DNA of 33,612 nucleotides, taken from positions 1 through 33,612 of IMG/VR virus record IMGVR_UViG_3300036800_000164. One strand, written 5' to 3'. The first letter of the stretch is position 1; every line of letters starts with the position of its first letter. Shown one piece after another: positions 1 to 33,612 of this stretch. The position numbers and the translations under genes are program-made. The notes under the pieces are model-generated. The model did no database searches. It worked only from the letters and a program-made list of their open reading frames with translations, and had not been told where the DNA came from. The stretch comes from a virus.

Positions 1-485
1 CCGTCCACCGCGCCGCGCACCGCGCCGCCCACCGCGCCGCCCACCGCGCCGTCCACCGCGTCGCTCACCGCGCCGTCCACCGCGCCGCCCACCGCGCCGT
101 CCACCGTGTCGCTCACCGCGCCGTCCACCGCGCCGCTCACCGCGTCGCCCACCGCGCCGTCCACCGCGCCGCTCACCGCGCCGCTCACCGCGCCGCTCAC
201 CGCGTCGCCCGTGTGGGGTCGCTGGTGTCTCTGCGTGGCTTCGATCAGCTCGATCGCGACGGCCGCGGCCGGCGCAGCAAGGGCCATCACCATCGGTGAT
301 GAGACCCACACCACGACTGCGGGCCACTCGATCCCGGCGAACCGGTAGCAGTCCTGCACAGCGGCCTCGAACTTCTGGCGATCAGCGTCTCCCGTGCGCA
401 GACCGATATCGATCCAGCGGTCCGCCCATTCATCCATTCTGGCGCGCTCACCGTCGGCGAGCACATTGATGCGTGTCACTGTCAT
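1..485 (-). CDS. DUF6745-like protein, N-terminal part (3' end outside the window)
   Basis: An open minus-strand frame of about 161 codons runs from an ATG at 485 to the left edge without a stop. A GAGGAG ribosome site lies about 9 nt before the ATG. The N-terminus (MTVTRINVLADGERARMDEW) is followed by a W-x-x-x-G-L-x-T-x-x-x-D-R stretch, a C-Y-x-F-A-G-I-x-W-P segment and a V-V-W-V-S-S-P stretch. I associate this layout with the actinobacterial DUF6745-type family. After about 92 residues it becomes 17 tetrapeptides of the type [GSDR][GD]-A-V, coded by a 12-bp tandem repeat. No enzymatic motif is visible in the part seen, and the function is unknown. It is the last gene seen in the early operon, after a hairpin terminator at 541-570, so it may be transcribed separately. 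The family assignment is from memory and moderately sure; the reading frame is sure. Confidence 0.75.
   Translation of the reverse strand, partial: MTVTRINVLADGERARMDEWADRWIDIGLRTGDADRQKFEAAVQDCYRFAGIEWPAVVVWVSSPMVMALAAPAAAVAIELIEATQRHQRPHTGDAVSGAVSGAVSGAVDGAVGDAVSGAVDGAVSDTVDGAVGGAVDGAVSDAVDGAVGGAVGGAVRGAVD
6..209. repeat. 17 tandem copies of a degenerate 12-bp unit
   Basis: The consensus on the plus strand is CACCGCGCCGYC. Changes fall mainly at the last two bases and at one C/T position. The unit length is a multiple of three, so the array stays in frame in the minus-strand gene and codes for a run of x-[GD]-A-V tetrapeptides. A partial unit occupies 1-5, so the array may continue left of the window. 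Confidence 0.95.
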
Positions 486-540
486 CAGAAAGATCTCCTC
501 TGTCACGGCTGATCGCAAAGGGTGGTGGGGGGCGCGGGTA

Positions 541-570
541 CCGCGGGCCGTCGTTGACGACGGCCCGCGG
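541..570 (-). terminator. perfect GC-rich hairpin after the 591-923 gene
   Basis: Arms CCGCGGGCCGTCGT and ACGACGGCCCGCGG pair perfectly (14 bp) around a 2-nt centre. It lies 20 bp beyond the stop of the gene at 591-923 and upstream of the 485 start. There is no T-tract on the minus strand, as is common for GC-rich actinobacterial hairpin terminators. It could also act as an attenuator before the DUF6745-like gene. Confidence 0.7.
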
Positions 571-590
571 TAACTCGCCGCCTTGGTGCC

Positions 591-923
591 TCAGTCGGCG
601 ACGCGGCGCGGCGCGGCGGCCGTGTACTCGCGCTGACGCCGCAGGATGTAGCCGCCGGCGGGGAGGGTGACGGTGTCATGCTCCTCGTGCCGGATCGCGA
701 CTTCCGCGTCGACCTGGAGGAACCGGTCGGCCATCTCGCTCAGGTCGGCCGAGCAGAACAGGGTTGCGGCGTCGTCGGCGATGGCGTGGTGGTGCCCGGT
801 GACCTCTCCCTCGGCGAGAATGATGCGCCCGTTGACGCGGTCGATGGGCTTGAGGTTGCGGGGCATCGCGGTGATTGGAATGAGCAGGATGTCGCCCTGC
901 CGGTAGGGGTGCTGTGCCTTCAT
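591..923 (-). CDS. conserved hypothetical protein with GDILLIPI and HEEH-type motifs (110 aa)
   Basis: A 110-residue protein starting MKAQHPYRQGDILLIP. The ATG at 923 is preceded by AGGAG at a good distance, so the longer upstream frame is rejected. Visible blocks are GDILLIPI (10-17), LAEGEVTGHHHAI (37-49), HEEHDTV (79-85) and a C-terminal QREY (97-100). I recognise this pattern as a small all-beta-looking protein of actinobacterial mobile elements, often found near DUF6745-type proteins, but I know no assigned activity. The histidine clusters (three adjacent His at 44-46, and HEEH) could bind a metal; that is inference. It sits at the end of a same-strand early operon and is followed by a strong hairpin. 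Confidence 0.85.
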   Translation of the reverse strand: MKAQHPYRQGDILLIPITAMPRNLKPIDRVNGRIILAEGEVTGHHHAIADDAATLFCSADLSEMADRFLQVDAEVAIRHEEHDTVTLPAGGYILRRQREYTAAAPRRVAD

Positions 924-976
924 GTTCGCTCCTTCGCTGGTTGCAAGAAATTGAAGACAGCGTGCTGCTGCGCTTC

Positions 977-1195
977 TCAGCTGCCGGTTACGTATGCGCG
1001 GGCGGGGATGCGCAGCTCGCTGTCGACGATGGTGATGGCCGGGCCACCTCCGGGTGAGCCCTGGATCGTGCAGTTGCTGATCGTTGCGCCGGTCGGCCGC
1101 AGCTCGTTGATGTACGGTGCGAGTTGCGCCACGATCCAGCGCAAGACCCGGTCCTTGGCATCGGCGATGCGGTCGGCTGCGGCCTCGGGGGTCAT
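977..1195 (-). CDS. hypothetical phage protein (72 aa)
   Basis: The protein starts MTPEAAADRIADAKDRVLRW and has an amphipathic helical N-terminal half. The second half is Gly/Ile/Thr-rich and beta-looking. The ATG at 1195 overlaps the upstream stop as ATGA and has AAGGAG 8 nt before it. A GTG at 1201 is rejected because its spacing to that ribosome site would be only 2 nt. No recognisable family. Its place in the chain implies co-translation with the 81-aa gene upstream. Confidence 0.75.
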   Translation of the reverse strand: MTPEAAADRIADAKDRVLRWIVAQLAPYINELRPTGATISNCTIQGSPGGGPAITIVDSELRIPARAYVTGS

Positions 1196-1437
1196 GACCA
1201 CTTCTCCTTGGGCACGGTCTCGATCGCGCGGGTGCGGTAGTTGACGTTCCGGACGGGGATGCCGGCGAACACGCCGACCTGGTCACCGACGACCTTCTTG
1301 ATCGCGGCAAGATCGTTCGTCGCCGGCGTCGCCTGGTGCGGCTCACCGACCGGGGTGAGGACACCGTTCGCGGGGTCGACGGTGTACACGTAGTAGCTCG
1401 TCGTCTTCTCCGCCGCGGGCTGGGTCTCGGTGCTCAT
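1192..1437 (-). CDS. hypothetical phage protein (81 aa)
   Basis: The protein starts MSTETQPAAEKTTSYYVYTV and continues with a YTVDPANGVLTPVG-type beta segment, then a more helical middle (AAIKKVVGD) and a charged tail ending KEKWS. The ATG at 1437 overlaps the preceding stop by 4 bp (ATGA) and has GGAGG upstream. No family recognised. The neighbours (four-cysteine protein, helicase) suggest the early DNA-metabolism module, but nothing in the sequence shows an activity. Confidence 0.8.
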   Translation of the reverse strand: MSTETQPAAEKTTSYYVYTVDPANGVLTPVGEPHQATPATNDLAAIKKVVGDQVGVFAGIPVRNVNYRTRAIETVPKEKWS

Positions 1438-2174
1438 GACGTGGCCTCCACCGTGTCGCGGGGCTGGTCAACGTCGTTGACGGCCGGCATCCGCTCGAGG
1501 ATGGGACGCAACATGCTGGTGTACTCCAGGGCCTTCGCGGCCTCACCGGGGTCGAGGCGGCCGCTGAGAGTGGGGACAGCGAACGCGTACTTCACGCCGT
1601 CGGGGTTCGTGTCGGTGTCGAGCGTCAGCGTCGTGACGACCTGGTCGAGGCGAAGCATCGCCGACGCGAGGTTCAGGCGGTACTTCTTCGCGGGTGCGAG
1701 CGACTGCGGCGGCAGCGACAGTACGATCGGCAGCAGCTGATCGGGGGTGAGGAGAAACCACTGCTCCATCTGCTTGCATGCCTGGCCGCGGCCGGCTTTG
1801 TCGGTCCCGAACTGGGCGAGCGGGCAGCTCGCGCACTCGCCGCCCGGGTCGCCGACGCCGACGCGGTTGTCGTCGCTTGAGCATTGCGGCGGCTCTGAGC
1901 CCTTGAACTCGCCGGGCCAGTAGCCGCGAACGAGCTTGAAGTGAACGACGATCCCACTGATTTCCTTCAGCGGGATCGTGCCCTCAATGGTGGGCATCTC
2001 CCACGTCCGGCCGCCCGACCCGGGGATCTTGACGCGCGGCAGGTCAAACGGACTGATTTCCTGGCCGCCAAAGTTGGCCTGCACAACGGCCTGAACTTGG
2101 TCGGGCTCATGGTTGAGGGCGAGAAAGCCGCCCGGTGGGATCGGCGCAGCGAGCGCCGTACTGGTGGGTGCCAT
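1434..2174 (-). CDS. phage four-cysteine protein, possibly nucleic-acid binding (246 aa)
   Basis: The frame extends upstream, but composition and a sensible N-terminus (MAPTSTALAAPIPPGGF) place the start at ATG 2174. Four cysteines at residues 98, 114, 117 and 133 form a likely zinc site (C-x15-C-x2-C-x15-C) containing CASCPLAQFG. I have seen this pattern in uncharacterised early proteins of phages of Gram-positive bacteria. The rest is mixed alpha/beta with no membrane segment. Its position next to the SNF2 helicase and the 162-aa protein fits a role in replication or recombination, for example single-strand DNA binding. That role is inference from context only. Confidence 0.8.
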   Translation of the reverse strand: MAPTSTALAAPIPPGGFLALNHEPDQVQAVVQANFGGQEISPFDLPRVKIPGSGGRTWEMPTIEGTIPLKEISGIVVHFKLVRGYWPGEFKGSEPPQCSSDDNRVGVGDPGGECASCPLAQFGTDKAGRGQACKQMEQWFLLTPDQLLPIVLSLPPQSLAPAKKYRLNLASAMLRLDQVVTTLTLDTDTNPDGVKYAFAVPTLSGRLDPGEAAKALEYTSMLRPILERMPAVNDVDQPRDTVEATS

Positions 2175-2205
2175 GGGGTGTGGGTCCTTTCGGTGTCGGC
2201 TCGGG

Positions 2206-2694
2206 TTAGGAGCGGACGCTGAGGGTGTGATCTTCGGTGAGCTCAATGAGCCCGTGAAGCGGGGTTGGGAGGAGCTGGTCGAGCGGCGCGGGCTCACCGG
2301 TTTCTTCGAGGTGGTTGCGCGCGAGCTCCCGGAAGTGCGCGGACAGCGACTGGACGTTGAAGCCCTTCTGCACGAAAGCCGCGAGGCCCGGCACGTTCTC
2401 GAGCGCGGCGGCGGCGGCGTCCTTGTCACCGTTCGCGGCGCGAGCCCAGATCTGGCGCGTGATCGACACGAGCTTGCCGCTCTGGGCGTGCCGCTTCCCG
2501 CTGACACCCTCCTGGGTGAACAGCTCGAGGAGCTGCTCCTCGAGCGGGCTGAGCTCATCCTTGATGAGGCGCAGCTCCCGCTCAAGATCGGTTTTGCGGG
2601 CTTTGGCGGTCACGAAGCGGTCGAGGACGGTGCCGGGCTCGGGGCCCGGGTCACCGTCCCAGGGGATGTCGGTTGCGGTGACGGTGTCGTTCAC
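2206..2694 (-). CDS. phage hypothetical protein, coiled-coil N-terminal half (162 aa)
   Basis: Starts at GTG 2694, overlapping the helicase stop as GTGA, with AAAGG upstream. Residues about 25-65 form a charged heptad-like helix (KARKTDLERELRLIKDELSP). A GKLVSITRQIWARA segment and a conserved-looking FNVQSLSAHFRELAR block follow near the C-terminus. This order is known to me from uncharacterised early phage proteins beside helicase or recombination genes. No catalytic residues stand out. Translational coupling to the helicase suggests the two products are made together. Confidence 0.8.
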   Translation of the reverse strand: MNDTVTATDIPWDGDPGPEPGTVLDRFVTAKARKTDLERELRLIKDELSPLEEQLLELFTQEGVSGKRHAQSGKLVSITRQIWARAANGDKDAAAAALENVPGLAAFVQKGFNVQSLSAHFRELARNHLEETGEPAPLDQLLPTPLHGLIELTEDHTLSVRS

Positions 2695-4220
2695 GGCTGG
2701 CCTTTCAGGTGGCTGAGGACGGTGTTCACGATGTCGCGACGTCGGTGCAGTGCCTGGTAGATCGCGACGTCGACGGTGTCGTTCGCGAGAAGGTGGATGT
2801 AGGTGACGTGGCGGGACTGGCCGGGGCGGTGAAGGCGCTTGCGTGACTGGAGGTAGTCGGCCAGCGCGAAGCCGAGCGAGAAGTAGATGCCGTACCGGGC
2901 GCGGGTCAGGTCAATGCCGACGCCGCCGGCCTGGACCTGGACGGCGAGGACGTCAATGTCGTCACGCATCGTTGAGCGGTCCGTCAGGCCGCCGCGGTCA
3001 CGGCCTGACAGTTCGCCGTAGCGGCGGCCCTGCTGCACGCACACAGCCATGACCTGGTCGAGGTCGTGGTGGAAGCGGCAGAACACCACGATCGGCTCAC
3101 GCCGCTCGAGGTCCTCGATGACGTCTGCGAGCAGCTTGGTCTTCTCGGGGGGGTCGGCGAGCTGATGCTGCACCCCGGTCTGCGCGTCGACGGCGAACCC
3201 GTTCGTGACCTGCGCCAACCGCAGGATGTTGACCATGGCGTTCGCCGCCGTCACGACCCCCGACTCGAGGTCGGCAATCAGATGCTTCTGAAGGTCCTTG
3301 TACACGCGCCTGGCGGCAGGTTCAAGGTCGGTCGTGCGGTACAGGTCGACGGGCTCAGCAAGCCCGAGTGCCTTGTCCAGGTCTTCCTGGCTGACCTGAA
3401 ACATGACCTGGCCGGCGAGACGGTAGAACTCCTCCGCGCGATCCATGCGCAGGCCCTCGTAGATCGCCTGTCCGTTCGGACCAGTCAGGTACAGCGGCTC
3501 TCCACCAACGAGGATCGGGTCACCCGCCTTGTCGCGCATCATGCGCTTCTGACCGAACCGTGCTTTGAACGCCGCGTTCGACGTACCGAAAATGCTGGGG
3601 TCCAGGGCCCGGTACTGGGCGTACAGGTCCAAGGCGCCGTGCGGCATCGGTGTGCCCGTCAGCTCAAGGACCCTCGCGCCGCGCGCGCGGTTGCGCTGGC
3701 ATAGTCGGCCAATGAACCGTGACTGCTGGCCGCCGGCGCTCTTGATGCGGTGACTCTCATCCACCACGATCAGGTCCCACGGGATCTGAAGCAGTGTCGC
3801 GGCCATCGCCGGGGCGGGCGACGCCTCGAGGTTCACGACAGCGCAGAACGGGCGGCACAACCGGTCAGCGTCCAGGAGGTCGCGTTGCAGTTGCTCCGCG
3901 CGTTTCGCGACCGACGGGTTCGTGAGCGGTCCCCTCGCGCCCTGCACGCGGCCGCGGCTCACGTGCCATGTGCGGGCGGCGTGCTGCTCGAGCTGGTCGG
4001 GCCACACGCCGACGACGTTCTTCGGGCACAACACCAACATCCGCGCCACCAGCTGGTGCTCAGCGGCGGCGATCGCGATCGCTCCTTTGCCGCCGCCCAT
4101 CCCGATCGCGAGCATCGTCCCCTGCCGCTTCAGGAGGTAGTCGAGCGCGGCGGCCTGATGTGGCCACGGCTCCATCCGCAGCGGCCAGCTGGCCGCGGGC
4201 GCAAGCGTCTGCGTGCTCAT
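2691..4220 (-). CDS. SNF2-family (superfamily 2) DNA helicase/ATPase (509 aa)
   Basis: A DNA-dependent ATPase of the Swi2/Snf2 type, expected to remodel or unwind DNA in early replication or recombination. The start at ATG 4220 overlaps the preceding stop by 4 bp; the longer frame is a shadow. Motifs in order: HQAAALDYLL (Q-like, 21-30), Walker A region GMGGGKGA (40-47), DESH (154-157), LTGTPM (187-192), then a C-terminal RecA lobe with GGVGIDLTRA, QSRKRLHRPGQ (motif VI arginines) and HLLANDTVD. The length is normal for phage SNF2 proteins without extra domains. Oddity: the P-loop has Gly where GK[ST] normally ends in Ser or Thr. The family call is sure; the role in this phage is inferred. 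Confidence 0.93.
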   Translation of the reverse strand: MSTQTLAPAASWPLRMEPWPHQAAALDYLLKRQGTMLAIGMGGGKGAIAIAAAEHQLVARMLVLCPKNVVGVWPDQLEQHAARTWHVSRGRVQGARGPLTNPSVAKRAEQLQRDLLDADRLCRPFCAVVNLEASPAPAMAATLLQIPWDLIVVDESHRIKSAGGQQSRFIGRLCQRNRARGARVLELTGTPMPHGALDLYAQYRALDPSIFGTSNAAFKARFGQKRMMRDKAGDPILVGGEPLYLTGPNGQAIYEGLRMDRAEEFYRLAGQVMFQVSQEDLDKALGLAEPVDLYRTTDLEPAARRVYKDLQKHLIADLESGVVTAANAMVNILRLAQVTNGFAVDAQTGVQHQLADPPEKTKLLADVIEDLERREPIVVFCRFHHDLDQVMAVCVQQGRRYGELSGRDRGGLTDRSTMRDDIDVLAVQVQAGGVGIDLTRARYGIYFSLGFALADYLQSRKRLHRPGQSRHVTYIHLLANDTVDVAIYQALHRRRDIVNTVLSHLKGQP

Positions 4221-4387
4221 GCCGCGTCCTGCGCGAGCTCGGCCCGCATCTGAAGCCACTCCGGCTCCCAGTGCCACGGCTTCTCGAGGAAACACGCAAC
4301 GTCGGGCTCGTGGCCGTGGTCCTCGAGCCACAGCCACAGGGCGTGCAGGTTCTCATGGTCGATGTACCACGCCGGCGGGTTACGCAT
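4217..4387 (-). CDS. small acidic, Trp-rich phage protein (56 aa)
   Basis: Read directly from the minus strand: starts MRNPPAWYIDHENLHALWLW and ends LAQDAA. It has 6 Trp in 56 residues, with LWLWLEDHGHEPDV and FLEKPWHWEPEWLQM segments. It overlaps the helicase start by 4 bp (ATGA) and the upstream gene by 8 bp. This looks like the small proteins with a FLxKPWxW motif that accompany helicases in other phages; I know no function. Coupling to the helicase suggests a helper or independent early role. Confidence 0.75.
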   Translation of the reverse strand: MRNPPAWYIDHENLHALWLWLEDHGHEPDVACFLEKPWHWEPEWLQMRAELAQDAA

Positions 4388-4610
4388 TGAGTTTCACGCG
4401 TTTAGCTGACCGTAGGGGGGGGGTGTAGCCCAGTGTGGCGTCACGGTAAACACTGGTGTGATCGGTGCATAACGACAGGTACGGTGACCCTTCGCCGCGG
4501 CGAATCCAGCTGGTCGCGCTGTGCGGGCAGCCATCCCATTGGCAGCGCCACACGCCGAAGCCGGCGTGTTGGGTGCCGCGGCGGCCCGCTGGCTGGCGGC
4601 CCCGGTTCAC
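4380..4610 (-). CDS. zinc-finger-like small protein (76 aa)
   Basis: Starts at GTG 4610, overlapping the upstream stop as GTGA; longer upstream frames have no coding look. Residues Cys23, Cys28, Cys48 and His51 (C-QWDG-C ... C-TD-H) form a likely CCCH zinc site in a WRCQWDGCPHSAT context. The C-terminus is basic (RSAKRVKLNA). Such one-finger proteins are common in early regions of actinophages and are usually uncharacterised. Nucleic-acid or protein binding is plausible but not shown. Confidence 0.75.
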   Translation of the reverse strand: MNRGRQPAGRRGTQHAGFGVWRCQWDGCPHSATSWIRRGEGSPYLSLCTDHTSVYRDATLGYTPPLRSAKRVKLNA

Positions 4611-4846
4611 GGCGTGCACGCGAGGGTTACGATGAGAAACGATGGGGTGGGCCCGTCGAGAACGGCGAGCTTCGCCAGCCCAACGTCTGCGGTTGTCATG
4701 TTGGTTACGACGGCGTTCAAGTCGCGCAGGAACCTTTCGGCGCCGGCGCGGTGCGCGGCCTCCGCGTGGATCGTGATCGCGGGCCCGCGGGAGCCGCGGC
4801 CCCAGCTGACGCCACGATTGCCGTCGGGTCCAAGGGTGTGACTCAT
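4607..4846 (-). CDS. hypothetical phage protein (79 aa)
   Basis: Starts MSHTLGPDGNRGVSWGRGSR at ATG 4846, overlapping the upstream stop as ATGA. A GPAITIHAEAAHRAGAERFL segment is followed by an amphipathic helix (RDLNAVVTNM) and a hydrophobic C-terminal strand (SFLIVTLACTP). The C-terminal hydrophobic run is too short for a sure membrane anchor. No family recognised. It is part of the tightly packed early operon. Confidence 0.75.
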   Translation of the reverse strand: MSHTLGPDGNRGVSWGRGSRGPAITIHAEAAHRAGAERFLRDLNAVVTNMTTADVGLAKLAVLDGPTPSFLIVTLACTP

Positions 4847-5016
4847 GCGCGGGCCTTGGCGGCGTCTGCGGGGTAGGCGTCGCCGCGGCCGGGGTTGGGG
4901 CGACCGTCGGTGTCGCCGTCGCACAGCGGGTCGTACGCGTCACCGATGTCGACGAGGGAGGGGCGTTCACGAATCCAGTCGTGGCGCGCCTCATCCTCAA
5001 TTTGCTGATGCGTCAT
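4843..5016 (-). CDS. hypothetical acidic microprotein (57 aa)
   Basis: Starts MTHQQIEDEARHDWIRERPS at ATG 5016, overlapping the upstream stop as ATGA. It is strongly acidic and hydrophilic, with a helical N-terminal half and a Gly/Asp-rich tail (DPLCDGDTDGRPNPGRGDAY). No signal peptide, membrane segment or known motif. Confidence 0.65.
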   Translation of the reverse strand: MTHQQIEDEARHDWIRERPSLVDIGDAYDPLCDGDTDGRPNPGRGDAYPADAAKARA

Positions 5017-5096
5017 CGGTGACGCCTGGGCTCGAGGAGCGTCAGGATGATGAGGAGCGCCCACACTGCGAGGGGCGCGGCGAGAAGCGGCGTCAT
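5013..5096 (-). CDS. single-span membrane microprotein (27 aa)
   Basis: The frame MTPLLAAPLAVWALLIILTL plus LEPRRHR is one hydrophobic helix followed by a basic tail, which predicts an N-out/C-in or inner-leaflet anchor. Both ends overlap neighbours by the same ATGA arrangement (5093-5096 and 5013-5016), which supports real translation of so short a frame. The function is unknown. It is paired with a second membrane microprotein immediately upstream. Confidence 0.6.
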   Translation of the reverse strand: MTPLLAAPLAVWALLIILTLLEPRRHR

Positions 5097-5239
5097 GACC
5101 GCGACCAGTCATCATCAGCGGGCTGGTGCAGCGGTGGCTGGTCGGTGATGATGACCGCGACGAGAAACACGATCGCGCCGAGCAGGCTGAGAAAGCCGAT
5201 CGTGGCGAGAACCAGGAGCGTGGCGAGCAGGATGCTCAC
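5093..5239 (-). CDS. single-span membrane microprotein (48 aa)
   Basis: Starts at GTG 5239, overlapping the upstream stop as GTGA. Residues about 2-32 form one long hydrophobic stretch (SILLATLLVLATIGFLSLLG and onward), followed by an acidic, polar tail (DQPPLHQPADDDWSRS). It could be one transmembrane helix or a tight hairpin. It ends in an ATGA overlap with the next membrane microprotein. Candidate roles such as superinfection exclusion or membrane stress are inference only. Confidence 0.65.
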   Translation of the reverse strand: MSILLATLLVLATIGFLSLLGAIVFLVAVIITDQPPLHQPADDDWSRS

Positions 5240-5568
5240 GCGTCACCCCACCAGATCGACAGGAGGTGAACGTCACCGATCCGGGTCAGGATCTCGTCCG
5301 CGAGCCGCAACCGGATCTGGCCGTCGTCGCGGGCGCGGCCAATGATTCGCTGCTCACCCTTGGTGAGTTCGCGGTACCGGTCGCTTGCCGCGCCATGGGC
5401 GATCGGGTGGAGCGCCCCGAAGTGCTCGAGGATCGGGGTCGCATCGACATAGCCGTTGCGGCGCTGCGGGTGCCGTGTCCGGGCTGGGGAGCACTCTGGG
5501 TGCTCGCCGACACGGCAGAGATACCGCAGGCAGTGCGGGCACACCCCGGCAACGGCGGTCGCGGTCAT
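5236..5568 (-). CDS. zinc-binding hypothetical protein (110 aa)
   Basis: The N-terminus carries Cys10, Cys13, Cys18 and Cys26 (CPHCLRYLC...C), a likely zinc knuckle. The C-terminal two thirds look helical, with LTKGEQRIIGRARDDGQIRL and an ADEILTRIGD block that could be a helix-turn-helix-like fold. The start ATG 5568 overlaps the upstream stop as ATGA, and the 3' end overlaps the 48-aa membrane protein. No specific family recognised. DNA binding is a reasonable guess from the cysteine cluster and basic helix. Confidence 0.75.
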   Translation of the reverse strand: MTATAVAGVCPHCLRYLCRVGEHPECSPARTRHPQRRNGYVDATPILEHFGALHPIAHGAASDRYRELTKGEQRIIGRARDDGQIRLRLADEILTRIGDVHLLSIWWGDA

Positions 5569-5771
5569 GTGGCGTGGTCCTCGATCTCATCCCACGCCGC
5601 CCACGGCGCGAGATGATCGGCAACCAGGATCGCTTCCCGGCATTCCGGGCAGAACCACTCCTCATCGCGAAGCATCCACCTGGACGCAGCGTTGCGGAGG
5701 ATCGACGATGTTGCGGCGTGCTCAAGGTCGCTGTGGCCGCAGGTCGCGCACGTCACGGCCGCGGTCCTCAC
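5565..5771 (-). CDS. small zinc-ribbon-like protein (68 aa)
   Basis: Two CxxC pairs, Cys8/Cys11 and Cys41/Cys44 (CATC ... CPEC), are spaced as in a zinc ribbon. The start is GTG 5771; no strong ribosome site is seen, so an internal GTG a few codons later is possible. The C-terminus is acidic and Trp-rich (LAPWAAWDEIEDHAT). It is separated from the Cro-like gene by 97 bp in which I see no gene, and it heads the overlapping chain of small early genes. Confidence 0.7.
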   Translation of the reverse strand: MRTAAVTCATCGHSDLEHAATSSILRNAASRWMLRDEEWFCPECREAILVADHLAPWAAWDEIEDHAT

Positions 5772-5868
5772 GACGCCGCCCGGTTTTGCTTACGTCCTAT
5801 GTGTCCGGTCGCACACAACGCGCGACTCGATGGGTGCACACTGCGGTGATGGACGGTAAGACCACGCA

Positions 5869-6075
5869 TCAGGCAACGACCTTCGACTCATCGAAGAGGT
5901 CCGCTTCGGTCGTTCCGAGGGCGACGGCGATCGCGGCGCGCTGGTCGACCGGCACGTGAAGGCCGTTCGCGAAACGCGACAGCGTCGACTCCTGAATGCC
6001 GAGCTCGGCGGCGATGTCCTTCTGCGGCCGCCCGGAGGCAACGATCGCGAGCTTCAGGCGGGTGACCCGTTTCAT
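5869..6075 (-). CDS. Cro/C1-type HTH DNA-binding protein, Cro-like (68 aa)
   Basis: A 68-residue protein that is almost entirely an XRE-type helix-turn-helix: PQKDIAAELGI (second helix) and QESTLSRFANGLHVP (recognition helix and turn), then the usual ALGTTEADLF closing helix. It has no dimerisation or cleavage domain, as for Cro. It is the first gene of the leftward early operon, diverges from the plus-strand repressor-like gene, and lies under a promoter whose -10 is covered by a perfect palindrome. Expected role: repress the divergent repressor promoter and its own at lytic onset. Family sure, role inferred from layout. It could instead be an excisionase-type regulator. Confidence 0.85.
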   Translation of the reverse strand: MKRVTRLKLAIVASGRPQKDIAAELGIQESTLSRFANGLHVPVDQRAAIAVALGTTEADLFDESKVVA

Positions 6076-6078
6076 CGT

Positions 6079-6093
6079 GATACGAATCGTATC
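6079..6093. promoter_or_regulatory. 15-bp palindromic operator over the -10 box
   Basis: GATACGA-A-TCGTATC is a perfect palindrome with a single central base. It covers the -10 element and start site of the leftward promoter, which is a classical position for a phage repressor/Cro operator. A second ACGAATC lies 15 bp away at 6097-6103. Confidence 0.75.
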
Positions 6094-6115
6094 GCCACGA
6101 ATCAGGGTTTGTCAA
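6079..6115 (-). promoter_or_regulatory. early leftward promoter, near-leaderless
   Basis: On the minus strand TTGACA (6115-6110) is followed after 18 bp by TACGAT (6091-6086). The expected start of transcription, 6-8 nt further on, falls at about 6079, only 3-4 nt before the ATG at 6075. No ribosome site is present, which fits a leaderless mRNA as is common in actinobacteria. Confidence 0.75.
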
Positions 6116-6119
6116 ATCG

Positions 6120-6135
6120 TTGCGCAACTAGTTGC
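6120..6135. promoter_or_regulatory. overlapping palindromes before the repressor-like gene
   Basis: TTGCGCAA (6120-6127) overlaps GCAACTAGTTGC (6124-6135), both perfect palindromes, ending 9 bp before the ATG at 6145. They are a second operator candidate with a sequence unlike the 6079-6093 site, so a different protein may read it. No clear -35/-10 pair was found for the rightward promoter. Confidence 0.6.
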
Positions 6136-6144
6136 ATCCATGGG

Positions 6145-6534
6145 ATGCCGCGGCCGCGCCTGATGCACGAGGTCCTGCGCGAGCTGCGCGGCCCAATGAG
6201 CCGCTCCCACCTATCGCGCCTAACCGTCGGCCCCGGACAGGTCTACGTCGGCGAAAAAACGATTCAGGCGCTCGAAGAAGAACTCGGCCGCGTCACGAAA
6301 GCCGAGATCATCGAAGCGCTCGCCACCGCGCTAGGCGTCGAACCCGACGTGTTCTACGAATACCCGATAGCGCTCGCGCAACGCGAGGGACGCGCCGCTA
6401 AAGACGCGAAACGCGACGCGCGGCAGCGGGAGGCGCAAGCTCTACAGGACCGAGCCCAGCAGCGATCCGGGCATCCCGAAGACGCTCCCGATACCAGGCC
6501 AGCTCCTCAACGTCGTCGCAGCACAGGCAAATGA
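6145..6534 (+). CDS. repressor-like DNA-binding protein (129 aa)
   Basis: Starts MPRPRLMHEVLRELRGPMSR at ATG 6145; no ribosome site is visible, so it may be leaderless. Residues about 10-85 have a compact helical fold with SRSHLSRLTVG (possible recognition helix), EKTIQALEEELG and AEIIEALATALGVEPDVFYE, the last being typical of the end of an XRE-type domain. The C-terminus is a long, charged low-complexity helix (AAKDAKRDARQREAQ) and tail. It is divergent from the Cro-like gene over shared palindromes, hence a likely lysogeny repressor, although it lacks the LexA/C1 peptidase domain. Its 3' end overlaps the opposite-strand gene at 6398-6706 by 137 bp. Confidence 0.75.
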   Translation: MPRPRLMHEVLRELRGPMSRSHLSRLTVGPGQVYVGEKTIQALEEELGRVTKAEIIEALATALGVEPDVFYEYPIALAQREGRAAKDAKRDARQREAQALQDRAQQRSGHPEDAPDTRPAPQRRRSTGK

Positions 6535-6706
6535 GCGCCAGCTCGTACCCGCGCACAACCTCGAGCGCCGCCGCATCCCTCGCGACCTCAAGCCGCCGAT
6601 CGGGCGCCGCGGCAACCGCCTCGGTCGCGACGAGCGAAAGGGTTGAGTGCGTCAGCTCCAGCTGGTCCACCGGGAGCAACGTAGCGACGCGCACGGACAT
6701 GAACAT
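6398..6706 (-). CDS. hypothetical protein, convergent with the repressor-like gene (100-102 aa)
   Basis: A minus-strand frame with coding-like composition: MSVRVATLLPVDQLELTHST, then helical segments (RRLEVARDAAALEVVRGYEL) and a LICLCCDDVEELAWYRERLR block. The start is ATG 6706 or, two codons later, 6700; no strong ribosome site. It overlaps the 3' end of the plus-strand repressor-like gene by 137 bp, so one of the two frames there must be tolerated by the other. An antirepressor or regulator in the lysogeny region is conceivable but nothing shows it. It may be spurious. Confidence 0.45.
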   Translation of the reverse strand: MFMSVRVATLLPVDQLELTHSTLSLVATEAVAAAPDRRLEVARDAAALEVVRGYELALICLCCDDVEELAWYRERLRDARIAAGLGPVELAPPAAARRVSRL

Positions 6707-6729
6707 ACAACGCCCCAGGAGCCGAAACG

Positions 6730-7257
6730 ATGCGTAGAAGCCAGCTCGCAGCCGCCACGATCATCGCCATACTCGCGGCTGCGAGCCCGGCGGCCGCGCA
6801 CGGGAAGCTCCGGCCGTTGACCGTCAAGTTCGGCCACGCCCAGGCGCAGGGCTTCGCCGACACGTTCGTCGCGTCCCGCGTCGACGTGAACGACGCGACC
6901 GCCAAAGGCGTCTTCGACTGCAAGCACCCCGACCCGCTGCACGTCGCGTGCCTCGTGCAGTACGACTACGCCAGCGGCGTGATCTGCGTCGACCGCATCA
7001 CGGTGGCCCGCGACGCCCGCCACGTGTACCTGGGCCAGCGTGCCGCGAGCTGCACGCCGCTCCCCGTGACGCCGCCGCCCGCGCCGGTGGTCGCGCCATC
7101 CGTGGTCGCGCCGGTCGGGTTCTGCGACACCCACGCATGCATCCCGAGCTTTGCAAGCGGCACCGGCTACCCCGTCGAGTGCGCCGACGGCCTCTGGAGC
7201 CAGTCCGGTGGGCGGCCCGGCGCCTGCTCCGGGCATGGCGGCGAGCTGAAGCCGTAG
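6730..7257 (+). CDS. secreted cysteine-rich protein, prophage cargo (moron) (175 aa)
   Basis: ATG 6730 has AGGAG 9 nt upstream. Residues 1-23 are a signal peptide (MRRSQLAAATIIAILAAASP ending AAA before HG). The mature part has about ten cysteines, a Pro/Val-rich linker (TPPPAPVVAPSVVAPV) and a C-terminal domain with GFCDTHACIPSF and CSGHGGEL. That end resembles the small DUF3761-like domains of secreted actinobacterial proteins, and the wording is like proteins I know from Solirubrobacterales. It lies alone on the plus strand between lysogeny and lysis genes and is followed by a strong terminator, the classical layout of a moron expressed from the prophage. The target outside the cell is unknown. 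Confidence 0.85.
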   Translation: MRRSQLAAATIIAILAAASPAAAHGKLRPLTVKFGHAQAQGFADTFVASRVDVNDATAKGVFDCKHPDPLHVACLVQYDYASGVICVDRITVARDARHVYLGQRAASCTPLPVTPPPAPVVAPSVVAPVGFCDTHACIPSFASGTGYPVECADGLWSQSGGRPGACSGHGGELKP

Positions 7258-7264
7258 AACGAGT

Positions 7265-7292
7265 GAGGGCCGCCCTGTCCGGGGCGGCCCTC
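7265..7292. terminator. bidirectional hairpin terminator between lysogeny and late regions
   Basis: GAGGGCCGCCC and GGGCGGCCCTC pair perfectly over 11 bp around a 6-nt loop, 7 bp after the cargo gene stop. The late operon converges on it from the right (last gene ends at 7345). A GAAAA run follows on the plus strand, not a T-tract. Confidence 0.8.
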
Positions 7293-7344
7293 GAAAACGA
7301 CAGGAGCAACGCGACCGGAACGCTACCCGGCTCAGCGGACAGAA

Positions 7345-7560
7345 CTACCCGGGCGGCGGCTCGAGCACCGCGACCTTCCGCGGCACCACCGGGGGCGTCA
7401 GCGGCGCGCGCACCGCCAGCATCTGCTGGCCCTCCGGGCACGTCGGCACCCACGCGTCCGCGGCGCCCTCCGACTCGAACGGCCCGAAATACGTGGCCGT
7501 CACGTACGCCGCCGTTGCCTGCGTGCCCTTCTCCCATGAGCGGACGATCACAACCCACAT
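7345..7560 (-). CDS. hypothetical protein after the endolysin (71 aa)
   Basis: Starts MWVVIVRSWEKGTQATAAYV at ATG 7560, overlapping the endolysin stop by ATGA. It has a beta-looking first half (TATYFGPFESEGAADAWVPT) and a Pro/Val-rich end. FGPFESEGAADAW resembles the FGPF...A..W core of small SPOR-like or peptide-binding folds, but that is only a look. It is the last gene of the late operon. Confidence 0.75.
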   Translation of the reverse strand: MWVVIVRSWEKGTQATAAYVTATYFGPFESEGAADAWVPTCPEGQQMLAVRAPLTPPVVPRKVAVLEPPPG

Positions 7561-8072
7561 CAGATGTACCTCCTGACCTGCATGATGTTCTGGCCCATCT
7601 CGTTGTATGCGAGGTAGTTCGGCCCGTTTTCCGAGCCCTGCGAAATGACCATGATCCGGCCGTCGGTGGCGCGGCGGCCAGCGACGATCGCGGTGTGATG
7701 ACCGGGGAACCCGGTGCCGTAGATGACGCAGTCGGCCTTCTGAACATCAGCCATCAAGTGGACCTGCTTGCCGTGCTCGAGCATCGTCCCGGTGTAGCCG
7801 CCCGTCCAGTTGGCGTCGTTCACCAGGTCGCCGAGCCCGAACCCGAGATGCAGGCCGTTCCACAGGCACCACGACGCGAACGCTGAGCAGTCGCAGAAGT
7901 CCGGGAAATGACCGAGCCTCGCGTCGAGATGATCGGCGATTCCCTGCCACCGCTGCGGGCCCTCGGTGTAGTGCATTGCGGGCCCGTTGTGCAGGCCCAG
8001 GATCGCGGCCTGCACCGCCCGGTCGCGAGCGATGACGCGGTGCGGCTCTGAGAGACCACTCACAGACGCCAC
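7560..8072 (-). CDS. endolysin, NlpC/P60-CHAP type amidase/peptidase (170 aa)
   Basis: A cell-wall hydrolase for release of progeny. The start GTG 8072 follows the upstream stop by one base and has AGGGGG 7 nt before it; the longer frame is a shadow. The papain-like catalytic pair is visible: Cys62 in FCDCSAFASW and His126 in GHHTAIVAG, with ADCVIYG between and the final strand IMVISQGSENGPNY. There is no signal peptide and no separate wall-binding domain, so it needs a holin to reach the wall. It sits in a cassette with three small membrane proteins. Whether it cuts the stem peptide or the amide bond cannot be told. Confidence 0.88.
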   Translation of the reverse strand: MASVSGLSEPHRVIARDRAVQAAILGLHNGPAMHYTEGPQRWQGIADHLDARLGHFPDFCDCSAFASWCLWNGLHLGFGLGDLVNDANWTGGYTGTMLEHGKQVHLMADVQKADCVIYGTGFPGHHTAIVAGRRATDGRIMVISQGSENGPNYLAYNEMGQNIMQVRRYI

Positions 8073-8073
8073 G

Positions 8074-8613
8074 TCACGCCCCCTGACCGGGCAGTGCGGT
8101 GACCGGCCCGACCGGTGGCGCCGCGGATGCCTGCGCGGCCGCGAGCTGCGCGCGAAGCGCCTGGATCTGCGCATCCCGCGGATCCGCGGCCGGGACATGC
8201 ACGACACCGGCGTCACCGACCGGCGAATCGGGCACCGTTTCCGGGAACGACCGCAGGATCGGGTCGACGAGGTCACCCTCCACGGCCCGCTCGATCGGCT
8301 CGACGCTCGCCGGCAGCTTCGCAACCTCCGCCTTGACGGCAGCCTCGATGCGGGCAACGAGACGCGGGTCGGCGTGCGCGGCCGCCGAAGCGTCGACGAT
8401 TGCCTCTCGCAGCGGGCCGGGCTTCGCGAGGTACGCCGCGATCGTGCTGACCAGGCCGCCGCCGGATCCGGCGATCAGGGCCGCGATCGACGTCGAGTCG
8501 AAATGGCCGGTGATCGCGAAGTTGACGAGCGCGACAGTGAGGCCACCGACGGTCGGCGCGAAGCCGGCCGCCAGCGTCTTCGGGCTGACACCCGATGTGG
8601 CGGGGGGACTCAT
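8074..8613 (-). CDS. holin candidate with two membrane segments (179 aa)
   Basis: Starts MSPPATSGVSPKTLAAGFAP with AAAGGA before ATG 8613. Two hydrophobic segments lie at about 20-35 (TVGGLTVALVNFAI) and 42-62 (SIAALIAGSGGGLVSTIAAY), separated by a short polar turn. A long soluble C-terminal part follows with charged helices and a final Ala/Gln coiled coil (RDAQIQALRAQLAAAQ). The membrane hairpin plus place directly before the endolysin fits a holin, unusually long in its tail for that class. No family signature is certain. Confidence 0.65.
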   Translation of the reverse strand: MSPPATSGVSPKTLAAGFAPTVGGLTVALVNFAITGHFDSTSIAALIAGSGGGLVSTIAAYLAKPGPLREAIVDASAAAHADPRLVARIEAAVKAEVAKLPASVEPIERAVEGDLVDPILRSFPETVPDSPVGDAGVVHVPAADPRDAQIQALRAQLAAAQASAAPPVGPVTALPGQGA

Positions 8614-8660
8614 ATGTGGTCCTTTCGGGACGTGGTGAAGCGCCCCGGGGGGCGCGGGAG

Positions 8661-9065
8661 CTACGGGAAAGTTGGGCCGACGACACCCGTCGGCCCGGTG
8701 CCGCCGGTCGAGCCGATGACCGGCATGTGCGGCTGGTCGTTGATCGTGGTGCAGTTGCGGTACGGCGCCAGATCGTTCACGACGAGGACAACGAACGCCG
8801 CGGCCTGCGGTGACCGGGCGCGCGCTGACGGCGCCATCAGCGACAGGGCGCGCCTCGCATCAGCGAGCGTTTTGGTTCGCCGGTCGTCCTGGTCCACGCA
8901 GCCCTGGATCCTCAGGTCCTTGATCAGCTGCGTCTGCGCCGCGTTGCTCTCGGCCTGCACGGCGTTCTGGCCAACGCGCGACCCGAGATAGAACATCGCG
9001 GCGATCACGATCAGGATCGCAGCAACTGACACGGCAACAACTCGTGTCTTCGACTGGGCAAGCAT
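8661..9065 (-). CDS. single-span membrane protein of the lysis cassette (134 aa)
   Basis: Starts MLAQSKTRVVAVSVAAILIV: a short basic N-terminus, one hydrophobic helix (about 9-28), then a helical external part (QNAVQAESNAAQTQLIKDLR) with two cysteines and a collagen-like Gly-rich tail (GSTGGTGPTGVVGPTFP). The ATG 9065 shares a base with the upstream stop (TGATG). The topology suits a signal-anchor protein. It occupies the slot where Gram-negative phages keep spanins, but an outer-membrane spanin makes no sense in an actinobacterial host. Function not known. Confidence 0.75.
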   Translation of the reverse strand: MLAQSKTRVVAVSVAAILIVIAAMFYLGSRVGQNAVQAESNAAQTQLIKDLRIQGCVDQDDRRTKTLADARRALSLMAPSARARSPQAAAFVVLVVNDLAPYRNCTTINDQPHMPVIGSTGGTGPTGVVGPTFP

Positions 9066-9310
9066 CAGTGGTGGGGCCCTCCAAGCAGGTAGCCGCCAAC
9101 GGCAATGATCGCCGCCCCAGGCACACCCAGCGCGAACGCGTACAGGGCGTTGCGAAGCGACTTCATGTCGTCGCGGAGATCATCCATCTCGCTGCGCAGC
9201 GCGGTGACCGTTGCGGCCGTCGCCGAGTTCTTCTGGAGATCCTCAACGTCACGCTCGAGACGCTCGACCTTCAAGCCCAGCAGGGCGACGCTGGTGCCGG
9301 TGCCTTCCAC
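9065..9310 (-). CDS. XhlA-like holin/membrane protein (81 aa)
   Basis: The frame is open to a TTG at 9331, but AGGAG lies between that codon and a GTG at 9310, so the start is taken at 9310 (MEGTGTSVALLGLKVERLER). A coiled coil spans about 10-55 (ERDVEDLQKN ... SEMDDLRDDMKSLRNAL), followed by one C-terminal membrane helix (FALGVPGAAIIAVGGYLLGG). This order, coiled coil then membrane anchor in about 80 residues, is that of the XhlA/hemolysin family used in lysis. First gene of the lysis cassette. Confidence 0.75.
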   Translation of the reverse strand: MEGTGTSVALLGLKVERLERDVEDLQKNSATAATVTALRSEMDDLRDDMKSLRNALYAFALGVPGAAIIAVGGYLLGGPHH

Positions 9311-9405
9311 AGGTCTCCTCTCGAACAGCAATTCATTGTGTCCCCGCGCCCGCCGCGGCGAGACGGGACGGGACGCCTGGCCGGCGGGACGGCTCGGCGA
9401 CGGCC

Positions 9406-9417
9406 GGGACGCGTCCC
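9406..9417. repeat. dispersed palindrome GGGACGCGTCCC, copy 1 (non-coding)
   Basis: Perfect 12-bp palindrome in the 123-bp gap between the lysis cassette and the 9434-9952 gene. The gap also contains several GGGACG strings (9365-9392). Other exact copies are at 10476, 25599 and 29526; a one-mismatch copy is at 10137-10148 and a partial one at 10532. Confidence 0.9.
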
Positions 9418-9433
9418 AGCTCGAGCGGTGGTT

Positions 9434-9952
9434 CTACGCGCCCTGCGGCGGCTGAGCCTGGTCGTCGCTGCCGTTCGGCAGCGCCACGATGATCTTCTGC
9501 GCCGCCAGCGACCGCAGCACCTCGTTGATGTCGCGCTTCTCAGTGATCTGCTGCGGCCGGTTCGTCAACGTCATCAGCTTGTCAACCGCGGTCTGCCCCG
9601 CCCTCGCTGCGAACGACGCCGTCCGCGCCGGCTCGTCATCCAGATTCTTGTCCAGGCGCTCCTCTGCCCGCTCAAGGGCCTTCATCTGCACCGCAACGGC
9701 CTTCGCCGCAACATCGCGAAACTGATGTGCGAGCTGCGCCTCGATCTGCGGCGCATGCTCATCCCTCAGGCGCTGAAACTCGGCGAAGTGCGTGGTCCGC
9801 GTCCACCCCATCAGCGTGTGCGCGTCGACGTGAACGCCACGCTCCGCGAGATCCCGCTCAGCGGCGGCATGGTTGCCAGCCCACGCGATGACGGCCAGCA
9901 GACCGGTCGTGATCTCCTCCGCGGTGTAGTCGTGGCGGCGAGCGGCCGCCAT
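9434..9952 (-). CDS. HTH protein, candidate small terminase subunit (172 aa)
   Basis: Starts MAAARRHDYTAEEITTGLLA. The N-terminal 55 residues form a helix-turn-helix-like domain (WAGNHAAAERDLAERGVHVD, then HTLMGWTRT). A long charged helix follows (ERAEERLDKNLDDE) and then a domain with NRPQQITEKRDINEVLRSL. This order, HTH then oligomerising helix then short tail, is that of small terminase subunits that bind pac DNA, and the N-terminal wording resembles them. It is far from the large terminase gene, which is unusual but known. The 196-aa protein next to the large subunit is the rival candidate. Translated directly after the 39-aa protein (TAG-ATG). Confidence 0.65.
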   Translation of the reverse strand: MAAARRHDYTAEEITTGLLAVIAWAGNHAAAERDLAERGVHVDAHTLMGWTRTTHFAEFQRLRDEHAPQIEAQLAHQFRDVAAKAVAVQMKALERAEERLDKNLDDEPARTASFAARAGQTAVDKLMTLTNRPQQITEKRDINEVLRSLAAQKIIVALPNGSDDQAQPPQGA

Positions 9953-10072
9953 CTACTTCGCCGGCACCGGTGGCGGCGGCGGACCGTACCCCGGCTTCTT
10001 CTTCGAGGCACCACCACCCTGCTTGCCCGCCAACGCGGCGGCGAGCGCCGCAAAGTTCCCTTGCGCAGCCAT
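9953..10072 (-). CDS. 39-aa low-complexity protein
   Basis: Read directly: MAAQGNFAALAAALAGKQGG, then GASKKKPGYGPPPPPVPAK. An excellent GGGAGG ribosome site sits 8 nt before ATG 10072, and the stop abuts the ATG of the HTH gene, so translation is likely. It has an Ala-rich helix, a Lys cluster and a poly-Pro tail. No family known; it may be a minor virion protein or a leader peptide for the gene after it. Confidence 0.65.
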   Translation of the reverse strand: MAAQGNFAALAAALAGKQGGGASKKKPGYGPPPPPVPAK

Positions 10073-10085
10073 CAGCCACACCTCC

Positions 10086-11180
10086 CTATTTGATGATCCC
10101 CTGATTGAGCGGGCCCGCCAACCGAACGGGGCCCGCGGGACGCGTCCTCGCGACAGGCACCGTTTTTACGGGGCCGCCGGGGCGCTGCACGATGTCGCCG
10201 CCGGGCTCACGCATGTACCCGAACTTCGCGAGCTGCTGATCACTGGCGAGCGCGAGCCCGGCCTTCAGCTTCGCCGGGATCCCCTCGTACAGGTGGGCCT
10301 GCACACTCACCGGCAGCGTCCTGGCCTGCTGGGCGGCGTGCAGGAACGTCTGCGGCGCCGGTGGCGGCCGGCCGGGCGCCCGCAGCTGCGAGAGTCCGGC
10401 AGCGGCGGCCTGCCCGGTCGCGAGGCGTCCCGGCGAGCTCGAGGCCTGCGACACGGGTCCCGCTGCGGTCGACGCGGGACGCGTCCCGGGCGACGTCGCC
10501 GGCGATGCGGGCTGCGTCGCGGCCGCGATAGGGGACGCGTCGGTCGCGGCCGGCGTGGTGAACAGGCCGGCCGCCCGTAGCGAGCTCGCCGGATCGAACC
10601 CTGACAGGGCCGCGACCTTGGGCTGCCCGATGTCCCATGCGCTCGAGCTCGACCCGAGCAGCCGACTCAAGATCGCCGCCGTATCATCCGCCGGCGCGAC
10701 GGGTGCGGCGGTCTGAGGCGTCCCGCTCGTCGCCGAGCTCGCCGGGACAGCTGCGGCCGCGGTCGCATGGCCGATCGCGGCATCCGTCGCGCTCATCACC
10801 GGCCCGGCATGCGACACCGCCCGCGACGGCGACCTGCCCAGGTACTTCGCGGTGAACTCGCTGTCGGTCGGGAAGTTCTGCTGCGTGTACCCGAACTGCG
10901 GGATCGCACTGTACGTCACGTCGATCGCGCGGCCCGTCGACGGTGATGGCCCCAAATCCGTTTGCTTCAACACCGCGCTCTTGCCGGACCGCTTGTCGGT
11001 GACCTCCCAGTACCCGCCAAGGGTCGCGCGGTTGTAGACCGCGATCCCGGGCTCCGCCGTCGTCGCACCACTCGCCGTATGCCCGCTGTCGGACGAGTCG
11101 TTCGGGCCGCCGAACCATGAGACCTTGCCTGCGATCTGCTGCCCCGGGTTCGTCGGGCTGTACGGGATCGCCACGATCAC
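10086..11180 (-). CDS. virion protein with RlpA/3D-like double-psi beta-barrel domain (364 aa)
   Basis: Starts at GTG 11180, overlapping the upstream stop as GTGA. Residues about 1-115 look like a double-psi beta-barrel wall-active domain: SWFGGPNDSSDSGHTASG, then GGYWEVTDKRSGKSAVLKQ, TDLGP and TGRAIDVTYSAI (the D-x-GP...R-x-ID signature). The middle is Ala/Ser/Thr/Pro-rich and looks disordered. The end (about 265-364) has short helices and a basic Pro-rich tail. Likely a virion-carried peptidoglycan lyase or wall-opening protein used at DNA entry, separate from the endolysin. The domain call is by pattern. A GGGACGCGTCCC palindrome lies inside the coding region. Confidence 0.7.
   Translation of the reverse strand: MIVAIPYSPTNPGQQIAGKVSWFGGPNDSSDSGHTASGATTAEPGIAVYNRATLGGYWEVTDKRSGKSAVLKQTDLGPSPSTGRAIDVTYSAIPQFGYTQQNFPTDSEFTAKYLGRSPSRAVSHAGPVMSATDAAIGHATAAAAVPASSATSGTPQTAAPVAPADDTAAILSRLLGSSSSAWDIGQPKVAALSGFDPASSLRAAGLFTTPAATDASPIAAATQPASPATSPGTRPASTAAGPVSQASSSPGRLATGQAAAAGLSQLRAPGRPPPAPQTFLHAAQQARTLPVSVQAHLYEGIPAKLKAGLALASDQQLAKFGYMREPGGDIVQRPGGPVKTVPVARTRPAGPVRLAGPLNQGIIK
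10476..10487. repeat. dispersed palindrome GGGACGCGTCCC, copy 2
   Basis: Exact 12-bp palindrome, extending to 14 bp (CGGGACGCGTCCCG, 10475-10488), inside the RlpA-like gene where it reads G-T-R-P. A one-mismatch copy lies at 10137-10148 in the same gene. Confidence 0.9.
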
Positions 11181-14100
11181 CGCCGCGCCTTCGGGAAGCT
11201 CGAGGAGCCGCGGCCGACGGCGGTCGGAAACGCGCCGCTCGAGCTAGCGCCGACGGCGTGCGGGAACGCGCCACCGGCCTGCTTGGCGTTGTAGGCGATC
11301 TGACTGGAGAGACTCGACGCTGGCTTGGGCAGGAACGGCAGCAGCGCGTCGAGGGCCGCAGGAACGGCCGCCTGGCGTGGCGTGGCCTGCGCCTTCGCGG
11401 TCGTAATCGGATGCTGCATTCCGAGGAACGGAACGGAGTCAGCGGACTGCGGCTTACCGCCCGTGACAGCGGCGTTGATGGCACGGACAGGTGCGAACGC
11501 TGTCGCGGTCTGCCCAACACCGAACTGGAGGATGTTCGGCTTCTTGCCGTTCGCGTAGGCAACGCCGGTCGTGTCCTTCAACGGCTGCCCGGTGAATGAG
11601 TCAACGCCGTACAGGTAGTCCAGCGCCGTCGTCAAATATGGTGGGAGGACGCCCATCGCGCGGGACTGATTCGACGCCGCGATAACGTCCATCACGGAGT
11701 TCATCAGCGGGTTCACCGAATGCAAACTGACCTGATTGAACTCGCGGTCAGCCGGATCGGTGTTCGGCTGCTGCGGCCCGACGTACACCGTGCCCAGGGC
11801 GGGCTGTGTGCCCAACAGATCGGTCAGGTCCTGCTCACCCAGCGTCCCCAGATACGTGCCCAACGCCGCGAGCAGCGGGTGTTTCGCGGGCAGCACATGA
11901 AACGCCGTCTTCAGGCTGTAGCGCAGCCACGGGTAGAACATGCCGACCTGGTTGAACGTGGAGCGCTCCATCCGGCTCATGTGGTGAAAGTCACCCAGGA
12001 CGTTATGGACGTGGGCAACCATCTGCTCCATCGCGGGCTGATCAGCGAGCGCCTGACGCATGTACTTCTCCGGCGGCACCTTGCCCAGCAAACTCATGCG
12101 TTTCATTGCCTGCGCAACCCTGTCCTGCGAACGCATCAACCCTTGGCTGTCGGCGATCATCTTGCGGACCGCGATCTTCTTCACGCCCTTGTACGCAACG
12201 GCGCGGCGACTCCCGACGCGCGCCATCCGCTCGAAGCGCATGTTCGCCTCCAGCGGGCTTTTCCCGGCCAGCAGCCGCCCGATCGGTGACGAGCGATACA
12301 GCGCGAGACCGTCAGCGAGCTGCCCCGGTGGGCTCGTATTGTGAACCCCCGTCACGCCATGCGAGCTCGTGACGGGGCTGTCCACGCCGGTAACGACGCG
12401 AAACGTGCGCTCCTCCTCCGGCGACAGGCTCTTTATCCACCGTGAACCCTCCGCCCACGACAGTGGCGTCAACGCACCACCCATCGCGCCCTGCATGAAA
12501 TACGCGGGCCACATGCTCAAGCTCCACGCCGGACTCGTGCCAAGCATGATCTTCGACGTGACGCCCTTCACCCGCGACGCGCGACGCAGTATCGCCGGAC
12601 TCATGCCATGCGCAAGCTCCCGGGCCGCGGCCGTCGGGTACAACTTGAACCCCGTCGCAGTATCCGGAATCGCATGCCCCGACCCGACCGTGTTCGCGTC
12701 AAGCGCCGTTTTCAGGGATGCGGCGTGCGCCTCCGGATCGGTATCGAGATGCGGGTTGTCCGCGTTCGCGATCTGCTCCCGGTCACCGAGGTCACGCTCA
12801 AACTTGCCGAGGCTCATCACCGCGAAGTGCGCTGGCCCATCCTGATCTGGGTTGACCTTCAAGTGATGCTGCTCGGCGTACTCGATTGCCTGGCGAGCCG
12901 TCATCTTGTCGGGGCCGACACCATGCATCTTCTCGACGCCACGAACGAACTGCACCGTCTTCTCGTTCGCGACATTCCGGGCGCTCGCCCTTGAGATCAG
13001 CTCCGGGTCCCTGACGGTGTGACCGATCTCGTCGAGCTTCCCCAGGTTGCGCTTCGCCGCCGTGGGCGCGTGCGCATCGACACGGAAATCCTTTGCGGCG
13101 CTCGCCGTCGGCTTTGCCAGCGTCGACAGATGCGGAATGTAGGACAGGTCGCTCGGCAGCCCGTGGTTGAGGGCGACCTGGCGGCGCAGATCGTGCGCAA
13201 CCGCGAACTTCGCGTCGGCCGCCGCATCCTTGCCCGCCACGCGCAGCTGATGGCCATGCTCGAGCAGCGTGTTGGCCTGCGCGATCGCCGCCCTCGTCGC
13301 GCCGGCCGCCGGGTGCTGCGGGTGCACGCGCGCCCACCGCTCCAGCATGTTCATCTGCGGGTCGGTGCGCCTCGCGAGCAGCGTGTCACGCGTCAGCGTC
13401 GGATCACGGTGCGACGTCGCGAGCTCGCCCTCGAGCATGCCGGCCTTGCGCTCAAAGTCGGTGTTGAACACGGCGCCCGCCCCATGCTCATCAATGTACT
13501 TCTGGGCCCTGGCGAGGGTGCGGGTGTTGTCGACGAGATTGCGGTTCCCGAGGTGCCCGACCGTCAGATCCTTGCGGCCCCCGGTGCCGGTGCGGGCCTG
13601 AGTGATCTGCGTTCTCAGCTCGTTCATCCACTGCGGGCCGGCGACCGGGTCGTGCGGCGGGATCTTGCCCTCCCGCACGAACGTGATGAGGTCACGCTGC
13701 GCCGGGTTCATTGTTGCGACGACCTTCGCGTCGGCGACCGACCGCGCCCGGTTCTCCTCCTGCACCAGGCGAATCGAGTCCTGCTGCGCGGCGTTCACCG
13801 AATGGACCTGACCGCGAGCCGTCGTTCCGAGACGCCCGGTGAGTGGGCCGCCGCGGACGTTCGCGACAACCTCACCGGGGCGCGTGAACGTGTCGAGCTG
13901 CGACGCATACGGCACGCTCGCATTCAAATGGTCGCGCGAGGCGACGTCGACGACGCGATGCAACCTGCCCTGCTGCGCGGCGATGCGATGCCGGTCAAGA
14001 GCGGTCTGCGCCGCACTGACAAACAGGTTCGGGGAACGCTCCCGCGCCACGAGCGGCACCCTAGGAGCGCCGACGGGCTGCACGCGCGGCGTCGCGGTCT

Positions 14101-14998
14101 GATCGGTGCTGTAGCGGCGCGGCGGGCGGTCCGTTGCGGCCGCCTCATGAATCAGGCTCTTCGCGCGCGCCGCGAGCGGCTGCCGCGGAACAGCTGGTGG
14201 GATCGTGACGTCCGGCTCGCCTTTCGCGACCGCGGCGTGCGCCTTCTGAAGGGCGACGGTCTGGCGCTCCCTCGCGAGCTTCGTGACCTGAAACTCGTCC
14301 TCACCGTACCTGGTGGCCCGGGCCATCGCGCTAGCGGCGCGCCCGGCGACGCTCGCGCCAGCGCCGACGCCGGCGGCAAGCAGCGACAGGTCGGGGAGTG
14401 CCCCGGTCTTCTCGAGCTGCTGAGCGCGGGCTGCGACACCACCGGGCTGCGTGAGGCCGGCGTACGGGGCGAGCGCCTCACCGGGCAGGCCCGCGATTTC
14501 CTTCGCGGCGGCGAGCGGGTGACCACTGATCGCGGTGCCCGCGATGTGCAGGGGCGCCATCACGGTCGCGCTCAGCGCGCCGGGGATGGAGCTGACGGTG
14601 TGCAGCGCGACACCAACGGGGTCGTGGTACACGGCCTGCCCGAGGGCCTGCCCCTCGAGGTTCGCGTCGGCACCCAAGCTGCCGAACGCCGCGGTCCCCG
14701 GTGTCTGCACCGCGGCGAGCGGGCCGGTGCCCTTGCGGCTCGCCGACGTGGGGGACGGATACGCCGCATCGAACACGCCCTTGATGGCCTTGCTGACGGC
14801 GTGCTCCGCGCTCGCCAGCAGCCCCAGGCTCTTGCCCTTCGGGGCGGCCTTCACGGTGCCACTCACGCCGATGCCGGGCGCGGCGTGTCCGGACGCCTTC
14901 GCGGTCAGCCACGGTGCTTGCGGCACCCTGGGGGCCGGCTTTGCGGGCGCTGGCTTGCCGCCGTGCAGGCCGCCCGGTGTGGCGAGGTTCGCCGGCAC
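11177..14998 (-). CDS. giant internal virion/ejection protein (1273 aa)
   Basis: The largest gene of the window. The frame is open to 15082, but that part is a shadow of the upstream gene; the start is taken at GTG 14998, one base after the upstream stop. The protein opens with a Pro/Lys/Ala-rich segment, then amphipathic and Gly/Ala-rich hydrophobic segments (about 130-215), long charged helices, and a hydrophobic patch PAWSLSMWPAYFMQGAMGGA at about 860. Towards the end an FYPWLRYSLKTAFHVLPAKH block precedes a Gly/Pro-rich tail. No enzyme motif seen. Size, position after the tail genes and helical make-up match the giant inner-core/ejection proteins of podoviruses such as T7 gp16. That analogy is positional. 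Confidence 0.75.
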   Translation of the reverse strand: MPANLATPGGLHGGKPAPAKPAPRVPQAPWLTAKASGHAAPGIGVSGTVKAAPKGKSLGLLASAEHAVSKAIKGVFDAAYPSPTSASRKGTGPLAAVQTPGTAAFGSLGADANLEGQALGQAVYHDPVGVALHTVSSIPGALSATVMAPLHIAGTAISGHPLAAAKEIAGLPGEALAPYAGLTQPGGVAARAQQLEKTGALPDLSLLAAGVGAGASVAGRAASAMARATRYGEDEFQVTKLARERQTVALQKAHAAVAKGEPDVTIPPAVPRQPLAARAKSLIHEAAATDRPPRRYSTDQTATPRVQPVGAPRVPLVARERSPNLFVSAAQTALDRHRIAAQQGRLHRVVDVASRDHLNASVPYASQLDTFTRPGEVVANVRGGPLTGRLGTTARGQVHSVNAAQQDSIRLVQEENRARSVADAKVVATMNPAQRDLITFVREGKIPPHDPVAGPQWMNELRTQITQARTGTGGRKDLTVGHLGNRNLVDNTRTLARAQKYIDEHGAGAVFNTDFERKAGMLEGELATSHRDPTLTRDTLLARRTDPQMNMLERWARVHPQHPAAGATRAAIAQANTLLEHGHQLRVAGKDAAADAKFAVAHDLRRQVALNHGLPSDLSYIPHLSTLAKPTASAAKDFRVDAHAPTAAKRNLGKLDEIGHTVRDPELISRASARNVANEKTVQFVRGVEKMHGVGPDKMTARQAIEYAEQHHLKVNPDQDGPAHFAVMSLGKFERDLGDREQIANADNPHLDTDPEAHAASLKTALDANTVGSGHAIPDTATGFKLYPTAAARELAHGMSPAILRRASRVKGVTSKIMLGTSPAWSLSMWPAYFMQGAMGGALTPLSWAEGSRWIKSLSPEEERTFRVVTGVDSPVTSSHGVTGVHNTSPPGQLADGLALYRSSPIGRLLAGKSPLEANMRFERMARVGSRRAVAYKGVKKIAVRKMIADSQGLMRSQDRVAQAMKRMSLLGKVPPEKYMRQALADQPAMEQMVAHVHNVLGDFHHMSRMERSTFNQVGMFYPWLRYSLKTAFHVLPAKHPLLAALGTYLGTLGEQDLTDLLGTQPALGTVYVGPQQPNTDPADREFNQVSLHSVNPLMNSVMDVIAASNQSRAMGVLPPYLTTALDYLYGVDSFTGQPLKDTTGVAYANGKKPNILQFGVGQTATAFAPVRAINAAVTGGKPQSADSVPFLGMQHPITTAKAQATPRQAAVPAALDALLPFLPKPASSLSSQIAYNAKQAGGAFPHAVGASSSGAFPTAVGRGSSSFPKARR

Positions 14999-14999
14999 G

Positions 15000-16253
15000 T
15001 CAGATGCCCCACGCTGGCGGCAGCAGCGACGCCTGCCCGCCGACGATCCGCAACGCCGCGGCCCGGTTCTGCGGGCTGACATGACCGAGGACCGCTAGGT
15101 CACGCGCGATGTTCGCCTCATCGGTCGTGAACCCGCCCGTTGTCAGCGCGGTCTGCGTGACGCCATGCGTGTTCTGAATGCCGCCCTTCTTGTATTCGCC
15201 GACGAGAGCGTTGACGTTCGACACGAGCGTTGACCCCGCCTTGCGCTCCCCGGTCGTGATCTTCGCCACGGACCCGGGCGCGCCGGCCGCCCGAATCTTC
15301 TGCAACGCAATCCGGTTGTTCGCCAGATCGTTGCGGGTCTTCTCACTCAGGTTGCCCTGCGCGAGCTGCGCATCAATCTGCCGGATGCCAAGCAGCGCCT
15401 GCTGATACTGCGTCGTGGCCGCAAGCTTCTGGGTCGCCAGCGAGTCCGTGTTCGTGAGGTGCGTCGCGGTCGCCTTCTGCGCCGCCGCCGCCGTCTGCGC
15501 GTTCGTTGCGCCGGTTTGCGCCGTCGTGTCCTTGATCCCCAGGGATGCTTTCGCGAGCTCGAGGTTCGACTCGGCGGTCGTGAGCTTCGACAAGGCCTGC
15601 TCATACAGCGGGCCGCGCGTTGCCTCGAGGTTGACCATGCTGGTGTTCGACGTGTTGTCGCGGCCCTGCGCGGCGCGCTGAATTGCGGTCAGGGCCTCCT
15701 CGCCCTTCAGGGCACCGGTCCCGAGCTGGCTCGCGCCGAGCTGACCGTAGTTCGCGCCCTGCGTCGCGCCGGCGGAGCGGAACGCCTGCGAGTCCTGCGC
15801 GGCGCCGCCCTTTGCGTTCGCCAACGCCTGCGCCAGCGCCTGCACGCCGCCGCCACCGAGGCCCTGCGAGTCGAGGGCCGTCAGCTTCGCCGACGGCTGG
15901 TACGCCGCCCCAAGGGTGCTCTGCGTCTGGTCGCCGATGCCGGCGAGCGTCGTGTTCAGGCCCGACCCGATCTGCCCGATCTGCTGATTCGACGCGTTGA
16001 CGTTCTGGCCAAGGCCCTGGTAGAGGTTCGCCGTCTGGGCTTGCGCGGCGGCGGCCTGCGCGTTGTTTTGCGCGATGACCTGCGCCAGTGACTGGAGGCC
16101 ACCGTTGACCTGGGTGTCGGCGATGTCGTGCGCGCTGGCTTGGAGCTGCTGGTCGCTCTGCGGTGTCGTCGCCGAATACGTTGCCTTCGGTGCGGCAACC
16201 TTCGCCGGTGCCTTCGCGGCGGCCGGCTTGGCCGCGGTGGCTGCTGTACTCAT
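15000..16253 (-). CDS. Ala/Gln-rich internal virion protein (417 aa)
   Basis: Starts MSTAATAAKPAAAKAPAKVA at ATG 16253, overlapping the upstream stop as ATGA. A Lys/Ala/Pro leader (1-28) is followed by about 270 residues of Ala/Gln/Asn/Thr-rich helix (QVIAQNNAQAAAAQAQTANL, TNAQTAAAAQKATATHL) with coiled-coil character, and a more globular end (ITTGERKAGSTLVSNVNALV). There are no cysteines. Composition and position between tailspike and giant protein fit a podovirus ejection protein that forms a channel, like T7 gp15 or P22 gp20. No sequence motif proves this. Confidence 0.75.
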   Translation of the reverse strand: MSTAATAAKPAAAKAPAKVAAPKATYSATTPQSDQQLQASAHDIADTQVNGGLQSLAQVIAQNNAQAAAAQAQTANLYQGLGQNVNASNQQIGQIGSGLNTTLAGIGDQTQSTLGAAYQPSAKLTALDSQGLGGGGVQALAQALANAKGGAAQDSQAFRSAGATQGANYGQLGASQLGTGALKGEEALTAIQRAAQGRDNTSNTSMVNLEATRGPLYEQALSKLTTAESNLELAKASLGIKDTTAQTGATNAQTAAAAQKATATHLTNTDSLATQKLAATTQYQQALLGIRQIDAQLAQGNLSEKTRNDLANNRIALQKIRAAGAPGSVAKITTGERKAGSTLVSNVNALVGEYKKGGIQNTHGVTQTALTTGGFTTDEANIARDLAVLGHVSPQNRAAALRIVGGQASLLPPAWGI

Positions 16254-17161
16254 GCCTTGCCTCCCTTCACGAACACCCGCGAACCGTCGGCGTGGACGTG
16301 GATCACGCCGCCCTTCGCCGGGTCAGCGATCGTCTGCACCACCGGATTCGACGGCGCGAGAATGTTCTGCCCCGACCCCAGGCCACCGACCGCGGTCGGG
16401 GTGCCGGGCCCGAGAACGATCGGGGCGCTCTCACCGTTCACGATCTGCGTCGTTGACGGTGTGGCGGCGATCGCCTGCGCGAGGGCCTGCGTCGGGGACG
16501 CCGCCACGGTAGGGGCTGGGAGAGCGGTCCCAAGCGACGTGTCGGCCGCAGCGAGCGCCGCCCGCCGGGCAGCTGAGGCGGCCGACGCGTTTTGATCGTA
16601 GATCTGCTCGGCCTGGCCAAGGTCACTGATCTGGGATTGGCGGCTGGCCTGGTCGCGCGCGAACGTCGTCTGCAACGCCGCGGAGCGGTCCGCGGCGGAC
16701 TGGCCGAGCTGGCCGAGCGCCTGCCCCAGATGCCCGCTGTACAGCAGGCCCGCCTGGTTGAAAGACTCGAGCGCCTTCTCGTTGTCGAGCGGTGCCTGCT
16801 GCGTGATCGCCTGCAACGCTTTCTGAAGGTCGGTGGTGGCGTACGCGCCGGTCTGGTTGAGGCCCGCGATCTTCTGGTTCGTCGCGAACTGGTTGTTCGC
16901 GATCTGGCCGAGCGCGGTCGCGTCAAGCGTCCCATCCGCCGGCGGGGATGCCGGTGCGGCGGCCGCGGGGGACGCGTTCACGTTGACCGCCGCGGCGACG
17001 GCCGGCGCTTTCTGCGGCTGCCCGACCGCGGTCGGGGTGCCGGGCCCGAGAACGATCGGGGCGCTCTCACCGTTCACGATCTGCGTGGTGCCGGGTTTGA
17101 AGCCGGGCTTTGCGGCCGGGAACTTCGCTGCGGCCTTGACTGTCGCTACGCCGAATGCCAT
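16250..17161 (-). CDS. internal virion protein with a duplicated 22-residue segment (303 aa)
   Basis: Starts MAFGVATVKAAAKFPAAKPG. An Ala/Gln-rich helical core (about 80-215: NNQFATNQKIAGLNQTGAYA, LGQALGQLGQSAADRSAALQ) lies between two copies of a segment beginning TTQIVNGESAPIVLGPGTPT. The copies are 212 residues apart and coded by an identical 65-bp DNA repeat. The C-terminus (GGVIHVHADGSRVFVKGGKA) looks like a small strand-rich cap. Likely the smallest of the three ejection/core proteins, coupled to the 417-aa gene by an ATGA overlap. Function by position only. Confidence 0.72.
   Translation of the reverse strand: MAFGVATVKAAAKFPAAKPGFKPGTTQIVNGESAPIVLGPGTPTAVGQPQKAPAVAAAVNVNASPAAAAPASPPADGTLDATALGQIANNQFATNQKIAGLNQTGAYATTDLQKALQAITQQAPLDNEKALESFNQAGLLYSGHLGQALGQLGQSAADRSAALQTTFARDQASRQSQISDLGQAEQIYDQNASAASAARRAALAAADTSLGTALPAPTVAASPTQALAQAIAATPSTTQIVNGESAPIVLGPGTPTAVGGLGSGQNILAPSNPVVQTIADPAKGGVIHVHADGSRVFVKGGKA
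16386..16450. repeat. 65-bp direct repeat, copy A
   Basis: Identical over 65 bp to 17022-17086, offset 636 bp (212 codons), both inside the same gene and in the same frame. The first flanking base on each side differs. No synonymous change separates the copies, so the duplication is recent or kept uniform by recombination. Confidence 0.95.
17022..17086. repeat. 65-bp direct repeat, copy B
   Basis: Second identical copy (see 16386-16450). It codes for a stretch rich in Gly, Pro, Val and Thr near the N-terminus of the 303-aa protein, while copy A codes for the same stretch near the C-terminus. Confidence 0.95.
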
Positions 17162-17164
17162 CGC

Positions 17165-18646
17165 TCAATCACCGAACCAGGTCCATGTTGGGGCGGTAGC
17201 GTAGAACGGCGTGATCGACTGGCCGGCCGGGATCCGGAACGATCCGCTGGTCAGGCCCGTTGCGACACCGGCGATCGCGACACCAACACCGGTGCCGCCC
17301 GCGATGTGGACAGTCACGTCGCTCGTCGTCGTGTTCGTCACGACGGTGCCGCTCGCCGGCATCGCGGGTTGCGGGCTGACAAATCCGACGGGGTTGTAGC
17401 CGGCGTTACCGCTGGTGTAGACGCTGGTTGCGTTGTTGATGAACCCGGAGCTCAGGTTGCCCACGAGGTCGTTGCCGATGATGCGCAGCAGGCTGTCGGT
17501 CGCGGCGGTCACGATCCCGAACGCCTGGGTCTTGGTGGTCTGGTTGTCGTAGCAGCGGTTGAACGCGATAGTCAGGTGACTGTTCGTTCCTGACAACTGG
17601 ATGCCGAACGCGGTCTGCCCGTTCTTGCAGACGTTGCCAACGATCTGCCCGTTGGTGCAACCCTGCAACGCGATGCCCGACGTGTGGTGGCGATCGCTGA
17701 TGTTGCCTGAGACGGTGAAGCCGTCGACGAAGATGAGGAGGATGCCGTCGCCGTTGCCGGCGTCGATCGTGTTGCCAACGTACACCTGGTCGAGCGCCGT
17801 CCCGGGGGCGCTGGAGCCGTCGGAGCAGATCCCCGAGCCGGTGCACCGGTTGCCGGTGACGGTGACGTGCTGCGAGTTGCCGGTGTCGATCGCGTTGCTG
17901 TTCGGGCAGTTGCTGATCACGTTGCCGGTCACCGTGACACCGGAGCTGCCGCCGGTCGCGATGCCGATGAAGCCGCCGCTGTCGACGATGTTGTTCGCAA
18001 TCGTTGCGATCGTTGAGCCGCTGCCGGCCGTCCCGCTGCCACCGACAGCGATGCCGTTGCCGGCCGGCCCGTTCACGCGGTTGCCGAGGATGCGGGTGCG
18101 TGTCGCGTTCAGCGCCCGGATGCCCTCCGTGGTGTTGTCGTGGCCCGGGTTCACGATCTCGCAGTTGCTGACCGTCGCGTCGGTCGTCGCGTTCAAATCA
18201 ACGCTGCGACCATAGGTGTTGACGACGCGGCAATTCAGGACACTGAGACCCGCCGCCGCGGTAGCGATGATGCCGGCGCCGCCGGTGACGTTGGCCTTGT
18301 TACCGTCGATCGTGAGATCGCGAATCGACTGATTGGACCCTGCCGCAGACAGGACCCCGCCCGCGAGGTTCGTTCCCGCGGCCTGCTTCAGCGTCGTGCC
18401 ACCCTTCGCGCCACGCAAGCTCGGCCCAACGAGCTGCACTGTGGCGTTGACCCAGTACGTGCCCTGCCCGAGCACGAGCTCGAGGCCGAGCGCCGCGGCG
18501 ACCTGGAGACGCGGCGTATCGGTCGCGCCGCTCGTGTCACCGGACGGCGCGGTCGCCTGAAGGCCCGTCAAGATGACCGGGTTTCTCAGGAGCTGCGCTA
18601 GAGATCGTTCCTCAGTGATCCCCGGCTTTAGGGTGAAGCCAGCCAT
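17165..18646 (-). CDS. tailspike, right-handed beta-helix (493 aa)
   Basis: Starts MAGFTLKPGITEERSLAQLL at ATG 18646. From about 95 to 400 there are many turns of a parallel beta-helix (PbH1-type): repeated I-x-x-N-x-[IVC] and G-I-x-[LV]-x-G-[CS] units such as IRDLTIDGNKANVT, ISNCPNSNAI, VTVTGNRCTGSG and GIALQGCTNGQIVGN. A compact beta-rich C-terminal part follows (NTTTSDVTVHIAGGTGVGVA ... FYATAPTWTWFGD), suited to trimerisation. Such spikes bind and often cut surface polysaccharide; no catalytic residues can be assigned. The N-terminus is probably the tail-attachment part. It overlaps the upstream 97-aa gene by 19 bp. Confidence 0.85.
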   Translation of the reverse strand: MAGFTLKPGITEERSLAQLLRNPVILTGLQATAPSGDTSGATDTPRLQVAAALGLELVLGQGTYWVNATVQLVGPSLRGAKGGTTLKQAAGTNLAGGVLSAAGSNQSIRDLTIDGNKANVTGGAGIIATAAAGLSVLNCRVVNTYGRSVDLNATTDATVSNCEIVNPGHDNTTEGIRALNATRTRILGNRVNGPAGNGIAVGGSGTAGSGSTIATIANNIVDSGGFIGIATGGSSGVTVTGNVISNCPNSNAIDTGNSQHVTVTGNRCTGSGICSDGSSAPGTALDQVYVGNTIDAGNGDGILLIFVDGFTVSGNISDRHHTSGIALQGCTNGQIVGNVCKNGQTAFGIQLSGTNSHLTIAFNRCYDNQTTKTQAFGIVTAATDSLLRIIGNDLVGNLSSGFINNATSVYTSGNAGYNPVGFVSPQPAMPASGTVVTNTTTSDVTVHIAGGTGVGVAIAGVATGLTSGSFRIPAGQSITPFYATAPTWTWFGD

Positions 18647-18921
18647 GTGACCTTGTCCCCGGCCGTGCCCACAACAAAGATGTCGCCCGGTGTCATCTCA
18701 TATGAGGGGCCGCCGATCTGGTTGCGCCGCTCATACTCGAACACGTCCCCGGGGTCGAGCTGATAACCGCTGGCCAGCGTCACGCTCGCCGGGCCCATGA
18801 ACACGGGGTTGACGTTCGTGAGCGGCGCCTTGACCGTGAACGCTGCGACGGCCCCCACGGTGCTTGACAGGACCTGAGCGGCCGCCGTCACCGCGACCTG
18901 TCCCGCGACTGGTGCGCTCAT
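18628..18921 (-). CDS. small beta-rich tail protein (97 aa)
   Basis: ATG 18921 has GGGAGG upstream; the in-frame extension to 19029 is a shadow. Starts MSAPVAGQVAVTAAAQVLSS, then beta segments (AAFTVKAPLTNVNPVFMGPA, YQLDPGDVFEYERRNQ) and a final GDIFVVGTAGDKVTWLASP strand pair. The VYVGPxxVTxxxGYxLxPGDxxE-like pattern resembles small phage proteins that cap or decorate tail fibres. No enzyme motif. Located between tail-fibre genes and tailspike, so a tail role is likely. Confidence 0.75.
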   Translation of the reverse strand: MSAPVAGQVAVTAAAQVLSSTVGAVAAFTVKAPLTNVNPVFMGPASVTLASGYQLDPGDVFEYERRNQIGGPSYEMTPGDIFVVGTAGDKVTWLASP

Positions 18922-18934
18922 CGCGCCACCTCCC

Positions 18935-19159
18935 TCATGCTGCGGTAGCCACCCATGCGCCGGCGCGCCGCTGATAGATGACGGCGCCCGGCGATCCGTC
19001 GAGACGAAAGTAGATCTGGCCATCCACACCGAGCGTCACAGGTGGCACACCGACGCCGACGAGAAACGCGGCAAGTGCGCTGCCGGCGATCTGGTCGAAG
19101 TTGAGGGTGCAGTCCTCAAAGTTCTGGACCGGCAGCGCCGAAAACCGCAGGACGCTCAC
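18935..19159 (-). CDS. small tail-fibre-associated protein (74 aa)
   Basis: Starts at GTG 19159, overlapping the collar-protein stop as GTGA. The second half (GVDGQIYFRLDGSPGAVIYQ then RRAGAWVATAA) is like the GDxYFRxDG...IYxxxxGxW segment found near the ends of phage fibre proteins. The first half contains SALPVQNFEDCTLNFDQIAG. It may assemble with the collar fibre just before it. No function is proved. Confidence 0.75.
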   Translation of the reverse strand: MSVLRFSALPVQNFEDCTLNFDQIAGSALAAFLVGVGVPPVTLGVDGQIYFRLDGSPGAVIYQRRAGAWVATAA

Positions 19160-19815
19160 GTTTTTATGAAAACGCTTGCGACTGCCGACGGCTGCATGTT
19201 GTTGTGACCGGTGCCGCTGCCGGCGTTCTGCGTGGATATTCCCGTTGCCGCACCAGCCGTCTGTGTGAGGCCGCCCAGCAGGACCGGCCCGGATGCCAGT
19301 GCGGCCGCCCCGCTGCTACCTGCCTCCAACAGGGTGGCGCCAGAAAAGCCATGCTCGTGCCCGGGATCGTTCACGCCGTGATTGTGTGGCGCCAACTCGA
19401 CGGTGCTCAGCACATGGCTCTCCTCCCCAAGCGTCTGACCGACCGTTCTGACTGTGAGGCCGGCGCCCGCGCCGGCGCCGACGATCGTCTTGCCGCGATA
19501 GTCAGGCAGATTGAATGTCGTCGCTCCGTCACCGGAGCCCCAGGCCACGCCGATCGCGGCGAACAGCGCCCCGAACGTCGTTCGACTCACGGCGCTACCG
19601 TCGCACGGCAGGAAGCCGCCCGGCGTCGCCGTGCCCGCGGTGACTTTCAGATCACCCGGATTGAACATCAGGGCCCCCAGTGCGGCGGCGATGTTGCTCC
19701 CATCGATATTTCCGTTCAGGGTGTTTGCGATCTGCGTCAGCGCGGTCGCGACCTTCGGATCCTCAGTGGAGTTCGGCTGCCCCACAGTGGGGATTGCGTA
19801 CGTCACTGTGCCCAT
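19156..19815 (-). CDS. tail fibre/collar-domain protein (219 aa)
   Basis: Starts MGTVTYAIPTVGQPNSTEDP. The centre carries a phage tail-collar domain (PF07484 type): GGFLPCDGSAVSRTTFGALF, then AIGVAWGSGDGATTFNLPDYRG and a GAGAGAGLTVRTVGQTLGEE block. A histidine-rich stretch (LAPHNHGVNDPGHEHGF) is typical of this family, and the end reads NNMQPSAVASVFIK. The protein is probably a short fibre or collar appendage for receptor contact. It shares one base with the hub gene stop/start (TGATG). Confidence 0.9.
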   Translation of the reverse strand: MGTVTYAIPTVGQPNSTEDPKVATALTQIANTLNGNIDGSNIAAALGALMFNPGDLKVTAGTATPGGFLPCDGSAVSRTTFGALFAAIGVAWGSGDGATTFNLPDYRGKTIVGAGAGAGLTVRTVGQTLGEESHVLSTVELAPHNHGVNDPGHEHGFSGATLLEAGSSGAAALASGPVLLGGLTQTAGAATGISTQNAGSGTGHNNMQPSAVASVFIKT

Positions 19816-21308
19816 CAGCCCACCTGCCCATCTGTTCGATCAATGAGCATCAGTACGTACGTCTCGATCGCGTCATCCGTTGTGCTCACGCCACCGAACA
19901 CGACGCTGAACGCGTACGCCACTCCAAACGAGTACAGGCGCGCTTCCTGAAGAATCGCCGTATCGCCGTAGACGCCGCCACCACCGAAAGAGTCTGACCC
20001 TCCGAACACGGTATGCGTGATGGCAAACACCGCGGCCTGGTACAACGTCTCGGCGAGCGCGAAGTCTCTGGCGATCGAGATATCGACACTTCCGTGACCC
20101 TGAACGCGCATCTGCCGCAGCCGCTTGCGAAAATACGGCGTGGGAAACCGGCGTCGCCGATAGAACGACGGTGACTGCCAAGGGCCGCGCCAAACCCACG
20201 TGATCGGCTGCCCGTTGTCGGTGAACACGCCGGGGGCGAAGCACTCATCGACGATCGCCGCCGTCGCCTTGGCGCTGAACAGCTGCCCGGCCGGCGACGG
20301 GTGCCATAGCGCAAACTCGTTACTCGACACCGACTGAAGCCACCACGAGCCCAGGGTCGAGTCCCAATCGAGCGTCTTGTTGTTCGCGGTCCCGTTGTCG
20401 CAAACGGCGAGGTAGTAGTGGCCCTGGTAGAAGGCACCGCACGCGAACTTCTTCTCGGCCGCGACAATGGCATCGATCGTCGGCTGAATGAGGTCCGAGA
20501 GGACGGTCAACGTCGATCCGTTCGTCATGTACACGCCGCGCTCGTCGGATAGGAAGTACGTGCCGAGCGGGCCCGCCGCAATAGAGCGGTGAGCGGCGAT
20601 ACCGACGGTGTCCGACAGGCGACGGTTCGCGCCGGTGTCTGAGTTCGTCACGACGAACAGCTTGTGATTCTTACCAACCAGCAAGTACGGGCCGACCGGC
20701 CCCAGGCCGGTGATGACGTCGCCATCCATCGGATCGAGGTCGACGACGTTCGCGACAGGCCAGTTCGTCGGATCCCCGGGCTCCGACCAGAACAAGCGGG
20801 ACGGAAACGCTGGGACGCCGGCCACGAACACCGAGTTGTTATGGACGAAACAGATCGTGCCATTCGGGACTACGCCGGTGACTGCCGTCCATGCAGACAT
20901 AGAGGCGCCGATGCCATCCCATTGCTGCGGCGTGTCGACACCGTTCATCCCATACAGCGGGCCCTGGCCCGCGACCTGCGGCTGCTGAGCCCAGCACCAC
21001 CTGGCATTGTTCGTCAGACCCCCTTTTCGTAGCGTGACCGCGCCGCCGGTCCCGATGCTGTACAGGCTCGTACCGCCGGCACCAATCAAAAACGGGCCGC
21101 CCGCCTCAAACGCAAACAGGCTCGTCAGGGCATCCGGCGGCGTCGAGAACGTGACAAGGCCATTGCGCTTCACAATCGCGCCGGTCCGCGTCGACTGCAC
21201 ATTCAGCATATCCCGCGCCTGATTGTCCGTCAGCAGGTACGTGGCGTCCTTGGTGTTGACGCCGCCACTAAAGTCGGTGTACCCGAACGGGAGAGCCGCC
21301 GCCGGCAT
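19815..21308 (-). CDS. tail hub/nozzle protein, P22 gp10 / T7 gp12-like (497 aa)
   Basis: ATG 21308 is chosen (MPAAALPFGYTDFSGGVNTK), one base from the upstream stop; the in-frame extension is a shadow. The N-terminus FSGGVNTKDATYLLTDNQAR-DMLNV is typical of podovirus hub proteins. Beta-propeller-like repeats follow (LFAFEAGGPFLIGAGGTSLY, FVHNNSVFVAGVPAFPSRLF, GPVGPYLLVGKNHKLFVV), then a C-terminal part with WVWRGPWQSPSFYRRRRFPT and VYGDTAILQEARLYSFG. Together with the adaptor it closes the DNA channel and forms the short tail. Sequence identity to P22 or T7 proteins is not claimed; the fold and order suggest it. Confidence 0.8.
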   Translation of the reverse strand: MPAAALPFGYTDFSGGVNTKDATYLLTDNQARDMLNVQSTRTGAIVKRNGLVTFSTPPDALTSLFAFEAGGPFLIGAGGTSLYSIGTGGAVTLRKGGLTNNARWCWAQQPQVAGQGPLYGMNGVDTPQQWDGIGASMSAWTAVTGVVPNGTICFVHNNSVFVAGVPAFPSRLFWSEPGDPTNWPVANVVDLDPMDGDVITGLGPVGPYLLVGKNHKLFVVTNSDTGANRRLSDTVGIAAHRSIAAGPLGTYFLSDERGVYMTNGSTLTVLSDLIQPTIDAIVAAEKKFACGAFYQGHYYLAVCDNGTANNKTLDWDSTLGSWWLQSVSSNEFALWHPSPAGQLFSAKATAAIVDECFAPGVFTDNGQPITWVWRGPWQSPSFYRRRRFPTPYFRKRLRQMRVQGHGSVDISIARDFALAETLYQAAVFAITHTVFGGSDSFGGGGVYGDTAILQEARLYSFGVAYAFSVVFGGVSTTDDAIETYVLMLIDRTDGQVG

Positions 21309-21961
21309 CAGAAGCCCCCGAACTGCGACCAGCCAGGGCCACCGAGCTGCGGCTCCGAGTCCCACATGCCGCGCACCTGCCGGGGCTGATCGCTTGACGG
21401 GAACTTCAGGTCGGTTTGCATCTCCGCGAACTGCTCCTTGTATTGCTTCTCATGGTATGCCGCGGTATCGGTGTCGTCGTCGCGCTCGTAGCACTTCCAC
21501 AGCGCGTACGTGATCAGCATGTCGTGGTAGTCGACCGGAAGTGCTGGGACGTCGGTGTCGTTGACGAGCACGGCCGGCATCCGCCAGTACCGCAGCGTCA
21601 GCGTGTACGCCGATGCGTCGGGCGTAGGGTAGAACCGGAAATTGGTGCTGTCCGTCGCGAAGAACGCGGGGGTGCCCGCGACCTGCTGGCTGCGGTCAAT
21701 GTCACTCAGAGCGACGCGCGTCAGCTCAAGGTTCGTGACCGCATTGAAAATTGAGCGGATCCGGGCAAGATCAACGGGCCACGGGTACACGGCAGTGCCG
21801 CTGAGCGTGGTGATCGTCTCGGTCGCCTCCGCCCCGAAGTAGTCCATGTCGCGAGCAACGGACCCCAACGCGTTGTTGATGTACGTATCGATCCGGGCGC
21901 CGTACGCGTTCGGGTCAAACCCGGTCGCAAGAACCTCTGTCCGCATCTCAAGGAGATTCAC
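21308..21961 (-). CDS. head-to-tail adaptor, gp11/TtpA-like (217 aa)
   Basis: Starts at GTG 21961, overlapping the upstream stop as GTGA. The N-terminal helices (MNLLEMRTEVLATGFDPNAY, ARIDTYINNALGSVARDMDY) and the following ETITTLSGTAVYPWPVDLAR-IRSIF with a D-I-D-R-S block are the usual wording of podovirus adaptor or tubular-A proteins (a.k.a. gp6/gp11-like). The end has a YHDMLITYALWKCYERDDDT helix region. It is placed directly before the hub gene, as in other podoviruses. A ring of 12 below the portal is the expected assembly. Confidence 0.82.
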   Translation of the reverse strand: MNLLEMRTEVLATGFDPNAYGARIDTYINNALGSVARDMDYFGAEATETITTLSGTAVYPWPVDLARIRSIFNAVTNLELTRVALSDIDRSQQVAGTPAFFATDSTNFRFYPTPDASAYTLTLRYWRMPAVLVNDTDVPALPVDYHDMLITYALWKCYERDDDTDTAAYHEKQYKEQFAEMQTDLKFPSSDQPRQVRGMWDSEPQLGGPGWSQFGGF

Positions 21962-22167
21962 TGTGCTGCCGCCTTTCGTCGCGCTGCGCGCTGCGCCCGC
22001 TGCAAATCACCGCGCCGCACCCCGACAGCGGGTGGGCGCGGAGCCCCGATCGGAAGGACCTTGATCGGCCGGCCACAGACCGCGCACACCAGCAGATCGA
22101 ACCCCGCGAGATCCGAGCGCCCCAGCGTGAGGCGCTCACACCGTGGGAGGCACCGCACCCGGCACAC
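21958..22167 (-). CDS. small zinc-ribbon protein (66-69 aa)
   Basis: The frame has Cys6, Cys10, Cys28 and Cys31 (CLPRC ... CAVC) in a CERLTLGRSDLAGFDLLVCA layout, followed by a basic Arg/Ala-rich tail. The start is GTG 22167 or 22158; both lie inside the end of the upstream gene and neither has a strong ribosome site. The GTGA overlap with the adaptor gene supports translation. It is a small zinc-binding protein inserted among head-tail genes; function unknown. Confidence 0.65.
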   Translation of the reverse strand: MCRVRCLPRCERLTLGRSDLAGFDLLVCAVCGRPIKVLPIGAPRPPAVGVRRGDLQRAQRAARRKAAAQ

Positions 22168-22606
22168 TCATGAAGCCGCAGTTGCGGCCCCGCAGCTTGT
22201 TCAGCAGCGCCCACCCGTCAGCGCCGGCGCGCTCCAGGGCGACGCTGATGCGGTCCGCCTTCGCCTTCGCGGCCGCCCGGTTCTGCCGCTCGACCTCACC
22301 GGCGTAGTCGTAGCCGTCCGCGCCGATCCGCTCGAACTCGCGCACGACGCGCTGATCCAGGCCCTCCCACGTCCCCGACCGGTTCTGTGTCGCGGCGACC
22401 GTGAGGACGAGATACGTCGACCGCTCATCGGGCTGGCAATACACCGCGAAGAACGGCTCCCGGGCGTCCGGTGCGAACCGGACACGGAGTGTCGGGTCGA
22501 TCCGGCGCAGGTCGTCGGCGACGTGACCGACGTCGGCGGAGATCTCGACGAGGCCGCCGCCCCTGCTGGAGATGACCTGATTGATGTGCGCCGGCTGAAC
22601 GTCCAT
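22136..22606 (-). CDS. hypothetical head-region protein (156 aa)
   Basis: ATG 22606 (MDVQPAHINQVISSRGGGLV) is chosen because the frame upstream to 22882 is a shadow of the decoration gene. Mixed alpha/beta with SADVGHVADDLRRIDPTLRV, a FFAVYCQPDERSTYLVLTVA strand pair, and a helix with QRVVREFERIGADGYDYAGE. The end carries AKADRISVALERAGADGWAL. No motif recognised, but it resembles minor structural proteins found between coat and adaptor genes in actinobacterial phages. The gene before it ends 2 bp upstream. Confidence 0.75.
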   Translation of the reverse strand: MDVQPAHINQVISSRGGGLVEISADVGHVADDLRRIDPTLRVRFAPDAREPFFAVYCQPDERSTYLVLTVAATQNRSGTWEGLDQRVVREFERIGADGYDYAGEVERQNRAAAKAKADRISVALERAGADGWALLNKLRGRNCGFMSVPGAVPPTV

Positions 22607-22608
22607 TC

Positions 22609-22929
22609 CTATTTGCCGGTGCACACGACCGTAGTCGTGACCGCCGCGAGGTTCGTTGCGGCCGGGACCTCCGCCCCGGGCAGCGACACCGCCGCCGCGC
22701 CCTGGAACACCTGGAGCTTGCCGGTGCCCAGGTTGTACGCCAGTACGTACCCGCCGTTCGGGCTGTCCGATGAGTCGATCCAGTCCGTCAGGCCGCTCGG
22801 CAGGCCGAGCTGCTGCCCCGTCAACGCGTACCCACCGGTCGGGTAGGAGTTGTCGAGCGTGACCTGCGTCACCGTCTGCCACCGGTCGCCGACGCTGTAC
22901 CGCTTGGGTGCTGCGATCGTGAGAGCCAC
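22609..22929 (-). CDS. capsid decoration-like protein (106 aa)
   Basis: GTG 22929 has AAAGGAG upstream, so it is preferred to the frame start at 22962. Beta-rich throughout: VALTIAAPKRYSVGDRWQTV, then VTLDNSYPTGGYALTGQQLG, YVLAYNLGTGKLQVFQG and a final LAAVTTTVVCTGK. I know this SYPTGGxxL...GKLxVF pattern from small proteins directly following phage coat genes, usually called decoration or minor capsid proteins. It lies just after the coat gene, across a hairpin that should lower its expression. Confidence 0.78.
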   Translation of the reverse strand: MALTIAAPKRYSVGDRWQTVTQVTLDNSYPTGGYALTGQQLGLPSGLTDWIDSSDSPNGGYVLAYNLGTGKLQVFQGAAAVSLPGAEVPAATNLAAVTTTVVCTGK

Positions 22930-22956
22930 ACTCGGCTCCTTTCCTGAGAAGAAGAG

Positions 22957-22991
22957 GAGCACCGAGTCCCCGCGTTGGGGGCCCGGTGCTC
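22957..22991 (-). terminator. hairpin between coat and decoration genes
   Basis: GAGCACCG and CGGTGCTC (8 bp) flank an inner CCCC-GCGTT-GGGG stem, giving a two-part hairpin 16 bp after the coat gene stop and before the ribosome site of the next gene. It likely acts as a partial terminator or as a 3' stabiliser of coat mRNA. Confidence 0.7.
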
Positions 22992-23007
22992 GAGGCCTAC
23001 GCGACGA

Positions 23008-24273
23008 CTAGATCCGGGCGACCGGCAGGTCGTCGTTGATGTTCGTGATCTGCCCGTTACGCAGCGGCGCGACGTTCACCAGCGTCGCGTACCACGTCAT
23101 GAACGCCTGCCAGACCGTGCTCTTCGTGCCGAGCGACGCCCCATCCTTCAGGTACCACACCGACCCATTGCCGTCCGGGGCCTTCAGCCAGTCGGGCTTC
23201 GCGAGCTCCGCCCACGCGAACGAACCCTTGTTCAGCTCGAACGCGCAGCCGATCGGCGCGTCGACGTCCGACAGGACGGGCATCGGGTTGTTGCCCGACG
23301 ACACCATGATCGCGCTGTACCCGCCGTCGATCTTGACGGCCGCCGCGTCGTTCCACCGCTTCTGCGAGCTGTACGTGTTCGCCAGCCGGCGCTGCGCGCC
23401 CAGCGTCGTCAGGACGACATCGGGGTCCTTTCCGGACCGCTGGCGGATGCGCTGCGCGAGCTGCATGTACAGGTCCTCGCCGGCGGTGCTGTTCGCTGCG
23501 TTGATGACGTTCGAGTCCCAGATCGGGTTGGCCGTCGAGTCGATCGAGTGCAGCACCCGCCCCGTGTTGCAGATGTTGCGCAGACCGTCGGACTCGTTGA
23601 CGCGGTCACCCGACACGTAGATCGAATCGAGGGCCGTCGTCGTGACCGACCCGGACAGAACGATCGTCGCGTTCGCCTGCGTCGCCGTGTCCTTCGTACC
23701 GGTGAACGTGACGGAGATCACCGTCAGCGCGGTGCCCTTCACCGCGCCCGTCGACTTCGTCAGGACGTCGACGGTGTCACCCACCGCGATGTACTGCCCC
23801 GAGTCGACGGTCTGGGTCGCGCTCGTCGCCGGCGCCGAGATGTTCGCCAGCACGCCGTCACCGGTGCCGTACGTCATGCGGCTGATGTCCTTGCGCAGAT
23901 CATTTGAGGCGCCGTCCATCTCGGTCGACATCGACCGCGTGAACGCGCCCTCATCCGACTGTGACTGCTGAATGACCATGTCGGTCAGCTCGACGGCCTC
24001 ACTGAAGTACTTGATCAGCACAATCCCATCGAGGAACCCCTGCCGGCCGGCGCCCGGCAGCTGGCTGCCGTCGGTCAGAGCGGAGCGGCCGCGGTTGCGA
24101 CTGACGTGCACCGGGAAGATGAGGCGCCGCCCAGTGAACACACCCAGGTCGTTCGCGTTCGTCTTCTCCAGCATGTCGATCAGGTACGTCTCCTGATTCA
24201 GGAGCTCGACGATCGTGCCGCGATACACGTCCTTCATGATCGCGTCGAACGTCGTGAGGGTCTGGGTGGCCAT
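23008..24273 (-). CDS. major capsid protein, HK97-fold type (421 aa)
   Basis: ATG 24273 (MATQTLTTFDAIMKDVYRGT) has AAGGA about 10 nt upstream; a GTG three codons earlier is too close to that site. An N-terminal helix with a YLIDMLEKTNAND segment leads to FTGRRLIFPVHVSRNRGRSA and QGFLDGIVLIKYFSEAVELT, the usual N-arm and spine-helix wording of actinophage coats. An inserted beta domain (about 165-215: GDTVDVLTKSTGAVKGTALT) and an A-domain with RQRSGKDPDVVLTTLGAQRR follow. Length and order after a scaffold gene fit an HK97-type coat. Fold assigned by pattern and position. Confidence 0.87.
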   Translation of the reverse strand: MATQTLTTFDAIMKDVYRGTIVELLNQETYLIDMLEKTNANDLGVFTGRRLIFPVHVSRNRGRSALTDGSQLPGAGRQGFLDGIVLIKYFSEAVELTDMVIQQSQSDEGAFTRSMSTEMDGASNDLRKDISRMTYGTGDGVLANISAPATSATQTVDSGQYIAVGDTVDVLTKSTGAVKGTALTVISVTFTGTKDTATQANATIVLSGSVTTTALDSIYVSGDRVNESDGLRNICNTGRVLHSIDSTANPIWDSNVINAANSTAGEDLYMQLAQRIRQRSGKDPDVVLTTLGAQRRLANTYSSQKRWNDAAAVKIDGGYSAIMVSSGNNPMPVLSDVDAPIGCAFELNKGSFAWAELAKPDWLKAPDGNGSVWYLKDGASLGTKSTVWQAFMTWYATLVNVAPLRNGQITNINDDLPVARI

Positions 24274-24454
24274 GTGAGCCACATCCTTCCTAACTAGGGG
24301 TGGTTGCTACGGCAAACAGATGTGTGCTGCGACTCGACTTGCTGCTGAGCCATTCACCTGCTCGCTGTAGCTGGGCCCCTGGCGCCTTGCTCGCGCTGTA
24401 GCCCGTCCGCCCCTGGCGAAGGTATGTGGCAGTGTGACTTGCTGGTGCTACCCG
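24274..24454 (-). other. untranslated gap before the coat gene, with an imperfect tandem repeat
   Basis: A 181-bp gap between scaffold stop and coat start. It contains two similar units, 24361-24384 (CTCGCTGTAG...CCCCTGGCG) and 24390-24418 (CTCGCGCTGTAG...CCCCTGGCG), about 29 bp apart. It probably holds coat-specific control such as a promoter or mRNA structure; no -35/-10 pair is convincing. Confidence 0.5.
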
Positions 24455-25234
24455 TTAGGCGGCGTTTGCGTGGCGCAGCCTCTCCAGCGCGATCCTTGAT
24501 GCCTGCTCGAGTGTCTTGATCGGCTCGGGTGCCGTCGCGGCCGCGCCACCCGACTCGGCGCCCGGTGCCTGCCCAAGCTTCTGGGTCAGTGTCTGCTTCT
24601 CGATCTGGCCCACCAGCGCCAGATAGTCGGCGTGCGCCCGCTCGACCGCATGCTCCGGATCGTTCATGTACTGCGGAATGAACTTCTCCACGATCTCGCG
24701 CGGAAAGTCGCCGTGCTTCTCCTTCAAGCTCGCGAGCTGCCCCTCGATGTGGGTCGTCGCGGCCTGCAACCGGACCTGCTCCTCCTGCTGCGCCCGCCAC
24801 CCCGACAGCTCACCGAGCTGCTGTGAGACCGGGCCGAGCGCCCGCTCGAGCTCGGCCTGGATCAGGGCCGCGATCTCGGGGTCGCCCGTGATCTGCTGCT
24901 CCTCCGCCGGCGTGAGACCGTTCGCCTTGGCGTACTCCTCAAACCAGGCGGCAATCGCCTGCGGGTTGGCCTGCGCGGCCCGGAAGTTCGTGAGCCACTC
25001 CATCTCCGCGACGGGGATCTCGTGCACACCCAGATCCTCGTACGGCTTCCATCGGGCGGTCGCCGCCGCGTTCTCCTGAAAACGCTTCGTAACGTTGCCG
25101 TCCCACTCCTTGAACACGGGCTCGACCTGGCCGCGAACCTCCTCCGGCAGCCGCTCCAAGTACTCGGCGTACGGCGCGGCGTTCTCCGCCGGCGCGGCGG
25201 GTGCTCCTACTGGTGCGTCGTCTTCGGGTTCCAT
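24455..25234 (-). CDS. capsid scaffolding protein (259 aa)
   Basis: Starts MEPEDDAPVGAPAAPAENAA at ATG 25234 with CAGGAG upstream. Acidic, highly helical, no cysteine: VRGQVEPVFKEWDGNVTKRF, then an AAQANPQAIAAWFEEYAKAN segment with NGLTP, long Gln/Glu/Leu helices (GPVSQQLGELSGWRAQQEEQ) and a C-terminal region ending in a helix with ERLRHANAA. The YLERLPEEVRxxxEPxxKxWDxxVxxRF pattern is usual for phage scaffolds. It lies directly before the coat gene. No protease motif is seen, so it is a pure scaffold that is probably removed intact or cut by another enzyme. Confidence 0.85.
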   Translation of the reverse strand: MEPEDDAPVGAPAAPAENAAPYAEYLERLPEEVRGQVEPVFKEWDGNVTKRFQENAAATARWKPYEDLGVHEIPVAEMEWLTNFRAAQANPQAIAAWFEEYAKANGLTPAEEQQITGDPEIAALIQAELERALGPVSQQLGELSGWRAQQEEQVRLQAATTHIEGQLASLKEKHGDFPREIVEKFIPQYMNDPEHAVERAHADYLALVGQIEKQTLTQKLGQAPGAESGGAAATAPEPIKTLEQASRIALERLRHANAA

Positions 25235-25307
25235 GTGGTCTCTCCTGCCGCTGTACGGTGCCCCTGGCCCACTGTGGCTGTGGCTTGCCCTGGCGGCGTC
25301 CGGCTGG

Positions 25308-25628
25308 TTATGGGGTTGCGCCGGAGTCGGCGGCCCCCTGCTGCTGCGTCCTGCGGTCCTTCAAGAGCGCCCTCGCCTTGGCCGCCGCGGCCGGCAGCGA
25401 CCTCACCGGCCCGTCCGCCGCATCCGGTGCCCGGTCAGCGGCGCCGGGCACGAGCGTTTCGATCTGCTGCTCCGCCTGGTCGAGACCCGCGAGAACCGTC
25501 TTGAACTTCGGGTCCGCCTCGTACGCGGTGCGAAACCCCGTGATCGCGTCAAGCAGCTGCCGCGACACGCGTACCGTCCCGATCGCCTCGAGCTCGCCGG
25601 GACGCGTCCCGGTCGTCGCCGACACCAC
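25308..25628 (-). CDS. hypothetical helical protein (106 aa)
   Basis: Starts at GTG 25628 (MVSATTGTRPGELEAIGTVR). Helical with LDAITGFRTAYEADPKFKTV and GLDQAEQQIETLVPGAADRA; a basic Gln-rich tail follows. No membrane or zinc features. The palindrome GGGACGCGTCCC at 25599-25610 lies in its first codons and reads G-T-R-P. No ribosome site is obvious, so the start could be GTG 25625. Function unknown; its position between portal and scaffold suggests an assembly factor. Confidence 0.65.
   Translation of the reverse strand: MVSATTGTRPGELEAIGTVRVSRQLLDAITGFRTAYEADPKFKTVLAGLDQAEQQIETLVPGAADRAPDAADGPVRSLPAAAAKARALLKDRRTQQQGAADSGATP
25599..25610. repeat. dispersed palindrome GGGACGCGTCCC, copy 3
   Basis: Exact copy, here extended to a perfect 16-bp palindrome CCGGGACGCGTCCCGG (25597-25612), near the start of the 106-aa gene. 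Confidence 0.9.
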
Positions 25629-25641
25629 ACGCCGGCCACGG

Positions 25642-26028
25642 CTACCGCTTACCCGCCGTACTTGGCCGCAGATCGGAGTACGAGACGATCAAGTGCTCGT
25701 TCATCTCGTCACGCGTCAGCAGCGCCACCGTCGCCGGGTACCCGTCGTCAGGGCTGTACGTCACGACGTAATCGAAAACGCCGTGGCGGCCCGCGAAGTC
25801 GCCAGACACGACGTCGGCCCAGCCGCCCTCGAGGGCGTCGTCGTCGCTACGACGGTTGCGGCCCTCAACCTTCACCGGCGCCGGCGCGCCGGGGGCGTCT
25901 GCCGCTGCGGGCGGGTCGGGCTCGAGCGCGGCGGCCGGCTCCGGATCGGCGGCCGGCGGATCGGCCACCGGGTCGGTGGGGAGGCTCGGCGCGGACGGGT
26001 CGGGCTCGAGCTGCGGGTCATCAGCCAT
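25642..26028 (-). CDS. protein with acidic Pro-rich N-terminus and SH3-like C-terminal domain (128 aa)
   Basis: ATG 26028 has AAGGAG 6 nt upstream; the longer frame is a portal shadow. Residues 1-58 are Asp/Pro/Ala-rich and disordered (MADDPQLEPDPSAPSLPTDP). Residues about 65-128 form a compact beta domain (GGWADVVSGDFAGRHGVFDY, VVTYSPDDGYPATVALLTRD, IVSYSDLRPSTAGKR). The DVVSGxFxGxxGVF start is KOW/SH3-like. I have seen this C-terminal domain in uncharacterised actinophage head-operon proteins. It could bind nucleic acid or a coat partner; not shown. Confidence 0.78.
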   Translation of the reverse strand: MADDPQLEPDPSAPSLPTDPVADPPAADPEPAAALEPDPPAAADAPGAPAPVKVEGRNRRSDDDALEGGWADVVSGDFAGRHGVFDYVVTYSPDDGYPATVALLTRDEMNEHLIVSYSDLRPSTAGKR

Positions 26029-26029
26029 G

Positions 26030-28012
26030 TCAGGCTCCTTGCGTCGGGGAAGGCGGCGGCCCGGCGGGCCCGGGTGGTGCCGGCGCGCCGCCGGCGCCGG
26101 GCTGCTGAAGCTGGGTGAACGCGGCCTGCTGATTGGCGAGGCGTGCGCGGTGCGCCGCAACATGCGCGACGAACGCGGCCTGCGCTTGTGAGGGCAGCGT
26201 CTCGTAGCGCATCGTTTTCTGAAAATCCTCGTGACCGTCGAGGTGCGCCTGGTCGTTGTCGAACTCGTTGATCGGGACCGGCGTCCCCATTCCGAGGCGC
26301 TGGTTCTCACGGTTGACCTGCGTCTCGTCACGACTGAAGTCCTCGAGCAGCCGATCGGCGCCACCGACACCCCAGTCACGCAGGAACTGGGCGAGCTGCC
26401 GCCCATGCGGCGCGTTCCCGGACTGCACGAAGAACGTGAGAAGGTCCTGCATCGCGGCCTGCTTCTCGGCCTTGTTCTGCGGAAACGCGCTGCCGGCCTG
26501 CACCTCCACATGCGTGTTTCCCGACAGCATCGCGCCCTTGAAATCGAAGATCTCCCACGCATCGTTCTCACCAGCCAGCCGAATCGCCCTCGTATCGGTG
26601 TACCCGTCGGCAACAAGAGTGAGGACCTTGCGGCCGAGCTCGCCGAGCTCCGTCTCAAAATCGGTGACCGCAGGCCCCAGCCTCGTGTCGTCCGCGTCCA
26701 TCAAAAGACTGATCGCGGACGCCGCGGTCACACCAGGCGGAACGTTCGCGCTGGTGACCTCGTGCTGCCCGGCGATCTCCTGAATCGACGTCTCGATACG
26801 GTCGATCTCCTGAAGAACATACGCCGGCAGCTGCGGTGCCTGCATGAACACCGGGACGGCGTTCGGAGTGCCGGTGTCGTCGTAGAAATAGACGCCGCCC
26901 GGCATCGTCATCGAATCCTGAAACTTGTCTGGATCCTGCACCGACTGCTTCGCCGCCGCGATCGTCGGATTCCCAACACGGTTGCGGTTCTCCGCAATCT
27001 GCGACTTCACCTTGTTCAGCTCCGTCTGCGGCCCCCGCAGCTGCTCCACAATCGACCCGGGCCACAAGCGGCCCGGAACCTCGATGCCCTTCAGCATCAC
27101 GTACGGAAGCGTGTCGAACGGGTGATCATCCTCCAACAGGATTTTCTGGCCCGCCCACACCATCCGCTTCCCCGCCGGATTCGCGGAGCTCCTCCCAGCC
27201 CAGTACTCGCGGACCCTGACACCCTTGTAGCCGCCCGACCCGGTCTGTGCGCCACCCGCCATCCGGGACTCCACGATCCCCGGGTTCGCCGCGGTGTCCG
27301 CGGGGAGCTCGACGCCGTACTGGCGCAGCACATGCTCAGTGCTTTTGATGCTCTCCTCGATCACCCATTCGCAGTCCGTGAAAATGTCGGCAATCGGATC
27401 GCAGAACATTTGAAACGGTGACCGGACCTCCAACGCAACATCACCCTGGTTGACCTGCTTGGCCGTGATCTGCGCACCCATCTGCGCCGACAACGCCGCC
27501 GTGTCCATGCCCGCCGCCTGCATCGGCCGGCCAGCGGCGTCCTGGATCGGGTTGTTGTCCGGCCCGACGAGTACCTGCACCCCGTCACCAAGGGTCGGGT
27601 CCCAGAACGTCTTCAGGAACCCGGCACCGCAGATCCTGGACCACAGCAGCGCCTTCGTGACCTTCGCACCCATCCCGAGATGTGCCCACATGAACTGCAT
27701 GATCTGGCCGCCCATCTGGGCGGCCGCGCCATCAGCATCATCAGCCGTCCTGGGCGTCACGACCCAGACCGGCCGGTTCTTCGTCATCTTCGCAACCTCA
27801 GTCCGGACGACCGGCTGAATGCGGTTATCGACGATCGTGATCCTGCTACGGCGCAGCGCCGGGGAGTAGAGCTGGCGCCCATCCCACGCAAGCCACTGAT
27901 CCCCAACGTAGTACGCGAGGTTCATCAGCCACACCGGCTCGAGGCGTGACCTCGCGGACTTAGCTTGGCCGTGCAGCTGGTCGAGATCGCGGACTGTCGA
28001 ATCCTTCGGCAT
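26030..28012 (-). CDS. portal protein, P22/T7-type (660 aa)
   Basis: Forms the dodecameric DNA gate at one capsid vertex. ATG 28012 (MPKDSTVRDLDQLHGQAKSA). The N-terminal block LMNLAYYVGDQWLAWDG and ITIVDNRIQPVVRTEVAKMT is the signature opening of podovirus portals (PF16510-like). Further on there are ALEVRSPFQMFCDPIADIFT, PYVMLKGIEVPGRLWPGSIV, and the long helix QTELNKVKSQIAENRNRVGN. The end is a Gln/Ala helix and a Pro/Gly tail (the usual barrel region and disordered end). Length is normal for the family (about 600-720). Preceded by the frameshifted protein and followed 1 bp later by the SH3-like gene. Confidence 0.92.
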   Translation of the reverse strand: MPKDSTVRDLDQLHGQAKSARSRLEPVWLMNLAYYVGDQWLAWDGRQLYSPALRRSRITIVDNRIQPVVRTEVAKMTKNRPVWVVTPRTADDADGAAAQMGGQIMQFMWAHLGMGAKVTKALLWSRICGAGFLKTFWDPTLGDGVQVLVGPDNNPIQDAAGRPMQAAGMDTAALSAQMGAQITAKQVNQGDVALEVRSPFQMFCDPIADIFTDCEWVIEESIKSTEHVLRQYGVELPADTAANPGIVESRMAGGAQTGSGGYKGVRVREYWAGRSSANPAGKRMVWAGQKILLEDDHPFDTLPYVMLKGIEVPGRLWPGSIVEQLRGPQTELNKVKSQIAENRNRVGNPTIAAAKQSVQDPDKFQDSMTMPGGVYFYDDTGTPNAVPVFMQAPQLPAYVLQEIDRIETSIQEIAGQHEVTSANVPPGVTAASAISLLMDADDTRLGPAVTDFETELGELGRKVLTLVADGYTDTRAIRLAGENDAWEIFDFKGAMLSGNTHVEVQAGSAFPQNKAEKQAAMQDLLTFFVQSGNAPHGRQLAQFLRDWGVGGADRLLEDFSRDETQVNRENQRLGMGTPVPINEFDNDQAHLDGHEDFQKTMRYETLPSQAQAAFVAHVAAHRARLANQQAAFTQLQQPGAGGAPAPPGPAGPPPSPTQGA

Positions 28013-28027
28013 CAGCCCCTCAGGCCG

Positions 28028-28751
28028 TCACGCATAGTGAAGCTCCAACCGTGCTTCGCACACAGCGATCGCCGTCGTCGTTGCGACCGCGACGTCGCAC
28101 GCCAGCACGTAGTTGCCGGCGACGGGCGCCGCAACCAGTGGGCTGCGCACCGCGCTCTGGCCGAGCCCCCCCCCCTGCCGCATGCGCAACCACCGTCAAC
28201 GCAACCGCACCAAGCACAAGGGAACCCGTAGCATTGAACGTCGCCACCGGGTACAGCGACAGACTGAACTGCGCCGGATCGGCGTCCGCGACCCACACGC
28301 TGCCCGCAAGCGACACTTGCAGCGTCTTGTCGGACCGCGCATAGTCCGCCGGGTTGAACGCGAATACCGCCTCCCCGCTCGCGATCGACGCCGCATTGGC
28401 CGATCCCGACGTCACCTGACTCGGAACCAAAAGCCTCGTGCTGGCCGGCGTGCCGACCGCCATGCCGCCGGCGCGCTCGATCAACACGAGCTCGGGAATC
28501 ATCGAGCCGCCGCTCGCCCCCGCCAAATTGATCGCCGACAGCGACGCCGAAATAACCCACTCCTGCCCCGTCACCGTCAACGACTGCCCCGCCGTCAAGC
28601 TCCCATCAGCATTCGCCGCACTGACCGCCGACGTCTGACCGTAAAACACGGTATCGCCTGACTGCACCGTGATGACCGTCGTCGACCCCGGCGCCGACAG
28701 AACCTGAAGCGGCCGCGTCGACCCCAACATCAAGTTCGCGGTGTCACCCAT
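28028..28751 (-). pseudogene. beta-rich head protein gene, frameshifted at a run of ten G
   Basis: ATG 28751 starts MGDTANLMLGSTRPLQVLSA; the frame is coding-like through LVLGAVALTVVAHAAGGG. At the minus-strand G10 (plus-strand C10 at 28166-28175) it passes into a basic, non-coding-looking frame that ends at 28020. Skipping one base there gives LGQSAVRSPLVAAPVAGNYV and a natural end RLELHYA at 28028, for 240 residues. The product would be a Ser/Thr/Val-rich beta-sandwich structural protein (VITVQSGDTVFYGQTSAVSA, LSLYPVATFNATGSLVLG). Either the gene is broken by a homopolymer change, the base is a sequencing error, or slippage is programmed. The start overlaps the upstream gene by 8 bp. Confidence 0.78.
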
Positions 28752-29007
28752 TCGAATCCCCCAGGTAGGCGATCGTCCCAACGAGCTCCAGCTCGTCGGG
28801 CTCCGGCTCCGGCAACCGCATCTCGGGCGCCCCCGGCACCGGCATCGGGCGGTCCGGGCGCTGAATACGCTCCAACAGCACCTGGACCGTCGCGTCATGC
28901 GCCCGCGCCCGATCGCCGCGCTCCAACCCGTTCGACTTCTCGACCGCGTACACGACCGCGGCGAGCACAACGATCACGACAAGTTCCGCGAGCGCCACGA
29001 CGATCAT
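28744..29007 (-). CDS. small membrane-anchored protein (87 aa)
   Basis: ATG 29007 overlaps the upstream stop as ATGA and is preferred to ATG 29013. The N-terminal helix (MIVVALAELVVIVVLAAVVY) is a clear membrane anchor. A charged helix follows (KSNGLERGDRARAHDATVQV) and then a Pro/Glu-rich tail (PEMRLPEPEPDELELVG). It is odd within a head operon; the type may be a packaging- or lysis-related anchor. No family recognised. Confidence 0.75.
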   Translation of the reverse strand: MIVVALAELVVIVVLAAVVYAVEKSNGLERGDRARAHDATVQVLLERIQRPDRPMPVPGAPEMRLPEPEPDELELVGTIAYLGDSNG

Positions 29008-29480
29008 GTCCATGACACCGTGATCGCCGGCAACGCCGGATCGCCCTGCACCGTGATCCCCGCCGAAGCCGGCATCGAAAAGTCAACCATCGTTCCGGCC
29101 GGCGCGCTCGCCGCAACCAAACCAATGATCTTCCCGGCATTCGTCGTCGAGTTGTCGAACACCACGACGGCGCCCGTGCCGAGCGCCGTCACGAGGACGC
29201 GGCACAACCGGCCCGCCGTCGCCTTCAACACCGTATTCGCGGCCGTCGCAGCCGGGATCGCCGTCGAGGACACGCCGTCATCGGCCACGATCAGCTCGCC
29301 CGCCGCCGAAACAACGGCCTGCACCGCGCTCCCCGCAGCCTGAAGACGAACCACCGTCGGCGACGCCGACGTCCCGCCACCACCAACCGTCGACCCGTCC
29401 GGGTTGACGACCGTCAGGTCACCAAGCGCATCGGCCGCCGATGTGAACCTGTTGAAACCACCCGACGGCGTCTTAGGCAT
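29004..29480 (-). CDS. beta-rich structural protein (158 aa)
   Basis: ATG 29480 (MPKTPSGGFNRFTSAADALG) has GAGGAG 9 nt upstream; the in-frame extension is a shadow. Ala/Val/Gly/Thr-rich strands throughout (TVVRLQAAGSAVQAVVSAAG, ATAANTVLKATAGRLCRVLV, VVVFDNSTTNAGKIIGLVAA) with an end AGITVQGDPALPAITVSWT. The CRVxVTxxGTGxVxxFDN pattern is one I know from small phage head proteins, probably decoration or fibre. Function by position. Confidence 0.75.
   Translation of the reverse strand: MPKTPSGGFNRFTSAADALGDLTVVNPDGSTVGGGGTSASPTVVRLQAAGSAVQAVVSAAGELIVADDGVSSTAIPAATAANTVLKATAGRLCRVLVTALGTGAVVVFDNSTTNAGKIIGLVAASAPAGTMVDFSMPASAGITVQGDPALPAITVSWT

Positions 29481-33612: not shown

Follow-up and report, generated by a model that had tools for sequence, protein, structure and literature searches.

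Comparable systems

The PY54 immunity region contains divergent cI and cro genes, each of which was found by 5' RACE to give one leaderless mRNA that begins at the AUG (PMC4488713). PY54 Cro has a single short palindromic operator, which it binds ahead of cI, and repression of cro by its own product is considered unlikely (PMC4488713). The locus investigated here, which lies in a 33,612-base viral record (the whole analysed stretch, hereafter the window), resembles PY54 in its divergent genes, with a candidate palindrome as the counterpart of the short operator of PY54 Cro. Unlike the PY54 transcripts, which were mapped and are truly leaderless, the window transcript has a leader of 3-4 nt that is predicted only, and the palindrome of the window, unlike the PY54 operator, lies on the -10 box of the Cro-like gene itself.

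A promoter counts as bidirectional when its divergent transcript starts are 7-25 bp apart and its -10 elements overlap (PMC10268837; see also PMC12825309); loci in three relatives (G004, G011, and G019) and in L139, which carries a homologue of one of them, are similar to this, whereas the window itself differs. In the conjugation switch of pLS20, the regulator and target genes face apart, their divergent promoters overlap, and operator motifs lie on the core promoter (PMC4207663). Overlapping divergent promoters and operator motifs on the core promoter are the features likened here to pLS20, which differs in that it governs plasmid conjugation, has a long untranslated leader, and uses DNA looping; the part of that paper on which we drew does not mention a leaderless start. 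In mycobacterial leaderless genes, which account for about one-quarter of transcripts, the promoter directly precedes an ATG or GTG in the absence of a Shine-Dalgarno (SD) sequence, and leaderless initiation in the strict sense calls for a 5'-terminal start codon (PMC4633059). The phage group described here likewise places a promoter close before the start codon, without an SD; however, the mycobacterial start codon is exactly +1, whereas leaders of 2-5 nt are predicted from spacing in most of this group. A literature search joining leaderless initiation, bidirectional promoters, and phages returned nothing but one broad synthetic-biology review, which, with subscription journals mostly outside the search, is weak evidence of absence.

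Promoter and predicted start of the Cro-like gene

Among the genes of the record (33.6 kb, classed as linear, 67% G+C) are those for an SNF2-type helicase, a terminase, a P22-like portal, and a capsid protein. Distant matches to the capsid protein were found in 14 phage records (26-31% identity among the matches listed), and since these are mostly (11 of the 14) Arthrobacter, Microbacterium, or Cellulosimicrobium phages, the host of the window's phage is likely actinobacterial. Integrase domains are present in 9 of the 15 records scanned, and the lineage is probably temperate; a scan of the 33.6-kb linear record of the window itself found no integrase domain. The promoter and the two divergent reading frames are arranged as follows:

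6110 to 6115, minus strand: -35 hexamer TTGACA of the early promoter, assigned from the sequence
6086 to 6091, minus strand: -10 hexamer TACGAT, at a spacer of 18 and 10 nt ahead of the ATG
6078 to 6079, minus strand: predicted transcript start, 7-8 nt past the -10 box, placed by spacing
5869 to 6075, minus strand: 68-aa Cro-like HTH_3 gene (ATG at 6075-6073), with a coding-like base pattern and codon use
6145 to 6534, plus strand: divergent 129-aa ORF, with its start at 6145 or 6163; a possible degenerate HTH regulator

The promoter TTGACA-18-TACGAT (10/12), which the original prediction had placed before the ATG of a Cro-like gene, was confirmed on the minus strand, where TCGTATCACG (10 nt) separates its -10 box from ATG 6075. 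It is the sole promoter-like site between positions 5000 and 8000 (0.2 expected from shuffles), and only five sites of 10/12, including this one, occur in the 581,532 bases of the window and 14 related records. No SD-like match of at least 3 bases lies within reach ahead of ATG 6075; a TGA at 6112-6114, inside the -35 box, closes the 68-aa frame 12 codons upstream; and ATG 6075 is the sole ATG, GTG, or TTG among the first 30 codons of the gene. Among control genes (n = 212), the 5'-most starts had a maximum promoter score of 6/12 at the same distance, and when as many as six starts were allowed for each gene, the best one scored 8/12 in 2 of the 212 and 9/12 in none. L008 was omitted from the control set because its match scores against the query were identical to those of L007.

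If +1 falls 7-8 nt after the -10 box, the leader of the 68-aa mRNA is predicted to be 3-4 nt long, and this mRNA would be near-leaderless rather than strictly leaderless. Such spacing fits the earlier proposal of a start 3-4 nt before the ATG, which stands as a prediction and not as a mapped end. Further minus-strand ORFs, that of the SNF2 helicase included, lie downstream of the 68-aa gene.

The Cro-like assignment of the 68-aa protein held up: its match to HTH_3 (PF01381) is just above the cut-off (23.4 bits versus 23; E 6e-5), and it matches PHROG transcriptional repressors down to 1.6e-7. The 129-aa protein had been taken for a repressor as well, and this found no support, as its HTH_3 score is below the same cut-off (15.3 bits versus 23; E 0.021), and its AF2 model, built without relatives, is of low confidence (pLDDT 63) and has no PDB match at E 0.001. 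An hhalign comparison with five Cro-side proteins of relatives gave a weak match (P 2e-4, probability 45%), and the protein may be the repressor of the pair. The 3' third of its ORF overlaps a minus-strand ORF at 6398-6706. We found no convincing promoter for the 129-aa gene, the best plus-strand candidate scoring 7/12 with a gap of 24. The window presents two divergent ORFs, of which one (68-aa) is a clear regulator, with three perfect palindromes in the spacer between them. Beside them, at 6730-7257, lies a plus-strand ORF, possibly expressed in lysogens, that has an SD and begins like a signal peptide; its DUF3761 match is weak (E 0.013, below cut-off).

Near-leaderless promoters in related phages

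Relatives were gathered through the capsid protein, which yielded 38 records with loci, the first set of 15 being contained in the 38; HTH_3 matches above cut-off occur in 4 of these 15 and in 5 of the other 23. Other searches returned no DNA match to positions 5300-7300 among phage records, no viral relatives of the 129-aa protein or of the SNF2 helicase, and, among genome contigs, no relative of the 68-aa protein or (in one pattern scan) of the capsid protein. One candidate from the 68-aa search, L002, was dropped, as it is an AT-rich contig with only a short HTH stretch in common.

A scan of 581,532 bases (35 pieces from 15 records, with overlaps counted) supports an enrichment of near-leaderless strong promoters in these phages, often, by their predicted products, serving small regulators. 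At eight of the 48 sites scoring at least 9/12, an ORF of ≥50 aa has its 5'-most ATG or GTG 6-11 nt downstream, whereas 0.9 would be expected from the random rate of 1.87% (49,000 random places; binomial p 2.9e-6). When any ATG or GTG at 6-11 nt is counted, the number becomes 9 of 48 (p 0.004), and there is no comparable peak at other distances, except at 42-47 nt (5 of 48). By plain count, five of the eight near-leaderless genes encode small HTH or RHH-like proteins (that of the window, two in G004, and one each in G029 and G003); the RHH match of the G003 protein is below the Pfam cut-off. L117 (641 bases) was left out of both the promoter and the palindrome scans.

Near-leaderless promoters precede HTH genes in both directions in G004 and G011, and on the plus side in G019, where the minus-strand HTH gene has a -10-to-start gap of 15. 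In G011, a second start behind an SD-like stretch makes the near-leaderless start at site 38327 doubtful. The minus-side HTH gene of G007 has a near-leaderless promoter with a weaker site. In G016, the gene with such a promoter is a small one that occupies the Cro position, and the HTH gene divergent from it appears SD-led; the small protein has no Pfam match. The layout was not seen before the HTH genes of G013, G023, or G028; the plus-strand HTH start of G013 is at least 21 nt from its -10 box, and the G028 HTH gene has an SD. G020 was left out of this tally, its HTH match having no assigned start. In G003 (L103:3468-3644), G016 (L121:8885-9091), and G029 (L137:10269-10439), the near-leaderless promoter belongs to the gene of a small RHH or RHH-like protein, and the G016 and G003 proteins have an SGELR stretch in common.

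Palindromes in the spacer and at the -10 boxes of relatives

The spacer between the two divergent ORFs of the window contains the following palindromic elements:

6079 to 6093, no strand: perfect 15-bp palindrome GATACGA-T-TCGTATC, a candidate operator over the -10 box and the predicted +1
6119 to 6135, no strand: second palindrome cluster, GTTGCGCAAC / GCAACTAGTTGC, a further candidate operator, 10-26 nt ahead of the ATG of the 129-aa ORF

The 15-bp palindrome, with 7-bp arms around one central base, reaches the predicted +1 if this is at 6079 and not if it is at 6078. It had been described as covering the -10 box and the start; because it ends 3 nt before the ATG, this is right for the -10 box and for the predicted transcript start at 6079, but not for the start codon. 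A further claim, that a bound repressor would block the leaderless start besides polymerase, is unsupported, since a DNA-bound repressor stops transcription, not translation. The second cluster consists of two more perfect palindromes (6119-6128 and 6124-6135), and its half-sites differ from those of the 15-bp palindrome, which suggests two binding proteins.

An operator function of the palindrome on the -10 box is plausible. The best reading of the locus, and one that we consider fairly probable, is that of an operator-covered, near-leaderless early promoter belonging to a Cro/CI-type switch; the layout, the lack of an SD and of other starts, and the recurrence in relatives are what it rests on. 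In this reading, transcription by a σ70-type polymerase would begin 3-4 nt ahead of the ATG of the Cro-like gene (68 aa), and the resulting mRNA, with almost no leader, would rely on a leaderless-type mechanism for its translation. Binding of a dimeric HTH regulator to the 15-bp palindrome would occlude the -10 box and the start site, and would shut off the 68-aa gene along with the minus-strand genes behind it; the palindrome pair at 6119-6135 would probably serve the divergent gene likewise. We infer the switch role of the promoter from this arrangement.

A rather unlikely alternative is that the promoter and the near-leaderless start are real and the palindrome is there by chance, with any regulation acting through 6119-6135 or elsewhere. 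There are eight perfect 15-bp palindromes in the whole window, so one somewhere is unremarkable, but the chance of finding one in the 69-bp spacer is small (p ∼0.005, Markov model of the spacer), and that of finding it together with a gapless, perfect palindrome whose arms are ≥6 long (as at 6124-6135) is smaller still (p ∼1e-4). An inverted repeat as good or better is found near the -10 box in 6 of 419 background promoter-like sites. The sequence of the window's palindrome is not shared by the relatives, which mostly lack a strong -10 palindrome, yet near-leaderless promoters as a set are enriched in inverted repeats centred near the -10 box: 5 of 14 sites attain a score that is matched at 15 of the 419 background sites (p 9e-5, or 9e-4 after dropping one G004 row), although these p values are optimistic, as the 14 sites were chosen after inspecting the sequences. 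This set omits the G011 plus-strand HTH site (7/12, with three matches in the -35 box). Nine of the 14 sites score <5.0, the background 95th percentile, and so have no strong palindrome at the -10 box; in G003, the -10 box is flanked by two 7-bp half-sites. A perfect -10 palindrome as a trait of the group was rejected, being absent from most relatives.

Overlapping divergent promoters in relatives

Divergent pairs of HTH_3 genes above cut-off are present in G004, G007, G011, G013, and G019, and the two gene starts are 26 bp apart in G004, 22 bp in G011, and 33 bp in G019. A further locus, L139, encodes an HTH protein with 65% identity to that of G004; it reads TTGACG-17-TATTGT-9-ATG in one direction and TTGACT-17-AATACT-9-ATG in the other, with 26 bp between the starts, and retains on both sides the geometry of the G004 pair (-10 box, 9 nt, start codon). 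In G004, G011, G019, and L139, the -10 boxes on opposite strands overlap and the predicted transcript starts are 19-21 bp apart, which by sequence places all four within the definition of bidirectional promoters. The window lies outside it, as no plus-strand -10 box with A2, T6, and a good -35 box overlaps its minus-strand -10 box.

These four loci, with spacings inside the 7-25 bp of the definition and with overlapping -10 boxes (PMC10268837), lend some weight to an otherwise improbable reading, in which the palindrome of the window reflects a bidirectional promoter, with a symmetric -10 box read both ways, and is not primarily an operator; however, the plus strand of the palindrome gives TACGAA, which lacks the T at position 6 and has no -35 match, and the best plus-strand candidate elsewhere is the 7/12 site with its gap of 24. 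In a further, very improbable reading, transcripts of the 68-aa gene begin at a more distant minus-strand site and run past the 102-aa ORF at 6398-6706, and the palindrome acts in RNA. The positive codon bias of that ORF speaks for it; against it, no SD occurs in the spacer, the sole promoter-like site in 3 kb is the TTGACA promoter, and arms that leave a one-base loop would, judged by their layout, form a short stem at most.

The compact early promoter is, in the window alone, a mild case: it is real, somewhat unusual, and understandable. The relatives show a recurring design with a more compact form, and are the more interesting lead. In G004 (L033 1321-1376) and L139 (1463-1512), the divergent HTH genes open with near-identical codons for M/V-T-S-Q-A (MTSQA and MTRQD in L139). 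The reason is that the first codons of either gene contain, in inverted orientation, the -35 box of the promoter of its partner; in G004, the inverted repeat formed by the -35 box and first codons is perfect over ∼14 bp. We tentatively propose, as a possibility rather than a probability, that the switch of this lineage is one short symmetric promoter, in which opposed regulator genes stand 22-33 bp apart, most of them near-leaderless, with overlapping -10 boxes and with each -35 box within the first codons of the other gene. A polymerase bound one way would exclude binding the other way, so that its orientation would itself join the decision. In the window, on this view, the arrangement would have loosened, the promoters having moved apart and the -10 palindrome having taken over the exclusion.

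If these readings are correct, a promoter, an operator, a transcript start, and a start codon are packed into ∼40 bp, and some relatives hold two opposed genes in one promoter. Such loci would offer a small natural test bed for how polymerase competition at one symmetric promoter shapes a switch, as well as for how mRNAs with leaders of 2-5 nt are translated.

Other repeats and neighbouring genes

Several further repeats occur in the window. At 32064-32093, a long near-perfect palindrome, TTTGCGGCATAATT-AC-AATTATGCAGCAAA, coincides with a promoter-like site and scores highest as an inverted repeat among the 419 background sites. At 33000-33090, the arms of an inverted repeat, CCCTCGTGTTAAGG / CCTTAACACGAGGG, are some 50-70 nt apart and adjoin an ORF of different base style (32356-32979) near the end of the record. 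A perfect 23-bp palindrome, GCTCGAGGAGCTGCTCCTCGAGC, is located at 2523-2545, within an ORF at 2206-2694. Among the relatives, L034 (∼1330-1486) and L036 (1380-1574) each encode, beside their HTH genes, a small membrane-like protein with a common RPLxNVT end.
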